A stretch of DNA of 64,000 nucleotides from Thiorhodovibrio frisius (GCF_033954835.1 NZ_CP121471.1:3962501-4026500); one strand, 5' to 3'; numbered from the stretch's first letter, positions 1 to 64,000 are shown. Translations and numbers: made by a program. The notes: a model not told the origin generated them from the letters alone.

Positions 1-781
1 GTTTGAAAAATCCTCCACCCGCACCCGGGTCTCTTTTGAGGCTGGCATGGCACAGCTCGGTGGCCACGCGCTTTTCTTGTCCCCGCGCGACACCCAGCTT
101 GGCCGCGGCGAGCCCATCCCCGACAGCGCCCGCGTGCTCTCGCGCATGGTCGATGCAGTCATGATACGCACCTATGCGCAGGACACTATTGAGACCTTCG
201 CGGCCTACTCCCAAGTGCCCGTCATCAATGGCCTGACAGACCGCTTCCATCCCTGCCAGTTGCTTGCCGACATGCTGACCTATCAGGAGCACCGGGGGCC
301 GATTTGCGGGCGGCGCGTCGCCTATATTGGCGATGGCAACAACATGTGTCACTCCTACATCAACGCCGCCCGACTGTTTGACTTTGAGCTGCGCATCGCC
401 TGCCCGCCAGGTTTCGAGCCGGATGACGAGCTGCTCGCCGCCAACGGCGACCGCTGCCATCTCTCGCACGACCCGGCGACAGCCATCACCAACGCCGACC
501 TGGTCGTCACTGACGTCTGGGCGAGCATGGGGCAAGAGGATGAGGAGCGCGAGCGCCGCCAGGCCTTCGCGGGTTTCTGCATCGACCGCGCGCTGCTCAC
601 CCAGGCCAATCCAGAGGCGCTGTTCATGCATTGCCTGCCTGCCCATCGCGGTGAAGAAGTCAGCGCAGATGTCATCGACGGGCCCCAATCGGTCGTCTGG
701 GACGAGGCCGAAAATCGCCTGCATGCCCAGAAGGCACTGCTGGAATTTCTTCTGGTCGGTCCGCCACCAGGCCAGGTTTGA
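1..781 (+). CDS. argF: Ornithine carbamoyltransferase, 3' part
   Basis: This gene enters the window from the left; the frame is open from base 2. The enzyme joins carbamoyl phosphate and ornithine to make citrulline in arginine synthesis, in the cytoplasm. The first visible residues hold the carbamoyl-phosphate loop STRTR (about bases 14-28), so only the first ~50 residues are missing. The C-terminal half has the ornithine-site motif HCLPAHRG near base 630. The methionine at base 47 is internal and is not the start. The stop (TGA, 779-781) lies 19 bases before the next gene. Family assignment is secure; aspartate carbamoyltransferase is excluded by the HCLP motif. Confidence 0.95.
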
Positions 782-799
782 CTGGAGTCTTAATCAGCC

Positions 800-1531
800 A
801 TGTTCAAGCGAGTTGCAAGTTGTCATCCTGCCCCTCATCGCCGCCAATGGGCGCCCAAGCTGATCAGGGCTCTGATCGCCGTGGGGCTCTTGGGAGCAGC
901 CCTGGTCGCCACGGCCGACACTGCCTATGTCACTGATCAGGGCGAATTCAACCTACGCAGTGGCGAGAGTACCAGTCATAAAATCATTCGGGTTCTGCCA
1001 AGCGGCGCCTCGGTCCAGGTGTTAAGCAAAGACCGCGAAACAGGCTACTCGCGCGTGCGCACTGAGGATGGGACCACAGGTTTCTTACTCACACGCTATC
1101 TCCAGGATGACCCTGCCGCACGGGTTCAGCTCGCGGAAACGCGTGCACGGCTCGATGAGCTACAACAGGAACCCGATCAACTCGCGGCCAAGCTCAGCCG
1201 AATCGAAGAAGAGCATCAGGCGCTACAGCAGGAACACCAGACGGTTTCCGAGCGCAATATTGAACTCGAAGAAGCCTTGGCGGTATTTGAGCACACATCA
1301 GAGAATATCGTAAACATAAATGAGGAGCGCAACCAGCTACAGAAAGACGTCGCCAAACTCACCCGCACTGTGGGCGAACTTGAGCAGGAAAACCTCGACC
1401 TGCGCAGTGGCGACGACCGACGCTGGTTCCTGACCGGAGCCGGCGTCGCCGGCGGCGGTCTGATCATTGGGCTCTTCCTGGCCAGCGCCGGCATCGGACG
1501 CCGGCGCAGTGGATCGCGCGACCTGTTTTAG
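800..1531 (+). CDS. SH3-domain, coiled-coil, membrane-anchored protein (YgiM-like)
   Basis: The 243-residue protein has the order of the YgiM/TIGR04211 family. A hydrophobic signal segment is at about residues 22-40. A bacterial SH3 domain follows at about 42-102 (motif NLRSGES, then GFLLTRYL). A Glu/Gln-rich coiled coil covers about 105-200, and one transmembrane helix lies near the C-terminus ([12 protein letters not shown] onward) with a short basic tail. Such SH3 proteins probably bind the cell wall; the precise role is unknown. Its last four bases overlap the end of ilvD, which is transcribed toward it. Confidence 0.8.
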
Positions 1532-3378
1532 CCGCCAACCCGCGTCACATCTCTGACCGCGCCATGCGCGGCGCTGGTCGTCAATGCCGCATAGGCGCGC
1601 AATGCCGTGCTGATGGGGCGTTGGCGTTGCGCCGGCATCCAGGCTCGATCAGCACGTGCCTCCATTTGAGCGCGGCGTTCACCTAACTGCTGCTCCGAGA
1701 CATCGAGCTGAATGCGTCTGGCCGGGATGTCGATTTCGATCCGATCCCCCTCCTCCACTAGGCCGATGAGGCCTCCTTCGGCTGCTTCTGGTGAAACATG
1801 GCCAATCGACAATCCCGAGGTGCCGCCGGAAAAGCGCCCGTCGGTGATGAGCGCACAGAGTTTGCCGAGCCCTTTGGACTTGAGATAGCTGGTGGGATAG
1901 AGCATCTCCTGCATCCCCGGGCCGCCTTTCGGTCCTTCGTAACGGATCAGTACGATATCCCCTGCGGTGATGCGGTCGACCAAAATCGCCTGCACGGCAT
2001 CTTCCTGGCTCTCGAAAACGCGCGCCTGCCCGGTGAACTGCAGAATGGACTCATCGACACCGGCGGTTTTGACAATGCAACCGTCCTCGGCCAAATTGCC
2101 ATAGAGCACGGCCAGGCCGCCATCACGGCTGTAGGCGGACTCGAGCCGGCGAATGCAGCCCCGATCCCGATCCAAATCCAGCGCCGGCCAGCGTTCGTTC
2201 TGGCTAAACGCCTGCTGGGTGGGCACGCCGCCGGGCGCGGCGAGATAACGCTGCACCACGGCCTCGGCATCGGTGCGCATCGGGTCCCACTGATCAAGCG
2301 CCCGCGCAAAGGACTCGCTATGCACTGTAGGCACCTCGCGATGGACCAGGCCGGCACGGTCGAGTTCGCCCATGATCCCCATCACTCCGCCGGCACGGTG
2401 GACGTCCTCCATGTGATACTGCTGCGTCGCAGGCGCCACTTTGCACAGGTTTGGCACCTTGCGGCTGAGCCGATCGATATCGCTCATCGAAAAAGGCACT
2501 CCAGCTTCAAAGGCTGCCGCCAGCAGATGAAGCACGGTGTTGGTTGAACCGCCCATGGCGATATCCAACGACATGGCATTCTCGAACGCCTCGAAGCTCG
2601 CAATCGAGCGCGGCAACACGCTGGCATCGTCCTGCTCGTACCAGCGCCGCGCCAGGGACACCACCAGTCGAGCCGCCTCCAGAAACAGATCCCGCCGTGC
2701 CTGGTGTGTGGCCAGCAGCGAGCCATTGCCGGGCAGACTCAGACCCAAAGCCTCGGTTAGGCAGTTCATCGAGTTGGCCGTAAACATGCCCGAACAGGAC
2801 CCGCAGGTCGGGCAGGCGGAGCGCTCATACTCGGCCACCTCGGCATCGGATCTGTTGGAATCGGCTGCCGCGACCATGGCATCGACCAGATCAAGATGCT
2901 GCTCGTTCTCGCCACGAATCACCTTGCCCGCCTCCATCGGACCGCCAGAGACGAACACCGTCGGGATGTTCAACCGCAGGGCCGCCATCAGCATGCCAGG
3001 GGTGATTTTGTCGCAGTTTGAGATGCACACCAGCGCATCAGCACAATGCGCATTGACCATATATTCAACCGAGTCGGCAATCAGATCGCGCGACGGCAAC
3101 GAATAGAGCATGCCGCCATGCCCCATGGCGATGCCGTCATCAACGGCGATGGTATTGAACTCCTTGGCCACGCCTCCGGCCCGTTCAATCTCCGCAGCAA
3201 CCAATTGCCCCATGTCCTTTAGGTGCACATGACCTGGGACAAATTGGGTAAAAGAATTGGCCACTGCAATAATTGGTTTGTCGAAATCACCGTCTTTCAT
3301 GCCAGTGGCGCGCCAAAGCGCGCGGGCACCGGCCATGTTGCGACCATGAGTGGTTGTTCGAGAGCGATAGTCAGGCAT
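1528..3378 (-). CDS. ilvD: Dihydroxy-acid dehydratase
   Basis: IlvD dehydrates 2,3-dihydroxy-isovalerate and -methylvalerate in valine and isoleucine synthesis, using an iron-sulfur cluster. The 616-residue length is normal. Family motifs are clear: the N-terminal [20 protein letters not shown], the cluster-region [12 protein letters not shown], a further [18 protein letters not shown] stretch, and [19 protein letters not shown] toward the end. The start at 3378 precedes this conserved N-terminus directly. It converges with the SH3 gene (4-base overlap) and shares a strand with the aminotransferase gene upstream. Confidence 0.96.
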
Positions 3379-3420
3379 CAGTATGTCCAGAAGTAGAAAT
3401 AGCGAAAAAGGTCTGCCTGC

Positions 3421-4542
3421 TTAGCGACAGGCGGCAAGGACGCTCGCGATGATGCGGTCCTGATCCTGCTCCCCAAGGTAAGGGTGCATTGGCAGGCTCA
3501 AAACGCGGCGCGAGACTCTGCGCGATACCGAGAGATCCTGGGTCACCGGGTAACTCGCGAACGCCGGCTGCTCGTTGAGCGGAATCGGGTAATGCACGGC
3601 GGTTGGAATCCCTTGGGCGCTCAGCGTCTCAATCACCGCATCCCGGTCATCGACTTGCAGGGTATATTGCGCATACACCGACCGCTGATCCTCAGGAACA
3701 AAAGGAACCAGCAGCCCCTGTTCAGCATCACGGCTCGACGCAGCGCCTCCCGCGATCAGGCCCTGGGTATAGCGCTGTCCAATGGCTGTGCGACGTTCGA
3801 CCTCCTCGCCAAAGCCATCAAGCTTGGCCAGAAGAATCGCCGCCTGCATGGTATCGAGTCGGCCATTCAACCCCAGCCGTGCATGATGGTAGCGCCGATC
3901 TTGCCCGTGATTGCGTATCTCGCGCAAGACGCTGGCTAGCTCGGCGTCGTCGGTAAAACAAGCCCCGCCATCGCCATAACAACCCAAGGGCTTGGAGGGA
4001 AAGAAAGAGGTACAGCCAATCTCGCTCAAGCCGCAGGAAAGCCGTCCGCGACTGGCGGCACCAAAACTCTGGGCACCGTCCTCAATCACCGCTACTCCCG
4101 CATCGCGCGCAATGCCGCGCACCTCATCAACCGCAAAGCATTGGCCATAAAGCGACACCGGCATAATGGCGCGGGTGCGCTCGCTGATCGCCGCCGTGAT
4201 CGCCCCTGGGGCAATGTTATAGGACACCGGATCAATATCGACAAACACCGGAACCGCGCCAAGGAGCGCAATGGTCTCGGCCGTCGCCACGAAAGTAAAT
4301 GGCGTGGTGATGACCTCATCCCCAGGCCCAATGCCCAGCGCCATCATGGCCGCAAGCAATGCATCGGTTCCACTTGATACCGATACGCAATGCGCAACGC
4401 CAACAAAGTCCGCAAGCCGCTGTTCCAGCTCCAGCACTTCTGGCCCCATCACGAACTGACCATGCTCGAGCACTCGCTGAATTCCGCGATTGATCGGCTC
4501 ATGAAGGCGTTCGTACTGGGTTTTGAGGTCAACAAAATTCAT
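3421..4542 (-). CDS. DegT/DnrJ/EryC1/StrS-family aminotransferase
   Basis: This is a PLP-dependent sugar aminotransferase of 373 residues, the usual size. The family signature is complete: SSGTDAL near residue 57, TTPFTFVATAE near 80, EDGAQSFGA near 154 (Asp155 would contact the PLP ring nitrogen), and the internal aldimine lysine Lys184 in SFFPSKPLGCYGDGG. These enzymes convert keto-sugar nucleotides to amino sugars for surface polysaccharides. The N-terminus MNFVDLKTQY and the FVMGPEV segment resemble WbpE-type UDP-3-keto-glucuronate aminotransferases, but the substrate cannot be fixed from sequence alone. No other polysaccharide gene is adjacent. Confidence 0.88.
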   Translation of the reverse strand: MNFVDLKTQYERLHEPINRGIQRVLEHGQFVMGPEVLELEQRLADFVGVAHCVSVSSGTDALLAAMMALGIGPGDEVITTPFTFVATAETIALLGAVPVFVDIDPVSYNIAPGAITAAISERTRAIMPVSLYGQCFAVDEVRGIARDAGVAVIEDGAQSFGAASRGRLSCGLSEIGCTSFFPSKPLGCYGDGGACFTDDAELASVLREIRNHGQDRRYHHARLGLNGRLDTMQAAILLAKLDGFGEEVERRTAIGQRYTQGLIAGGAASSRDAEQGLLVPFVPEDQRSVYAQYTLQVDDRDAVIETLSAQGIPTAVHYPIPLNEQPAFASYPVTQDLSVSRRVSRRVLSLPMHPYLGEQDQDRIIASVLAACR

Positions 4543-4621
4543 CGTTTATACAGCCTCGGCAAACAGAAAAACTCGCATTGTTTTAGCAGATCAGTCACCT
4601 GTGGTGGCAGCTGGCAAAGGC

Positions 4622-5986
4622 TCACGCCAAGGTGCCCCTCTTGCTTCGCTCAAACACCGCCAAAGACTCAACATGGGCCGTGTGCGGAAACATATCCATC
4701 ACACCGGCAGCCTCAAGGCGAAAGCCATGATTGGCCACCAGATAACCAGCGTCGCGCGCGAGGGTTCCAGGATAGCAGGACACATAGACCAGGCGCCGGA
4801 TGCCGGTTGCTGCCAGCGCGTCGAGCACCTGCAAGGCGCCGCTGCGGGGCGGATCGATGAGTGCTAGGTCGAAGGATTGCCGCGACCAGTCCCAAGGCCC
4901 AGCCGCGTCCTGATCCGGCGTTTCGCTATAAAGATCAGCGCGCTCAAAGCGCACGCGGCTGTCATCGAGCCCATTGCGCCCGGCATTGGCGCGCGCGCGC
5001 TCGACCAAGCCGGCATCGCCCTCAACCCCGAGAACCAAGCCGGCACGGCGGGCGATGGGCAGGGTGAAATTGCCAAGGCCGCAGAACAGATCCAGTACCC
5101 GATCACCGGGGCCAGGGTCGAGTTGTTCGAGCGCGCGCGCAACCAACAGGCGGTTCAGTTCCAGATTGACCTGGGTGAAGTCGTTGGGCTCGAACGCCAG
5201 GGTGACATCCTGCGCCGGCAAGGCATAGCTCAACTCCGCCTGCTGCCCGGGCAGGGGCGCAACCGTCTCGATGCCGCCAGGCTGGAGATAGACATGCAAA
5301 CCAGTGCGGGCGGCGAAGGCTTGCAGCAGGTCGATATCGCCCGGCGTCGGTGGCTCGAGCACGCGAAAGATCAGCACCACCGGGCCGTCGCCCTGGGCCA
5401 TTTCGATCTGCGCGATCCGCTCGCGGATGCTTAAGCTCCCGATCAGCTCGGCGAGTTCGGTCAGGCGCTCGCCGACCGCCGGGTGCAACACCTCGCAGCG
5501 CGCGAGATCGGCGACGAAGGACGAGCGCCGTTCGCGAAAGCCGACCAGCACCCGGCCCTTTTTGGCGACATAGCGCACGCCAAGCCGCGCCTTGCGCCGG
5601 TAGCCCCAATGCTCGGCCACCAGCTGCGGCAGCCAAGTCTCGGGCCGCACCTTACCGATGCGCTCCAGGGCTGCGGCGAGAACCTCCTGCTTCATGCCGA
5701 TCTGCGCGGCCGGATCGAGATGCTGCAGGGCGCAGCCGCCGCAAAGCCCGAAGTGGGCGCAGCGCGGAGTGACGCGGTCTGGCGATGCGCTGAGCACCTC
5801 GACCACCTCGCCCTCGTCATGGCGCCGTTGCCGGCGCGTTAGCCGAAAGCGCACCCGCTCACCGGCCAGGGCGCCCTGCACAAACACGGCCTTGCCGTCG
5901 ACATGGGCGACACCGCGACCGTCGTGACTCAGGTCGCCAATCTCGGCCTCAATGGGCTCCTGGGGAAGCGGTTTTTTCTTGCTCAA
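4622..5986 (-). CDS. rlmD: 23S rRNA (uracil-1939 C5)-methyltransferase
   Basis: RlmD methylates U1939 of 23S rRNA using S-adenosylmethionine. The 454-residue protein starts with a TRAM domain (about residues 8-68). The iron-sulfur cysteines follow: Cys76, Cys82 and Cys85 in CAHFGLCGGCALQH, with a fourth in DLARCEVLHP. The SAM-binding motif VLDLFCGLGNFTLP and the catalytic-cysteine motif VSCYPGTLARD are in the C-terminal half. The paralogue TrmA lacks the TRAM and cluster region, and RlmC lacks TRAM, so RlmD fits best. It stands upstream of the aminotransferase with a short gap and may be independently transcribed. Confidence 0.93.
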   Translation of the reverse strand: MSKKKPLPQEPIEAEIGDLSHDGRGVAHVDGKAVFVQGALAGERVRFRLTRRQRRHDEGEVVEVLSASPDRVTPRCAHFGLCGGCALQHLDPAAQIGMKQEVLAAALERIGKVRPETWLPQLVAEHWGYRRKARLGVRYVAKKGRVLVGFRERRSSFVADLARCEVLHPAVGERLTELAELIGSLSIRERIAQIEMAQGDGPVVLIFRVLEPPTPGDIDLLQAFAARTGLHVYLQPGGIETVAPLPGQQAELSYALPAQDVTLAFEPNDFTQVNLELNRLLVARALEQLDPGPGDRVLDLFCGLGNFTLPIARRAGLVLGVEGDAGLVERARANAGRNGLDDSRVRFERADLYSETPDQDAAGPWDWSRQSFDLALIDPPRSGALQVLDALAATGIRRLVYVSCYPGTLARDAGYLVANHGFRLEAAGVMDMFPHTAHVESLAVFERSKRGTLA

Positions 5987-6030
5987 ATGTGGCTCTCTTT
6001 GATGGCCCGCGCGCTCAGAATCGGCGCGTC

Positions 6031-6921
6031 TCAGGCTGGAAACACGCCGGTGGAGAGGTAGCGATCGCCCCGGTCGCAGACAATCACAACAATCACGGCG
6101 CCTTCCTGCTCGCGCGATAGCCGCAGCGCCGCAGCAACGGCGCCGCCGGAGGAAATGCCGGCAAAGATGCCCTCCTCCGCCGCCAGTCGGCGGGTGGTTT
6201 CCTCGGCCTCAAGCTGGCTGATGTCGATGATGCGATCCACGCGCTTGGGGTCATAGATCTTGGGCAAGTATTCTGTCGGCCAGCGGCGGATGCCGGGGAT
6301 ACTGGAGCCCTCTTCCGGCTGCACCCCAACGATCTGCACACTTGCGCTGCACTGCTTGAGGTAGCGGCTCACCCCCATGATGGTGCCCGTGGTGCCCATG
6401 GCACTGACGAAGTGGGTCAGTTTCCCCTGGGTATCGCGCCAGATTTCTGGGCCTGTAGTCTCGAAGTGGGCTTCCGGATTGTCCGAATTGGAGAACTGAT
6501 CCAAACGCACGCCCTCCCCCTTGGCCTCCAGCTCGCGTGCCAGATCGATCGCCGCCTCCATGCTGCCATCCTTTGGCGTCAGGCGAATCTCGGCACCAAA
6601 GGCGGCCATAGACTGGCGCCGCTCGACGCTCATGTTTTCCGGCATAACCAACAGCATGCGATACCCCTTGATAGCCGCCGCCATGGCCAGCGCAATGCCA
6701 GTATTGCCACTAGTGGCTTCAATCAAGGTATCACCGGGCTTGATGGCACCGCGCTGCTCGGCACGCTGAATCATACTGAGCGCCGCGCGGTCCTTCACCG
6801 AGCCGGCCGGATTCTGGCCCTCAAGCTTGGCGAGAATGGTGTTGCTGGTCTCACCCGGCAGCCGTTGCAGCGCTACCTGCGGGGTGTTCCCGATGAGGGA
6901 TTCGATGGTTGAGTAGTTCAT
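6031..6921 (-). CDS. cysM: Cysteine synthase B
   Basis: CysM makes cysteine (or S-sulfocysteine) from O-acetylserine and sulfide (or thiosulfate), with PLP. At 296 residues it matches CysM rather than the longer CysK. PLP lysine Lys43 lies in NPAGSVKDRAALSM. The substrate loop EATSGNTGIALAMAA and the glycine-rich phosphate cup GTTGTIMGV are intact. The C-terminal YLSTGVF is typical of the family. Its start is 61 bases from the next gene upstream, a DUF4160 gene on the same strand. Confidence 0.93.
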   Translation of the reverse strand: MNYSTIESLIGNTPQVALQRLPGETSNTILAKLEGQNPAGSVKDRAALSMIQRAEQRGAIKPGDTLIEATSGNTGIALAMAAAIKGYRMLLVMPENMSVERRQSMAAFGAEIRLTPKDGSMEAAIDLARELEAKGEGVRLDQFSNSDNPEAHFETTGPEIWRDTQGKLTHFVSAMGTTGTIMGVSRYLKQCSASVQIVGVQPEEGSSIPGIRRWPTEYLPKIYDPKRVDRIIDISQLEAEETTRRLAAEEGIFAGISSGGAVAAALRLSREQEGAVIVVIVCDRGDRYLSTGVFPA

Positions 6922-6981
6922 AAAGTTTAAAAGACGCGCCAGGCGGAAAACAAATCGATCAAAAAAGCGCGGAAAACAACG

Positions 6982-7491
6982 TCAAGCCGCTTCCCGCGCC
7001 TCACACAACTCATAAAGCCGCATCGGCGAAAGCTCCAATCCATTCGGCCAACCCAGGGCTCCGGCGTCGATCAAAAATCGCTGAAGGTAAGACTCGGAGT
7101 GCAGTTCATCGAGCAAGGGGCCGCTGCGCGCAGCCAGATAAGCACCAACATCAAAGACGCCAAGATGCCCATCGGAAAACAGCAGCTCCAATCGACAATG
7201 GCCGAGATATCGCGCTTCAAGCAGTTTAATCACGATCTGCCCCTGAATAGGTTGAAGAGGCTCGAACCGCTGCGCGCGGTTCCAGTTATGCATCAATTCG
7301 TCCTGGTGCACCTGACACCATTCCGCCACAATCGCCGCGACTTTGCGCGGCAAACCCCCTTGACTGATGCGACCTGTGCGAATGTCGACCAATGCCTCGA
7401 ATCCCTGGTATTCAACATGGATATGAGGCGGCGGATGGTCGTCATGCCACATCCGGATCACAATACCGAAGAAAACTGAAATCAGTGGCAT
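6982..7491 (-). CDS. Fused DUF4160-DUF2442 protein
   Basis: I place the start at 7491, giving 169 residues beginning MPLISVFFGIVIRMW, because the DUF4160 fold begins there. An upstream in-frame ATG would extend the frame into the pat coding region. Residues 1-80 are DUF4160-like (FGIVIRMWHDDHPPPHIHVEY). Residues about 85-165 are DUF2442-like (LLFSDGHLGVFDVGAYL and the closing ELSPMRLYELC). In many bacteria these two domains are adjacent separate genes with a suspected toxin-antitoxin-like role, which is unproven. A split version of the same pair is at 23039-23712 in this window. The function is not known. Confidence 0.75.
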   Translation of the reverse strand: MPLISVFFGIVIRMWHDDHPPPHIHVEYQGFEALVDIRTGRISQGGLPRKVAAIVAEWCQVHQDELMHNWNRAQRFEPLQPIQGQIVIKLLEARYLGHCRLELLFSDGHLGVFDVGAYLAARSGPLLDELHSESYLQRFLIDAGALGWPNGLELSPMRLYELCEAREAA

Positions 7492-7573
7492 ACCAGGCTC
7501 TTCGGGTCGTGCACCACCAAAAAACTCAAGTGTCCTCCGACTGCGAAAACGCAGGCAATAAACCAATCGCCTG

Positions 7574-10252
7574 CTACAACACCTTCGACACCTGCTTGAC
7601 ACTGGGGTCAAGCCGGTCGCTTTCGATACCAAAACCGAGCGATTTGACCAGCGCCAGCATGCGGGTATTGGCCGAAAGCACCTCGCCGTCCATGATGCGC
7701 AGGCCTTTGGCACGGGCATTGGCCATCAGCGAGCGCATCAGGCGCGCGCCAATGCCGCGATTGCGCCAGGCGTCGGACACCACAATCGCGAACTCGCAGG
7801 TGTCGCCGCCGGGGCGCGACATGTAGCGGGCCACGCCAACCTCGACTTCCTGCCCCTGGTCCACCACCACGCCGATCAGCGCCATCTCGCGATCGTAGTC
7901 AATCTGGGTAAAGCGCACCAGCATCTCCGGCGTCAGCTCTTTGATCGCCTGCATAAAGCGGAAATACTTGGTCTGCTCCGACAGCCCGCGCACAAAATCC
8001 TGCTCCATCTGTGCGTCCTCGGGCCGGATCGGGCGGATGGTAAGATCCGCCCCGTCCGGCAAGGGCACCCGCTCGATCAAATGCTGCGGATAGGGGTGAA
8101 TCGCCATGTGACCATACACCGGCATCTGCGGCGGGCGATAGGCGACCTGAATGCGCGCGTCCACCGCGATCACGTCAAGATCATTGCCGATCAGCGGGTT
8201 AATCTCCAACTCGATCACCTCGGCCAGCTCGCACACCATCTCCGAGACGCGTTGCAGAATGCGCGCGAGTGCCTGGCGGTTCATCGGCGGCATGTTACCG
8301 AAAGCACCCATCAGCCGCGCGACCCGGGTGTGTTCGATCATAGTCTGGACAATAAAGGCATTGAGCGGCGGCAGGCCAAGCGCGCGGTCTGCAAGCACAT
8401 CCGTGTCGGTCCCGCCGGCGCCGAAGCTGATCACCGGGCCGAAAATGGGATCGCGCACTACCCGCACCATCAGCTCGCGCGCGGCGCGGCTCGGGACCAT
8501 GTGCTCCACCGTCACCCCTTCGATATGCGCTTCGGGACGCAGGCTGCGCGCCCGGTCCGTCAACTCGCCATAGGCGCGACGCACGCTCTGGGCATCGGTC
8601 AGATTCAGCCGCACCCCATCGACATCGGACTTGTAGCGGATGTCGGGCGAGTTAATTTTCATCACCACCGGAAAGGACAACGCCTCGGCGGCGATCAGCG
8701 CCTCGTTGGGCGAACGGGCAAGGACTGTCTGGGTCGTTGGAATGCGAAAGGCTGCCAGAATCGCCTTGGCCTCGATGGTGCCCAGCGTTTTGCGCCCCTC
8801 GGCCATGACGCCCTCAATGATCAGGCGCGCGCCCTCAACATCGGGGGTGAGCTGTTGCGACAGCGGTCCGGGTGACTGCATCAGCAGCTTCTGGTTACGC
8901 TGCTGGCGCCCGAGAAAGGACAGCGCCTCAGCGGCAACTTCCGGCAGGTCATAGTGCGGCACGCCATGCTCGGAGAAGAGCCCATGGGCCTCGGCCACCC
9001 GGGTCCCGCCCATCCAGCAGGCCAGCACCGGCTTGCGGGTCTTGGCAGCAGCCTCGATCACCTCGCGCGCCACGGCGGTCGGGTCAACGCTGGCCAGTGG
9101 CGCCAGAATCGCCAGCACGCCATCGACATTGGTATCGGCAAGACACAGACGCAACGCGGCGCCATAGCGCGCGGCCGGAGCATCGCCGATCACGTCGATC
9201 GGGTTGCCGTGCGACCAGTGCTCGGGCAAAAGTTTTTCCAGCTCGGCGCGGGTTTCATCGCTCAGGGTCGCCAGGCTCAGCCCCAGCTCGACTGCACGAT
9301 CTGCCGCCAGCACGCCCGGCCCGCCGCCATTGGTGACAATGGCCATGCGGTTGCCAGCGATGCGCCGCCCGGCACCAAACACCTGAGCGGCAGCAAAGAG
9401 TTGATCAAGCGAATCGACCTGCACCGCACCGCCGCGCTCCATCACCGCGCGAAACACTTCCGACGAACCCACCCAGGCGCCGGTATGTGACTTGACTGCA
9501 CGCGACCCGGCCGGATGGCGCCCGGTCTTGACCACCACTACCGGTTTGAGCCGCGCTGCCGCGCGCAGCCCGCTCATGAAACGTCGCGCATCGCGGATGC
9601 CCTCAACATAGAGCAGAATGCTATGGGTTTGGGAATCGAGTGCCAGATAATCGAGCACATCACCAAAGTCCACATCCGCCGCCGCGCCCAGAGACACCAC
9701 CGCCGAATAGCCAATGCGCCGGGGCCCTGCCCAATCGAGCATGGCAGTGCACACAGCCCCGGACTGCGACACCAGCGCAACATGCCCCGACAGTGCCTGC
9801 TCATGGCCAAAGGTGGCATTCAAGCCATGGGCAGGGCGCATGACGCCCAGGCAATTTGGCCCCAGCACCCGGATTCGATTGCGCCTTGCCGCCTCGACCA
9901 ATTTCTCCTGCAAGGCCACGCCGCGCTCACCGCGCTCGGCAAAGCCAGCCGAATGCACCACGGCCGCGCGCACCCCCGCCTCGCCGCACTGATCAAGAAT
10001 ACCGGCCACCTTATCGGCCGGCGTGGCAATCAACGCCAGCTCGACATGCTTATCGAGCGCAGCCAGGTCGGGATAGCACCGCTCGCCCGCCACCTTTTCA
10101 TATTTGGGATTGATCGGATAGCATCCCCCCTTGAAGCCGCCGGCAAGCAGGTTGCGAAACACCATGCCTGCGACCGAGCCCTCACGGTCGCTGGCGCCAA
10201 AGACCGCCACGGCACTAGGGACAAAGAGTTGATCGACATCCGATAAACGCAT
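7574..10252 (-). CDS. Acyl-CoA synthetase-like / GNAT protein acetyltransferase (Pat type)
   Basis: The 892-residue protein joins an ADP-forming acyl-CoA synthetase-like region to a C-terminal GNAT acetyltransferase, the layout of PatZ/YfiQ. These enzymes acetylate protein lysines, including that of acetyl-CoA synthetase. The N-terminal CoA-binding Rossmann region (VAVFGASDREGSVAGMVFRN) is followed by a succinyl-CoA ligase-like domain, an ATP-grasp region around residues 480-700 (FPVVMKINSPDI), and GNAT from about 735 (motif VSDAWRNRGIGARLMRSLM). The synthetase half is expected to be regulatory rather than catalytic in this family. It is followed on the same strand by the DUF4160-DUF2442 gene. 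Confidence 0.9.
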   Translation of the reverse strand: MRLSDVDQLFVPSAVAVFGASDREGSVAGMVFRNLLAGGFKGGCYPINPKYEKVAGERCYPDLAALDKHVELALIATPADKVAGILDQCGEAGVRAAVVHSAGFAERGERGVALQEKLVEAARRNRIRVLGPNCLGVMRPAHGLNATFGHEQALSGHVALVSQSGAVCTAMLDWAGPRRIGYSAVVSLGAAADVDFGDVLDYLALDSQTHSILLYVEGIRDARRFMSGLRAAARLKPVVVVKTGRHPAGSRAVKSHTGAWVGSSEVFRAVMERGGAVQVDSLDQLFAAAQVFGAGRRIAGNRMAIVTNGGGPGVLAADRAVELGLSLATLSDETRAELEKLLPEHWSHGNPIDVIGDAPAARYGAALRLCLADTNVDGVLAILAPLASVDPTAVAREVIEAAAKTRKPVLACWMGGTRVAEAHGLFSEHGVPHYDLPEVAAEALSFLGRQQRNQKLLMQSPGPLSQQLTPDVEGARLIIEGVMAEGRKTLGTIEAKAILAAFRIPTTQTVLARSPNEALIAAEALSFPVVMKINSPDIRYKSDVDGVRLNLTDAQSVRRAYGELTDRARSLRPEAHIEGVTVEHMVPSRAARELMVRVVRDPIFGPVISFGAGGTDTDVLADRALGLPPLNAFIVQTMIEHTRVARLMGAFGNMPPMNRQALARILQRVSEMVCELAEVIELEINPLIGNDLDVIAVDARIQVAYRPPQMPVYGHMAIHPYPQHLIERVPLPDGADLTIRPIRPEDAQMEQDFVRGLSEQTKYFRFMQAIKELTPEMLVRFTQIDYDREMALIGVVVDQGQEVEVGVARYMSRPGGDTCEFAIVVSDAWRNRGIGARLMRSLMANARAKGLRIMDGEVLSANTRMLALVKSLGFGIESDRLDPSVKQVSKVL

Positions 10253-10397
10253 CTTGGTGCCCTCCCGGGCGCAGGGGCCGATCTATTTGCCCCAATAGAC
10301 TAACCTGATGACATAAAGCTGCTTCAGGCGAAGGAATTTCCAAACCAATCATTTTCCAGGCGAATCAATTCGCCCGCACAGGCCGAGCACAAAAACC

Positions 10398-11330
10398 ATG
10401 AATCTCGCCTTCATCTCTCATCCCGACTGCCTGGATCACCGCATGGGCGCGCACCATGTAGAGGTACCCGAGCGCCTGCATGCGATCACCGACCGACTGA
10501 TCGCCTCCGGCATCGAAATACTGCTGACCCATTATGACGCGCCGCTCGCAGAGCGCGAAGCCCTGTTACGGGTGCATGATGCCGATTACGTCGAGATGAT
10601 TTTCGCCAACGCGCCCACGGCGAGCGATGTGCTGACCTGGGTCGATGGCGATACCGCCATGAGCGCCGGCACCCTCAATGCAGCCCGCCGCGCCGCCGGC
10701 GCCGCCATGCTCGGGGTTGACCTGGTCATGACCGACAAGCACCACGCTGCCTTCTGCGCCGTGCGACCGCCCGGCCATCATGCCGAACGCCATCAGGCAA
10801 TGGGCTTTTGCTTTTTTAACAATGTCGCCGTCGGCGCTGCCCATGCAATGGCCGAACATGCTCTCAAACGCATCGCTATTGTGGATTTCGACGTCCATCA
10901 TGGCAATGGCACCGAGAATATCTTTGCGGGCGACGAGCGGGTGCTCTTTTGTTCAAGCTTTCAGCATCCCTTCTACCCCGGCTCCGGCGCCGACAGCAAG
11001 GCGCCCAACGTCATCAACCTACCGCTACCCGCGCGCACCGATGGCGCGGCTTTCCGCAGCGCAGTCGAGCAAAGCTGGCTACCCCGACTCGATGACTTCA
11101 AGCCCGACCTGATCATGATATCAGCGGGCTTCGACGGCCATGCCGAAGATGACATGGCGCACTTCATGCTGCGTGAGCCAGACTATGCCTGGATCACCCA
11201 CGAACTGCACGACCTCGCCGCACGCTACGCGCAAGACCGGGTCGTCTCCGTACTGGAAGGCGGATACGCCCTCTCCGCCCTTGGCCGCTCAGTCGGCACC
11301 CATATCGATGAGCTGATTGGGCACGGCTAG
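10398..11330 (+). CDS. Histone-deacetylase family hydrolase
   Basis: This is a 310-residue zinc deacetylase of the HDAC/acetoin-utilisation/acetylpolyamine-amidohydrolase superfamily. The active-site motifs are all visible: RPPGHHAERHQAMGFCFFNN (tandem histidines), IVDFDVHHGNGTENIF (zinc Asp and His) and ISAGFDGHAEDDM (second zinc Asp). The natural substrate in bacteria is unclear; acetylated polyamines or proteins are possible. It is divergent from pat across a 145-base gap, so an acetylation/deacetylation pairing is conceivable but not shown. Confidence 0.88.
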   Translation: MNLAFISHPDCLDHRMGAHHVEVPERLHAITDRLIASGIEILLTHYDAPLAEREALLRVHDADYVEMIFANAPTASDVLTWVDGDTAMSAGTLNAARRAAGAAMLGVDLVMTDKHHAAFCAVRPPGHHAERHQAMGFCFFNNVAVGAAHAMAEHALKRIAIVDFDVHHGNGTENIFAGDERVLFCSSFQHPFYPGSGADSKAPNVINLPLPARTDGAAFRSAVEQSWLPRLDDFKPDLIMISAGFDGHAEDDMAHFMLREPDYAWITHELHDLAARYAQDRVVSVLEGGYALSALGRSVGTHIDELIGHG

Positions 11331-11424
11331 CACTTTCGTCACACTCACGAAGATGCCCGCGCCGCGCCACCCAATGGCAGCACCATGAAGACAAGCTTAT
11401 CCCCCCCTTACCAAGAGCCCTCTC

Positions 11425-11658
11425 ATGCATCTTGATATCGAACTCGATCCCACCATCGGCGAGCGGTTGTTCGCCGTTGCCGAACAGCAGGGACAAAGCG
11501 CTTCGGCACTGATTACTCAGGCACTGCAAGCCTGGCTGGCCGAGCGCTCGGACTACTGGCCAGCGGCCGTGGCCAACTTCGAGGGCGTTGCCGACGCGCC
11601 GCGTTTCGAGGCGTTCCGCGAGGGCATGCCGCCCCCCACTGAAAATCCGCTTGCATGA
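11425..11658 (+). CDS. Probable VapB-type antitoxin
   Basis: This 77-residue protein has a short strand and helices typical of ribbon-helix-helix antitoxins in the first 50 residues (MHLDIELDPTIGERLFAVAE, then SALITQALQAWL). An acidic/proline tail follows that would wrap the toxin. Its last four bases (ATGA) overlap the start of the PIN-domain toxin gene downstream, the usual antitoxin-toxin order. Antitoxins of this type normally repress their own promoter. Confidence 0.78.
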   Translation: MHLDIELDPTIGERLFAVAEQQGQSASALITQALQAWLAERSDYWPAAVANFEGVADAPRFEAFREGMPPPTENPLA

Positions 11659-12053
11659 GGTATTTGCTCGATACCTGCACGGTGTCCGACTTCGTCAAGG
11701 GCGAACCGACGGTGCTGGCCCGCGTGAAGGCCACGGCGCCGACGCTGATTGCGGTCTCGACGCTGACGCGCATGGAGGTGGCGTTCGGGTTGCGCCTAAA
11801 GCCGGCGCGCGCCCGTGAGCTGACGCCGGTGCTGGAGGCGTTTTTTGCCTCCATCACGACCCTACCCTTCACCTTGGCCGACGCGGAAGCCGCCGCCGCA
11901 ATTCGGGCCGATCTGAAAGCCCGGGGCACGCCAATCGGCCCTTACGATGTCCTGATTGGCGCCACGGCGCTGGCGCGCGGCTTAACGATGGTCACGAGCA
12001 ACGAGGTGGAATTTCGCCGGATCGTTGGGCTGCCAGTGGACAATTGGCGCTGA
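11655..12053 (+). CDS. vapC: VapC-type PIN-domain toxin
   Basis: This is a 132-residue PIN-domain ribonuclease. The acidic residues of the fold are seen in YLLDTCTVSDF (first Asp), STLTRMEVAFG (Glu), and the C-terminal GPYDVLIGATALARG and MVTSNEVEFRRI (Asp and Asn/Glu positions). VapC toxins cut tRNA or rRNA when free of their antitoxin. The length and the translational coupling to the upstream antitoxin are standard. The pair sits 261 bases before the end of the integron integrase gene but shows no attC of its own. Confidence 0.9.
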   Translation: MRYLLDTCTVSDFVKGEPTVLARVKATAPTLIAVSTLTRMEVAFGLRLKPARARELTPVLEAFFASITTLPFTLADAEAAAAIRADLKARGTPIGPYDVLIGATALARGLTMVTSNEVEFRRIVGLPVDNWR

Positions 12054-12313
12054 GCCACTCGCTCAGCGCGTCAGCACGCTCAGCAGCTACCGGTCCATAC
12101 GCTCGCACAAACCGGCCAGCGCGACCGAACGCACGGTCTCGCGCATGCCAAAGCGCAGCGCGACACGCTGGTTGCGGCGCAGCCGCTAGAGGCCGCGAAT
12201 GCTCCTGGCTCGCCGCTCGAAGGCGGTGCTGGCGCGGTAGAAGACGCTCGTGCGCAACCGCAGTGCGTTCGGCCACCGGCTCTCGGGAATCACCTGGCTG
12301 CGCGCATCCGCAG
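12054..12313 (-). pseudogene. Decayed minus-strand coding remnant
   Basis: No intact gene lies here. Read on the minus strand, one frame gives protein-like sequence broken by in-frame stops, for example RFGMRETVRSVALAGLCERM and FYRASTAFERRA. It looks like a degraded gene between vapC and the integrase. I do not recognise the family. Confidence 0.3.
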
Positions 12314-13729
12314 CTAGAGCAACCCATCCAACGGACTGCGCACCCCCTGACCGCCACGGTTCAACACATGGGTATAAATCATCGTGGTTGACACATCCGC
12401 ATGCCCCAATAACTCCTGCAAGGTGCGAATGTCATAGCCGGATTCCAGCAAATGTGTCGCAAACGAATGGCGCAGACAATGGCAGTTTACCTTCTTCGTA
12501 ATCCCCGCCCGTTGCGCCGCGGCCTTCACCGCCTTCTGCAAGCTATTCTCATGCACATGGTGCCGGCGCGTCTTGCCGCTGCGCGGATCAACCGACAGCC
12601 GACCACTCGGAAACACATATTGCCAAATCCACTCCTTGGGTGCATGCGGCCATTTGCGCGCTAGAGCATCCGGCAAAAACACCTCCCCATGGCCCGCGGC
12701 GAGATCCTGCTCGTGCAATGCGCGCACCTTGCGCAATTGCTCCCGCAAGGGCTCCTCCAAACGCACCGGCAGCGGCACCAACCGATCCTTCTGCCCCTTG
12801 CCATCGCGAACAAGAATCTGATGATAACTGAAGTCGATATCCTGCACTCGTAACCGCATGCACTCCATCAACCGCATCCCGGTACCGTAAAGCAAAGCCG
12901 CCATGAGATGCTGGACGCCCTCGATCCCACTTAGCAATCGTGCGACCTCCCCGCGCTCCAGCACCACCGGCAGTCGCTTCGGCCGTTTCGCGCGCGCAAA
13001 ATCCCCAAGCTCCTCCAGCGACCGCCCGAGCACCTGTTTGTACAGAAACACCAGCGCATTCAATGCTTGATTCTGGGTACTCGCCGAGACATTGCCGCGC
13101 ACCGCCAAGTCCTCCAGGAACGCGCGAATCCGCTCAGCGCCAACATCCGCCGGGTCCCGCTGATCGCAGAACAGAATAAAACGGCACACCCAGGCTTCAT
13201 AAGACTGCTCCGTGCGAATCGAATAGTGCCGTCGCCGAATCTCCCCCACCATGCGCTCCAGCAACGGCCGATGCGCCTCCCTCACCTGGTCGAGCGCCGA
13301 GGTCGCATTCCGCTTCTCCTTTAACCGGGCACCCGATACCGGAGATTCCTCAAACGCAGGCGTCTCCCGTGCCACAGTCGGGTGATCCGCCTCCAAGGTT
13401 CGCGCCGAGGCCCGCCAAAAGTCCCAATCCACCTCCGCCGCCACCGGCGCCTTTGCAGTCACCAGCAAATTCTGTATAGCATCGACGATTTGCACAAACT
13501 GCCAGTCAGAAATTCTGTCTAGCCGCCCAGCCTGTTGCAGATAGCCGGTCACGTCATCAAGCTTATGTTGCTTCAGGCGCTTGCCCGGAAAGGCCGCAAG
13601 ATAGGCTTCCGCCCGGCGTACCAGCCATCGAAGCGCATTCTCCTTGACGCCGGCTTGAACGGCTCGGGCGATGAATTGATCCCAAAACCGATCCTTGGCC
13701 GTTGGTCCTGTTGCTTGAGGTTTCGGCAT
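12314..13729 (-). CDS. intI: Integron integrase (IntI) with N-terminal extension
   Basis: This is a tyrosine recombinase of 471 residues. The C-terminal catalytic domain shows the arginine in [15 protein letters not shown], the HxxR box [15 protein letters not shown], the later histidine in [18 protein letters not shown] and the tyrosine nucleophile in the same stretch. The IntI-specific patch is present between them ([16 protein letters not shown]), and the ending [17 protein letters not shown] is diagnostic of integron integrases. Class 1 IntI is about 337 residues; here about 130 extra residues precede the SAM-like core domain. It is divergent from the cassette array, as expected. No LexA box was recognised upstream. 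Confidence 0.95.
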
Positions 13730-13759
13730 GTGCTAACGTCGATCTCACAGGCAGAGAGT

Positions 13760-13889
13760 GTGGATTTCGTCTAGCGCCGGTCGAACGGTTCGCCTTGGTT
13801 CTCCGGGCTAGATGGAATCTATGCTAACGGGGCTAGACGGATTCTGTCTAGCACACCTGACCAACTTTCTGTCTAGTTAACTGTTAGGC
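13760..13889. other. attI region with CTAG repeat motifs
   Basis: This lies between the intI start and the first cassette. It ends in the core site GTTAGGC at 13883-13889; recombination is expected between G13883 and T13884. Five CTAG motifs occur at 13771, 13808, 13833, 13848 and 13873. Two lie in near-identical 15-mers (TGGATTTCGTCTAGC and CGGATTCTGTCTAGC). By analogy with attI1 direct repeats they may be integrase binding sites; this is inference. Confidence 0.65.
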
Positions 13890-13893
13890 GGAA

Positions 13894-14133
13894 TCAGATA
13901 AACGCCTTCCATTCGGATCCGTCGTGGTCAAAGCGATATTTTGTGTCAGGTTGACCGCCGGAAAACGTGTCAATTTTGTCAACATCCGGGTATAGATATT
14001 GAGCAATCTTTATTGCACCACCCATGTCGCAACAATTCATGTCAGGCAAATCTAAAGCGAGGTGACGGTCGCCAACAACACGCCAGGATTGCCAGCGACA
14101 TTGCAAATCTTTGTTCCAACAATCGTTACTCAT
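13894..14133 (-). CDS. Cassette 1 protein, unknown
   Basis: This 79-residue protein fills the first cassette but reads toward the integrase. A good ribosome binding site (GGAGAG) lies 6-7 bases before its ATG, in minus-strand sense. It contains a Cys pair (DMNCCDMGGAIK) and an acidic C-terminal half (GGQPDTKYRFDHDGSEWKAF). No family is recognised. Being antisense to the cassette direction, it would not be expressed from an attI-proximal promoter and would need its own. Confidence 0.55.
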   Translation of the reverse strand: MSNDCWNKDLQCRWQSWRVVGDRHLALDLPDMNCCDMGGAIKIAQYLYPDVDKIDTFSGGQPDTKYRFDHDGSEWKAFI

Positions 14134-14155
14134 AATTCTCTCCGGTTAAAAATTA

Positions 14156-14215
14156 ACCTAACGATTGCATCCAGCCGACGCGCCAATAGCGCGCGGCTGA
14201 TGCGGGGCGTTAGGC
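14156..14215 (+). other. attC1 recombination site
   Basis: This is a 60-bp imperfect palindrome from ACCTAAC (14156-14162) to GTTAGGC (14209-14215). The inner arms are CAGCCGACGCGC and GCGCGCGGCTG around a short loop. It is nearly identical to attC2, so cassettes 1 and 2 probably came from one source. Confidence 0.9.
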
Positions 14216-14223
14216 ATGAACAT

Positions 14224-14439
14224 TTAGCATCGCGCTGGCCCATAACTGAATCGCGTCATGTTCCGAATCGATAACTGGGCAATTCGTTTTTGATTAGGCC
14301 AGAATCGTTTTGGAAAGCAAAACTGATTTTGATAACGAACCTGGATCGCAACATAACGCATATCGCAATCATGGCGCGTATGTTGGTAATATCGTGATCG
14401 ATTCATCATTGTGATGTAGTCGCGCTGTTGTGATGTCAT
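14224..14439 (-). CDS. Cassette 2 protein, unknown
   Basis: This small antisense cassette gene encodes a 71-residue protein rich in Arg, Tyr and Gln (MTSQQRDYITMMNRSRYYQ at the start). A ribosome binding site GAGAGGATC precedes the start in minus-strand sense. No domain is recognised. The size and position fill the cassette between attC1 and attC2, which supports it being the cassette gene, though its composition is unusual. Confidence 0.45.
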   Translation of the reverse strand: MTSQQRDYITMMNRSRYYQHTRHDCDMRYVAIQVRYQNQFCFPKRFWPNQKRIAQLSIRNMTRFSYGPARC

Positions 14440-14461
14440 TGTGATCCTCTCGATAAAACAA

Positions 14462-14521
14462 GCCTAACCCTAGCATCCAGCCGACGCGCGAATAGCGCGC
14501 GGCTGATGCGGGGCGTTAGGC
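14462..14521 (+). other. attC2 recombination site
   Basis: The site runs from GCCTAAC (14462-14468) to GTTAGGC (14515-14521). Its arms and loop almost repeat attC1. Confidence 0.9.
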
Positions 14522-14704
14522 TGACAAAGCTTTAGCCGCATAGCGCGCCGCTGATTGGTATTCACGGATAAAATCGAAACGCGCTCTGTGCAAGTCATCT
14601 TCAGTAAGCCATTTTCCGCACCGAATACAGCGCTGCCGCTGAGGGAAAGTCCAGTTGAAATACAATTCAGGCGGGCGTACTTTATGCTCGCATTGATCAT
14701 TCAT
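14516..14704 (-). CDS. Cassette 3 small zinc-ribbon-like protein
   Basis: I choose the ATG at 14704 because a GGAG ribosome binding site precedes it; an upstream in-frame start would lie across attC3. The 62-residue product has a Cys in MNDQCEHK and a CIRCGKW motif, a possible metal-binding ribbon, followed by a helical basic/aromatic tail. The stop codon TAA is the complement of the TTA at the cassette boundary (14516-14518), so the gene uses exactly the cassette edge as its end. It is antisense to attC. Confidence 0.6.
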   Translation of the reverse strand: MNDQCEHKVRPPELYFNWTFPQRQRCIRCGKWLTEDDLHRARFDFIREYQSAARYAAKALSA

Positions 14705-14721
14705 GTTTATCTCCAAAATTA

Positions 14722-14780
14722 GCCTAACGAGGTGCTGCACCGGACGCCGGAATACGGCGCCGGTGAGCCGGGCGTTAGGT
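14722..14780 (+). other. attC3 recombination site
   Basis: This 59-bp site runs from GCCTAAC (14722) to GTTAGGT (14774-14780), with inner arms CACCGGACGCCG and CGGCGCCGGTG. Confidence 0.88.
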
Positions 14781-14909
14781 GGAACCGCCGTCAGCCAAAG
14801 GTAATGTGCCGTCGTGGACATATTCAGCAGCACGATGCAAGCCAACCATATTCAAGATTTGCATCGCAGGGTGGGCAAAAAGATTGTGAACAAACCAGCT
14901 TCTAAACAT
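14775..14909 (-). CDS. Cassette 4 micro-protein, 44 residues
   Basis: A short antisense frame begins at ATG 14907-14909 and ends at the TAA formed by TTA 14775-14777 in the cassette boundary. The product begins MFRSWFVHNLFAHPAMQIL and ends in TLPLADGGST. The WxVHNLxxHPxM...LP pattern resembles short uncharacterised phage and bacterial proteins. A G-rich ribosome binding site (AGGGGG) precedes the ATG. It fills the coding part of its cassette, the main reason to accept so short a gene. Confidence 0.5.
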   Translation of the reverse strand: MFRSWFVHNLFAHPAMQILNMVGLHRAAEYVHDGTLPLADGGST

Positions 14910-14915
14910 GAAACC

Positions 14916-15021
14916 CCCTAACAAGTTGCTCAAGGCGACGCCAAACCGCGCTTTGAGCTTGGGTTAAAAGATCGGGCTTTGTGCCCAGCGCGGTTTGGCG
15001 CGCCTTAGCTTGTCGTTAGGC
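14916..15021 (+). other. attC4, long attC site
   Basis: This 106-bp site runs from CCCTAAC (14916-14922) to GTTAGGC (15015-15021). The arms GCGACGCCAAACCGCGCT and AGCGCGGTTTGGCGCGCC pair around an extended loop, as in long VCR-like sites. Confidence 0.85.
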
Positions 15022-15028
15022 GGAAAAA

Positions 15029-15388
15029 TCACCTGCGGCAACTTTTGCATTGAATGTTTACATCTGTGTGAGATAACGGATTGCATCCGTCATCAAAAAA
15101 CACTGTGCCGCAAATTGACGAAGTGCAGCCCTTGCGAAAGAAATGGGCTTTACCCATGCTTTCGTATTTGTACCATCCTGACTTTGGCACACGGTTGCGC
15201 TGATAGATTCCATACGGGTTTTTCGCATCATCTGGAGCGTTTATCCCAATATTCCATCCTTCATCATAAGCAATGCAAAGTTCAAGTTCCGTTCCAGGGT
15301 CATAAATCACAACGGGGTCTTTTCTGTTATGCCCGTGATACCAACCTTCTTTTTTTGCAAGCCTGACTCGCTCTTGTTTTCTTTTCAT
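15029..15388 (-). CDS. Cassette 5 protein, unknown
   Basis: The ATG at 15388 gives a 119-residue product. An earlier in-frame ATG lies inside attC5 and is less likely. The protein is basic at its N-terminus (MKRKQERVRLAKKEGWYHG), then aromatic and acidic (YDPGTELELCIAYDEGWN), and ends Cys-rich (DVNIQCKSCRR). No family is recognised. It is the fifth consecutive cassette gene oriented toward the integrase. Confidence 0.6.
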   Translation of the reverse strand: MKRKQERVRLAKKEGWYHGHNRKDPVVIYDPGTELELCIAYDEGWNIGINAPDDAKNPYGIYQRNRVPKSGWYKYESMGKAHFFRKGCTSSICGTVFFDDGCNPLSHTDVNIQCKSCRR

Positions 15389-15408
15389 TTGATCCACCAA
15401 ACAAAACC

Positions 15409-15478
15409 GCCTAACAAGCCGCTGCATCCGATCCAGGTTTCGCTCTCGCTCAACCTGGCCGGCTGAGCTTGGGCGTTA
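15409..15478 (+). other. attC5, interrupted by intron 1
   Basis: The left part runs from GCCTAAC (15409-15415) through arms GATCCAGG and CCTGGCCGGCTGAGC to GTTA (15475-15478). The core is completed by GGT at 17570-17572 after the intron, restoring GTTAGGT. The intron therefore sits inside the right-hand core box, after GTTA. Confidence 0.85.
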
Positions 15479-17569
15479 GTGCGCCAAGCGAAGCTTGGCG
15501 CTTCTTGCCGGGTGAAAGTCCCGGTCGGGTAAGGGCTAGCCACCCACCCGTATCGCGTGTTGCGCCTCTGGCGGATAGCGACGCACTGGTCAGGAGACTG
15601 GTGCTATCGTGAACAAAAGAGGTGAAGCGTACATAGAGAAACTTGTAGGCCAGAGGGGTGTACGCACCACCCTGAAGCGATTTCAGCCTCGTTAAAAGCA
15701 TTAAAGCAGACGGCGACAGGGTTAACGACCTGGAAGCCAACACAGAGGACTCAATAGAACGACGATGGGCAAGATATTGTGGCACTGCCGGGAAACCAGG
15801 CAGCAAACAGAGAAAACAAACGTTGCCCTAAGGTCGTTCACGGCGAGAGTCCCGAGGGTCTGTCGGGGTCCGAGCGCCTGGCATGCAAGCACAGAAGCGT
15901 CGAGAACTTGGGAGACCCCATCAGCTCCCGGCGGGAGAGGTAAGGCATGCGGTTATTGAGACACACAGGGGGAAACCCCGAAACGGAATTAGACCGAAGC
16001 CTAGAGCCGACCGACCGGGGAAGCGCAACTGACCGAGAAGGAAGGTTCGCCGGAAGCGGATGGGGAGTCAGACCGACTCATAGTACTCCGAGCGCGGGAG
16101 AGCCGCGTACATGGGAAAGGGGTCGGCGAAGTGATGCAGCCAACAAAGGACACTTCACCCAGACACGACGGGCTGGACCATGAAGCAAACCTCCCTGTTG
16201 GGAATAGCGAAAAAGGCGGCATCGGACAAGGCCCATCGATTCCGCAACCTCTTTGGCCTGCTCAACGTCAGCTATCTTCTGGCCTGTTGGCGGCTGATTA
16301 ACAAAGGTGCGGCCAGCGGTGTCGACCGACTGGATGCCCGCGCCTATGAAGCCAACCTTCAGGACAATGTAGAAGCACTGGCGGCGGCGGTCAAAGGGGG
16401 ATGGTATCGGGCCAAGCTGGTACTGAGAAGATACATCCCCAAGCTCAACGGAAAGTTGAGGCCATTGGGGATTCCGGCCATCGCGGACAAAGTGCTCCAG
16501 ATGGGGGTTACCAAGATACTGGAAGAGATTTATGAGCAGGACTTTCTGGACTGTAGCTATGGTTACCGACCTCGGGTTGGTGCCCTGGATGCAGTGCGAG
16601 ACCTGAGCGCCGAGCTGCGAAGCGGGCGTTATCACTTCCTGGTCGAGGCGGATATTCGCGCATTCTTTGATCGAATCGATCACGATACACTGATCGAACT
16701 GTTGCAGCGACGGATAGACGATGAACCCTTTTTGCGGCTGATTCGCAAGTGGTTAAAGGCCGGCGTTTTGGAGCCAGATGGCGCGGTTCAGCATCCCAAG
16801 ACAGGCTCGCCCCAGGGCGGGATCATCTCCCCGATGCTTGCGAATATCTATCTCCACTACGCGCTAGATGAGTGGTTTGAGAACACGGTCAAGACACATT
16901 GCAAAGGGAAAGCGTACCTCTGTCGGTATGCCGACGATTTTGTGTGCGCGTTTGAATGTGAGTTCGACGCCCAGCGCTTTTATCGGGTGCTTGGGTTGCG
17001 GATGGAGCGGTTCGGGCTGGAAGTCGCGCAAGAGAAAACGCAGTTGCTGCGGTTCTCGCGTCAGGACTGGACGCGTAACGGCACCTTTGAGTTTCTCGGA
17101 TTCGAGTTTCGCTGGGGACGAGGGCGTTGGGGAAAACCCGCGCTCAAACGGCGCACGGCACGGAAGAAATACCGCGCCTCCCTGGCCAGTTTTCGAGACT
17201 GGTGTCGGGCACACTGCCGGATGCACAAGGACAAGTTCTTCGCGGCTCTCAATGCGAAGCTGCGCGGGTACTACAATTACTACGGTATCCGAGGCAACTC
17301 CGACAGCCTGGGTGACTTTTTCTACCATGTCACACGCATGCTCTACCGGGAGCTGAATCGCCGCAGTCAGCGGCGCAGTTACAACTGGAAGGGCTTTGCC
17401 GAACTGATCAAGGTGTTCAAGCTTGAGCGACCACGAATCTGCCACAGCTTCTGAGTATTCTGCAATGTTGCCGCGTGCGAAGCGAATCATTTCGAGGAGC
17501 CCGGTGCGGTAGTTCCGCACGCCGGGATCTGTACGGGGGCGGCCGGGTAACTGGCCGTCCTACCGTGAT
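15479..17569 (+). mobile_element. Group II intron copy 1 (IIC-attC type)
   Basis: The element is 2,091 bp, starting GTGCGCC and ending CCGTGAT. The 5' 700 bases would form ribozyme domains I-III, and domain IV holds the reverse transcriptase gene. Domain V is the hairpin at about 17495-17531 (AGC, then CCCGGTGCGG paired with CCGCACGCCGGG). Domain VI follows (CGGCC...GGCCG with an unpaired-A loop) up to the 3' end. The ends are fixed by the second copy, which has the same limits but different 3' flank. Insertion in an attC core and lack of an endonuclease domain place it with class IIC-attC introns. Confidence 0.9.
16180..17454 (+). CDS. Group II intron reverse transcriptase/maturase, copy 1
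   Basis: The 424-residue protein (intron domain IV) has reverse transcriptase blocks in order: GAASGVDRLDAR, the block with LRPLGIPAIADKVLQM, FVE-like LVEADIRAFFDRIDHD (first catalytic Asp), GSPQGGIISPMLANIYLH, and the active site CRYADDFVCAF near residue 250. The maturase (X) domain occupies the last ~110 residues (LRGYYNYYGIRGNS onward). No HNH endonuclease follows, as in class C introns. It aids splicing and target-primed insertion into DNA. The product is the same as that of copy 2. Confidence 0.95.
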   Translation: MKQTSLLGIAKKAASDKAHRFRNLFGLLNVSYLLACWRLINKGAASGVDRLDARAYEANLQDNVEALAAAVKGGWYRAKLVLRRYIPKLNGKLRPLGIPAIADKVLQMGVTKILEEIYEQDFLDCSYGYRPRVGALDAVRDLSAELRSGRYHFLVEADIRAFFDRIDHDTLIELLQRRIDDEPFLRLIRKWLKAGVLEPDGAVQHPKTGSPQGGIISPMLANIYLHYALDEWFENTVKTHCKGKAYLCRYADDFVCAFECEFDAQRFYRVLGLRMERFGLEVAQEKTQLLRFSRQDWTRNGTFEFLGFEFRWGRGRWGKPALKRRTARKKYRASLASFRDWCRAHCRMHKDKFFAALNAKLRGYYNYYGIRGNSDSLGDFFYHVTRMLYRELNRRSQRRSYNWKGFAELIKVFKLERPRICHSF

Positions 17570-17779
17570 GGTGTAATCAATCGGAACTTTCTTTGTAAAC
17601 ACATCCGCAACATCCTTGGCGACGGTCCTGTGATGAACATCATCCTCGTCGGCTATCTCGCGAAATGACTTACCAAGAACGCAATATCTGTAAGCTCTTT
17701 CTTTTTTAAGATCAGATGCAGTACTCAAACCGCAAAGCCGTGAGAACTCGTCTTCTGTCAGTCGTTTGTATACAGGCAT
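17417..17779 (-). CDS. Cassette 6 gene, extended into intron 1
   Basis: The original gene is 17570-17779: 70 codons beginning MPVYKRLTEDEFSRLCG and containing a helix-turn-helix-like stretch (GKSFREIADEDDVHHRTVAK). Before intron insertion the frame would have read ...DYT followed by TAA, the stop being the TTA of the attC core now at 15476-15478. The intron separated that stop from the gene, so the frame runs on into intron sequence for 50 more codons to 17417. The native product may be a small DNA-binding protein; the extended tail (R- and P-rich) is probably meaningless. Confidence 0.6.
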   Translation of the reverse strand: MPVYKRLTEDEFSRLCGLSTASDLKKERAYRYCVLGKSFREIADEDDVHHRTVAKDVADVFTKKVPIDYTITVGRPVTRPPPYRSRRAELPHRAPRNDSLRTRQHCRILRSCGRFVVAQA

Positions 17780-17784
17780 GAATC

Positions 17785-17876
17785 ACCTAACAAGCTGCTC
17801 CAGCCGACCCCGCGCGTCGGCTTGTTTTGTTTTCCTTCAGCACCGTACCAGCGCGGGTCGGCTGAGCTTGTCGTTA
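17785..17876 (+). other. attC6, interrupted by intron 2
   Basis: The site runs from ACCTAAC (17785-17791) to GTTA (17873-17876), continuing after the intron at 19968 with GCG. Long arms CAGCCGACCCCGCGC and GCGCGGGTCGGCTG pair well. The rejoined core GTTAGCG departs from GTTRRRY at one purine position and at the last base. Confidence 0.85.
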
Positions 17877-19967
17877 GTGCGCCAAGCGAAGCTTGGCGCT
17901 TCTTGCCGGGTGAAAGTCCCGGTCGGGTAAGGGCTAGCCACCCACCCGTATCGCGTGTTGCGCCTCTGGCGGATAGCGACGCACTGGTCAGGAGACTGGT
18001 GCTATCGTGAACAAAAGAGGTGAAGCGTACATAGAGAAACTTGTAGGCCAGAGGGGTGTACGCACCACCCTGAAGCGATTTCAGCCTCGTTAAAAGCATT
18101 AAAGCAGACGGCGACAGGGTTAACGACCTGGAAGCCAACACAGAGGACTCAATAGAACGACGATGGGCAAGATATTGTGGCACTGCCGGGAAACCAGGCA
18201 GCAAACAGAGAAAACAAACGTTGCCCTAAGGTCGTTCACGGCGAGAGTCCCGAGGGTCTGTCGGGGTCCGAGCGCCTGGCATGCAAGCACAGAAGCGTCG
18301 AGAACTTGGGAGACCCCATCAGCTCCCGGCGGGAGAGGTAAGGCATGCGGTTATTGAGACACACAGGGGGAAACCCCGAAACGGAATTAGACCGAAGCCT
18401 AGAGCCGACCGACCGGGGAAGCGCAACTGACCGAGAAGGAAGGTTCGCCGGAAGCGGATGGGGAGTCAGACCGACTCATAGTACTCCGAGCGCGGGAGAG
18501 CCGCGTACATGGGAAAGGGGTCGGCGAAGTGATGCAGCCAACAAAGGACACTTCACCCAGACACGACGGGCTGGACCATGAAGCAAACCTCCCTGTTGGG
18601 AATAGCGAAAAAGGCGGCATCGGACAAGGCCCATCGATTCCGCAACCTCTTTGGCCTGCTCAACGTCAGCTATCTTCTGGCCTGTTGGCGGCTGATTAAC
18701 AAAGGTGCGGCCAGCGGTGTCGACCGACTGGATGCCCGCGCCTATGAAGCCAACCTTCAGGACAATGTAGAAGCACTGGCGGCGGCGGTCAAAGGGGGAT
18801 GGTATCGGGCCAAGCTGGTACTGAGAAGATACATCCCCAAGCTCAACGGAAAGTTGAGGCCATTGGGGATTCCGGCCATCGCGGACAAAGTGCTCCAGAT
18901 GGGGGTTACCAAGATACTGGAAGAGATTTATGAGCAGGACTTTCTGGACTGTAGCTATGGTTACCGACCTCGGGTTGGTGCCCTGGATGCAGTGCGAGAC
19001 CTGAGCGCCGAGCTGCGAAGCGGGCGTTATCACTTCCTGGTCGAGGCGGATATTCGCGCATTCTTTGATCGAATCGATCACGATACACTGATCGAACTGT
19101 TGCAGCGACGGATAGACGATGAACCCTTTTTGCGGCTGATTCGCAAGTGGTTAAAGGCCGGCGTTTTGGAGCCAGATGGCGCGGTTCAGCATCCCAAGAC
19201 AGGCTCGCCCCAGGGCGGGATCATCTCCCCGATGCTTGCGAATATCTATCTCCACTACGCGCTAGATGAGTGGTTTGAGAACACGGTCAAGACACATTGC
19301 AAAGGGAAAGCGTACCTCTGTCGGTATGCCGACGATTTTGTGTGCGCGTTTGAATGTGAGTTCGACGCCCAGCGCTTTTATCGGGTGCTTGGGTTGCGGA
19401 TGGAGCGGTTCGGGCTGGAAGTCGCGCAAGAGAAAACGCAGTTGCTGCGGTTCTCGCGTCAGGACTGGACGCGTAACGGCACCTTTGAGTTTCTCGGATT
19501 CGAGTTTCGCTGGGGACGAGGGCGTTGGGGAAAACCCGCGCTCAAACGGCGCACGGCACGGAAGAAATACCGCGCCTCCCTGGCCAGTTTTCGAGACTGG
19601 TGTCGGGCACACTGCCGGATGCACAAGGACAAGTTCTTCGCGGCTCTCAATGCGAAGCTGCGCGGGTACTACAATTACTACGGTATCCGAGGCAACTCCG
19701 ACAGCCTGGGTGACTTTTTCTACCATGTCACACGCATGCTCTACCGGGAGCTGAATCGCCGCAGTCAGCGGCGCAGTTACAACTGGAAGGGCTTTGCCGA
19801 ACTGATCAAGGTGTTCAAGCTTGAGCGACCACGAATCTGCCACAGCTTCTGAGTATTCTGCAATGTTGCCGCGTGCGAAGCGAATCATTTCGAGGAGCCC
19901 GGTGCGGTAGTTCCGCACGCCGGGATCTGTACGGGGGCGGCCGGGTAACTGGCCGTCCTACCGTGAT
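17877..19967 (+). mobile_element. Group II intron copy 2 (IIC-attC type)
   Basis: This element has the same 2,091-bp length, ends and internal order as copy 1, lying exactly 2,398 bp downstream of it. By eye the two copies match over every line compared, including the reverse transcriptase gene. Domain V is at about 19893-19929 and the element ends at CCGTGAT (19967). It is inserted after GTTA of the next attC, in the same orientation. The near-identity implies very recent retrotransposition or array duplication. Confidence 0.9.
18578..19852 (+). CDS. Group II intron reverse transcriptase/maturase, copy 2
   Basis: This 424-residue protein has the same amino-acid sequence as the copy-1 product. 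The active-site YADD, the GSPQGGIISPMLAN block and the maturase domain are intact. It differs only in genomic position, so functions (splicing and mobility) should be interchangeable between copies. With two intact enzymes and intact ribozyme ends, the intron is likely still mobile. Confidence 0.95.
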   Translation: MKQTSLLGIAKKAASDKAHRFRNLFGLLNVSYLLACWRLINKGAASGVDRLDARAYEANLQDNVEALAAAVKGGWYRAKLVLRRYIPKLNGKLRPLGIPAIADKVLQMGVTKILEEIYEQDFLDCSYGYRPRVGALDAVRDLSAELRSGRYHFLVEADIRAFFDRIDHDTLIELLQRRIDDEPFLRLIRKWLKAGVLEPDGAVQHPKTGSPQGGIISPMLANIYLHYALDEWFENTVKTHCKGKAYLCRYADDFVCAFECEFDAQRFYRVLGLRMERFGLEVAQEKTQLLRFSRQDWTRNGTFEFLGFEFRWGRGRWGKPALKRRTARKKYRASLASFRDWCRAHCRMHKDKFFAALNAKLRGYYNYYGIRGNSDSLGDFFYHVTRMLYRELNRRSQRRSYNWKGFAELIKVFKLERPRICHSF

Positions 19968-20038
19968 GCGCATCTAAATTTTAAGCCATGGGGGTTTTAA
20001 AGGATAGATGCCGTAAACGATGAGTGAGGTGAGATTTT

Positions 20039-20305
20039 ATGGCTGCACCACGTCTTAGAAGAGTTTCTTCCATGAAGGAGATGGAAAATCTGATTGACGA
20101 CTATGTTACTCAAGGATATGAAATCCTTGAGCAAAGCGAAAGAAACGCAATGGTCAGAAAAAAGACATGGGGATCCGGAGGAGGCCATGTCCTTTGGGCG
20201 GTTTTGACTGTTTGGTGGACAATTGGAATCGGAAATGTGATATATGCACTTATTGCTCACTATGGTGCAGAAAAGGTCATGCTCAAAGTAGACGCAGAGG
20301 AGTAA
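20039..20305 (+). CDS. Cassette 7 small membrane protein
   Basis: This is the first sense-oriented cassette gene, 88 residues, with ribosome binding site GAGGTGAG before the ATG. The first 45 residues are soluble and charged (MKEMENLIDDYVTQGYEIL). One hydrophobic segment (HVLWAVLTVWWTIGIGNVIY) spans about residues 50-72, with a short polar tail. This layout is seen in uncharacterised small membrane proteins of bacteria; the function is unknown. Its cassette begins right after intron 2. Confidence 0.65.
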   Translation: MAAPRLRRVSSMKEMENLIDDYVTQGYEILEQSERNAMVRKKTWGSGGGHVLWAVLTVWWTIGIGNVIYALIAHYGAEKVMLKVDAEE

Positions 20306-20383
20306 TAAGCGATGTTTACGTTATGAAAATCAAACGGGTCAGGGTCGGTTTAATTTTCAAGACCGAATCTAATCCATCAAATC

Positions 20384-20455
20384 GCCTACCACGGTGCTCC
20401 AGCCGAAGCCGGTTTCGCTCTCGCTTAACCGGCTCGGCTGAGCTTGGCGTTAGGC
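20384..20455 (+). other. attC7 recombination site
   Basis: The site runs from a degenerate left core GCCTACC (20384-20390) to GTTAGGC (20449-20455). Arms CAGCCGAAGCCGGTT and AACCGGCTCGGCTG pair well. The inner part is nearly the same as the orphan attC remnant at 33951. Confidence 0.82.
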
Positions 20456-20468
20456 ACGAGGAGGCCGT

Positions 20469-20753
20469 ATGAACTTACCGATCGCACGCACGCTTCCCGA
20501 TGAGGAAATTCGAGATGCAATCCGCGCAGCTTTCTCTCCCTTGGAATGTTCAATCAACACTCAGGACGACTATGGCACTAAAGTGTCCTTTGTTGTCCAT
20601 CTTCCGAACGGCAAGAATTTCCCTTTCCAACCCGGGCAAAATACCTCGCGGGTAGACACTGCGTCCCAGCTCAACGTAATCTTAACCGAGGCGCGGCGCC
20701 GTATCGAAGACATGGGCTTCGTCCTCGATCATTGGGCATATATCGAGCGTTGA
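20469..20753 (+). CDS. Cassette 8 first gene, unknown
   Basis: This 94-residue soluble protein is preceded by GAGGAGG, a strong ribosome binding site. It starts MNLPIARTLPDEEIRDAIR and ends DMGFVLDHWAYIER; the middle has alternating polar/hydrophobic strands (VSFVVHLPNGKNFPF). No family is recognised. It shares its cassette with the zinc-ribbon gene that follows. Confidence 0.6.
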   Translation: MNLPIARTLPDEEIRDAIRAAFSPLECSINTQDDYGTKVSFVVHLPNGKNFPFQPGQNTSRVDTASQLNVILTEARRRIEDMGFVLDHWAYIER

Positions 20754-20801
20754 AACCAAAACAGTGAAATCAGTCGCTACAACGAATTCCCAAGGAGACC
20801 A

Positions 20802-21170
20802 ATGATGTTTTGTAGAACCTGCGGGAAAGAACTTAACGACAAGGCCGTCGCTTGCGTCGGGTGCGGAATGGACCCGCGTGAGGGAACCGAACATTGCCCT
20901 ACCTGCGGAGCTCCAACAAAAGAGAGGCAAGTGATTTGCACAGCATGTGGGTCCAGTCTACTGGGGAAAGCAGGTAAAGAGTGGTCTCTTTGGCCTTACA
21001 TCGGCCTGCTTGTGCTTTCGTTCTTCGTTCCGATCTTCGGCTGGATTTTCGGTGGTATTCATGTCCGAGGAGCTGCGGCAGACTCCAAACGCAAGAGTCA
21101 AGCTTGGCATTTTGTTATCGCCAGCTTTGTTGGCCTTTTCTTTAACTTCGTCCTCATGGGCTTGGGCTAG
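20802..21170 (+). CDS. Cassette 8 second gene: double zinc-ribbon membrane protein
   Basis: The 122-residue protein begins with two zinc-ribbon modules: CRTCGKELNDKAVACVGCG at about residues 4-22, and CPTCG...CTACGSS at about 31-50. Two hydrophobic segments follow (LWPYIGLLVLSFFVPIFGW, then FVIASFVGLFFNFVLMG). Proteins of this kind are common and mostly uncharacterised. A ribosome binding site AAGGAG precedes the tandem ATGs at 20802. Two genes in one cassette is unusual; see the degenerate attC-like sequence after it. Confidence 0.7.
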   Translation: MMFCRTCGKELNDKAVACVGCGMDPREGTEHCPTCGAPTKERQVICTACGSSLLGKAGKEWSLWPYIGLLVLSFFVPIFGWIFGGIHVRGAAADSKRKSQAWHFVIASFVGLFFNFVLMGLG

Positions 21171-21378
21171 CCGCACGTCGCACACAAATGTGCCTAACTA
21201 ATGCCTGACCGAAAAGTCGATTTTTTCGCAAGCCATACGCGGCTGCGGCCGAGTTAAAACACGTCCTGTCTACGGCTTTTTTCGGTGAGAGCGGGACCCA
21301 ACGTCGCTTATTAATAATCAAATTTATGGGGCCAGGGTCCGTTTTAATTCCCAGTAATTGAATTAAACCTAGAATAAA
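21171..21378. other. Gene-free part of cassette 8 with a possible decayed attC
   Basis: GCCTAAC at 21191-21197 and a following imperfect palindrome (CGAAAAGTCGATTTTTTCG) look like the left end of an attC with no clear right core. At 21328-21349 is GGGGCCAGGGTCCGTTTTAATT, a motif also seen in cassettes 7 and 10. No gene is evident. Confidence 0.4.
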
Positions 21379-21439
21379 GCCTAACCATGGCTTTCATCCG
21401 GGCGCGCAAATAGCGTGCCGGCTGATGCTGGCATTAGGC
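21379..21439 (+). other. attC8, right core mutated
   Basis: The site runs from GCCTAAC (21379-21385) to ATTAGGC (21433-21439). The first base of the right core is A rather than G, next to the expected crossover, so this site may be impaired. Confidence 0.75.
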
Positions 21440-21474
21440 ATTGAAAATCCACTTACTCACTCGCACGAAACGCC

Positions 21475-21660
21475 GTGAAAATATCGGAGATTTTAGAACG
21501 ACTCAAAGAAGATGGTTGGTATCTGGCGGCGACAAGAGGAAGCCACAGGCAGTTTAAGCATCCCGATAAACCCGGTCGGGTTACGGTGCCCGGCAAGCCA
21601 AATGATGACGTGGCTCCAGGCACAAAGAACAGTATTTTTAAACAAGCCGGCTGGAAGTGA
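21475..21660 (+). CDS. hicA: HicA-type toxin (cassette 9)
   Basis: This 61-residue protein has the HicA double-stranded-RNA-binding-like fold: a starting helix (ILERLKEDGWYLAA), then the catalytic histidine motif RGSHRQFKHP, and the closing strand/helix (PGTKNSIFKQAGW). HicA cuts mRNA. A GTG start at 21475 fits the family's N-terminus MKISEILERL; no ATG is near. The hicB partner starts 5 bases after its stop. Confidence 0.9.
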   Translation: MKISEILERLKEDGWYLAATRGSHRQFKHPDKPGRVTVPGKPNDDVAPGTKNSIFKQAGWK

Positions 21661-21664
21661 AACC

Positions 21665-21877
21665 ATGCGCTATGCAATTGTCATTGAGAAATCAGAAAGC
21701 AACTTCTCAGCATATGTGCCGGATTTGCCCGGATGTATCGCAACTGGCGCTACAGTTGCCGAAGTAGAATCCGAAATCCGGGAAGCAATCGCCTTTCACC
21801 TAGAAGGTATGCGGGAAGACGGCATGCCCCCTCCGATGCCACAAAGTCAGGTGGAGTACGTTGATATAGCCGCCTAA
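21665..21877 (+). CDS. hicB: HicB-type antitoxin (cassette 9)
   Basis: This 70-residue protein has the partial RNase-H-like fold of HicB (MRYAIVIEKSESNFSAYVPD, LPGCIATGATVAEVE). The family helix REAIAFHLEGMREDG and the ending PPPMPQSQVEYVDIA are present. There is no separate DNA-binding tail. The stop TAA lies inside the left attC core GCCTAAC, a compact cassette layout. It neutralises the upstream hicA product. Confidence 0.9.
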   Translation: MRYAIVIEKSESNFSAYVPDLPGCIATGATVAEVESEIREAIAFHLEGMREDGMPPPMPQSQVEYVDIAA

Positions 21878-21935
21878 CGATAGCCTACAGTCCGACCGCT
21901 CGCTACGCTCGCGGCGGCTGGAGCTGGCGTTATGC
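21872..21935 (+). other. attC9, right core degenerate
   Basis: The site runs from GCCTAAC (21872-21878) to GTTATGC (21929-21935). Its stem CCGACCGCTCGCTACGC and GCGGCGGCTG is shared almost exactly with attC11. The right core breaks the purine run. Confidence 0.78.
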
Positions 21936-22130
21936 CTTAAAAAACATTTAGTAGTGCCCCTGCTTATATGATGAAGATCAAGCCAAGCTACTGATAACGA
22001 AGGCTTGAAGGGTTTTTTCGTCCTATAGGTTGTGGTACTACCCTCAAAATATTATTTTACTGTAGGAGATTATCAAATTAATGAGGCCAGGTTATATTTT
22101 AATTCCACCAATCGAAACAAACGAAAAAAC
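21936..22130. other. Cassette 10, no gene seen
   Basis: No convincing reading frame of useful length exists on either strand. The segment is AT-rich, has a T6 run after GAAGG (about 22010-22020), and contains GAGGCCAGGTTATATTTTAATT at 22083-22104. It may supply a promoter to the hicAB cassette that follows. Confidence 0.5.
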
Positions 22131-22191
22131 GCCTAACGTTGGTATTCAGCCAAGCACGCATATAGCGCGCCGGATGGTGCTGGCGTTAGGC
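22131..22191 (+). other. attC10 recombination site
   Basis: This 61-bp site runs from GCCTAAC (22131-22137) to GTTAGGC (22185-22191), with both core boxes intact. Confidence 0.85.
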
Positions 22192-22228
22192 TGGATGAAA
22201 TTTAAAGCATTTGAAACATTAAACTGTC

Positions 22229-22432
22229 GTGCCAAAGAAAATTAGAGAACTAAAAGCTCTATTGCTTCGAGCTGGTTGTAAGTTTGAAAGGGCTAAAGGC
22301 AGTCACACAAAATGGTCCCATCCAATTTTACCTGACAAACTTGTCTTGTCAGGTAGTGATGGCAATGATGCCAAACCATACCAAGAAAATGCTGTCAATA
22401 AATACTTAAAAGATATTTCGAGTAAAACATGA
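22229..22432 (+). CDS. hicA: HicA-type toxin (cassette 11)
   Basis: This 67-residue protein starts at GTG (22229): MPKKIRELKALLLRAGCKF, then the catalytic KGSHTKWSHP and the closing HicA helix (YQENAVNKYLKDI). It is clearly different from the cassette 9 HicA, so the two modules are not a recent duplication. Its last four bases (ATGA) overlap the start of hicB. Confidence 0.9.
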   Translation: MPKKIRELKALLLRAGCKFERAKGSHTKWSHPILPDKLVLSGSDGNDAKPYQENAVNKYLKDISSKT

Positions 22433-22644
22433 AAGCTCACTACAGTATTGTCATTCAATGGTCTGAGGAGGACAACTGCTATATTGCATCTCTCCCAGAA
22501 TTTGGCCCTTACGCGTTAACTCACGGCAGCACCTACCATGATGCTTTAAATAGAGCACAAGAAGTGCTGGAATTGCTAATAGATACAACATCTCCATTGC
22601 CTTATCCACAAACTTTCCAGGCTTCTAATATGAAAATTGCCTAA
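22429..22644 (+). CDS. hicB: HicB-type antitoxin (cassette 11)
   Basis: This 71-residue HicB partner begins MKAHYSIVIQWSEEDNCYIA, followed by SLPEFGPYALTHGSTYHDAL and the helix NRAQEVLELLID. It is translationally coupled to hicA by a 4-base overlap. The stop TAA is within the left core of attC11, as in cassette 9. No extra DNA-binding domain is present. Confidence 0.9.
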   Translation: MKAHYSIVIQWSEEDNCYIASLPEFGPYALTHGSTYHDALNRAQEVLELLIDTTSPLPYPQTFQASNMKIA

Positions 22645-22702
22645 CGATGGGCTCCAGTCCGACCGCTCGCTACGCTCGCGGCGGCTGAGGCTGGCGTTGG
22701 AT
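22639..22702 (+). other. attC11, last attC of the array
   Basis: The site runs from GCCTAAC (22639-22645) to GTTGGAT (22696-22702), which satisfies GTTRRRY. The inner stem matches attC9. No further attC is seen to its right until the orphan at 33951. Confidence 0.83.
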
Positions 22703-23038
22703 TTATAAAGTGTAAAAGAACTCGATAACACTGTAACAATTTTCCGCCCGAACAACTAATTCCAATGGCCTCAAGCCGGCAAGAACTTTTCAATTCATGA
22801 CGGGAAAGTTGTGTGGAATGGGATGGGGGCACGGGCTTCGACCGCCTAGCTTCGGGTCTGGCAGGCTGTGTGCGATCACCACTCCCACCTCATCGCTGCG
22901 CCGAGGCTGTGGTCGCGCCCGTTGCCGGCGAATTCACCCCGGTAACCCACCGCCAGGCGCTTCCGCCATTGCCGACATCTGCACGATACGCTCGCATCGA
23001 CCTTTATATATAGAAATAATATCTATACACTTCGACCA
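22703..23038. other. Gene-free stretch after the integron
   Basis: No convincing gene is seen. The last 40 bases become AT-rich and hold the palindrome annotated at 23009-23027. The rest is GC-rich and could be decayed coding sequence. Confidence 0.4.
23009..23027. promoter_or_regulatory. Palindromic operator-like site before the DUF4160/DUF2442 operon
   Basis: TATAGA and TCTATA form an inverted repeat with a 7-base spacer, in an AT-rich tract ending 12 bases before the ATG at 23039. The DUF2442 protein of this operon carries a helix-turn-helix, so autoregulation here is a reasonable inference. Confidence 0.45.
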
Positions 23039-23266
23039 ATGACGACCAAGGAAAGGTTCCGCGACAAATACCGGCTGGAGTTGCGCGAGCGGGATCACGG
23101 ACCCGCGCATGTTCACCTGGTGGGTGGCGAGATTGATGTGATCATCTATCTCGACTCCCTCCTCAGCGAGGGCACATGGCCCAAGGGGCTGCGCCAGGAG
23201 GTTCTGAACTGGATCGAACAACACCGGACGCAACTGATGGAGGACTGGAAGCAATGGCATCCATGA
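23039..23266 (+). CDS. DUF4160 protein
   Basis: The 75-residue protein matches the DUF4160 pattern: FRDKYRLELRERDHGPAHVH, then VGGEIDVIIYLDS and the closing helix VLNWIEQHRTQLMEDWKQ. Its stop overlaps an ATG of the next gene (ATGA at 23263), so the two are coupled. DUF4160 and DUF2442 neighbours are often suspected to be toxin-antitoxin-like modules; this is not established. The fused relative is at 6982-7491. Confidence 0.75.
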   Translation: MTTKERFRDKYRLELRERDHGPAHVHLVGGEIDVIIYLDSLLSEGTWPKGLRQEVLNWIEQHRTQLMEDWKQWHP

Positions 23267-23712
23267 AACGCCCTCGCCTGAAAGCCGTCGAAGCCTTGCC
23301 GCGATATCGCCTGCGCCTCACCTTTGTTGATGACAAGGTGCGGGAACTCGACTTTGCTCCCCTTTGGCAAGAATCCCCTGGCCTGGCGCCCTTGCAGCTG
23401 GCGGAGGTGTTTGCCGAGGCCAGTCTGATCGAAGGCGAAGGCTGGGCCGTGGTCTGGCCGAGCGCGGACATCCAGATTGGCGCCGACACCCTCTGGCTGG
23501 ACGCCCAAGCGCAAAACGCCCCGGACGAAAATACCCGCATCTTTGCCCAATGGCGCGCTCGCAACCATCTCTCCCTCGCCCAGGCCGCCGAGGCGCTGGG
23601 CCTCACAACGCGAACCATCAGCGCCTTTGGCACCGGCGCGCGCCCGGTCCCGCGCTACATCGCGCTGGCCTGTATCGGCTGGGAGGCAGAACACCGGCGC
23701 GAAGCGGCCTGA
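23263..23712 (+). CDS. DUF2442 protein with C-terminal helix-turn-helix
   Basis: The start could be 23254 or 23263; I prefer 23263 for its ATGA overlap with the DUF4160 stop. The N-terminal half is DUF2442-like (RLTFVDDKVRELDFAPLW, then VVWPSADIQIGADTLWLDA). The C-terminal half is an Xre/Cro-like helix-turn-helix (HLSLAQAAEALGLTTRTIS, then PVPRYIALACIGWE). It probably represses its own operon, with the upstream palindrome as candidate target. Confidence 0.78.
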   Translation: MKRPRLKAVEALPRYRLRLTFVDDKVRELDFAPLWQESPGLAPLQLAEVFAEASLIEGEGWAVVWPSADIQIGADTLWLDAQAQNAPDENTRIFAQWRARNHLSLAQAAEALGLTTRTISAFGTGARPVPRYIALACIGWEAEHRREAA

Positions 23713-23868
23713 AGTCACCGGTTGCCTGGACGTTTTGGGCGCTCACCTGTGACCGGGGCGGCGAGGATCGGCGGAATTCAATCGAACCTATAATTCTGCT
23801 GGACAAGATCAATTGGCATTTCGGCACACTGCCGGCGTAAGACGGGGACGGGATTAACCGGCCTATCG

Positions 23869-26800
23869 TCACCACACCCACCGGAGCGCGGCAGCGACGT
23901 ACTGGTTGCGGTCGGAACTGGCGAACTCGCCGCAGTAGCCCAGATCGAGGCGGGCATTCTTCCCAGCGAAGGCCGTGAAGCCGATGCCCACAGCCAGCCG
24001 GTCCCGGTCGAGTAACGGACCCTCTGTCGCAAAGGGGGTGGCGGCCGGCGCGCTGGCGAAGGCGGCGTCGAGACTGCTCCGCTGGTCGCCGAATTCATGT
24101 ACCCAAGCCAGATCGACGGTTGGCTGAAAGCGCGTGCCCTCCCACTGGTAACGCAGGCCCAACATCGTGCGCAGGGACTCATCCCGCTGGCCCTTCAGTT
24201 GTAGGGCCGCGCTGCTGCCCTTTTCGGTGAAGCTTTCCCGGTCCACGGCCCCGGCCTCCAGCCCGAAGTAGGGCGTCAGCACCGCCCGGCCATCAGCCAG
24301 CGGGCGACCGGTCTCGAAACTCAGGTAAAGGCTGTCGGCATCGTAAGTCGCCTGCGCTCGTTCGCTCAGCAAGGCGATGTCCCGCTGGCTCTCCGTGCGG
24401 TGACGGCCATAGCCCAGACTCGCGTTGACGTAAGCTGTCTCACCCTGCCAGCGGCCATAGGCCGCCACTTGGTAGCTGCTCACCTTCACATCCCCCGGGG
24501 CGCCCTGGGGGTCGGCTGCGCTCTGGGTATAAGCGAAAGCCAGGCCGAGACGCGTCTCGGGATTCAGTTCGCGATCTGCCCCGAAAGCCAGGCCGGCGGC
24601 GGATGTATCCGCCCCGGGCCCATTGCCGTCACTGTCGATGCGCCCTTCGCTGGCCAAGGCACGCACCCAGACCCCCTCGTGCGCCTCTTGCCAGGCAGGG
24701 CGGTCGAATAAGCTGGCCAGTCCGTCACCAGCATCGGCGAGCCTGACGCCACTCAGGTTCACCCCATCGAGGCGGGCCGTATCGAAAACGCCACCGCCTC
24801 CATTCAGGCGCTGGTCCAGCAGGTCATGGAACTGGCGGGTGGCGCTGAAGGCCAACGAAGTGGCAAAGACATGGGCCGTGCCGGAGAGGCTGTCGAAGGT
24901 TGAACCCACTTGTCCGCTGGTCAGATTGAGCACCTGGTCATACAGGGGGTTGCCGGCGCCGAGCCGGAAGGCCGCGTCCGCCACATTGCCCTGGTTAGGC
25001 GTCATGCCGGGCAGGCGAAAGGTGTCGATCGAAGGCCCGGGCGCCGGGTCGGGCGCCGGGTCGGGCGCCGGGTCGGGCGCCGGGTCGGGCGTCGGGTCGG
25101 GAGTCGGATCGGGAGTCGGATCGGGAGTCGGATCGGGAGTCGGGTCGGGGGTCGGATCGGGAGTCGGGTCGGGCGTCGGATCGGGAGTCGGATCGGGAGT
25201 CGGATCGGGAGTCGGATCGGGCGTTGGCTCGGGCGTTGGCCCTGGCGTCGGCCCGGGAGCGGGCGCCAGGGCGCTGGTCAGGTAGTAGCGGATCGAATCG
25301 TGGCTGGCGGTGAAGCTCAGATACGGGTAGTCGTCGGTGATTTCTTGCGCACCGCTTACGTTCAACACGCCGGCGGTCAGAATGGTGTATTTCGTATTTG
25401 CCGCATAGCCTGGATTGGTGGTGCTGTCGGCGGCGGTTTCGGGGGTGACATGGATGATCGCCCCGTCGGCGATGGTGGCCGTGCCGGAGACGATCACTTG
25501 GTCGTTGTGCGTACCTGCCATTTTACCGCCGGATTTCAGTTCAACCTCCAGCGTTGCACCGCTTTTCAGCGTGAAGTTTCCGGCAACGGTGCTGGTACCG
25601 ATGCTGTTGCCCGGCGCAAAGGTGCCGCCGCTGTTGAGCGTCACCGCGCCACCGAAGCTGACCGAACCACCGAGGATGCCGCCGGAATTCACCGTGACCG
25701 CCGAGTTGGTGAGCGATCCGTTCACCACCAGCTTGCCGGCGGAAACCGTGGTGGTGCCGCTGTAGGTGTTGGCGCCGGTCAGGGTCAGGGTGCCGCCGCC
25801 GGCTTGTTCCAAGCTGCCGGTGCCCGACACGACCCCGCCATAGGTGACGGGGTCGGAGCGGTTGAAGACGAGCGCACTGTTGTTGGTCACGTTGCCAGTG
25901 AGGCTGCCCGCCGTCCCGCCATCGCCGACTAGCAGGGTGCCGGCGGAAATCGTGGTGCCGCCGCTGTAGGTGTTGGCGCCGGTGAGGGTCAGCGTATTGC
26001 CCCCGATTTTGGTCAGGCTCCCTGCGCCTCCGATGTCGCCGCTAAAGCTCACGGCATCGCTGCGGTTGAAGACGAGCGTGCCATTGTTGTTTACGTTGCC
26101 GGACAAGCTGCCCGCCGTCCCGCCAGCGCCGATTTGCAGGGTGCCGGCGGAAATCGTGGTGCCGCCGCTGTAGGTATTGGCGCTGGTAATCAGCAGTGTG
26201 CCGGTCCCGGTCTTGGTCAGGGAGACTGGCGTGCTGTTCTCGCCAAAGGTGCCGGAAAAGGTGGCACTGTCGCTTCCGGCTACCTCAAAGCTGAAACCGG
26301 GAAAAGCATCCGGGAAGACCACCGACTCGCTGTTATCGGCACCGTTGGCCAATGTCACGCTGGTACGAAACGTGGTGGCCACCAGGTCATTGCCATCACC
26401 ACCAGCAGCCGAGAACAGCGAAAAGAAGTGGCCATCGCTGCCGAGCACGCCTGCCGCCGGGCTATAGTTGATCGGATCAGCATCATCATTTTCCAGCAGT
26501 ACATGCTGGGTCTGGATCGCCAGACCGTCCAGTGAACCCAGGGCGATGACATCAATCTTCGCCCCCGGATCAATCGTCACGGTGCCGTTGACATTGAGGG
26601 TGTAGGAATTTCCCGCGGCATCCACCTCAAACTTCAGCTCTGCACCGCTCGCGACATTGAGATTGCCGGTCGTGAGGTTGCCGATCAGGTTTCCCGGAGT
26701 CAGCGTGCCGTCGCTGCTGACCGCCACCGCGTCGCTGATGTTGCCCGAGCCGCCGAGGGTGCCGCCAGAATTCACCGTGACTGCCGAGTTGGTCAGCGCA

Positions 26801-28581
26801 CCGTTCACCACCAGCTTGCCGCCGGAAACCTTGGTGGTGCCGCTGTAGGTGTTGGTGCCGGTGAGGGTCACCGTATCCGTCCCGGTTTTGGTCAGGCCCG
26901 CCGTGCCGGCGAGGATGGCGCTGATGCTGCCTTTTTGCACGGCGAAGCTGCCCGAGGAGGTGAGGGTGCCGTTGTTGATTTCGCCATCGGTGAGGGTGAT
27001 GGTGGTGTTCTTGGTCTGGGTCGTGTCGCCCAGGTCGAGCGTGCCGCCATTCACCGTGAGGTCGCCGCTCGTCGCGCCCAGCTTGCCGCCGACCAACAGC
27101 TTCAGCGTGCCGGCATTGATCGTTGTGCCGCCGGTGTAGGTGTTGGCGCCGCTGAGGGTCACCGTGTCCGGGCCGGTTTTGGTCAGGCCCGCCCAGCCGA
27201 CGAGGGTGGCGCCGATGCTGCCTTTTTGCACGGCGAAGCTGTCCGATGAGCTGAGCGTGCCGTTGATGATCTCGCCATCGGTGAGGGTGATGGTGGTGTT
27301 CTTGATCTGGGTCGTGTCGCCCAGGTCAAGCGTGCCGCCATTCACCGTGAGGTTGCCGCTGCTCGTCGCGCCCAGCTTGCCGCCGCCCGACAGCTTCAGC
27401 GTGCCGGCATTGATCGTTGTGCCGCCGGTGTAGGTGTTGGTGCCGGATAAGATCAAGGTGCCGGTGCCGCTGCCGCCCTTGATAATCCCGCCCGCGCCCT
27501 GGATCGTGCCGGAGAAATTGCCTTCATATACTGTGATATTCGTCCCCGCCGCACTGCCGGTATGAAACGTTCCCTCCCCCAGCAGATCGCGCACCGTTAC
27601 ATTGAAATCGTTGAAGTCCAGTATTGCGCCACTGGCGGTGCTGGCGCTGGAGAAATAATCATACGCTGAATTTCCGACCTTGAGCGTCCCATAGTCCACA
27701 TAAATGCCGCTCGACCCGCCGCCACGAGCTATATCGCCAGGCTCGATTACCACTGTGCCGGTATTGCCTGCCGAGCCAATATGTAAAGGACCGTAAGATG
27801 ACATCAGCCAGGTGGCCGGACTGAGGGTCAGGGTCTTGTTGCTGGCGACAGAAAGGGTGCCGAGGTTTTGTTGAAAAGTTAACGGTGAGAGGGTCATGTC
27901 ATTGGTTGCGTGCAATTCAGCAGCTTGAGCGACATAAATCCTGCTGTTCCCAAGCGCGCCGGCATTGTTGATGGCCAGTGTTCCGCCGTCGATATCACAG
28001 TAACCAATAGTATTGGTGCCCGTCAGGGTCAGGGTGCCCGCCCCTAGCTTGGTGATACGGCCGCTCCCGCTGATCGTGCTGGAGATGGTCGCCGTGCCAT
28101 TGGAAACGGTCAGAGTGGAACCAGTGTAAGGATCGGCTGCAGTTAACTCCGTCCCCCCTTCAATCGTATAGCCGGTCACATCAAAGCTTATGTTGCCGAC
28201 ACTTTGGCTACCGCTGAGGGTCACGGTTCCGCCGGTATTGCCGAAGATGGCAGTGCTATCATCGACCCAGGCCTGATTGGTTGTGCCGAGGGCATCGTTG
28301 GTCCAGTTGGTGGTCGTGGCGTCCCAGGTGCCCGAACCGCCCTCCGGCGCCCCACTGATGTTCTCGGTGTTCGGGCCATCCCAGTACAGGGTTGCGGCCA
28401 GGGAAGGCGGAACGGCGCCGAGCAAGGTCAGCGCCGCCACCATGCAGGTGACGCCCCGGAGTGCCGTCGCGCCAGCACCGACGTTCAGGGTTGTCGATTT
28501 GCCGTGCCCTTTCGCGATCTCCGGGGCGACCTGAATCAGGCCGGAGTGGCGGTTTTTGATGAGACGATAGATCTTGTTCAT
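23869..28581 (-). CDS. Autotransporter adhesin-like protein (type Va secretion)
   Basis: The 1,570-residue protein starts with an extended signal peptide (ESPR): MNKIYRLIKN, then a long n-region and a hydrophobic core (VAALTLLGAVPPSLA) ending near residue 62. The passenger is a repetitive beta-helix of PATR-type units (GTLTLTGANTYSGGTTISAG and variants; about ten). At about residues 1110-1185 is a Pro/Asp spacer of PTPD and PAPD repeats. The last ~280 residues are a beta-barrel ending in ALRWVW, the outer-membrane signature. It is expected to display a rod on the cell surface. The GAGG site just before the ATG supports the start. Divergent from the regulator at 28769. Confidence 0.92.
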   Translation of the reverse strand: MNKIYRLIKNRHSGLIQVAPEIAKGHGKSTTLNVGAGATALRGVTCMVAALTLLGAVPPSLAATLYWDGPNTENISGAPEGGSGTWDATTTNWTNDALGTTNQAWVDDSTAIFGNTGGTVTLSGSQSVGNISFDVTGYTIEGGTELTAADPYTGSTLTVSNGTATISSTISGSGRITKLGAGTLTLTGTNTIGYCDIDGGTLAINNAGALGNSRIYVAQAAELHATNDMTLSPLTFQQNLGTLSVASNKTLTLSPATWLMSSYGPLHIGSAGNTGTVVIEPGDIARGGGSSGIYVDYGTLKVGNSAYDYFSSASTASGAILDFNDFNVTVRDLLGEGTFHTGSAAGTNITVYEGNFSGTIQGAGGIIKGGSGTGTLILSGTNTYTGGTTINAGTLKLSGGGKLGATSSGNLTVNGGTLDLGDTTQIKNTTITLTDGEIINGTLSSSDSFAVQKGSIGATLVGWAGLTKTGPDTVTLSGANTYTGGTTINAGTLKLLVGGKLGATSGDLTVNGGTLDLGDTTQTKNTTITLTDGEINNGTLTSSGSFAVQKGSISAILAGTAGLTKTGTDTVTLTGTNTYSGTTKVSGGKLVVNGALTNSAVTVNSGGTLGGSGNISDAVAVSSDGTLTPGNLIGNLTTGNLNVASGAELKFEVDAAGNSYTLNVNGTVTIDPGAKIDVIALGSLDGLAIQTQHVLLENDDADPINYSPAAGVLGSDGHFFSLFSAAGGDGNDLVATTFRTSVTLANGADNSESVVFPDAFPGFSFEVAGSDSATFSGTFGENSTPVSLTKTGTGTLLITSANTYSGGTTISAGTLQIGAGGTAGSLSGNVNNNGTLVFNRSDAVSFSGDIGGAGSLTKIGGNTLTLTGANTYSGGTTISAGTLLVGDGGTAGSLTGNVTNNSALVFNRSDPVTYGGVVSGTGSLEQAGGGTLTLTGANTYSGTTTVSAGKLVVNGSLTNSAVTVNSGGILGGSVSFGGAVTLNSGGTFAPGNSIGTSTVAGNFTLKSGATLEVELKSGGKMAGTHNDQVIVSGTATIADGAIIHVTPETAADSTTNPGYAANTKYTILTAGVLNVSGAQEITDDYPYLSFTASHDSIRYYLTSALAPAPGPTPGPTPEPTPDPTPDPTPDPTPDPTPDPTPDPTPDPTPDPTPDPTPDPTPDPTPDPAPDPAPDPAPDPAPGPSIDTFRLPGMTPNQGNVADAAFRLGAGNPLYDQVLNLTSGQVGSTFDSLSGTAHVFATSLAFSATRQFHDLLDQRLNGGGGVFDTARLDGVNLSGVRLADAGDGLASLFDRPAWQEAHEGVWVRALASEGRIDSDGNGPGADTSAAGLAFGADRELNPETRLGLAFAYTQSAADPQGAPGDVKVSSYQVAAYGRWQGETAYVNASLGYGRHRTESQRDIALLSERAQATYDADSLYLSFETGRPLADGRAVLTPYFGLEAGAVDRESFTEKGSSAALQLKGQRDESLRTMLGLRYQWEGTRFQPTVDLAWVHEFGDQRSSLDAAFASAPAATPFATEGPLLDRDRLAVGIGFTAFAGKNARLDLGYCGEFASSDRNQYVAAALRWVW

Positions 28582-28645
28582 TTCCTCGGCACTCTTTGTT
28601 CGCTGGCCGGCGGCTCTAATGAGTGTGTCGAGGGTACTGATTGAC

Positions 28646-28663
28646 CGTTCGCCAATCGTTCGC
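28646..28663. promoter_or_regulatory. Direct heptamer repeats between autotransporter and SARP-like regulator
   Basis: CGTTCGC occurs at 28646-28652 and 28657-28663, an 11-base period with a 4-base spacer. That is the geometry known for SARP binding sites. Reading toward the autotransporter, TACCCT (a TAnnnT -10-like box) lies 9 bases beyond. Target assignment is inference. Confidence 0.4.
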
Positions 28664-28768
28664 AGGGGGAAATCGCTGCAAATTCCAGCGACTGGAGGGC
28701 GTCAGGGCCATATTCACTTCCAGGTTTTTGCGCTACATTCCCTGTGCTGTTGCTGAGCAGCGCGGATA

Positions 28769-31700
28769 TTGAAGCGAGCCGATATGGGCATAGGAAACAG
28801 GGGACGCGCGCTGGCGTTGAGGCTGTTCAACGGGTTCGATATCCGGCTGGATGGCCGGCCGATCGATGGCGTCTCTTACAACACGATGCGCGCCCTGCTC
28901 GCCTATCTGGCGGTCGAGCCGCCGCGCGATCACCGGCGCGAGTTTCTGGCCGAACTCTTGTGGGAGGGACAGGACCCGACCACGGCACGCGGCAATTTGC
29001 GCCGCGCCTTGTCGGACTTGCGTCGCGCCATCGAGGGGCCCTCGGGCAAGGGTCTGTTCATCGCCGGCAAACAGAGTCTGCGTTTCATCCCCGATCTGTC
29101 CATCGATGTGTTTAATTTCACCAGGCCGCTTGCTGCCTGCGACAGGCAATCCGAGCAACAGTGCCGGGCTTGCCTGGCGGAGATGGAGCAGACGGCCGGA
29201 CTCTATCGCGGTGAGTTTCTGCGGGGCTTTGCCCTGCCGGGGTGTTACGCCTTCGATGAGTGGTTGCTGCACCAGCGCGAAGCGCTGCATCGCCATGCGC
29301 TGGCGCTGTTCGAGCGGCTCGCGACCTGTCATGAGCGACTCGGCCATCATGCCGGGGCCTTGCCCTTTGCCCTGCGCTACGTCGAGCTGGAGCCCACCGA
29401 CGAGTCGGGCCATCGCCGGGTGATGCGTCTGTACGCGCTGGACAATCAATCGGGCGTTGCGCTTCACCAATACAGCAAGTGCGTGCAGCTGCTGAAAAGC
29501 GAGCTGGCCGCCTTGCCGGAGGAAGAAACACAACGGCTGGCGCGGCAGATTCGGCGCGGCGACGTCGGCGCGGCTGCGCGACCACGGACGAAGGGCCAGG
29601 CGCGGCTGGCAGTCTCGGCGGCACCGGCCGAGCGTCGTCAGGTCACCGTGCTCTATTGCGAGCTGACTCTGAGGGAGGCGTTCGACAGTGATGATCCCGA
29701 AGAGGCGTTGGAGCGCTTGCGCTCCCCCCAAGCCCGCTGCCTGGACATCGTTCGCCGCCATGGTGGACACACCGTTCAGGCTCATGGTGGCGGCCTGCTG
29801 GTCTATTTCGGGTATCCGCAGGCCAATGAAAACGCGGCACGCCATGGGGTGAATGCCGCGCTCGCCATGGTTCAGGACGCCGGTGCCGTGATCGAGGCCC
29901 GCATCGGCGTGCACACCGGCATGATCGTGACCGGGCTGGATCCGTCCATCCCGGATAGCGTCGGCCAGACATCGCGCCTGGCCATCCAATTTCGCCAGAC
30001 GCTGCCGCCGGGTCAGAGTGGCGTGGCGATCAGCGACGCGACCCATGCCATTGCCGGCCGTTATTTCGAGTGCGCCGAGCTGCGGGACATGCCCACCCCG
30101 GGCGCGGCAAAGGCACGGTGCGTCTACCGGGTCATGCGCGCGAACAGTGCTCGCAGCCGGCTTGATGCGGCGACCCGTCTGACGCCGATGGTGGGCCGAG
30201 ACGCGGAATTGGCGCGACTGCACGGCCTGTGGCGTCAGGCCAAGGCGGGCCAGGGTCATGTGCTCCTGCTGCAAGGTGAGCCGGGCATCGGCAAGTCGCG
30301 ACTGATCCACAGCTTCCGGCAGGCGGCCGCTGGCGATGGTGCGGTATTCGAGCTGCGCTGTTTCGCCGAGAGCTGCCACTCGTCGTTTCATCCCGTCATT
30401 GGCTTGATCGAGACGGTCTTTGGCTTCAAGCGGACAGACACACCGGGGCGGAAATTTCACAAGCTCGCCGCCCATCTGACCGCGACACCGCTCAGCCGCG
30501 ATGCCGCCGCCGTGTCCCTGCTCGGAAAGCTGTTGGGCTTGCCGCTGCCCACGGGATACCAAGCCCTGGCCATGACGGCAGACGAAGTAAAGCAGCACAC
30601 CTTTTCCCTGCTTGCCGAGCTGATGCTGTCCATGGTGGCCGGCAAGTGCGCAGTGCTGATCTGGGAGGATCTGCACTGGGCCGACTATTCCACGCTGGAG
30701 TTTCTCAGCGGGTTCGTCGAGCGCGCCAACTCAGCAGGGGTGCTGATGTTGCTGACCGCGCGCCCCGGCTTCATCCCGCCGTGGACGTCCACCCAGGCCG
30801 ATACCGCGACCCTGTCGCCGCTGGGCCAGCAAGACGTCGAACAGATGGTCATGGCCTTGGATGCAAGGCTGCCAAAGGAGACCGTGGCGCGGATCATCGA
30901 GAGAGCGGACGGCGTCCCGCTGTTCATCGAGGAGATCGTCGCCAGCATCGCGGATGCTGCAAACGCCACGATCCCCTCCACCCTGCATGATCTCCTGGCC
31001 ACCCGTGTCGACGATCTGGGCCGGGCGAAAGGGACGGCCCAGCTTGCCGCATGCCTCGGCAGGGAGTTTGACCTGCCACTGCTGCAAGCGGCCTCGACCC
31101 TGGACGGGCAGCAGGTTGACGAGCATCTGACGCTGCTGTTTGAAACCGGCTTGCTGACCGAACGGGGGCAAACCACCGCCCAGTTCAAACACGCCTTGAT
31201 CCAGGATGTCTGCTATCAATCGCAAACCCGTGCCGACCGCAAAGCCGCTCACCAGCGCATCGCGCAGGCGCTGCTGACGGACTTCCCGGAGCTGGTGGCA
31301 ACACGTCCGGAACTGGCGGCCCGACACTGCTTTGGCGGCGGCGAGATCGCCAGGGCCGCGGAGTATTGGGCGATGGCCGGCCGCCGCGACCTGGCCACCG
31401 GCGCCAACATCGAGGCGATCGAGCACCTCAACGCGGCACTAGACGCGCTGCACAGCTTGCCGGCAGATGGCACCTACACCCGGCTGGAGACGATGCTCTA
31501 TCTCAACCTGGGGGCGGCCTGGATGAGTGCCGGGGGTTATGGCTGTGAGGAGGCTCGTCAGGCGCATCTCAAGGCCATGGAATTGAGCGGCGGAGAGAAA
31601 GACGAGGCCGGCTTGTTCGCGACCCTGCGCCGGCTGTGGATGGTCGACTACATGTATTTGGGTAGTCAGGCCGCCTCTGAAATGGCCGAACAGATGCTGC

Positions 31701-32605
31701 GTCTGGCGCAGCAAACCAAAGACCCGGTGCAGCTGCAGGCAGCCCACGATTCCTATGGCGTCAGTATCGCTTGCTCGGGGGATCTGGCTGGCGGGTTTGC
31801 TCATCACACGCAAGGAGCCGCACTTTACCGGCCCGAACACCACAGCGAGATGGTCGCCCGGTTTGGCGAAAATGTTGCCATCAACAACGGCGTGCATTTG
31901 GCGATGATACTGTGGTTGCGCGGCTATCCCGGGCAGAGCTGGGCCTGCGTGGAAAGCGCCCTGGCAAACGCCAGGGAGCAGGCCCACCCGCATAGCCTGT
32001 GCATCGCCCTTTACGGCTGTGCGCTGGTCAGTCGCTGGCGTCGGGATGTCGAGGTGTCGGCACGCTATGTCGAGGAATCCCTCGCCTGCGCCGCTGAGTT
32101 TGAACTGCCGTTCTGGCAGCTGTCGGCCGCGGCCGATTGGGCGTGGGTCAGCGCCATGCGCGGAGATGCGTCGGACTCCCTGGCATTTCTCGACCAACTG
32201 CGGGACAACCCCGAGATTCCCGGCGCGGCAAGAATTCTCTTTTACCAGCAGTTGGCCGACGGGCTTGTCCATCTGGCACGCTATCCGGAAGCCCTGGCGG
32301 TTCTGGATGATGCGATTGCCCTGGCGGATGAACGCAACGAACCTTACCTGGAGGCGGACTATCACCGTTTGAAGGGCATCTGCCTGATGGAGGCATCGCC
32401 GGATGACGTGCAGGAAGCCGAAACCTGCTTCAACAAGGCGTTATCGATCAGTCGTCATCAGGGGGCCTTGTCCCTGGAGTTACGCGCCGCCACCGACATG
32501 GCAACGCTGTGGCGTGAAACCGGCCGCGAGCGAGAGGCAACCCGGTTGCTGGACGATGTCCATGGCCGGCTTGAGGAGGACGTCGTTAGGGAACGTCTGA
32601 TTTGA
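28769..32605 (+). CDS. SARP-type regulator with cyclase-like, AAA ATPase and TPR domains
   Basis: The 1,278-residue protein has, in order: an OmpR/SARP-like winged helix (about 15-105, LRLFNGFDIRLDGRPI), a bacterial transcriptional activator helical domain (about 110-260), a class III adenylate-cyclase-like domain (about 290-450, probably inactive: VTVLYCELTLREAFDS where an active enzyme has a metal Asp), and a STAND-type ATPase. The ATPase has Walker A GEPGIGKSR near 505 and Walker B VLIWEDLHWAD near 630. TPR-like helices run to the C-terminus. Such proteins sense a signal, hydrolyse ATP and activate a neighbouring promoter. The divergent autotransporter is the obvious candidate target. The start could also be the ATG at 28784. 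Confidence 0.82.
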   Translation: MKRADMGIGNRGRALALRLFNGFDIRLDGRPIDGVSYNTMRALLAYLAVEPPRDHRREFLAELLWEGQDPTTARGNLRRALSDLRRAIEGPSGKGLFIAGKQSLRFIPDLSIDVFNFTRPLAACDRQSEQQCRACLAEMEQTAGLYRGEFLRGFALPGCYAFDEWLLHQREALHRHALALFERLATCHERLGHHAGALPFALRYVELEPTDESGHRRVMRLYALDNQSGVALHQYSKCVQLLKSELAALPEEETQRLARQIRRGDVGAAARPRTKGQARLAVSAAPAERRQVTVLYCELTLREAFDSDDPEEALERLRSPQARCLDIVRRHGGHTVQAHGGGLLVYFGYPQANENAARHGVNAALAMVQDAGAVIEARIGVHTGMIVTGLDPSIPDSVGQTSRLAIQFRQTLPPGQSGVAISDATHAIAGRYFECAELRDMPTPGAAKARCVYRVMRANSARSRLDAATRLTPMVGRDAELARLHGLWRQAKAGQGHVLLLQGEPGIGKSRLIHSFRQAAAGDGAVFELRCFAESCHSSFHPVIGLIETVFGFKRTDTPGRKFHKLAAHLTATPLSRDAAAVSLLGKLLGLPLPTGYQALAMTADEVKQHTFSLLAELMLSMVAGKCAVLIWEDLHWADYSTLEFLSGFVERANSAGVLMLLTARPGFIPPWTSTQADTATLSPLGQQDVEQMVMALDARLPKETVARIIERADGVPLFIEEIVASIADAANATIPSTLHDLLATRVDDLGRAKGTAQLAACLGREFDLPLLQAASTLDGQQVDEHLTLLFETGLLTERGQTTAQFKHALIQDVCYQSQTRADRKAAHQRIAQALLTDFPELVATRPELAARHCFGGGEIARAAEYWAMAGRRDLATGANIEAIEHLNAALDALHSLPADGTYTRLETMLYLNLGAAWMSAGGYGCEEARQAHLKAMELSGGEKDEAGLFATLRRLWMVDYMYLGSQAASEMAEQMLRLAQQTKDPVQLQAAHDSYGVSIACSGDLAGGFAHHTQGAALYRPEHHSEMVARFGENVAINNGVHLAMILWLRGYPGQSWACVESALANAREQAHPHSLCIALYGCALVSRWRRDVEVSARYVEESLACAAEFELPFWQLSAAADWAWVSAMRGDASDSLAFLDQLRDNPEIPGAARILFYQQLADGLVHLARYPEALAVLDDAIALADERNEPYLEADYHRLKGICLMEASPDDVQEAETCFNKALSISRHQGALSLELRAATDMATLWRETGREREATRLLDDVHGRLEEDVVRERLI

Positions 32606-32842
32606 ACGCCTAGGTGAAGCTTCACATAGCGAACCATGGCTGACAATGAGTGCCGACTGCTTCAACGGCTAGAATCGACTGGGATGCTAGAGCATCACCG
32701 GATTCTGTCCGGATCAGCGCGTCACATCAAGGTGCTACCGAACCCCATACGTCTGATGGCAGATCAGATTCTCTGCCAATCATCCTACCGTTGTGCTGAC
32801 GAACGCCTGGATCTTTCGTGGAGGTGATTTTTCGAGGCGATG
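32606..32842. other. Gene-free stretch before the higBA remnant
   Basis: No convincing reading frame is seen on either strand. It follows the regulator stop and precedes the operator at 32843. Confidence 0.4.
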
Positions 32843-32863
32843 ATATAATACTTAGTGTGATAT
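32843..32863 (+). promoter_or_regulatory. Promoter -10 within a palindromic operator of a HigBA-type operon
   Basis: ATATAATACT (32843-32852) and AGTGTGATAT (32854-32863) form an inverted repeat matching at 8 of 10 positions around one central base. TATAAT at 32844-32849 is a consensus -10 box. The helix-turn-helix antitoxin encoded 180 bases downstream is the likely repressor. Confidence 0.6.
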
Positions 32864-32872
32864 GGAAGAGGA

Positions 32873-33052
32873 GTGCAAACGCATCGTGCCTTCTTCGTCT
32901 ATAGATTTGCCAAAAGTCAGCAAGCCAACATCAGCGTCGAGGAAGAAACAGCATTCAAGAAGGCGGCGCGTCCCGTTCTTGAGATGACGGACGAGCAGCT
33001 CTCTGCGCTGATCCAGATGGGGCAATTCTCGGAGGTTGAACAGGATGGCTAG
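32873..33052 (+). pseudogene. HigB/RelE-family toxin, N-terminally truncated
   Basis: From GTG 32873 to TAG 33050-33052 the frame encodes 59 residues that match only the C-terminal half of the HigB-like RelE toxins: HRAFFVYRFAKSQQANISVE, then FKKAARPVLEMTDEQLSALI. The first ~60 residues of the family, with most of the ribonuclease fold, are absent, yet promoter and operator sit right before it. GGAAGAGG before the GTG may be a ribosome binding site. The last eight bases overlap the antitoxin start, so the remnant may survive for translational coupling. It is probably not toxic. Confidence 0.65.
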
Positions 33053-33362
33053 ACAATATCGTAGTGAGGCGATGACTTCGATTCACGAGACCATGGAGGC
33101 TCTCCAAGAGGTGGGTGCCATCGACAAGCAGACCATGCGCGAATTCGACGACGCTTGTCTGACGCCGGTCGAGCCCCTCTCTCCCGAGGGCATTCGTGCT
33201 CTGCGCGAGCGCGAGCATCTCTCTCAGCCAGTTTTTGCCCGTTACCTCAATGTCAGCAGAAACCTGGTCTCGGACTGGGAGCGAGGCGTCAAGCGCCCCG
33301 GCGGTCCAGCGCTTCGACTCCTCACTGTCATCGAGAAGATGGGGATTCAGGCAATCGCTTGA
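33045..33362 (+). CDS. HigA/NadS-type helix-turn-helix antitoxin
   Basis: The ATG at 33045 gives 105 residues. The family N-terminus is clear (IHETMEALQEVGAIDKQTMR, then EFDDACLTPVEPLSPEGIRA). The Xre helix-turn-helix is LRERE...SQPVFARYLNVSRNLVSDWE followed by GVKRPGGPALRLL. In this toxin-first family the antitoxin binds the operon palindrome, annotated at 32843. It is intact while its toxin is truncated, so it is now probably an orphan repressor. Confidence 0.85.
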   Translation: MARQYRSEAMTSIHETMEALQEVGAIDKQTMREFDDACLTPVEPLSPEGIRALREREHLSQPVFARYLNVSRNLVSDWERGVKRPGGPALRLLTVIEKMGIQAIA

Positions 33363-33640
33363 GCTTCAGGTCGAGTCGAAAGGAAACTCGCGGTGCTGGT
33401 TCCTTGCTCAACAGCAACAAGAAATAAGTGAGGACTAAGGCAAGCAGATACGCGCCAAAACAAAAAATTGCTACAAAGAGAGAGTCTAGCAACATACAAT
33501 ACACGCGGGAAGCGCATAATTTGATAATATATGGATTTGACGAGACTGAATTAATTCGCCTTTCCCTAAGACAACCCCAGAAATTGTATTATGCAGTGTG
33601 TAACTATTACGAAAGTGCGAGATTTTTCTAAGCAGCAGGA
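33363..33640 (+). other. AT-rich stretch with a doubtful small frame
   Basis: A frame at 33428-33631 (GTG start, 67 residues, ending YYAVCNYYESARFF) has no good ribosome binding site and no recognised family. Its A+T content is well above that of the neighbours, suggesting foreign DNA. I would not call a gene here with confidence. Confidence 0.25.
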
Positions 33641-33649
33641 CTATGCTGA

Positions 33650-33950
33650 TTTCTCCGTAGTGCGCCTCTACCCGAGCTGTCGCGCGCCTTGGCGATGCCG
33701 TCGGTGACGCTGTTCAGCTGGCTGAAAAAAGGCTGGCTGCAAGCGCGCCAAGTCCAGCGCGCCGGCAAACCCCATTGCTGACATCAATCTGCTTCAGGAC
33801 GCGGTGCGCAAGAGCATCGAGACCTCGGCTTCCTTCTGTGCAGACCATGGCCTGAGCGACTGGCGCCAGAGTGCCTACAACATCCGTTGCCTGAAAAAGG
33901 CCTATCGGCTCGTGCAGCAACGCAAGCGCTCCACCTCCAAAGATGAAGAC
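33650..33950 (+). pseudogene. Recombinase/transposase debris
   Basis: Two protein-like fragments are visible. ELSRALAMPSVTLFSWLKKG, then WLQARQVQRAGKPH and a stop (about 33670-33782), looks like the tail of a site-specific recombinase. Next, in another frame, INLLQDAVRKSIETSASFC, then DHGLSDWRQSAYNIRCLKKA up to KDEDE (about 33785-33950), looks like the C-terminus of an IS transposase, perhaps ISNCY type. Neither is complete. The second fragment ends exactly where the orphan attC begins. Confidence 0.45.
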
Positions 33951-34015
33951 GAGATGCTCCAGCCGAAGCCGGTTTCGCTCTCGCCAAACCGGCCCGGCGG
34001 AGCATGGCGTTAATG
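33951..34015 (+). other. Orphan attC remnant
   Basis: From GAGATGCTCCAGCCGAAGCC to GCGTTAATG this repeats attC7 closely: the arms GCTCCAGCCGAAGCCGGTTT and AAACCGGCCCGGCGGAGC are intact. The left core box is replaced by transposase debris and the right core has decayed to GTTAATG (34009-34015). It lies 11 kb from the last array attC. Confidence 0.7.
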
Positions 34016-34285
34016 CTGAAATGCGTCGTAATGGCCGCCAATCGCAAAAATATAGATATTGGTATCGTCAAATTTATACACAAGCCTATCCTTTTGGCTA
34101 AGGCGTCTCGACCAGAATCCTGTGAGGTTCTGACGTAAGGCTTCCGGTTTTCCCAGCCCTTTACTCGGATCGCCACGCAACATTTCTTTTAAAATCGCAC
34201 AAAGGTTCTTGTGTATCCCTTTGTCTCGCTGTCGCAAATCCTCATACACTTCCCATGATTTACCCTCAAATACCAAGGATCTCAT
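34010..34285 (-). CDS. yoeB: YoeB-type ribosome-dependent mRNA interferase toxin
   Basis: This is a 91-residue RelE-fold toxin: the start MRSLVFEGKSWEVYEDLRQR is typical. The catalytic residues lie in the ending GFWSRRLSQKDRLVYKF, then IYIFAIGGHYDAFQH; the family usually ends in HYH or HY-aromatic. YoeB cuts mRNA at the ribosome. Its stop TAA is the complement of the TTA inside the orphan attC right core, the same arrangement as the antisense cassettes 3, 4 and 6. Its start overlaps the yefM end by 20 bases. Confidence 0.92.
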   Translation of the reverse strand: MRSLVFEGKSWEVYEDLRQRDKGIHKNLCAILKEMLRGDPSKGLGKPEALRQNLTGFWSRRLSQKDRLVYKFDDTNIYIFAIGGHYDAFQH

Positions 34286-34538
34286 CTAGCTGCTCTTGGG
34301 TCGCTGAATATCCGGTGCGGGTGACGTGGGTCGTGCTAGATTCCGCGATCTGGCGCATGAGGCTAGTATTTTGGAGTACGTACAAGGTTTCCTGGTCGCG
34401 GTCCCAGTCTTCGGCACTCATCACAACAAAATCAGCCCCGTTCCGTCGCGTAACGCGCAACGGCATGTGTTGATTAACCGCTTGTTCTACAAAGTTTTTC
34501 AAACCGTCTCGAAACTTGTTCACACTTGTGCTGTACAT
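34266..34538 (-). CDS. yefM: YefM-type antitoxin
   Basis: The 90-residue antitoxin of the Phd/YefM family has the DNA-binding N-terminus (VNKFRDGLKNFVEQAVNQH), the strand pair LRVTRRNGADFVVMSAEDWD, and a toxin-binding tail (LMRQIAESS...). It precedes yoeB in the same operon and overlaps it, as usual, and should repress the operon. Together with the adjacent attC remnant it looks like a cassette gene pair. Confidence 0.9.
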   Translation of the reverse strand: MYSTSVNKFRDGLKNFVEQAVNQHMPLRVTRRNGADFVVMSAEDWDRDQETLYVLQNTSLMRQIAESSTTHVTRTGYSATQEQLDEILGI

Positions 34539-34691
34539 CAGCGGCGCCTCATAAAGTACGGTAATGCCGTACAGGATAGAAAAGAAGCCCTAACAGTGCA
34601 AGCACCAAGGTGGCCGACCTTGTCCTGACAGGCCGTAATCGAAAAAGCCTAATCGCGAATTGCGTTTAACCGAATGCGGTTTGAGGTGTCC

Positions 34692-35249
34692 TCAACCGGA
34701 TTGCACGAGGTCCCGCAGGTACCGAAACAGTTTGCGCGGCCCATCGGGCCGACTGCGTTTGGCATCGCGCTGGGCGACACGGATCAGGGCGCGCAGCGGC
34801 TGACGTTCGGCCTGTGGATACTCCGTCACAAACTCACCGAGGGCTGCGTCGCCTTCGGTAATCAACCGCTCGCGCCAGCGCTCGAGCTGATGGTGTGTGG
34901 CGGTCGCGACTCGCTCGGCCTGGTCGCGCTTGGCCAGCAGTGCCTTGAGGGGTTCCTGATCCAGACGCGCCAGGCAGTTGGCGATGCGCTTGTAGTGCCG
35001 CGCAAGGGCGCGCTTGTCCTTGATGCGCACGGTCTCGTCGATGGCTTCCCAGGTCTTGGCGTCCAGTGCCAGGCGTTCAAGTTCCGCCCGCGGCAGGCGC
35101 AGGAGTTGCTCGGCAAGTTCTTGCAGCGCGTGATGCTCGCGCTTAACGGCGCTTTTGCTTGGGCCGTCTTCAATGCCATCGGGCGCCACGGCATAGCCAT
35201 GGACGCCGTCTGATTCCAGATGTTTATTAGTCACTGACGTTCTGTGCAT
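34692..35249 (-). CDS. darP: Dual-action ribosomal maturation protein DarP (YjgA)
   Basis: The 185-residue protein belongs to the DUF615/YjgA family, which assists late assembly of the 50S ribosomal subunit. Recognised stretches are SKSAVKREHHALQELAEQLL, then ALDAKTWEAIDETVRIKDK and RRHYKRI-like ALARHYKRIANCLARLD, ending RKLFRYLRDLVQ. The start may be somewhat downstream of 35249, since the first ~28 residues are poorly conserved in the family and overlap recJ by 23 bases. Translational coupling with recJ is likely. Confidence 0.85.
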   Translation of the reverse strand: MHRTSVTNKHLESDGVHGYAVAPDGIEDGPSKSAVKREHHALQELAEQLLRLPRAELERLALDAKTWEAIDETVRIKDKRALARHYKRIANCLARLDQEPLKALLAKRDQAERVATATHHQLERWRERLITEGDAALGEFVTEYPQAERQPLRALIRVAQRDAKRSRPDGPRKLFRYLRDLVQSG

Positions 35250-36984
35250 GCTCCAGCATGAGTTGCGGGTGCCGCAGTCCGCGATAGTCGTTCACGTCCA
35301 AACGGTAGGCCAGATGCGCGCGCTTGCCCAGCCCGCTCTTGCAGGCGGCGAGGTTAAAGCCGATGGCATCGATGGCGGTGCCGTCGGCGGCCTGGGCGCG
35401 CAGTTTTAGATGCTGCTCCTTGAGTACCCTGACCTCGGAGATGGCGAACTCCCCATCGAAAACCGGCTCTGGGAAACCCTTGCCCCAAGGCGCGGCGACG
35501 CGCAGCGCTTCGGCAGTTTGCAGCGACAGCAGCGGGCTCGCCAGCTCGCCGTCTGACAGGATTTCGCGCTCTTGCGGGGCATTGCCAAGCTCCGCCTCCA
35601 CCAGAGTGAAGAAAAGCTCGCGAAACGCCTCTAAATGCGCCTCGGCCATGGTCACGCCGGCGGCCATGGCATGACCTCCGAAGCGGTCCATCAGCCCGGG
35701 ATGGCGGTGGTCGATGGCGGCAAGCAGGTCGCGCAGATGCAGCCCTTCGACCGAGCGCGCCGAGCCGCGTAACTGGCCATTATCGGCGCGGGCGAAGACG
35801 ATCACCGGTCGGTGATAGTGCTCTTTGAGGCGCGAGGCGACAATGCCAATTACGCCCTGGTGCCAGTCCTCGCGAAAAAGGCACAGGCCAGGCGGCAGCG
35901 CGTCTTGTTCCAGAGTGAGACGCTCGACCAGGCTTTCCGCTCCCTCGCGCATTTCGGCCTCCAGCTCGCGGCGCTGGCGATTGAGCGCATCAAGCTCGCG
36001 CGCGAGTTGCATGGCGCGCACCGGATCGGCAGTGACCAGGCATTCCACGCCGATGGACATCTCCTCCAGGCGTCCGGCGGCATTGAGTCGGGGCCCGGCG
36101 ACAAAGCCCAGGTCGCGCGCGGTGATCTGCTCGATGCGCCGCCCGCCAATTTCGAGCAGCGCACGCAAACCGGGGCGGCAGCGCCCGTGGCGAATACGTT
36201 TGAGCCCCTGTTCGACCAGGATGCGATTGTTGTGATCGAGCAGCACCACATCGGCCACGGTGCCAAGCGCGACCAAATCGAGCAATTCGGCCAGATTGGG
36301 CTCCGGGCGGCGTTGATCAAACCAGCTCTGCGCACGCAGCCGGGTGCGGGTCGCGGCTAGCAGGTAGAAAATCACCCCCACCCCGGCCAACGCCTTACTC
36401 GGAAAATCACAGTCCGGCTGATTGGGATTGACGATGGCTGCTGCGGCCGGCAGCCGCTCCCCGGGCAGGTGATGATCGGTAATCAGCACCGGAATCCCCA
36501 GCGCATTGGCGCGTTCCACCCCGGCGAGGCTGGCAATGCCGTTATCGACGGTAATGATGAGCTCGGGCGCGCGCAGGGCAGCAGCATCGACCACCGAGGG
36601 GCTCAGCCCATAGCCATCGGCAAAGCGACTGGGGGTGAGATGATCGACCTCCCCGGCACCCAGCGCCCGCAGCCCGAGCAGGGCGACGGCGGACCCTGTC
36701 GCGCCATCGGCGTCATAGTCGCCCACCACCAGGATGCGACGCTGATCGGTAACCGCCTGCGCCAGCAACTCGGCGGCAGCCTGAACGCCTAGCAGCTGAT
36801 CGGCGGGATGCAGGTCGGCAAGCGCCTGCCCCTGGTCGCGACAGGCCCCGCGATTACGGTAGAGCGAGTGCAGCAAAGCGCTCAATTCTCGCGGCGCACC
36901 GGCGCCGTCCGTGCGGCGGCGGATGCGCACCGGCAGACCTGTAGTTGTTGACCGGGAACGGCGACGGAGAGTCGGGTTTGGCAT
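35227..36984 (-). CDS. recJ: Single-stranded-DNA-specific exonuclease RecJ
   Basis: RecJ is a 5'-3' single-strand DNA exonuclease in recombination and mismatch repair. The 585-residue length is normal. DHH-family metal motifs are visible: VVGDYDADGATGSAV (motif I), LIITVDNGIAS (II) and VLITDHHLPGE (III, DHH). The DHHA1 region has FGGHAMAAGVTM. The first 20 residues are basic and low-complexity. It is divergent from the hydrolase gene at 37042-37929. Confidence 0.95.
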   Translation of the reverse strand: MPNPTLRRRSRSTTTGLPVRIRRRTDGAGAPRELSALLHSLYRNRGACRDQGQALADLHPADQLLGVQAAAELLAQAVTDQRRILVVGDYDADGATGSAVALLGLRALGAGEVDHLTPSRFADGYGLSPSVVDAAALRAPELIITVDNGIASLAGVERANALGIPVLITDHHLPGERLPAAAAIVNPNQPDCDFPSKALAGVGVIFYLLAATRTRLRAQSWFDQRRPEPNLAELLDLVALGTVADVVLLDHNNRILVEQGLKRIRHGRCRPGLRALLEIGGRRIEQITARDLGFVAGPRLNAAGRLEEMSIGVECLVTADPVRAMQLARELDALNRQRRELEAEMREGAESLVERLTLEQDALPPGLCLFREDWHQGVIGIVASRLKEHYHRPVIVFARADNGQLRGSARSVEGLHLRDLLAAIDHRHPGLMDRFGGHAMAAGVTMAEAHLEAFRELFFTLVEAELGNAPQEREILSDGELASPLLSLQTAEALRVAAPWGKGFPEPVFDGEFAISEVRVLKEQHLKLRAQAADGTAIDAIGFNLAACKSGLGKRAHLAYRLDVNDYRGLRHPQLMLEHAQNVSD

Positions 36985-37077
36985 GGCGACAGGGTATCAT
37001 GAGTCATCCTGACGACAAGGCGGGCGACAACATCACCGGCCTTGCGCGAGCGCGAACCCGGGCGCATCTATGAGCGC

Positions 37078-37929
37078 ATGAAATGGCTCATCCGCTTCCT
37101 GCTGATCTTCATCATATTGGCGCTAGCGCCCGCCGGCTGTGCCTGGCTTGGCGACTCCGGATTGGACACGGAGCAGGGCGAGACCACTATCGCCCCTCTG
37201 TCCGACAAGGTCCGGGTGAGCGATCATCAACTCAAGATGGATGCTGGGCCACTGCTCGACTACCGGACATTCATACCCATCAGCACGGGCGCGCCAAGTC
37301 GCGCCAAGCATCAGGCCGAGGTTGCTGGCAAGCAGCCCTGGGTCATTCTGGCCCACGGATTTTTGCGCGATCAGCGCCATATGCAAGGACTTGCGGTGGC
37401 GCTGGCAGAGGCTGGCTTTCCGGTCGCGACCCTCAATTCTCGCCACGACTCACCCATCTCCGGTGGCCATGTGGCCAACAGTCAGGACATGATGGAATTA
37501 GCGCGAGCGCTTGGCGCCAAGCGGGTTATTTACGCCGGCTTCTCCGCCGGCGCACTCGCGGCCTTGTTGGCCGCGCGCAACGATCCAAGCGCGACAGGAG
37601 TTTTAACGCTGGATCTGGTGGATAGCCAGGATCTCGGTCGCCGGGCAGCTGAGGGACTGGCAGTGCCGTTGATCGCGCTCACCGGCATGCCCAGCAACTG
37701 TAATGCCAACAACAATGCCGCGCCCGTCTACCGGGTCGCCTCCGCACTCAGCCTGACGCCAATTCCGCAAGCGAGCCATTGCGACTTCGAGTCACCCAGC
37801 GACAGGCTATGCCGATTGGTCTGCAAGCAGCCGCCAAATCAGACCGACGATCAATCCGAGCCAAACGCCGTGCAGGGGCAAGTCATTCAAACCGCCCTGA
37901 CCGGCATCCGCCAATTGGCGGGTTCATGA
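37078..37929 (+). CDS. Secreted or membrane-anchored alpha/beta hydrolase
   Basis: I prefer the ATG at 37078 (MKWLIRFLLIFIILALAPAG) because it places a signal segment at the N-terminus. The following Cys suggests a lipoprotein, though PAGC is a weak lipobox. The hydrolase core has the oxyanion strand WVILAHGFLRDQ, nucleophile elbow GFSAG near residue 160, and a possible catalytic His in ASHCDFE. The result resembles a dienelactone-hydrolase-like or lipase-like esterase. The substrate is unknown. 283 residues. Confidence 0.72.
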   Translation: MKWLIRFLLIFIILALAPAGCAWLGDSGLDTEQGETTIAPLSDKVRVSDHQLKMDAGPLLDYRTFIPISTGAPSRAKHQAEVAGKQPWVILAHGFLRDQRHMQGLAVALAEAGFPVATLNSRHDSPISGGHVANSQDMMELARALGAKRVIYAGFSAGALAALLAARNDPSATGVLTLDLVDSQDLGRRAAEGLAVPLIALTGMPSNCNANNNAAPVYRVASALSLTPIPQASHCDFESPSDRLCRLVCKQPPNQTDDQSEPNAVQGQVIQTALTGIRQLAGS

Positions 37930-37960
37930 TTCGAAGGGGGAATCAGGCCCAGGCGCGCAG

Positions 37961-38665
37961 CTATTTCTCTCCCGAATGGCTCCCTGATGGCTCCATCATG
38001 GCCTCCAATCCGGCCATATCCTGACGGGTGCGCAAAAAGTTCTCCGCCGGAAAGCCCTTGTCGCCAAACTCACGCAACCAGCTATCGATCAGCGCATCGC
38101 TTGCCTGCGGATCGCGCGCCAGCACCCAGGCGCGGGTCTTGGTGGGCTGACCGATCAGCGCATAGTCATAATCAGCACCCAGACCAATAATCCAGTAATC
38201 GTCCCAGAACACATAAACGCCATAGAGCATGCGAAAGCTGATCTGCAGGCGCGCATTGCGGCCATAATCCAACACTCGCGCCACACCTTTTGCCTCGCTG
38301 ATGCGCCCGTCGCGATAACGACAGCGGTTTTTGACATACACCATGCCGTCCTCGCCGAGGCGATAATCCGCAACCACGTTATCCACACAACGCCGCTCAG
38401 TGAAATAGGGCAGCCGCGCCATCTCGTACCAGCGCCCCATGAACCGAGGCAGGTCGACCTTCTCCACGGTTAATGGCGCGGTGAGATACACCTTGGGCTT
38501 ACGCAGCTCGGTGCTGACAATAACATCAGCCCCATCGGCATCGCGTCGGTGCGGCGGAGCGGCGTAAATATCGCGCTCGCGCACCGTCTCTCGCGCGCGT
38601 CCGCTGCGACCCGCCTGACGCCGGCCCCGAGGTTTGCCCTCATCGGACTGTCCGGAAGACTTCAT
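37961..38665 (-). CDS. Lipocalin-family protein (Blc-like)
   Basis: The C-terminal ~170 residues form a lipocalin: the GxW motif in FMGRWYEMARLPYFTER, the strand VVADYRLGEDGMVYVKNRC, and the third motif DYDYALIGQPTKTRAWVLARD. Bacterial lipocalins bind lysophospholipids or fatty acids. The N-terminal ~60 residues are basic (KPRGRRQAGRSGRA) and lack the lipoprotein signal of Blc, so this protein may be cytoplasmic or its true start may be later. Confidence 0.8.
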   Translation of the reverse strand: MKSSGQSDEGKPRGRRQAGRSGRARETVRERDIYAAPPHRRDADGADVIVSTELRKPKVYLTAPLTVEKVDLPRFMGRWYEMARLPYFTERRCVDNVVADYRLGEDGMVYVKNRCRYRDGRISEAKGVARVLDYGRNARLQISFRMLYGVYVFWDDYWIIGLGADYDYALIGQPTKTRAWVLARDPQASDALIDSWLREFGDKGFPAENFLRTRQDMAGLEAMMEPSGSHSGEK

Positions 38666-38675
38666 ATCACTCCTT

Positions 38676-38870
38676 AATGTTCATGGTCCCGGCGGCCCGT
38701 CCGGAGAATGACTCGGTCTGATGCAGGGCAATGTTCATGGTCCCGGCGGCCCGTCCGGAGAATGAATCTGCTGTTTCACCGCAATGTTCATGGTCCCGGC
38801 CATCCCGGAGAATGACTCCGTCTGATGCAGGGCGATGTTCATGGTCCCGGCCCGTCCGGACAATCAATCC
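38676..38870. repeat. REP-like array, four units
   Basis: Four copies of a ~53-bp unit start at 38677, 38731, 38784 and 38835. Each opens ATGTTCATGGTCCCGG and contains CCGTCCGGAGAATGA or a variant, a small GC-rich inverted repeat (CCCGG...CCGG). A related copy, ATGGTCCCGGCCGCC, lies near 63583. They sit between the lipocalin and DAHP synthase genes. Confidence 0.8.
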
Positions 38871-38963
38871 AAGAAATTCACGGCAAAAAGCGCGGATGAC
38901 CACCCGAGTATCGGGCCAAACTTCGCTATACTAGCGGATTTTCCTGGCTCCGATGTCCCGACC

Positions 38964-40022
38964 ATGACCCATGCAACCGACGATCTGCGCATCCGCAACA
39001 TCACCGAGGTGATCGCTCCCGAGGAACTGCACCGCCAGTTTCCCATTACCGAGGAGGTGGCGGAGACCGTCTATCGCACCCGCACCGAGATCCAACGCAT
39101 TCTGCACGGCGAGGATGACCGCCTGCTAGTGGTCGCTGGCCCGTGCTCGGCGCACGATCCCGATGCCGCGCTCGAATACGGCGAGCACCTACTGGGGGCG
39201 CGGCGCGAACTAGCCGAGCATCTGCTGGTCGTCATGCGCGTCTATTTCGAGAAACCCCGAACAACGGTCGGGTGGAAAGGCCTGATCAACGATCCGGATC
39301 TGGACAACAGCTTTGCCATCAACAAGGGCCTAGGGCTGGCGCGCAAGCTGCTGCTCGATCTCAACCGCTTGGGCATCCCCGGCGGGACCGAGTTTCTGGA
39401 TCTTATCAGCCCCCAGTATATCGCTGATCTGGTGAGCTGGGGCGCCATCGGCGCGCGCACCACAGAGAGCCAGGGCCACCGCGAGCTGGCCTCAGGCCTG
39501 TCTTGCCCGGTCGGCTTCAAAAACGCCACCGACGGCAGCGTGAAAGTCGCCATCGACGCCATCCACGCCGCTGCCCGCCCACATGTGTTTATGTCCGTGA
39601 CCAAACAGGGCCACTCGGCCATTTTCAGCACCACCGGCAATCAGGACACGCACATCATCCTGCGCGGCGGCAGCCGGCCCAACTACGACACCGAGAGCGT
39701 AAAGATCGCCGCCGATGCCATTATTGAGTCCGGCATCGCACCCAAGATCATGATCGACTTCAGCCACGCCAACAGCCGCAAGAAACCCGAGAACCAGGTG
39801 CAGGTCTGCAATGACGTAGCGCGACAGATCGCGCGCGGCAACCAGCACATCATGGGCACCATGATCGAAAGCCACCTGGTCGGCGGCCGTCAGGACCTGA
39901 CGGCCACCCAGGACCTCGTTTACGGCCAGAGCATCACCGACGGCTGTGTGTCATGGGACCAGACTTCGCCGATGCTGCATGAACTGGCCAAAGCAGTCGA
40001 AAAACGCCGCGCGCAGCATTAG
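38964..40022 (+). CDS. 3-deoxy-7-phosphoheptulonate synthase (class I)
   Basis: DAHP synthase condenses phosphoenolpyruvate and erythrose 4-phosphate, the first step of aromatic amino acid synthesis. I choose ATG 38964 (MTHATDDLRIRNI), giving 352 residues, the size of AroF/G/H. The frame is open upstream into the REP array but that part is not protein-like. Family motifs: VVAGPCSAHDPDAALEYG, RVYFEKPRTTVGWKGLINDP, FKNATDGSVKVAIDAI and MIDFSHANS. Which isoenzyme (Phe-, Tyr- or Trp-sensitive) cannot be told. A -10-like TATACT is at 38927-38932. Confidence 0.93.
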   Translation: MTHATDDLRIRNITEVIAPEELHRQFPITEEVAETVYRTRTEIQRILHGEDDRLLVVAGPCSAHDPDAALEYGEHLLGARRELAEHLLVVMRVYFEKPRTTVGWKGLINDPDLDNSFAINKGLGLARKLLLDLNRLGIPGGTEFLDLISPQYIADLVSWGAIGARTTESQGHRELASGLSCPVGFKNATDGSVKVAIDAIHAAARPHVFMSVTKQGHSAIFSTTGNQDTHIILRGGSRPNYDTESVKIAADAIIESGIAPKIMIDFSHANSRKKPENQVQVCNDVARQIARGNQHIMGTMIESHLVGGRQDLTATQDLVYGQSITDGCVSWDQTSPMLHELAKAVEKRRAQH

Positions 40023-40222
40023 AGCCAACGCGGTTCCTCATCCCGCAACGCGTCGAGAATCGCGCGATGCTCGGCTGTTCCAGGCACCGGCGTGTGCGGC
40101 TGACCCTGTGACAATTCCGCAGGCTCTGCCGCAACCGCATCCACGCCAATCAGAGAAATCGGCAACCATAAGCAAAGCAAAACCAGAGGGAATTGCACCG
40201 GTGCCTTTACAAAGAATCGCAT
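40019..40222 (-). CDS. Short exported protein, possibly truncated
   Basis: The ATG at 40222 gives 67 residues: a signal peptide (MRFFVKAPVQFPLVLLCLWL to about VDAVAAEP) and a short mature part with PGTAEHRAILDALRDEE. That last motif opens a longer periplasmic domain in other proteobacterial proteins, but here the protein stops four residues later, overlapping the DAHP synthase stop by 4 bases. It may be a C-terminally truncated relic. Confidence 0.5.
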   Translation of the reverse strand: MRFFVKAPVQFPLVLLCLWLPISLIGVDAVAAEPAELSQGQPHTPVPGTAEHRAILDALRDEEPRWL

Positions 40223-40373
40223 CACAGACCTCCTTGAGCGAACCAACCACAAAGCCGTTGCCATTGCGGCAACCCTGATTGCCGACAGATTTTCAACGAC
40301 TGTTGGCCATATCAAACTGCGCTGCCTGCAAACGGCCTGACAGTCTTCAGGGACGATACAACCCAGAAATCCC

Positions 40374-42185
40374 ATGACGTTAACAGAAGCCCTCTACTCC
40401 TACACCGTTAACGACCTCAAGCAACGCCGCGTCCATCTCCCCAATGGGTCCGGCCTCAACCGCAAGGCCGATCTGGTCGCGGCCATCAGCGGGCATTTGC
40501 TCTCCGATGCACTGGCAACGACAGTCGCCCAGCTGACAGACCTGGAGCGCAATGCCGTGGCGGAGGCGGTGCACAACTGGCAGGGCTGGTTTGATGGCGT
40601 TGGCTTCAAGGCCAAGTATGGCTCGGTGCCGAAATCTTTTACCCGATCCTCCTATGGCTATTACAGCCGCCGCGAGGAGCCTTCACCACCGAGCCCGCTT
40701 GAAATCCTGTTCTACAATCGACATGTCCCGCCCGATCTTGCCGAGCGTCTGGCGGCGCTGGTCCCGCCACCCGCGCCCCTGGTGATCGCTACCTTAGGGG
40801 ATGACCAACTCCCGGAGACAATCGCCCGCGGCGCAGAAGACGATCATGTTAGGCTGCGCCGCGCCGATACCGAGCCCCGAGTGCGCCAGGAGCTACCAGC
40901 ACTGCTGCGGCTGGTAGCGCAGGGCAAGCTGGCAGTGGGCGCCAAAACCGGCCTGCCGAGTGCCGCCGCCATCGGTCGGATCGAGGCACTGTTACTCGAC
41001 GGGGACTGGTACAGCGCAGAAGACGATGAAGAAGCCCCGCGCTATGCCGGTGGCTCCATCCGCCCGATTCGCCCCTTCGCCTGGCCGCTGCTGTTGCAGG
41101 CCGGCGGACTGGCGAAGATCGACGGCAGCAAACTTGCTCTGACGCCGCGCGGCAAGAAGGCGCTGTCTCAGCCGCTGCACGAGGTGGTCGCGCACCTGTT
41201 CGAGCGCTGGCAGAGCAAGGGCCCCCCAGACGAGCTGCGCCGGGTGGACCTCATCAAGGGCCAAACCGCCAAAGGCGTCAAGCTCTCGCCACCCCTCGAC
41301 CGGCGCCAGGTCATTGAGGATGCGCTGCGCGCCTGCTGCCCGGTCGGCCAATGGATGGCGGTGGATGATCTGTTCCGGCTGATGAAGGCCGAGCATCATC
41401 GCTTCGAGGTGGCCGGCAACCCCTGGAAGCTTTACTTCGTCGATGCCAACTACGGCAGCCTGGGCTATGACGGCGGCGATGCTTTTGAAATTCTGGAAGC
41501 CCGCTACACCCTGGTTTATCTGTTCGAGTACCTGGCCACCCTGGGGCTGATTGATGTCGCCTACACCCTGCCCTACGATGCCCGCCCGGACTTTGGCGGC
41601 CGCTGGGGCGTGGATGAATTCTCCTTTCTAAGCCGCTATGACGGTCTGAGCTATGTGCGCCTGAACGACCTTGGGGCCTACTGCCTGGACCTATCCGAGA
41701 CCTACAGCCCGCGCTTGCCCGAGCGCCCTGCCCTGCTGCGCGTCGAGTCCGACCTGAGCCTGACCCAGCTGCGCCCGAGCGATCCGGCCGAGCAGCTACA
41801 GCTTGAACAGATCGCAAACGCAGAATCACCCGAACGCTGGCGCCTGAACGCCGATGAAATACTGACTCAGGGCGCCAATCCCGAGGACCGCGAGCGCATC
41901 CGCGACTTTGTGCAAACTGCACTCGAAGGTGACCTGCCACCGGAGCTAGATGAATGGCTCGCCAGCCTTGAAGAACGCGCCACCGCACTGGTCGATGGTG
42001 GCACGGCACGGCTCATTCAGTGCCGCGATGCCGCGCTGGCTGCCATGCTGAGCAGCGATCCGGCCACGGCCGCGCACTGCCACCGCGCGGGAGACCGCCT
42101 ACTCTGCGTGCCAGAGAAAAAGCTCACCGCCTTCCGCAAGGGGCTAGCGAGACTGGATTTTGTGCTGCCTGAACTCAAACCGTGA
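40374..42185 (+). CDS. Helicase-associated protein, partner of the SNF2 helicase
   Basis: The 603-residue protein is coupled to the SNF2 helicase downstream (4-base overlap; the helicase starts GTG at 42182). Its beginning has a helical SAP-like pattern (YTVNDLKQRRVHLPNGSGLN), and its C-terminal half has a winged-helix-like region (CPVGQWMAVDDLFRLMKAEH) reminiscent of XPB/Ssl2 N-terminal helicase-associated domains. No catalytic motif is seen. I infer an accessory or DNA-binding subunit of the helicase. Confidence 0.6.
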   Translation: MTLTEALYSYTVNDLKQRRVHLPNGSGLNRKADLVAAISGHLLSDALATTVAQLTDLERNAVAEAVHNWQGWFDGVGFKAKYGSVPKSFTRSSYGYYSRREEPSPPSPLEILFYNRHVPPDLAERLAALVPPPAPLVIATLGDDQLPETIARGAEDDHVRLRRADTEPRVRQELPALLRLVAQGKLAVGAKTGLPSAAAIGRIEALLLDGDWYSAEDDEEAPRYAGGSIRPIRPFAWPLLLQAGGLAKIDGSKLALTPRGKKALSQPLHEVVAHLFERWQSKGPPDELRRVDLIKGQTAKGVKLSPPLDRRQVIEDALRACCPVGQWMAVDDLFRLMKAEHHRFEVAGNPWKLYFVDANYGSLGYDGGDAFEILEARYTLVYLFEYLATLGLIDVAYTLPYDARPDFGGRWGVDEFSFLSRYDGLSYVRLNDLGAYCLDLSETYSPRLPERPALLRVESDLSLTQLRPSDPAEQLQLEQIANAESPERWRLNADEILTQGANPEDRERIRDFVQTALEGDLPPELDEWLASLEERATALVDGGTARLIQCRDAALAAMLSSDPATAAHCHRAGDRLLCVPEKKLTAFRKGLARLDFVLPELKP

Positions 42186-45100
42186 CCGACTTCGAATCCC
42201 TTCAGCTTGCCCTCAAGGGCGATCCCGATGGCGCGCTCGCCCTGCTCGAGACCGACCTGGCGCAACTCGACCCGCTGCTGGCCAAGCAACCTCAAGCCGA
42301 CGCCCTGACCGTCAGGGGCCTGCTCTCCTTCGTGCGCGGCGATTATGCCGGGGCGCTGGCCGGCTTCGACGCTGCCCATCAAGCAGCGCGCAAAGCCACC
42401 CGCAAGCGCAACATTCTGCTGCCCGGTCTCGCCGGTGTCCTGCACCTGCTCGCCTTGCTGCGGCGCGGCAAACCCGAGGACATCTCCCTGGCGCAAAAGC
42501 AGGTCGACATCGCCCTGCGCGCCCGCGACGCCGACTACCTGCACCCGGTCTATCGCATCATCGGCGAGCTGGCCAATCTGCTGGCGGGACAGTGCCAACC
42601 TTCTGATTGCTTCTTGCTCTATAGCCTCAGCGCGACTCGCGACCCCCTCATGCGGCTGTTTCAGGGACTGGCGGCACACTGGATCGGCGAGCGTCTGGAT
42701 CAAAGCTCACTGTCATCGCTCGCTCGCCTGGCCCAAATCGCAGCAAGAGGCGGACAACCCTGGTACGCAAACGAGGCGGTCGCGCTGCTGAAGAGGGTCA
42801 AATTCGACGGCGAGTTGCCGGTGCTCGATCTGATCCCACGCGAGTTGGTCACCATGACCGAACTGCTACAACCCAAACCCAACTGGGAGCGGGCGCTCGA
42901 TGCACTCGCGCGACTCAAGCCTGACCAACGCGCGGTCGGGGAGACTCAAAGCCCCAGCGCCCTGCGGCTGATCTGGCTGCTGATTATCCACAGCCAATGG
43001 GCCAGCCTGGAACCGCGCGAGCAAAAACGCACCAAGGCTGGCAGCTGGACACGCGGTCGCGCGGTCGGCCTGCAGCGACTGGCCGAAGACGTGGGGACAA
43101 TGCCCCATTTAACCGCCCAGGATCGAGCGATCACGGCCTGCATCGTGCGCGAGGAAAGTTACGGCTACTACGGGCGCACGACCTACCACCTGGATTCCGA
43201 CCGTGCTCTGATGGCGGCCGTCGGCCATCCGCTGCTCTTCACCAGTCTCGACGACAGCAGCCCGATCGAGCTGGTCAGTGCCGCACCGACCCTGAAAGTC
43301 TCCAAGCGCCGCCAGGACATCCTGGTGCAAATCCTGCCTTTTCCAGAGGAAGCACGCCCTGCACTGCCAATCAAAGAAGCCACACGCCGCGTTCGCCTGG
43401 TGGAATTCAAGCCCGAGCACAAACAAATCGGAGCCATCCTGGGTCAAGACGGACTCAGCGTACCCAAGGGCGCTTCGAGCCGCCTGCTGAAAAGTCTTAC
43501 CGCCGTGGCCCCCATGGTGACAGTGCACTCGGATATCGGAGGTGTCGATGGGAGCGACGACGCCAAGATGGTGCCGGCCGATACCCGCCCGCATTTTCAC
43601 CTGAAGCCCGTGGATGACGGCATCAGCCTGGAACTCTTCATGCACCCCTTTGGCGACGCTGGCGGCGGTCCACACCTGCGCCCGGGCGAAGGCAGCGCCA
43701 ATCTGTTCACCGAGATTAGTGGTCGCGCCCTGCGCTGCACCCGCAAACTCAAAGACGAGCGCTCCCAGGCACGAGAGCTGATCGCGCGCTGCCCGACCCT
43801 CGAAGCCGAGACGGCGGACAACTCTCCCTGGAGTTGGCAGCTCGAGGACCCGGAAAACGCCCTGAGCGCGCTCGAACAACTCCATGCCCTCGGCGATGCC
43901 GTAGTGCTGGACTGGCCCAAAGGCAAGCGCATCGGCCTGACGCCCGCCGCTGACCTGGCGCAAGTGCGCCCCAAGGTCAGCAGTCAACAAGACTGGCTCG
44001 ACCTCGGCGGCGCTCTGCATCTGCCCGACGGCCGGGTGCTGGAATTGCGCGAACTCCTGGCCGCCGCGACCAACAGCCGCTTCGTGCGCTTGGGCGAGCG
44101 CGACTTCCTGACGCTCAGCGAAGCGCTGCGCAAGCGCCTTGAGGGACTGCGCGGTCTGACCGACGGCGGGCGCTTCCATCCGCTCGCAGCACCGGCCATC
44201 GCCGAGCTGATCGACGGGATGCAGGTGGAGGCATCTAAAGAATGGAAGCAGCGTCTCGCGCATCTTGCCGAGGCGCGCGAGCTGGAACCGAAAATCCCCT
44301 CCACCCTGCAAGCCGAGCTGCGCGAGTATCAAATCGACGGCTATCGCTGGCTGGCACGCCTGGCACACTGGGGCGCCGGGGCTTGTCTCGCCGATGACAT
44401 GGGTTTAGGCAAAACCGTACAGGCGCTCGGGCTGATCCTGTCGCGCGCGCCCGAGGGACCAACCCTGGTGCTCGCGCCAACTTCGGTGTGTGGCAACTGG
44501 CTGGAGGAAACCGCGCGCTTCGCCCCCACCCTGAACCCCTTGCGCTTCGGTTCCGGCGACCGCGCCGCCATGCTGGAGCAGGCAGGCCCCTTCGACCTGA
44601 TCGTGGTGAGTTACGGCCTGCTGCAAACCGAGGGTAAACGCTTAGCCAAAGCAAACTGGCAGACCATCGTCGCCGACGAGGCTCAGGCGTTTAAGAATGC
44701 GCGAACCCTGCGCTCGCAGGCCATCATGCAACTCAAAGGCGCTTTTCGCGTCATCACCACCGGCACGCCCATTGAGAATCATCTCGGCGAACTGTGGAAC
44801 CTGTTCCGCTTCATCAATCCCGGGCTACTCGGCTCGCTGGAGTCCTTCAATGCGCGCTTCGCTAACCCCATCGAACAGCACCAGGATCGCGACGCTCGTG
44901 CGCGCCTGCGCCAACTGCTGCGCCCCTTCATCTTAAGACGCCTAAAGAGCGAGGTGCTGAGCGAGCTACCATCACGCACCGAGATCACCCTGACCGTGGA
45001 GCTCAGCGACAGCGAAAAAGCCCTGTACGAGGCGGTGCGCCAAGAAGCCATCGACCGCCTCGCCAACGCCGAGGCCACCGCCAATCCCGGTCAGCAGCGC

Positions 45101-45706
45101 ATGCAGCTACTCGCCGAGATCATGCGCCTGCGTCGCGCCTGCTGCCATCCGCGCCTCGCGCTACCCGACAGCCCGCTACCCGGCAGCAAGCTCGACGCCT
45201 TCGCCGAAATGGTCGAGGAACTGCTCGAGAACCGTCACAAGGCGCTGGTGTTCAGCCAGTTTGTCGACCATCTCCAAATCATTCGCGAACATTTAGACAG
45301 CCGTGGCATCCACTACCAATATCTCGACGGCAGCACCCCCGAGCCCAAGCGCCGCGCGGCAGTGACAGCATTTCAATCCGGCGAAGGAGATCTCTTTCTG
45401 ATCAGCCTGCGCGCGGGCGGCTCGGGACTCAACCTCACCGCCGCCGACTATGTCATCCACATGGACCCCTGGTGGAACCCAGCGGTCGAAGATCAGGCCT
45501 CCGACCGCGCCCATCGCATCGGCCAGGAGCGCCCCGTAACCATCTACCGACTGGTTGCCAAAGACACCATCGAAGAGCGCATCCTCAAACTGCATGCAAG
45601 CAAGCGCGACCTGGCCGACGCCCTGCTTGAGGGCACGGATGACAGCAGCCGTCTGAGTTATACCGAGATGCTGGCGCTGGTGCGCGACGGCGGCCTTGCC
45701 GGCTAA
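42182..45706 (+). CDS. SNF2-family DEAD/DEAH helicase
   Basis: This is a 1,174-residue Swi2/Snf2 ATPase. The first ~700 residues are uncharacterised, with TPR-like helices at the start and a SNF2-associated region before the motor. The motor starts with YQIDGYRWLARLAHWGAGAC; motif I is LADDMGLGKT near residue 740, motif II is DEAQ near 832, and the TGTPIENHLGELWNLFRF block follows. Motifs V-VI are GGSGLNLTAADYVIHMDPWW and DRAHRIGQ. SNF2 proteins move along or remodel DNA-protein complexes; DISARM class 1 also has a SNF2-like protein (DrmD). It converges with the five-gene minus-strand operon across 28 bases. Confidence 0.88.
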   Translation: MTDFESLQLALKGDPDGALALLETDLAQLDPLLAKQPQADALTVRGLLSFVRGDYAGALAGFDAAHQAARKATRKRNILLPGLAGVLHLLALLRRGKPEDISLAQKQVDIALRARDADYLHPVYRIIGELANLLAGQCQPSDCFLLYSLSATRDPLMRLFQGLAAHWIGERLDQSSLSSLARLAQIAARGGQPWYANEAVALLKRVKFDGELPVLDLIPRELVTMTELLQPKPNWERALDALARLKPDQRAVGETQSPSALRLIWLLIIHSQWASLEPREQKRTKAGSWTRGRAVGLQRLAEDVGTMPHLTAQDRAITACIVREESYGYYGRTTYHLDSDRALMAAVGHPLLFTSLDDSSPIELVSAAPTLKVSKRRQDILVQILPFPEEARPALPIKEATRRVRLVEFKPEHKQIGAILGQDGLSVPKGASSRLLKSLTAVAPMVTVHSDIGGVDGSDDAKMVPADTRPHFHLKPVDDGISLELFMHPFGDAGGGPHLRPGEGSANLFTEISGRALRCTRKLKDERSQARELIARCPTLEAETADNSPWSWQLEDPENALSALEQLHALGDAVVLDWPKGKRIGLTPAADLAQVRPKVSSQQDWLDLGGALHLPDGRVLELRELLAAATNSRFVRLGERDFLTLSEALRKRLEGLRGLTDGGRFHPLAAPAIAELIDGMQVEASKEWKQRLAHLAEARELEPKIPSTLQAELREYQIDGYRWLARLAHWGAGACLADDMGLGKTVQALGLILSRAPEGPTLVLAPTSVCGNWLEETARFAPTLNPLRFGSGDRAAMLEQAGPFDLIVVSYGLLQTEGKRLAKANWQTIVADEAQAFKNARTLRSQAIMQLKGAFRVITTGTPIENHLGELWNLFRFINPGLLGSLESFNARFANPIEQHQDRDARARLRQLLRPFILRRLKSEVLSELPSRTEITLTVELSDSEKALYEAVRQEAIDRLANAEATANPGQQRMQLLAEIMRLRRACCHPRLALPDSPLPGSKLDAFAEMVEELLENRHKALVFSQFVDHLQIIREHLDSRGIHYQYLDGSTPEPKRRAAVTAFQSGEGDLFLISLRAGGSGLNLTAADYVIHMDPWWNPAVEDQASDRAHRIGQERPVTIYRLVAKDTIEERILKLHASKRDLADALLEGTDDSSRLSYTEMLALVRDGGLAG

Positions 45707-45734
45707 TCCTTTCCGAAGCGGGTAGTTGCCGCTC

Positions 45735-47342
45735 TTAGATGGACGCCCCATTACCATCAATAGTAATCAGCAATGACCGCGCCCGGCTCATGCCGACGTA
45801 ACGGTCGGTGACAGATCGATGGACATCCGCTTCACGATGCAAGTCAACCAGGATCACCGCCTCGTTTTCAAGACCCTTAAAGTTGGCGATCTCCGCAAAG
45901 CTGATCTGTGCCGGCGGGAAGTCACGCAGCGCGAATTCGTCCAGTTCGACGATCTTGGCGGCCAGCTTGCCCGGCAAGAAATCAAATACTGAGTGGCGCA
46001 ATGGCTGCGGGGATAGGATAGTAATCTCGGCCGGCGTTAGTCCCGCAGGACCAGTCAGCCGCTCGATCTCCGTTGCCAGCAATTTCGCGATGTCTTCCCT
46101 GGTCTCGACCTCGCGGTGCAACACTTCCGGACCATCGCCGGTGCCGCGCACGCCCATATCGGCACCCAGTGCAGACTGGACCTCACTCAGGATTTGGCGC
46201 GTATTGCGGCAGTTGCGCTTCAACGGCATCCGCGCTGCACTGTAGGACTCCAGCATGGCCAAAGCGTCGGCATCCGGGGGACCGAAATAGCCCGCCTGAT
46301 TGTTGACATCGTGAAAGAAACACCAGCGCCCCTGCTCCAGGCCGCCCTTCAGCATACGGTCGAGTCGGTCCAGCGCGTCCATGTTCAGCAGATCTTGACC
46401 TTCGTCGACGATCAATGCGTCGAATTGTTCAATGCCGGAACGACGCGCCGTAGTCGCTGCGGCCTTGGCGACACTGACGCTGACTCCGGCGATCGCAAAA
46501 CGTTTCTCCAACCAGTGTTTCAGCCAGGGTGATTGGCAAGCGAGCAGAACCTGCTTGCCTGCGCCAGCCCAGCGGCGTGCTAGCTCCAAACCGAGAAAGG
46601 TCTTTCCGGTGCCGGCTCCGCCGGTGCAGATCACTCGCGGGTTAGCGTCGACGATATCCAGCAGATCCATCTGGTCCTCGGTCAATGCGGCGACCCGCTC
46701 TTCCAATTCATCCAGCGTCACATGTAGTGGAACCCCGACGTCAAGCTCCGGGCGCAAAAATCGGGCGACCTGAGTCACCGCCTGCGCAGTTGCTGGTTCG
46801 CGCTGACGTCCATCACGCTCATGCCAATAGCGGAACAGCCCTGATAGCCATCGTTCGGTATTTTTTACACCACATAAGTCTGCAACCATCGCCCGATCCC
46901 ATTCGGCACCGGAGGCGGACCAAACGCAATCCGGAAAGACGACGCCATAACCCCACACGAACTGCGCGCAAATACTGCGCGACAGCGCGGCCTCCACCCG
47001 GTTGCGCAAGCCGTGCATGGCGGATTCAGCCTGCCGAAACGGGCTCTCCTTGAGCCTGTGACTCGCCCCAGAGCGATCAGTGGAGTACCAAACCCCGTCA
47101 TGACAGCCAATACCGCCACCTTTGACCTCCAGCACCAAGATGCCCTGAGGCCCCAGGATGACGAAGTCGATCTCGCCAAACCGCTTGTAGGCATGTCGGG
47201 TCAGATTCAGCGAGTGAAAGGCGGTCAACTCCGCGTTTCGATCAGAGTGTTTGCTCTGCTCGAATGCCGCCCGCAGCCGGTCGAAAAAGCGGCGCTCGGC
47301 ACTGCTGTTGGTGTCGTGCGGAGATGAAGGGATCATTTTCAT
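45735..47342 (-). CDS. NERD-domain nuclease fused to UvrD-like helicase
   Basis: The 535-residue protein has an N-terminal NERD domain (about 15-130), a nuclease-related fold: GEIDFVILGPQGILVLEVKG has the Glu/Asp...Glu-x-Lys pattern of PD-(D/E)xK-like enzymes. A superfamily-1 ATPase follows, with Walker A CTGGAGTGKTFLG near 240, Walker B DEGQDLLNMD near 315, and later motifs RNCRNTRQIL, FKGLENEAVILVDL and YVGMSRARSLL. It is the last gene of the five-gene operon led by the DrmA-like helicase. It is a plausible effector nuclease. Confidence 0.82.
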   Translation of the reverse strand: MKMIPSSPHDTNSSAERRFFDRLRAAFEQSKHSDRNAELTAFHSLNLTRHAYKRFGEIDFVILGPQGILVLEVKGGGIGCHDGVWYSTDRSGASHRLKESPFRQAESAMHGLRNRVEAALSRSICAQFVWGYGVVFPDCVWSASGAEWDRAMVADLCGVKNTERWLSGLFRYWHERDGRQREPATAQAVTQVARFLRPELDVGVPLHVTLDELEERVAALTEDQMDLLDIVDANPRVICTGGAGTGKTFLGLELARRWAGAGKQVLLACQSPWLKHWLEKRFAIAGVSVSVAKAAATTARRSGIEQFDALIVDEGQDLLNMDALDRLDRMLKGGLEQGRWCFFHDVNNQAGYFGPPDADALAMLESYSAARMPLKRNCRNTRQILSEVQSALGADMGVRGTGDGPEVLHREVETREDIAKLLATEIERLTGPAGLTPAEITILSPQPLRHSVFDFLPGKLAAKIVELDEFALRDFPPAQISFAEIANFKGLENEAVILVDLHREADVHRSVTDRYVGMSRARSLLITIDGNGASI

Positions 47343-47365
47343 GGTCGCGGCTCCATGGATTTTTC

Positions 47366-48976
47366 TCAGAGCTTCAGCGTCTTGCGCACCTTGGCATCAA
47401 TCCGCGCCGGGATGGCCGTCATCGCGAGCAATTCGAACAAACGGCCCATATCCACATCGGTCGTCACAGCCTTGACCTCGCCGTCAAGCAACAAATGCGC
47501 TCCACGCCCGTCGACCTGCAAGCGGTAATCGCCCTTGCCGAGGCTGATCCGCGTCTTCAGCACCTGCTGCCAGCCCATGCCGCGGACCAACTCCAAGGCG
47601 CCGTCCTGTTGCCGCTTGGCCCAGCGATCACCTTCGACGGACAAGAGTTCACGCAACAACTGGATCCGTGGCGGCGCTGGCCCCAGGTCCAGCCCCGTGG
47701 CATCGGCCTGCTGGGCCAGCATTGCCATGCGATGGGAGGTGGCCAAGGTTAGGCCGGGCACATCCTTCAGGGCTTGAGGAAGCTCCATCCAACCGCCGCG
47801 GGCGCCGAACAGGGCTGCTGCGACGACCCGATCCTGATCGGTCAGCAGGGGCTGTTCGAAACGCAGCAATTCCTCGCATCGTTGGCGCAGGAAGAAAAGG
47901 ATCAACCCGCGAGAAAAGGGCTTTTGGTGGCGCTGCAATAGCTCGGAGACGGTCGCGTCGCCAAGCCCAACGCTCCCCTTGAGGTCGGCGATCAGCCGTG
48001 CCAGCGCATCTTGCCACTTGGGTTCGGCGAGCGCCTGTCGCTCCGCCTCCAATCCATCCAGCACCACCTGCTGAGTATCCGGCGGGCACCGTTCACGATC
48101 TGTTGCATCGCCAGCTTGGGTCTTGGCGTCGATAATCGCAGTGAGCAGTCGGGCGAGCATACGACCCTGAACGTCCGCATTCGCACGCTCGCTGTCGCGC
48201 TGCGCCCAGGCAAGGATGCCGCGCAATACCGGGTCTTGAAGGGGCTCCTCCGCTGCACCCGCGGTGGGGTCAGTCAGGTGCCTGGCTGCTGTGACCAAAG
48301 CATCGCCGCGATTGCCAAGCCCGACCAGCAGCCCCTGCACCGCGCCCACCCCGGAGACATGATGCAGCGACCGGTCGCGATCCGGCAGCGACAGTCCGTA
48401 GATAGGCCAGGCTACCGTCGACTTGGCCGAGTACAGCCGCGGCTTGACCTGTAACTTGTAGGAATCCAGCGGCACGTTGGCATAATCGGCCGCCTGTTCC
48501 AGAACCAGAGCCCGCGCCTCCTTCGATGGAAATAAAATGCCTTGTATCCAAGCAACGGGCAATGGCGCGGGAATCCACAGCATGCGCTCGTCTCCGCGCG
48601 CATCCTCTGGCCATTGCAGCGCCCGCAACTGGCCGTGGGTGTCCTGCGCATGGATCAGACCGCGCAGGGCGCTGAGGTCCAGGCTGGCGACGATTGGGAC
48701 TAGATGACTTTCTTCGGACCTTGCTAGCTCCAGGGCAGCAGGCGGAATCACATCATCAAATAGCGGAACCCAGCCTGGCACCACGGAAAGCGGGTCGGCA
48801 TAATGCTTGCCGCCAAATCCCTTCGGGCCGGTCACCAGACCCGCTGAGAGTGTATACATCAGATTGAGTTGATTGGTTAGCAAGTGCCAACTCTGTCTTG
48901 GCTTCTGGCGCGATGCATCTGCGTTGGCCGTCGCCAGCTCGGTCGATTCCACGGATGGCTGCTTGTGATTGGCCAC
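47366..48976 (-). CDS. Unknown 536-residue protein of the DISARM-like operon
   Basis: No family is recognised with confidence. The first ~35 residues are polar. Then WHLLTNQLNLMYTLSAGL and VTGPKGFGGKHYADPL recall, loosely, the entry strand of DarT/ADP-ribosyltransferase-like proteins (H-x-T...NL...L..GL). The middle is rich in helices, with a repeated pattern ending FFLRQRCEELLRFEQPLL. The C-terminus (VDMGRLFELLAMTAIPARID) is conserved-looking but unassigned. It lies between the UvrD-like and NERD genes, with gaps of 9 and 23 bases, so it is cotranscribed. Confidence 0.6.
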   Translation of the reverse strand: MANHKQPSVESTELATANADASRQKPRQSWHLLTNQLNLMYTLSAGLVTGPKGFGGKHYADPLSVVPGWVPLFDDVIPPAALELARSEESHLVPIVASLDLSALRGLIHAQDTHGQLRALQWPEDARGDERMLWIPAPLPVAWIQGILFPSKEARALVLEQAADYANVPLDSYKLQVKPRLYSAKSTVAWPIYGLSLPDRDRSLHHVSGVGAVQGLLVGLGNRGDALVTAARHLTDPTAGAAEEPLQDPVLRGILAWAQRDSERANADVQGRMLARLLTAIIDAKTQAGDATDRERCPPDTQQVVLDGLEAERQALAEPKWQDALARLIADLKGSVGLGDATVSELLQRHQKPFSRGLILFFLRQRCEELLRFEQPLLTDQDRVVAAALFGARGGWMELPQALKDVPGLTLATSHRMAMLAQQADATGLDLGPAPPRIQLLRELLSVEGDRWAKRQQDGALELVRGMGWQQVLKTRISLGKGDYRLQVDGRGAHLLLDGEVKAVTTDVDMGRLFELLAMTAIPARIDAKVRKTLKL

Positions 48977-48985
48977 TGTTATTTT

Positions 48986-50173
48986 TTATCTCCAGCGTTT
49001 GAGGATTGCTTGATCGACCGGCAGGATCGCCTCAATCGGGCAGTTCCGGCCACTTTGCCGCAGCAGAATCACCTGCTCGCGCGCACGCGACACCATGACA
49101 TAGAAGCGGCGCTTGAGGTCATCCATCCAGTCCTTGTTCTCGAGCTGGTAGGGGTACTCGTCAATGTCGGCCAAGAACACGGTATCGAACTCCAGTCCTT
49201 TCGAGGACTGGGCGTTAATCACGAATATACCGCCCTCGGAAAAGCGATGATCTCCTCCGTCACTGTCCGAAGCATAGGTCAGGATGCGTGGGCGTCCATG
49301 ATCCAGCGTGACTGGACGTTCGCGCAATGATTTGAGCCAACGTTCGCGGCTCTTGTTGTTTGGCGTAATGATGCCGATCAGTTTGGCCGGGTCGCGGTCG
49401 GCGAGCTTCAACAGGCGTTCAACCAGGGTGTCGTAATCCCAACGGCAGCCGGGACCATAGTCCACCAGCACCGGCGCGCGCACGCATGGCCTTGCGGTGG
49501 GTAACTTCACACAGGGACTGGCCAGGTCTTCGACACAGAAGGCCATGGCCAAGCGGGCGACACTGTCGCAATTGCGGTAGTTCTCGGTCAGCTCGATCCG
49601 GTTCTCGGGATCGATGTCCAGCTCGGTTGCAATCTCTCGCAGACTGCTGTGTTCGTCGGTGATCTGCTGATTCTGGTCTGCAACCACGTAAAAATGCTCG
49701 AATCCCAACTCTGCTAAGGCATGATAAAAGTCCTTTGGCATATCCTGCCCCTCATCAATGATCACGAAGGGCGTCACGGGTGGCTTGGGCGCGGATGCGT
49801 TAAGGATTGCCTCATTGATCGCCGGCCAGTCGAGCCGGTACGGAGTACCATCCACAGGACAATGCTGCGAAAGCGCCCACTTGTACATGGCCTTGAACCT
49901 TCGTATCCAACTATCGGCATTGACCGCACCGTCCACCAGTTCCCGGCTCGCCTCCAACAGAAGCTTGTTATAGACAAGAAATACGTAGCCCTGACCGCCT
50001 TTGTCCCGATGGTGCCGACGGGTCCGCAGCAGAGCCAGCACCGACTTACCAGTGCCCGGGCCGCCGACAATCAGGTGGCAACCGTCCAGCGGCAACAACC
50101 GGGCACGCTCCTGCTCCTTACTCAGGTCCTGGATATTGGGCAGTGACCAGTTGCGCGCCGCCACGGCACTCAA
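48986..50173 (-). CDS. Short UvrD/Rep-like ATPase
   Basis: This is a 395-residue superfamily-1 ATPase with Walker A IVGGPGTGKSVLALLR near residue 37, Walker B FVIIDEGQDMPKDFYHAL near 140, ELTENYRNCDSVARLAMAF (motif IV/III region), AQSSKGLEFDTVFLADIDEY (motif V) and FYVMVSRAREQVILL (motif VI). It lacks the 1B/2B insertions of full UvrD. It overlaps the DrmB-like gene by 4 bases upstream. Its role in the operon is unknown; together with the NERD protein it gives the operon two superfamily-1 motors. Confidence 0.82.
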   Translation of the reverse strand: MSAVAARNWSLPNIQDLSKEQERARLLPLDGCHLIVGGPGTGKSVLALLRTRRHHRDKGGQGYVFLVYNKLLLEASRELVDGAVNADSWIRRFKAMYKWALSQHCPVDGTPYRLDWPAINEAILNASAPKPPVTPFVIIDEGQDMPKDFYHALAELGFEHFYVVADQNQQITDEHSSLREIATELDIDPENRIELTENYRNCDSVARLAMAFCVEDLASPCVKLPTARPCVRAPVLVDYGPGCRWDYDTLVERLLKLADRDPAKLIGIITPNNKSRERWLKSLRERPVTLDHGRPRILTYASDSDGGDHRFSEGGIFVINAQSSKGLEFDTVFLADIDEYPYQLENKDWMDDLKRRFYVMVSRAREQVILLRQSGRNCPIEAILPVDQAILKRWR

Positions 50174-52059
50174 TCCGTCGCCGCAAAGGCCAACAAGGAT
50201 TGGATCTCGCCGCCAAGATCCCCGGCAACGAAGATCCGATCCAGCAGCATGTTGCCAAACTGGCAGCTGGGCTCCGGCACCAGAGCACAGGCGTGACAGG
50301 CGGCCCGGTTGAGCTGGCTCGGCCCCTGACCCTCATGCTCGGCACAGACCGGGTCCAACGAGCACCAGTCTGCATGATCGAAGACACTCGCGAGCAGCCG
50401 CAGGAAGCGCTTCGGCTCCGCCAACTCTGCAAGGCCGCCGAGGGAACCGGCAATGTCCGTCACCGCCACATAGACCAGGATACCTGCCATTGGCTCGTGG
50501 CCGCCCGCGCAATAAATGCGCTCGCGGATGGAGGCCGCCGGATAGCCGGCCTCCGTCTCCAACTGGCGGATCAACAGATGCGCTAGGGTATGCAGCAGGA
50601 TGAAGCGCGGGGTCAGCGGCAATGGCGGGTCTTCCGGGAAGCGCATGCCGGTTCGCTCGAAGCGACGTTGCAGCATCTCGGCGCGATGCAACAGCTGCTC
50701 TTGGCCCTCCCAGCGCCGGAGTAAGTCCTCGTTCAGCGTGAAGAAGATCCCCTCGCCGTAGAGCTCGATCGCCGGCAGCCAATCGAGATGCCCGTCAAGA
50801 TCCGGAGGCACTAGCCGCGCTGTTGGCGCATCGGCATCGTGCGCGCTGTCGGGCTTGATGCCGTCGTCGAACCATTGCTCGACGCGATGGAAGCCGGTGA
50901 AGACGCGGATCTCGCGCAGGCGGGTTACGGCGACCAGTTGCTGCATGGCGTCCCGAACCGCTCGGACTCGAGATGCATCGGGCTGATCCAACAGCAACGA
51001 CTGCCAAGCGACAGTTTGATGCTCGGTGACGAAGTCCTCGCCCTCAAGCTGATTCGCGATTGGCGTTGTCAGTGCCCGGTGCTCCTTTTCAAGCAGCTGG
51101 CCCTTTGTTGCGGTCTCGCCGTGGAGTGGCCAGCCGGCTTCGATCTGCTCCAGTGCCTCCTCCAATGCTCCGCGCGTGCAGCCGAACTCGTTTGCCAATC
51201 GTCGCAACAGGCCACCGCGCGCCAATTTGGTCCTAGAGCGCGCGATGTCCATCCGCATGCCATGATTGCGATACAGACGATCCAACACCCCGCCGCGCTC
51301 GACCTGCGACTCGGGCGGGATCACCAAACCGCCCTGCAACCGGGTGAAGTAGAGCCTCGGGTCATTGACCTCTAGAATGCGAGCCGGCTGCTTGCTGGGA
51401 ACGGTCTGACCTCCCGCGTGTTTCTGCCAGGGCTGCAAGGGCGCACGTTGCTCATTCTTAAACTCTTGGCTGGGACTGAAGCGCCCGGAGGAGCAGCAGC
51501 GGTCGCAATGCAGAGTCCAATGACCACTACTGCCATCACGCCGCAGGTGCAACGATCGTTGCTCATTGGACTCGCGACAGTCCGCCTGTCCGCCGCGATG
51601 GGCGAGCCAGTGCCAGGGCACATCCCAGAGCCCGCCGTCCGGATGGGCGACGACCCAGTCCACCTGCCTTAAACGTGAGCGCTTCTCGCAATGGCAGCGA
51701 GGATCCTCCAGTGAAGGATGCTCCTGCCCTTGGGGTCGCCATGGCAGGTAATGGAGCAGTCCGCAGCTCGGGCAGCGCGCCCAGCGCGGGAAGCGCACCG
51801 CCGGCACACAGATACCGTCCACAGCGCCGTTATTGATCAACCGCGCCAGCGGCGGCTGCAGGAGCCGCTTGTCGTCGAGGCCAAGGGCGCCCCGCAACAG
51901 GTCCACGTAGTACAAAGGCTCGCCAGCGGGTTTGCGGTTTTTGTCGGTCCAATGACTGATGTCCATGACCACAAAGAGATCATTGTCGGCGCGCACCAAT
52001 GCGCCGACACCGCTGAAGCCGAGCACATGGGACCAACGAGTCGGGATGTAGCGTTTCAT
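50170..52059 (-). CDS. drmB: DrmB-like DUF1998 protein
   Basis: The 629-residue protein has an early Cys cluster (WARCPSCGLLHYLP and RCHCEKRSRL, then HCDRCC), likely zinc-binding. The DUF1998 domain in the last third is clear: LLHTLAHLLIRQLETEAGYP, then ASIRERIYCAGG, GILVYVAVTDIAGSLGGLAE and the Cys-rich CSLDPVC...AACHACALVPEPSC. DUF1998 next to a DrmA-type helicase is the core of DISARM phage defence. It overlaps the helicase gene upstream by 4 bases and the ATPase gene downstream by 4 bases. Confidence 0.85.
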   Translation of the reverse strand: MKRYIPTRWSHVLGFSGVGALVRADNDLFVVMDISHWTDKNRKPAGEPLYYVDLLRGALGLDDKRLLQPPLARLINNGAVDGICVPAVRFPRWARCPSCGLLHYLPWRPQGQEHPSLEDPRCHCEKRSRLRQVDWVVAHPDGGLWDVPWHWLAHRGGQADCRESNEQRSLHLRRDGSSGHWTLHCDRCCSSGRFSPSQEFKNEQRAPLQPWQKHAGGQTVPSKQPARILEVNDPRLYFTRLQGGLVIPPESQVERGGVLDRLYRNHGMRMDIARSRTKLARGGLLRRLANEFGCTRGALEEALEQIEAGWPLHGETATKGQLLEKEHRALTTPIANQLEGEDFVTEHQTVAWQSLLLDQPDASRVRAVRDAMQQLVAVTRLREIRVFTGFHRVEQWFDDGIKPDSAHDADAPTARLVPPDLDGHLDWLPAIELYGEGIFFTLNEDLLRRWEGQEQLLHRAEMLQRRFERTGMRFPEDPPLPLTPRFILLHTLAHLLIRQLETEAGYPAASIRERIYCAGGHEPMAGILVYVAVTDIAGSLGGLAELAEPKRFLRLLASVFDHADWCSLDPVCAEHEGQGPSQLNRAACHACALVPEPSCQFGNMLLDRIFVAGDLGGEIQSLLAFAATD

Positions 52060-55000
52060 AGGATCTTTACCAACGCCTCATGCTCAACATTGCGCATACT
52101 GTTCAGCGTGACCCATTCGCCTCGCACGCGGGCGTCGTGAGTGTAAAGCAGACGCTTATCCTTTCGGTCGCGATCCGGTCCGGAATAGACAAGAAGTTCT
52201 CGCTGCTCGTTAGCCCTGCGAGCGGTGTCAGCCCAATGTTCGACCAGCCGTCGAATGTGTGCAGCGGTCTCGTTCCCGCGTCCCGGATCGGCGCAGCGGC
52301 AACGCTTGATGAACTCTTCAATCAACTTAGCTGTTTCCGGTTTTCCCGGGTCGAATGCATGGGCTCGCTGGTTGGCGGTCAGATCGTCGCTCGCGTGGCG
52401 CACCGCAATGACCAAAGCCGCATGCAGTGCACGCAAGCGGGCCTGATAGGTGTATGGCGTGACGCTGGTGGGCTCGACGAAGCGATAGAAAGCCTCGTGA
52501 TAGGCACGGAAGTCTTCGTAGTGAGACAGGCTGCGGGCCTGATCGCGATAATAGTTGGCCACCACAATGCCAGGCACGGCACCACGACCGACCCGAGAGC
52601 TGGACTGGATGTACTCCGCTGTTGTCAGCGGTTGACCGTTGATAATCATTGCAGCAAGGCGGGGTACATCGAGCCCAACCGAGACCATGTTCGTGGCCAG
52701 GGCCAGATCGAGGCAATCCGCGGTGTCGCGCCCCTTTGCCAGCCCCTCGAAGCCCCGGGCATTCTCGTCCGCCGACATCTGACTGGTAAGCTGGGTTAGA
52801 CGCTCGGCGAGCTGAGACCGCCAACGCGGCTCGCTTTTCGCCGGGGGAACCGGTTGGTCTGGCGAACCAACGCCGGCAGTATGTTCGCGCCATTCACGTT
52901 GCAGTCGCTCGATCCGCTCCTCGATCTCGCGCAGCGCATTGCGGCTGACGCCGACGCCCTTGAGACTGCCGTGGTAGACCAGTAGCGTCCACCAGGCATC
53001 GAGTAGCGCATCTTGGTCCGAGGTGGCACTGCCGAACAGCCCTTCCGGGGCCGACAAAAGAGCCGCTGCCAGCGGAGCGAGGCAGCGCTGGCGATTGCGG
53101 GCCGGGGCCAGGTAGCCGACATAGAGTCGCCCCGGCTGCTCACGGGTTGGCGCGATGCTGCGCGCGAAATAGGCATCGTCGGAATTGAGCCCGGGCGGCG
53201 GGAATACCGCCGCCTCGCGCCCATAGAGTCGCTCCACCTGCTCGTGTGCCATGCGGATGGTGGCTGTGGATGCAATGTATTTTGGGTACATGCCGCGCAT
53301 GCGCAGCACGGTCTCCAAGCCCGCCTCATACAGCCCAGCAATGGAGCCCAGGGCGCCCGCAATCAGGTGCAACTCGTCCTGAATAATCAGCTCCGGCGGG
53401 CGGTTTCCGTCACGACCGAAAAAGGCCAAGCTGCGTTCCTCCCAGGCGAGGCGAGCGAACTTGTCGATGGTCGCGAGCAGCAGCGTCGGCGGCGCCTTGT
53501 AGAGGGCTGCGTCCACCACGTTGCAGGGTAGCGTGCCATCTTTTGTTTTCCCGAAATCGCAGTCGGGATTGGTGCAGCGGAAGCGGAAGTGCTCCCCGCT
53601 GGCGTCGAAGTTGTGCCGCACATGCCATGGCGTTCCGCACCAGGGGCAGGATTCCAGCACCATCAGGCTCGGTGGACGGTCTTGTTCATCTTCAATGGCG
53701 TCTTCGACGGCTTGCTTTGCAACGGCGAAGTTGTTCGGGCTCGATGCGCCGCCCACCCAGAGCCCCAGCGTCACCGGCTCATGACCAAGTTGCGTAGGCT
53801 TGGCGCGGCGCATCAGTTCCATGGCGCAGATCAGCCGCGCCGCGCGTCGGAATTGATCCTTGGTGAGTAGTCGAAGCGTGTAGCGCATCAGCACAGTCGT
53901 GCCACCGCCGCTTGCTTGGTACTTGAGCCGGCGCCACCAAATCACGAAGGCCATCAGCCCCAGATAGGCCTCGGTCTTACCGCCACCGGTCGGAAACCAG
54001 ATCAAATCCAAGACATCGCGGTGATCCGAGTCGGCGTCGGTCGCGGACTCGATGGTCAGCAGCAGGAATGCGAGTTGAAACGGACGCCAGCGCGGGGACG
54101 AATAGCGCATCTGTCGAGCCATCGCCTCATTGGCGAGGCCGAAGGCGCGCGCGGCTAAGGGGTCATCACGCAGAAGCAGGACACCGGCTCGCATTCGTGC
54201 TTCGGCGTCTTTGATTCGCGCGAGAATGCGGGAGGCAGGTTTCTGATAACGGGATTCCAACCCATCCAACGCGGATACCTGGCTTGCAATCCAGGCAGCG
54301 TAGCCATCGACAAAGCGCTCCAGCGCTGTGCAGATCTGGTGAGATTCGGACTCGATGGACGCGAGCCGCCTAACATCAAGCTCCGCGCCCTCGGCTTCTC
54401 CCGCTGTGGGGTCGAACCGTGGAATCTCGACCTTGGGCAGAAACTCCGTGCGAATACTGGCAACCCGCCCTTCCCGCAAGGTCCAGTCCACGGCGGCACC
54501 GTGCCCGATGGCGTAGATGACGCGCTTGCGGTATTGAAGCTCAAGCTCTTGGTCTTCGTCGCCGAGCAGATGGAAGTCTGCCCGCGGGTAGGGGCCCAGG
54601 CAGCCGGTATCGATCACGCATTCGAGGGCTACCTCGAACAGTGCTCGTTCGCTTTCCGCAATTAGAACCTGATTGTGCGTGGCAGCGGTCGCTTTGTCAG
54701 CACCCCGTTGCGAAGGCAGTTCTTGAGTGTTGCTCAGGGAGACGGTGACGAGCCAGCCATCGAGTCGGGCGCGCCAGAGGACGTCGAGCCTGGCTGCGCC
54801 ATTGAAAACCTGGATAGGCTCTATTCTGACGCGGGTTCGACCAGGGGGTGGCGCGCTGAGGTCGCGTACCTCGCTGTCCGCATCGCCGAGCGAGACGCGT
54901 TGCCATTGTTCAACATCGCTACGCTTGCGGTCCTTCGGCAACTGATAGCGAACAGCACTCGGAATCAGCTGGATGTTGGCGACGTTTCCCTGGACGAAGA

Positions 55001-55310
55001 AAGAGAATCCGACGGAGGATGGCGGAACGAAGCGCCGTTTGGGTTGGGCGGCCCCCGACAAGCTTGATGTATTTTGGCCTTCTGCCGCGCTAAGGTCTGA
55101 TTCGGTCTCCTCATCGGCATCGCTGTCGGCTGCGTCAATGCCGGATTCGTCGCTCGCGAGCGGAAACAGAATACCGGTCTGAAACCGGTCCAGAGGTTTA
55201 ATGCCGGTCAGGGACGCAATAGCGGTCGCGCCTTCCGACCCGACACCAGAACCCAAGAGCGCGCGCCGCATCCATTGATACACCCGTTCGCGTTCATCCG
55301 ACCAATTCAC
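52056..55310 (-). CDS. drmA: DrmA-like superfamily-2 helicase
   Basis: This 1,084-residue helicase leads a five-gene minus-strand operon. Walker A is LIWFPTGGGKTEAYLGLMAF near residue 440, a zinc ribbon (CPWCGTPW...CTNPDCDFG) is near 555-580, Walker B is IQDELHLIAGALGSIAGLYE near 643, and motifs V-VI are ATNMVSVGLDVPRLAAMIIN and IQSSSRVGRG near 905. The PTGGGKTEAYLG and QDELHL signatures with the inserted zinc ribbon are characteristic of DISARM DrmA. A low-complexity acidic stretch is at about residues 55-80. In DISARM, DrmA-DrmB unwinds or senses incoming phage DNA. Confidence 0.85.
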   Translation of the reverse strand: MNWSDERERVYQWMRRALLGSGVGSEGATAIASLTGIKPLDRFQTGILFPLASDESGIDAADSDADEETESDLSAAEGQNTSSLSGAAQPKRRFVPPSSVGFSFFVQGNVANIQLIPSAVRYQLPKDRKRSDVEQWQRVSLGDADSEVRDLSAPPPGRTRVRIEPIQVFNGAARLDVLWRARLDGWLVTVSLSNTQELPSQRGADKATAATHNQVLIAESERALFEVALECVIDTGCLGPYPRADFHLLGDEDQELELQYRKRVIYAIGHGAAVDWTLREGRVASIRTEFLPKVEIPRFDPTAGEAEGAELDVRRLASIESESHQICTALERFVDGYAAWIASQVSALDGLESRYQKPASRILARIKDAEARMRAGVLLLRDDPLAARAFGLANEAMARQMRYSSPRWRPFQLAFLLLTIESATDADSDHRDVLDLIWFPTGGGKTEAYLGLMAFVIWWRRLKYQASGGGTTVLMRYTLRLLTKDQFRRAARLICAMELMRRAKPTQLGHEPVTLGLWVGGASSPNNFAVAKQAVEDAIEDEQDRPPSLMVLESCPWCGTPWHVRHNFDASGEHFRFRCTNPDCDFGKTKDGTLPCNVVDAALYKAPPTLLLATIDKFARLAWEERSLAFFGRDGNRPPELIIQDELHLIAGALGSIAGLYEAGLETVLRMRGMYPKYIASTATIRMAHEQVERLYGREAAVFPPPGLNSDDAYFARSIAPTREQPGRLYVGYLAPARNRQRCLAPLAAALLSAPEGLFGSATSDQDALLDAWWTLLVYHGSLKGVGVSRNALREIEERIERLQREWREHTAGVGSPDQPVPPAKSEPRWRSQLAERLTQLTSQMSADENARGFEGLAKGRDTADCLDLALATNMVSVGLDVPRLAAMIINGQPLTTAEYIQSSSRVGRGAVPGIVVANYYRDQARSLSHYEDFRAYHEAFYRFVEPTSVTPYTYQARLRALHAALVIAVRHASDDLTANQRAHAFDPGKPETAKLIEEFIKRCRCADPGRGNETAAHIRRLVEHWADTARRANEQRELLVYSGPDRDRKDKRLLYTHDARVRGEWVTLNSMRNVEHEALVKIL

Positions 55311-55573
55311 AAAACTTGTTTCCTAGCATATCCGACCATGGGACATCTCAAGCACCGCTCACGCCCCGATGATAACAGACAACAACACTCAGGGGGTGTT
55401 CGATCATGATGCTAGAAACGGTCGTTAGGCAACTCCCCGGAAATAAGTTGACAGTACTTCCTGATAACTGGTGCAGGTCTGATTAGTCACGCGATGCATC
55501 AATGGCATGCTATTTTCCGGAAGTTGCCTTAAACTGCGACCAAGAGACTAAAAGCGAAACCGATTCATTTGCC

Positions 55574-55876
55574 ATGACCGACGAAAATTTAGGACGCCCG
55601 ACAGATCGGAACCAGCGACTTGAGGCCGCGCTTGAAGCGAACGTGCCTGAGATTTATTTCAATGGATTCACTGCGTCCATTGGTGTTGGTGACATGATCC
55701 TCGCCATCGACCGCAACGGCCAACCAGCTGCCGTTCTGAATATTTCTTACACCGTAGCGAAAACACTCGCCCAATCGCTCAGCAGCCTTCTGGCCACGTT
55801 AGAGGAAAAAACAGGCAATAGCATCATGACAACAGAGGAAATTGCCGAGCCACTCATGCAGGACGACACCGAATGA
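55574..55876 (+). CDS. Small protein, possibly DUF3467-like
   Basis: The ATG at 55574 gives 100 residues. The core (EIYFNGFTASIGVGDMILAI, then NGQPAAVLNISYTVAKTLAQ) resembles DUF3467-type small proteins: YFNxF...GD, then VLxxS..xAKTL. It is divergent from the drmA-like gene across 263 bases and overlaps the next gene by 4 bases (ATGA). Function unknown. Confidence 0.55.
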   Translation: MTDENLGRPTDRNQRLEAALEANVPEIYFNGFTASIGVGDMILAIDRNGQPAAVLNISYTVAKTLAQSLSSLLATLEEKTGNSIMTTEEIAEPLMQDDTE

Positions 55877-56493
55877 TTGAGCAAGCTACTCCGCGCTTAG
55901 GCACCGCTGATCAGCTCAAGGCAAAGAAGAAGCTACAGCGCTTCCTTACTTACCCCTCGGGCTGGCACTTCGGTGAAGGCATTCCTTTTGTGCAAAAAAC
56001 CTTATCGAATGCAGATCAACTTATTGATCTCGCGATCAATTACGGCATCGAAGGGACGGATGCCTTTCCTGGCGTCGACGGGGAGATTATGGTCACGCTG
56101 TACCATCGTCGCGGTCGGTTATACCAAGAGTTCACCGTTGAGGCCGATGGCCGGATTCATTTTCTTTTTGAAAAAGACGGCAAGGAAGTCCTAGATCAGA
56201 CCATCGACATGCACGCAGCAAAAGAACACATAAGGCGACTCTGGAGGGAGCAGTGGAGGTTGTCAGACTCATCCACCAAGATCACTACGACCCGCAGCGA
56301 CAGGAGTTCAAAAGCCTGGCCTTCAAGCCATCATCCAATGGAGGCATTTCCGTCGTTGACCGAGAGTGCGCCGAAGCGAAGAGTGGTCAAGTATGCAATC
56401 ACATCAGAACCTACTACGACCAAAGGATCTCCGGCGAACCACCCATTTTTTGGCCCGTACCAATTGCCGGGCTTCCTGAGAGCCACTGCGTAA
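55873..56493 (+). CDS. Unknown protein, C-terminal part doubtful
   Basis: The first ~130 residues look like real protein (YPSGWHFGEGIPFVQKTLSN, then PGVDGEIMVTLYHRRGRLYQ and ADGRIHFLFEKDGKEV). After EHIRRLWREQW the frame becomes Ser/Thr/Pro-rich and overlaps the next gene by 241 bases in another frame. The natural end was probably near 56253, where a TGG now stands in place of a stop. I recognise no family. Confidence 0.55.
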   Translation: MIEQATPRLGTADQLKAKKKLQRFLTYPSGWHFGEGIPFVQKTLSNADQLIDLAINYGIEGTDAFPGVDGEIMVTLYHRRGRLYQEFTVEADGRIHFLFEKDGKEVLDQTIDMHAAKEHIRRLWREQWRLSDSSTKITTTRSDRSSKAWPSSHHPMEAFPSLTESAPKRRVVKYAITSEPTTTKGSPANHPFFGPYQLPGFLRATA

Positions 56494-56657
56494 AGCACTC
56501 CCCGACGCCTTCTGGCGATGACTGCCATTTCGAAATCTTTGATGTGAGCCGCAAGCAGGCGAGAAACCTGCTCAAGCAAGCCAAGATTTCCGACATGCGC
56601 CTTTGCGCCAACGGCCAGGATCGCGCACTCTCTAGCGCCGATCTTGAGCAGCGCTAG
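56253..56657 (+). CDS. Unknown 134-residue protein, third of a small operon
   Basis: The GTG start at 56253 follows a ribosome binding site GGAGGGAG. The product has coding character: MEVVRLIHQDHYDPQRQEFK, then SLAFKPSSNGGISVVDRECA, HCVKHSPTPSGDDCHFEIFD and KQARNLLKQAKISDMRLC. The His/Cys content is notable. Together with the two genes before it, it forms a small operon divergent from the DISARM-like genes. No family is recognised. Confidence 0.55.
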   Translation: MEVVRLIHQDHYDPQRQEFKSLAFKPSSNGGISVVDRECAEAKSGQVCNHIRTYYDQRISGEPPIFWPVPIAGLPESHCVKHSPTPSGDDCHFEIFDVSRKQARNLLKQAKISDMRLCANGQDRALSSADLEQR

Positions 56658-57282
56658 CGGCTCAATATTTATTTCCCTCGCCATCCCTGCCCAGTTGGAC
56701 TGGTTAGCGAGACTTATCCCCCTGCGACCGATACGCAAAAATTGCACATCACCTTACCCGCCAAAGCGACAATCGCATCAGCCCACCGGGACATAGGGTG
56801 GTCGCTTCTCCGCCCACCCTAGTCGGTCTACTTTTCCATTCTGCCGATGCTGGTAAAAAGGGGTTAGTCGCCGGAAAACCCCTGTCGGTTAACTAATGCC
56901 AGAAGACAATAAGCCCAAGAAACCGTCACTCCGAACGGAGCTATCATCTCGCTTACCACCGGCACAGCCCGCCAGTGTTTCACCAGCCGAGAGGGCTGAA
57001 ATCTGTCGAGTCCACGACTGCCAAAGTGGCAGCACCGCAAAATAAGAAGGGCTTGTGGCAGGAAATCCTGGAAAACGAGCATTCGCCATTGCGTCATCAG
57101 GAAGCGATGAAACGTTTGCCCCGCTTCGTTCCGGCAGAATCTCTGACGATGCCGCAGCGACCATCGCGGAGCCGAAAGGCCGGCAACGAGACTGAATAAG
57201 AATTTTTCAAACTGCCGGCCTAGTGTTCGCGGTGGCGAGCGCAAAAAATACGCGCCGATTTTCCCCCGAATTTCACCCACCG
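56658..57282. other. Stretch without a confident gene
   Basis: A 49-codon plus-strand frame (56896-57045) and a frame in another phase up to 57199 (GLWQEILENEHSPLRHQEAM, then RLPRFVPAESLTMPQRPSRS) together suggest a small gene broken by a frameshift. No ribosome binding site precedes it. Nothing else is recognised. Confidence 0.3.
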
Positions 57283-57317
57283 AAAAACGGGCTAGCCGAT
57301 TTCTCAGCTAACCCGTT
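57283..57317 (-). terminator. Rho-independent terminator of the tRNA operon
   Basis: In minus-strand sense, AACGGGTTAGC (complement of 57307-57317) pairs with GCTAGCCCGTT (complement of 57286-57296), followed by T residues (complement of A5 at 57283-57287). It lies 8 bases after tRNA-Glu. Confidence 0.85.
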
Positions 57318-57325
57318 GTTCTTAT

Positions 57326-57401
57326 TGGCGTCCCCACGGGGATTCGAACCCCGGTTGCCGCCGTGAAAGGGCGGTGTCCTAGGCCTCTAGACGATGGGGA
57401 C
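57326..57401 (-). tRNA. tRNA-Glu (UUC)
   Basis: This 76-base gene on the minus strand includes an encoded CCA. Acceptor GTCCCCA pairs with TGGGGAC. The anticodon stem CCGCC/GGCGG holds the loop CTTTCAC, anticodon TTC. The T arm is CCGGGGTTCGAATCCCCG. Confidence 0.97.
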
Positions 57402-57466
57402 TTAGAAGCGTTTTTTTCTAGGGCCTGCAAGTGAAGGCCCACAATCGAAAGCTTGTTGGCTCTATG

Positions 57467-57857
57467 TCTGAGCTTTTGTTGGGTCTGAGCTTTTGTTGGG
57501 TCTGAGCTTTTGTTGGGTCTGAGCTTTTGTTGGGTCTGAGCTTTTGTTGGGTCTGAGCTTTTGTTGGGTCTGAGCTTTTGTTGGGTCTGAGCTTTTGTTG
57601 GGTCTGAGCTTTTGTTGGGTCTGAGCTTTTGTTGGGTCTGAGCTTTTGTTGGGTCTGAGCTTTTGTTGGGTCTGAGCTTTTGTTGGGTCTGAGCTTTTGT
57701 TGGGTCTGAGCTTTTGTTGGGTCTGAGCTTTTGTTGGGTCTGAGCTTTTGTTGGGTCTGAGCTTTTGTTGGGTCTGAGCTTTTGTTGGGTCTGAGCTTTT
57801 GTTGGGTCTGAGCTTTTGTTGGGTCTGAGCTTTTGTTGGGCCCGAGCTTTTGTTGGT
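57467..57857. repeat. 17-bp tandem repeat array, 22 exact copies, in a tRNA operon spacer
   Basis: TCTGAGCTTTTGTTGGG repeats without interruption from 57467 to 57840, exactly 22 times (374 bases). A 23rd degenerate unit (CCCGAGCTTTTGTTGGT) ends inside the CCA end of tRNA-Ala. In the transcribed (minus) sense the unit is CCCAACAAAAGCTCAGA. No divergence between units is visible. Confidence 0.97.
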
Positions 57858-57929
57858 GGAGCCAGGCGGGATCGAACCGCCGACCTCAACACTGCCAGTG
57901 TTGCGCTCTCCCAGCTGAGCTATGGCCCC
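57854..57929 (-). tRNA. tRNA-Ala (GGC)
   Basis: This 76-base gene on the minus strand has an encoded CCA. Acceptor GGGGCCA pairs with TGGCTCC. Anticodon stem CAACA/TGTTG holds the loop CTGGCAG, anticodon GGC. The T arm is GGCGGTTCGATCCCGCC. It is the first gene of the tRNA operon. Confidence 0.96.
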
Positions 57930-57944
57930 GAACGGAAGCCCGCT

Positions 57945-57973
57945 ACTATATACCGCAAGCAGGACTCTGTCTA
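57945..57973 (-). promoter_or_regulatory. Sigma70 promoter of the tRNA-Ala/tRNA-Glu operon
   Basis: In minus-strand sense the -35 TAGACA (complement of 57968-57973) and -10 TATAGT (complement of 57945-57950) are 17 bases apart, each 5 of 6 to consensus. A GC-rich discriminator (AGCGGGC) follows, typical of stable-RNA promoters under stringent control. Confidence 0.75.
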
Positions 57974-58090
57974 GACATTTTTACCCATCCGCACCTACTC
58001 GCAAGATTCCGACCGGGACTTGTCGACTGACTACTTGAATCCCATGTTGAGCGAGTGGAAATGTCACGCAACTTCTTGGAGTCCATGAAC

Positions 58091-58978
58091 ATGATGAGAG
58101 TTTTGCTATTCCTTGGCACCAACCTGGCCGTCCTGGTGGTGCTGAGTATTGTTTTCAGTCTGTTTGGGCTGGGCAATATTCAAACCGAAACCGGCGGCCT
58201 TGACCCGGGCGCGCTCCTGGTGGTGGCGGCCCTTTTCGGCTTTAGTGGCTCGCTAATATCACTGGCAATGTCGAAATGGATGGCAAAGCGCTCAATGGGC
58301 GTGCGAATCATCGCGCAACCTGCCACGCCTTTCGAGCGCTGGTTGGTGGAACTGGTCCGCCAGCAAGCGCAACGCGCCGGCATCGGCATGCCCGAGGTGG
58401 GTATTTTTGATCAGCCAGCCCCGAATGCCTTCGCAACCGGATGGAATCGCAATAACGCGCTAGTCGCCGTAAGCACAGGACTACTGGAACGCATGACCAA
58501 GGATGAGGTGGAGGCCGTGGTCGGCCATGAGATCAGCCATGTCGCTAATGGGGACATGGTCACACTGACGCTGATCCAGGGTGTGGTAAACACTTTTGTG
58601 ATCTTCCTGGCCCGGGTGATCGGTCATTTTGTCGACCGGGTCATTCTAAAAAACGAGCGCGGTTATGGCATCGGCTACTTTGTGGTGACCATCATCGCCG
58701 AGATCTGCCTATCCGTTCTCGCCAGCATGATCGTCATGTGGTTCTCGCGCTACCGTGAGTTCCGCGCCGACGCCGGCGGCGCCAATCTGGCTGGACGGCA
58801 GAATATGATCAACGCACTACGCGCCTTGCAGCGGGTGCATGAACCCCAGGATCTGGCGGCTGGCGAGTTCGCAGCCTTTGGTGTTTCGGGCAAGATAGCC
58901 GATGGCTTCAAGGCGGCATTCGCAAGCCATCCGCCACTTGAACGCCGTATCGCGGCATTGGAGCAGGCGCGCGGTTAA
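58091..58978 (+). CDS. htpX: Membrane zinc metalloprotease HtpX
   Basis: HtpX degrades damaged membrane proteins. The ATG at 58091 starts [15 protein letters not shown], matching the family N-terminus, and gives 295 residues (E. coli 293). Two N-terminal membrane segments precede the zinc motif [13 protein letters not shown] near residue 145. Two more membrane segments follow it, and the third zinc ligand is in [10 protein letters not shown]. The protease domain faces the cytoplasm. The upstream in-frame ATG at 58055 is less likely. Confidence 0.95.
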
Positions 58979-58995
58979 GCTGCGGGTCGTTAAAA

Positions 58996-59030
58996 GAGCG
59001 GGCCGCGGCTTCCGGGCCCGCTCAATCTTT
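58996..59030. terminator. Bidirectional terminator between htpX and the lipoprotein gene
   Basis: GAGCGGGCC (58996-59004) pairs with GGCCCGCTC (59015-59023). AATCTTT follows on the plus side. On the minus side the hairpin is followed by TTTTAA. It can serve both convergent genes. Confidence 0.7.
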
Positions 59031-59056
59031 CGCCTATCTTCGCGGCGCGAGTGCGA

Positions 59057-59824
59057 TTACTCCTTAGCCGCCTCTGGCTCGGCCTCAGCCGAGCCGAATT
59101 CCGCGATATCGACGCCTTTGCCTTTGAAGACCATACGCAAACTCATATTCTGCAGCTTCGAGAGCACTGTTGGGTCTTCATCGACATCGAACACCCAGGA
59201 GGCTTTGCGCCCGTCGGTCTCAGTGGCGTTGGACTCAATCACCTCGGAAGGCGCGACCACGGTCGTGACAATGCGCATGCCGGCAAACATGCCTGCCATC
59301 TGCTGCAACATGGCAGCCTCGGCAACCTCGCTGCCGCCGGATGGCGTCGGCGGCATGGCATCCTCGGCACCGGTGGACTGCACCAGCACATAGTTCCCAT
59401 CGGCGTTCTTGGTCAGACTCATCGCGCCGTCTGAGAAGAATTCGGTTTCTCTCAGTGCCGCGAGGTCATCGAAGGTCAGTTTGAGGTTCATGTATTTCCA
59501 GCCATCGATGCTTTCCGAGTTCAGGCTGACCAGCTCAACACCCTCGGGCGCTTCAGCCTCGAACTGCTCGCGAACTTCGGCCTCGTCGAAATCGAACGGG
59601 TTCTCGGAACCGGCGTCCTCTGCTTCCTGCCCCATGCTCTCGGCCATTGTTTGCATGGCGTCCATTTGCGCGATGGTCTGCTCGGACATGCCATAGCGCA
59701 TGTCGAGCGTGCCGGAACCGTCTTTCTTCAGCGTCAGTGTCTGCTCAACCTTGACACAACCGCCAAGGACCAGTGCGACGGCCAGAGCGACCAGCCAGCG
59801 CGTTTTCAAGTTCATCACCTTCAT
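59057..59824 (-). CDS. Outer-membrane-type lipoprotein, unknown
   Basis: The N-terminus is a lipoprotein signal (LVALAVALVLGGCVKVEQTL) with Cys23 as lipidation site, or Cys20 if translation starts at 59815. The mature part has alternating strands and an acidic helix (MESMGQEAEDAGSENPFDFD-type content), with TLKKDGSGTLDMRYGMSEQ after the anchor. 255 residues. Function unknown; it is a DUF-type lipoprotein of proteobacteria. Confidence 0.7.
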   Translation of the reverse strand: MKVMNLKTRWLVALAVALVLGGCVKVEQTLTLKKDGSGTLDMRYGMSEQTIAQMDAMQTMAESMGQEAEDAGSENPFDFDEAEVREQFEAEAPEGVELVSLNSESIDGWKYMNLKLTFDDLAALRETEFFSDGAMSLTKNADGNYVLVQSTGAEDAMPPTPSGGSEVAEAAMLQQMAGMFAGMRIVTTVVAPSEVIESNATETDGRKASWVFDVDEDPTVLSKLQNMSLRMVFKGKGVDIAEFGSAEAEPEAAKE

Positions 59825-59850
59825 GTTTTCGTTACCTCACGTAACATCAG

Positions 59851-60030
59851 TCAGTCATTACCGTTCTTAACGCCTAAAATGGCCTCAACCGCCTCACGGC
59901 AGGCTTTGGCTACCTTGTCCTGTTCGTGGCGGAAAATCAAGCTCCGGGCACACCACCAACGATAGCCATTTTCTTCGCCGCATGAAATGCAAACCAGCTC
60001 ACAGCCTAACAGAATGCAATAGGCTATCAT
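59851..60030 (-). CDS. Possible 59-residue Cys-rich protein
   Basis: A minus-strand frame begins at ATG 60028-60030: MIAYCILLGCELVCISCGEE, then NGYRWWCARSLIFRHEQDKV and a helix AKACREAVEAILG. Five cysteines and a plausible fold suggest a real small protein, but the ribosome binding site is weak. It ends 27 bases before the lipoprotein gene start. Confidence 0.35.
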   Translation of the reverse strand: MIAYCILLGCELVCISCGEENGYRWWCARSLIFRHEQDKVAKACREAVEAILGVKNGND

Positions 60031-60310
60031 TCACACTGTGCGACTAGTTAAAGACTGGACAAAGAGCGGAAAACAACAGCTTGCTGGGGGATTTGGCAGC
60101 CACGGATGGCCGCCATGGACATCACCTCCCAAAACTTCCGATCAATCGTCCGATGATTCTGATTGTTTGACGGGGCTTACTTTAAACATCGGCTTCACTC
60201 TGCGGTGTGACCAGGGCCATAAGCGGTCGCCCCCTAGACCTGACAGTTTCCCGACCCTACTACCGGGTAAGAGCCGTTGGTTCAACACCCGGTTTTTTTT
60301 GCCTTAGCCC
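60031..60310 (+). ncRNA. Candidate noncoding transcript with terminator
   Basis: No convincing protein is encoded. The stretch ends in a clean Rho-independent terminator: ACCGGGT (60262-60268) pairs with ACCCGGT (60287-60293), then T8. As no plus-strand gene lies upstream, an RNA may end here. I do not recognise 6S, tmRNA, SRP RNA or RNase P RNA. The 5' end is unknown. Confidence 0.3.
60262..60300 (+). terminator. Rho-independent terminator
   Basis: The hairpin ACCGGGT...ACCCGGT with an 18-base loop is followed by eight T residues (60293-60300). Confidence 0.75.
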
Positions 60311-61081
60311 TCAGCCACAACCAAGATAACGTCTAGCCCAGGCAACCATGGTATCAGCCACATAGAGGGCATCGGCTGGGTCAGTCAGCAGATGATCGGC
60401 ACGGTCAAGCGAGATGAAGCTCTTGGGATGCTTTGCCGCCTGATAGATGCTAAAGGCTTCCGAGATATCCACTACCTCATCGAAAGGCGAATGAAAGAGC
60501 AGCAGCGGCCGGCGCAGTCGCGCGATATGCTCCGCCGTCGCATGCTGGTCGAGATCCTCAAGAAATTGCTTTTTGATGCGAAAACGCCGGTTGGCGATAC
60601 GCACTTGCGCCTCGCCTTGGATGTTCAACTCCTGCTCCGCACCGCTGAACAGGTGGCGCACATGGGTCGCGGTGGCTGGCGCGGCGATTGTCACCAGGGC
60701 TTCGACCTGGGGTAATTGGTGCGCGGCCACCAGGGCGGCCGCTCCGCCAAGGCTATGGCCAATCAGCAACCTCGGCGACGCAAACTCACGCGCCAACATG
60801 TCGGCGGCTGCCAGCAGATCAGCCACATTAGAGGAAAAGCTCGTATTGGCGAAATCCCCATCGCTATTGCCAAGCCCGGTAAAATCAAACCTCAGCACTG
60901 CAATGCCGCGCGCGGCCAAGGCACGGCTGATGCGACTGGCTGCTGCAATATCCTTTCCGCAGGTAAAGCAGTGCGCGAACAACGCATAGCTCAAGGTACC
61001 AGTATCAGATGGCGGCGTCTCGAGCAAGCCGGCCAGACGCTCGCCTTGCTGATTGGGAAATTCGACCTTGATGCGCGCCAT
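60311..61081 (-). CDS. Alpha/beta hydrolase
   Basis: This 256-residue cytoplasmic hydrolase belongs to the group often fused or adjacent to OsmC domains. The oxyanion stretch is [13 protein letters not shown], followed by [19 protein letters not shown]. The nucleophile elbow is [14 protein letters not shown]. The acidic residue is in [12 protein letters not shown] and the catalytic His in DRADHLLTD. No OsmC domain follows here. The substrate is unknown. Confidence 0.85.
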
Positions 61082-61253
61082 TGGTGATATCCGTAAAAGC
61101 GAGTCATTATAACTTTCAGCTTGTTTCGGACCGGGCAGCGGTCAGGGGGACGCCGTAAACCCTTCCATGGGGGCTTCCAGGCATCCATGCCGCCGAGAAC
61201 CCCGTGACCGCTACCCGGCCCAAAACCGAAAACACATTTGTTGCAGCTATCAC

Positions 61254-63083
61254 TCAACCGGGTTGCGGCACCGGCTCCTCAGTTGTCTGCTGTTCGCGCT
61301 CGCGCAGTTGCAACTCCCACATGGTGGCATAAGTGCCGCCGGCGGCGAGCAGGTCGCGATGATGCCCCTGCTCAATAATGCCCCCGCTATCCATGACCAG
61401 AATGCGGTCGGCGTCGACAATGGTCGAAAGGCGATGGGCGATAACCAGGGTGCTGTGGTTTTCGGCCACCTCGGCCAGGGTTTGCTGAATGGCCTGTTCG
61501 GTGCGGCTATCAAGCGAGGAAGTCGCCTCGTCGAACACCAGAATGCGCGGGCGCTTGAGTATTGTGCGTGCAATGGCAACTCGTTGCTTCTCGCCACCAG
61601 AGAGCTTGAGCCCACGCTCACCAACAATCGTTTCCCAAGCATTTGGCAAGCTTTCGATGAAGTCGCGGATATGCGCCAGTTCTGCCGCGCGCTCAATTTC
61701 CTCGCTGGTAGCATCCGGGCGCCCATAGCTCAGATTGTAGAGAATGCTGTCATTGAAGAGCACCGTATCCTGGGGCACGATACCAATAGCTGCGCGCAGA
61801 CTCTGCTGGGTCACTTCACGAATGTCCTGACCATCGACCAGGATACGACCGTCAGTCACATCGTAGAAACGAAACAATAGTCGCGCAAGGGTCGACTTGC
61901 CGGCCCCGCTATGACCGACCACGGCGACCTTCTCGCCCGGGGCGATAGCAAAGTCCACCGAGCGTAAAATGGGCCGCTCCGGCTGATAATCAAAGCTGAC
62001 TTGCTCAAAGCGCACGCCGCCGGCATTGAGGCAAAGCGGTCGGGCTGTGGGGGCATCCTGCACCTCAGGCACCCGCGCGAGCAGCTTGACCACCAGGTCC
62101 ATATCAGCCAGTGCGTATTTGATCTGCCGATAAACAATGCCAAGAAAACCCAGCGGAATAAACAGCTGCAACATGAGCGCATTGACCAGCACCAGATCGC
62201 CGATGCTCATGCGCCCAGCCACCACGCCCTGGGCGGCAAAGAACATAATGCCCGTCACTCCAAGCGCAATAATGCTGCCCTGACCGAAGTTCAACAGCGA
62301 CATGGAACTCTGGCTCTTTACAGCATAGTCTTCCCACTGCGACAGAGTGCCGTCGTAGCGCTCCAACTCCATAGACTCGTTGCCGAAGTACTTTACCGTC
62401 TCATAGTTCAGCAGGCTGTCGAACGCCTGGGTGTTTGCGTGAGAATCCAGCCGGTTCATCTGATGGCGATAATCCATGCGCCACTCGGTGATCGCAAAGG
62501 TGAAGCCAACATAGACCAGCACGGTGGAAAAGGTGACCAAGGTGAACACCAGCGCGTACTTGGTCAGCAGCACGGCGGCAACCAGGGAGAACTCCACCAG
62601 CACCGGGATGACGCTAAAGACCATGTAATTGAGAATGGTCGAGACCGAACGGGTGCCCCGCTCAAGGTCCCGACTGATAGCACCGCTCTGCCGCTCAAGG
62701 TGATAGCGCAACGACAGGCGGTGCAGATGCTCAAGAACCCGGGTTGAGAGTCGGCGCATGGCACGGAAACGCACCCGTGCGAAAACGACATCGCGCAGTT
62801 CGTTAAACAACGAGCTCGAAAGCTTCAGCGCGCCATAGAGCAGCAGCAGACTGACAGGCAGCACCAGCAATTGCGCCTGCCGCCCCTCAAAGGCGTCCAC
62901 AATTTCTTTGAACACCATGGGCACGCCAACATTGGCGAACTTGGCCAGCACCAAGGCCGTCAGCGCGAGCAAGGCGCGCCCGCGAAACTCCCACAGATAG
63001 GGCAACATTTCGCGCAGATTCCGCCAGTCGCGGCGATCATTGTGAACGCGCTCGGTGGCGAAGATTCTTCCCGGATTCACCAT
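61254..63083 (-). CDS. ABC exporter, Atm1/MsbA type (fused permease-ATPase)
   Basis: The 609-residue half-transporter has six membrane helices (about residues 30-320) and an ATPase domain: Walker A VAVVGHSGAGKSTLARLLFR near 394, signature LSGGEKQRVAIARTILKRP near 494, Walker B ILVFDEATSSLD near 515. The loop AIGIVPQDTVLFNDSILYNL and the N-terminal LREMLPYLWEFRGRALLALT match the Atm1/HMT1 heavy-metal or thiol-conjugate exporter branch better than MsbA. The substrate is not determined. Confidence 0.88.
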   Translation of the reverse strand: MVNPGRIFATERVHNDRRDWRNLREMLPYLWEFRGRALLALTALVLAKFANVGVPMVFKEIVDAFEGRQAQLLVLPVSLLLLYGALKLSSSLFNELRDVVFARVRFRAMRRLSTRVLEHLHRLSLRYHLERQSGAISRDLERGTRSVSTILNYMVFSVIPVLVEFSLVAAVLLTKYALVFTLVTFSTVLVYVGFTFAITEWRMDYRHQMNRLDSHANTQAFDSLLNYETVKYFGNESMELERYDGTLSQWEDYAVKSQSSMSLLNFGQGSIIALGVTGIMFFAAQGVVAGRMSIGDLVLVNALMLQLFIPLGFLGIVYRQIKYALADMDLVVKLLARVPEVQDAPTARPLCLNAGGVRFEQVSFDYQPERPILRSVDFAIAPGEKVAVVGHSGAGKSTLARLLFRFYDVTDGRILVDGQDIREVTQQSLRAAIGIVPQDTVLFNDSILYNLSYGRPDATSEEIERAAELAHIRDFIESLPNAWETIVGERGLKLSGGEKQRVAIARTILKRPRILVFDEATSSLDSRTEQAIQQTLAEVAENHSTLVIAHRLSTIVDADRILVMDSGGIIEQGHHRDLLAAGGTYATMWELQLREREQQTTEEPVPQPG

Positions 63084-63159
63084 GGGTGATTGAGTCTTGG
63101 CGGCAGCGATCCCATGTCCGAACGGTCACCAAGGCGACGCAAAACAGACTGAGACAACG

Positions 63160-63567
63160 ATGAACGAACAGACACCGACAGCCCGCTCGGAGATGGGCTT
63201 GGCACTGGACAATGGCGGCTGCGCATTGCAGGAGCCTTTCGCCCTGCAAGTTCTGGGGCCGGACATGGAACCAGAATTCCCCGACCGCTGCGTGGTTATT
63301 ATCGACCCCGTCAACAAGGTGGCCGATGGCATGTACATCTTCGCCGAGGTTGAAGGGATACGCTGGCTGCGTCAATACCGGCGCGACGAAAAGGGCCGGC
63401 AATGGCTAATTGCCTTAAACCCGGATTTTCCCGACATCGCCCTTGATGGACTCGAATGGAGCATGCTCGGCCTGATCATCCAGCGCAACATCCGGCGCAA
63501 AATCAAGCACTACAAGTATGACGCAGCAGAGGTGGCCGCACCCACCACCGACCTGACCGGCACCTGA
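63160..63567 (+). CDS. S24/LexA-like protein lacking the usual catalytic serine
   Basis: The ATG at 63160 (MNEQTPTARSEMG) gives 135 residues. The fold of S24 peptidases is visible: FALQVLGPDMEPEFPDRCVV, then DPVNKVADGMYIFAEVEGIR and QWLIALNPDFPDI. At the site where LexA, UmuD and phage repressors have G-x-S-M-x-P, this protein has GPDMEP, an Asp instead of Ser, and the Lys position also differs. It is therefore probably inactive as a protease. There is no DNA-binding domain. It is divergent from the ABC exporter. Confidence 0.7.
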   Translation: MNEQTPTARSEMGLALDNGGCALQEPFALQVLGPDMEPEFPDRCVVIIDPVNKVADGMYIFAEVEGIRWLRQYRRDEKGRQWLIALNPDFPDIALDGLEWSMLGLIIQRNIRRKIKHYKYDAAEVAAPTTDLTGT

Positions 63568-63701
63568 GGCGAACTAAGGCTAATGGTCCCGGCCGCCTAG
63601 GAGGATGAATTCATGTGATTCGGCAATCATCAGGCAGCGCAGGAGGCCCCACTGCGGGGCCACCCGCTCCTGTTTGTTACAGGTGCTTGTTAGCAACGGC
63701 G
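63568..63701. repeat. REP-like copy and hairpin
   Basis: ATGGTCCCGGCCGCC near 63583 matches the array unit at 38677. Downstream, GGCCCC (63645-63650) pairs with GGGGCC (63656-63661), a strong hairpin without a clear T run. Confidence 0.5.
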
Positions 63702-64000
63702 CTAGCGATATGGATGATATTGCTGCGGAGGCAGGGGCCCATTTTGCTGCATCCAGCTCGGCATGACTGGCCGCCGCGGCATTGGTTGAGGCGCGAAAGG
63801 CTTAACCGGGCGCGCCGGAGCAGCCTTGGGTGGCACAGGCGCAGTCTGAGATTCTGCCGCATCGCCCGAAGCTGGTTGCGCAGACCCCGCTGCTGGTTCC
63901 GGCTTTGCTGGTGCTGGCTTTGCTGGAACTGGCGTTGCTGGCGCAAGCGCTGGCTTGTACGCAGCTGCCGGAGGTGCAGCTGGCGGCGCGGGTTTTGGTG
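63702..64000 (-). CDS. C-terminal end of a Pro/Ala-rich protein
   Basis: The gene continues beyond the right edge; there is no start codon in the window. The last ~99 codons in the minus frame ending at TAG (complement of 63702-63704) give a Pro/Ala/Lys-rich tail (PAKPAPAKPEPAAG, then APARPVKPFAPQPMPRRP) ending PSWMQQNGPLPPQQYHPYR. Such tails are found in periplasm-spanning and envelope proteins. Its identity cannot be told from this part. Confidence 0.65.
   Translation of the reverse strand, partial: PKPAPPAAPPAAAYKPALAPATPVPAKPAPAKPEPAAGSAQPASGDAAESQTAPVPPKAAPARPVKPFAPQPMPRRPVMPSWMQQNGPLPPQQYHPYR

Follow-up and report, generated by a model that had tools for sequence, protein, structure and literature searches.

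The locus described here raises two connected questions: how did two indistinguishable group II introns come to occupy neighbouring attC sites of one integron, and what kind of intron are they? The window (the whole stretch of 64,000 nucleotides of Thiorhodovibrio frisius DNA that was analysed) contains two elements of 2,091 nucleotides, at 15479-17569 and 17877-19967 on the plus strand, which show 0 mismatches in a base-by-base comparison. They lie 307 bases apart (17570-17876), share exactly the ends GTGCGCC...CCGTGAT, and encode the same reverse transcriptase (RT)/maturase of 424 residues (16180-17454 and 18578-19852, plus strand), which carries a YADD motif, is without a D/En domain and scores 336.7 bits against TIGR04416 (cutoff 300). 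An earlier note on this DNA had claimed the identity, the spacing and the ends of the two copies, and had called them group II introns; all of this stands. The RNA has the hallmarks of such introns: the termini (GTGCG...GAT) conform to GUGYG...RAY, the domain I-IV core matches Rfam RF02005 (group-II-D1D4-6) with 74.3 bits (15515-15798; 17913-18196 in copy 2), and a domain V/VI fold is present. Domain V (GAGCCCGGUGCGGUAGUUCCGCACGCCGGGAUC), with an AGC triad, lies at 17496-17530 (copy 2: 19894-19928), and the domain VI stem, with a candidate branch-point A 8 nucleotides from the 3' end, at 17532-17567 (copy 2: 19930-19965).

The surroundings are those of an integron, with an integrase gene and, in a single orientation, about eleven attC sites, where two would suffice. 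The gene intI (12314-13729, minus strand) encodes 471 residues, of which 157-470 are spanned by the integrase model TIGR02249 (472.5 bits). On the plus strand there follow four uninterrupted sites, attC1 to attC4 (14159-14215, 14465-14521, 14725-14779 and 14919-15021), the two invaded sites, and further uninterrupted sites at about 20384-20455, 21382-21439, 21875-21936, 22134-22191 and 22642-22700; the arm asymmetry is the same in all seven of the uninterrupted attC sites of the array that can be scored. As the earlier note had it, both introns follow GTTA in an attC core, and the two hairpins are different ones. attC5 runs from 15409 up to its GTTA at 15478, and GGTG at 17570 completes the empty site; attC6 runs from 17785 to 17876, and GCGC at 19968 continues it. 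The 5' exons end ...GGGCGTTA and ...TGTCGTTA, and all four flanks of the pair differ.

The position of the introns within attC has consequences for the cassettes. The integron crossover point is G|TT. The introns are inserted after GTTA, past this point, and an intron thus forms the leading, 5' portion of the cassette that follows. What remains of an invaded attC is R'', L'', L' and GTT; since the intron begins with GTG, the R' box has become GTTAGTG. Both introns are in the sense orientation relative to Pc and the array. Cassette 6 (17570-17876, 307 bp), which lies between them, has paid for the insertion: its minus-strand open reading frame (17417-17779) has 70 codons in the empty site, where the attC core supplies its TAA stop, and since the insertion takes that TAA away the frame now runs 50 codons into the intron. 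It is possible that the twin introns, by bracketing this cassette, mobilise or delete it. The anatomy of the site suggests a more specific route, in which each intron has come to form the start of the cassette behind it. The block of intron copy 1, cassette 6 and attC6 is flanked by two attC sites of this sort, and IntI might then cut it out in one piece.

The two introns are not alone. The genome, searched as a single contig of 5.417 Mb, holds six full-length copies, all with unique flanks; five are identical, and the sixth differs at one base. Three of the six are in attC sites, the third being the copy at 938487, which occupies the bottom strand of an attC and is also the one that differs (T to G at intron position 475). 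Another (3917585-3919675) interrupts an outer-membrane exopolysaccharide gene in the sense orientation, and another lies in a CRISPR array (3527071-3529161), where it splits one spacer one base from the repeat; type III cas genes adjoin this array. The copy at 2838663 is intergenic, with a yhdP gene on one side and an amidase gene on the other. Two older remnants, at 2000026 and 944818, also begin at attC-like hairpins. Exact removal of the intron between GTTA and G restores a frame of 412 codons in the exopolysaccharide gene, and this fixes the boundaries of the intron; the exon junctions to be expected are ATGTCGTTA|GAGGCG in that gene and GTTA|GGT in attC5. The restored frame suggests that the gene can still be used, thanks to splicing. 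The earlier note had taken the two copies to be recent, and this view is strengthened both by the near identity of all six and by empty sites in congeners: one congener (G001) has neither the exopolysaccharide nor the yhdP/amidase insertion, and in a second (G002) the yhdP/amidase site is likewise empty. G001 has a copy of its own, 97% identical, at another place. Gene conversion could account for part of the identity among the copies.

What directs the intron to these sites can be read from a terminal loop, GGUUAACGACC (15720-15730), which holds UAACGA, the complement of (U)CGUUA. We identify this element as EBS1 (15723-15728; 18121-18126 in copy 2) and the end of the attC core as its partner IBS1: the six bases immediately 5' of the insertion are (T)CGTTA, the terminal attC core, and the first base of the 3' exon is G. 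The assignment can be made with good confidence from covariation, as loop and 5'-exon end change together in a set of some 66 related introns, which come from several phyla (CAAGAC with GTCTTG, CAAAAG with CTTTTG, CAACAA with TTGTTG, AGTTAT with ATAACT and CGCATC with GATGCG). Among the 17 introns whose loop is without UAAC, pairing averages 5.5 bp, compared with a mean of 3.7 bp and a maximum of 4.9 bp in 1,000 shuffles. The same set offers a natural experiment. Of the 49 introns that have UAAC in the loop, 19 occupy strict attC sites, as does one of the 17 others (p = 0.013), and the loop of that one, CAACGCC, stands opposite an attC reading GGCGTTG. Every insertion at a strict attC has an EBS1 loop able to pair with GTTR. 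None of the introns in this set with a clearly different EBS1 is found at a strict attC site, which suggests that the choice of site is determined mainly by EBS1. Inspection of the six copies by eye for IBS2-EBS2 revealed no complement common to them.

Whether the hairpin contributes beyond the core that it carries was addressed with a home-made structural filter for attC, which has a background of 3.8%. A strict attC hairpin is present at 20 of 54 insertion sites ending in GTT, as against 350 of 9,266 control GTT[AG] sites on the same contigs (p = 3e-15). The enrichment is maintained against controls matched for CGTTAG (37% versus 15%, p = 6e-5), a control that includes the insertion sites themselves and is hence inflated; in 201 kb of the intron's own genome, 2 of 24 CGTTAG controls have a strict hairpin. 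A looser test, passed by 38 of 68 sites, was discarded in favour of the strict one, as 37% of control sites passed it too. The hairpin is not essential, since three of the six copies lie away from attC and have only the six-nucleotide IBS1, in one case poorly matched (CGATTA). Judged by arm asymmetry in 20 cases, the invaded strand of attC is the top one in 13 and the bottom one in six, with one tie; either strand is therefore usable, the top being favoured but not exclusively so. This measure is a crude one, because attC5 scores as 'bottom' when its position in the array identifies it as top. With dnaA at position 355 as the reference, the copies were also compared for a bias towards one replication strand; their orientations were mixed and their number too small. 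An integrase gene is also present at several of the loci of related introns.

The earlier note went further and assigned the introns to group IIC, as members of the IIC-attC subgroup. It is true that they lie in attC sites and that their RT, like those of class C, has no En domain; the remaining evidence leads away from this assignment. In a tree of 68 RTs (those from the PDB and Kl.pn.I3 being partial, the latter because Kl.pn.I3 is truncated in p1220-IMP, from which it was taken), a IIC clade with support 1.0 contains the E. rectale IIC RT, GsI-IIC, Kl.pn.I3 and a class C-like RT of Shewanella saliphila, and the RT studied here falls outside it. According to PMC5027574, Kl.pn.I3 is a group IIC intron that interrupts an attC. 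At the level of RNA, two IIC controls matched Rfam D1D4-3 and D1D4-1, and the intron matched D1D4-6. Its domain V triad is AGC and its IBS1-EBS1 pairing about 6 bp, both IIB-like features, whereas IIC introns have CGC and 3-4 bp (PMC7923331). Insertion takes place at GTTA|G instead of TTGT|T, and in this integron the intron follows the orientation of the array, to which IIC-attC introns lie opposite. On the RT tree, the Rfam model, the domain V triad and the target, membership of group IIC is rejected, and we consider it very improbable. Of two RTs found in the S. saliphila strain, the attC-borne one (L127/L187) clusters with the studied RT at a support of 0.90, and the Rfam D1D4-6 match is common to both introns. 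Because the S. saliphila intron has been published as bacterial class E (PMC9229058), we provisionally call the present intron class E with a IIB-like RNA, a label that derives from the published assignment of this one relative in the tree and not from a curated database.

Three other explanations bear on the pair itself or on its link with attC. It could be argued that the link is a by-product: the six-nucleotide EBS1-IBS1 match, present by chance in attC cores, would be all that counts, and the hairpin would have no role. The copies at TCGTTA|G in a gene and in a CRISPR spacer, neither at an attC, fit this idea, as does the absence of introns with a clearly different EBS1 from strict attC sites; yet the enrichment persists against the CGTTAG-matched controls, both inflated and local, and half of the intact copies together with both older remnants are at attC-like hairpins. 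We therefore regard a mere by-product as unlikely. Rather less probable is a single retro-insertion that was followed by integrase-driven shuffling of cassettes or by homologous recombination. An intron in R' does join the next cassette and would be movable by IntI, and the junction after copy 2 (GTTA|GCGC) deviates from the attC consensus; however, both the 5' and the 3' exons differ between the copies, a duplicated intron-bearing cassette would have brought cassette 6 with it, and four more copies indicate that retro-insertion is common in this genome. That the second copy is an artefact of assembly is suggested by repeats that are 2.1 kb long and identical, but seems hardly credible for a one-contig genome in which every copy has unique flanks on both sides. 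The difference between all four flanks makes any simple tandem or assembly duplication unlikely, and for the same reason the twins are best explained by two separate insertions.

We thus favour, with considerable confidence, a reading in which a recently active class E mobile intron (IIB-like, with an En-lacking RT/maturase), and not a IIC intron, would have entered two adjacent attC sites by separate retro-insertions. The intron may still be active. Its target would be found by pairing of EBS1 (UAACGA) with (T)CGTTA, together with a G that opens the 3' exon; this guide step is supported by the covariation. An attC hairpin upstream would raise the chance of insertion, probably by exposing single-stranded DNA to an En-minus ribonucleoprotein (RNP). 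The RNP, made up of the intron RNA and the En-lacking RT, would reverse-splice at CGTTA|G, into DNA that is single-stranded or extruded as a hairpin, and the inserted intron would then be copied by target-primed reverse transcription. The use of an extruded hairpin and the priming step are envisaged here by analogy with En-minus introns.

In the prevailing view, the invasion of integrons is mainly the work of the group IIC-attC lineage, which has been argued to have helped to build gene cassettes. A second lineage, with another class of ribozyme and another insertion point, would make attC targeting convergent, and its code would be a simple one: EBS1 complements the attC core. A changed EBS1 should steer the intron off attC, as several relatives appear to have managed naturally, and an intron placed past the crossover point should travel with the cassette. 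More tentatively, at a little under even confidence, we propose that group II introns have evolved attC targeting on two or more occasions. In this view, a class E lineage spread over several phyla would have fixed, as its EBS1, the reverse complement of the attC core; inserting past the crossover, it would leave attC nearly intact and in this way furnish cassettes with introns, to be moved by the integrase as single units. In the open-licence literature, including a few papers on IIC-attC introns, we found no description of the EBS1-attC rule or of a lineage-wide preference for attC in class E, which is weak evidence of novelty.

The intron can be set beside several known systems. With the IIC-attC introns S.ma.I2 and Kl.pn.I3 it shares retro-insertion at the attC hairpins of integrons and an RT/maturase without En, and it differs in RT clade and RNA class. 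The target of those introns is TTGT|T, in R'' on the bottom strand of attC, with an IBS1 of 3-4 bp and an orientation opposite to the cassettes (PMC7923331), whereas the lineage studied here uses GTTA|G, an IBS1 of about 6 bp and either strand. UHB.I2, a IIB1/CL1 intron, resembles the present one in lying directly after an attC in the orientation of the cassettes, but is of class CL1, is a single case and has the boundaries UUGCG..GU (PMC7923331). A likeness to the twins, by description and not by sequence, is offered by H.ha.F1 and H.ha.F2, class E (IIB) fragments found two in one array in a CALIN of Halorhodospira halochloris; both are 5'-truncated, so that their target site is unreadable (PMC7923331). 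In Catenovulum sediminis, a related intron occurs twice in neighbouring attC sites, the second copy being partial. A close counterpart is the integron intron of S. saliphila JCM 32304, which PMC9229058, as far as its accessible part goes, describes as class E in an integron, with neither a target rule nor a lineage-wide attC preference. Its RT is 49% identical to the one studied here, both RNAs match Rfam D1D4-6, and it lies at ...GGCGTTA| of an attC beside intI, with an EBS1 of UAACGCC; that strain holds a single copy of its integron intron, as against the six of T. frisius.

The integron integrase of the window (12314-13729, minus strand) is 471 aa long, and the integrase model spans residues 157-470 only. 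The N-terminal extension of approximately 155 residues lies outside that model, and is common to loci L039, L158 and L087. The first of these holds a second integron integrase of the host genome (L039:762-2189, at approximately 3.07 Mb of G000:C1), which is 80% identical to that of the window over the whole length. A fragment of the same intron (intron positions 1713-1817) lies a few kb from this second integrase, at L039:6242-6346.

In the first cassettes of the window (13894-15427 and 17570-17779), the ORFs are on the minus strand, the reverse of the usual cassette orientation; cassette ORFs beyond 20039 are on the plus strand. Within 17873-19975 of the window, the GTTA/GCGC junction following intron copy 2 deviates from the GTTRRRY consensus of most other attC sites. 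It is possible that the cassette start at this point is rearranged or degenerate.

An identical intron copy is held by a type III-associated CRISPR array with 11 repeats (L030:7770-10563, corresponding to G000:C1:3526769-3529562). This copy splits one spacer, 1 nt away from the repeat, and is antisense relative to the cas genes. Many more group II intron cores of the Rfam type D1D4-6 occur in the host genome (L040:2505-6762, L036, L034, L035 and approximately 20 other places), part of them apparently without an ORF. Three of the additional cores are arranged head-to-tail with a period of 801 bp, and might represent a tandem family of ORF-less introns.

In Desulfonema magnum (L108:4180-4420), a related intron is represented by a short 5' fragment located after an attC-like hairpin; 177 bp past this fragment, a second intron start follows another GTTA-ending hairpin.
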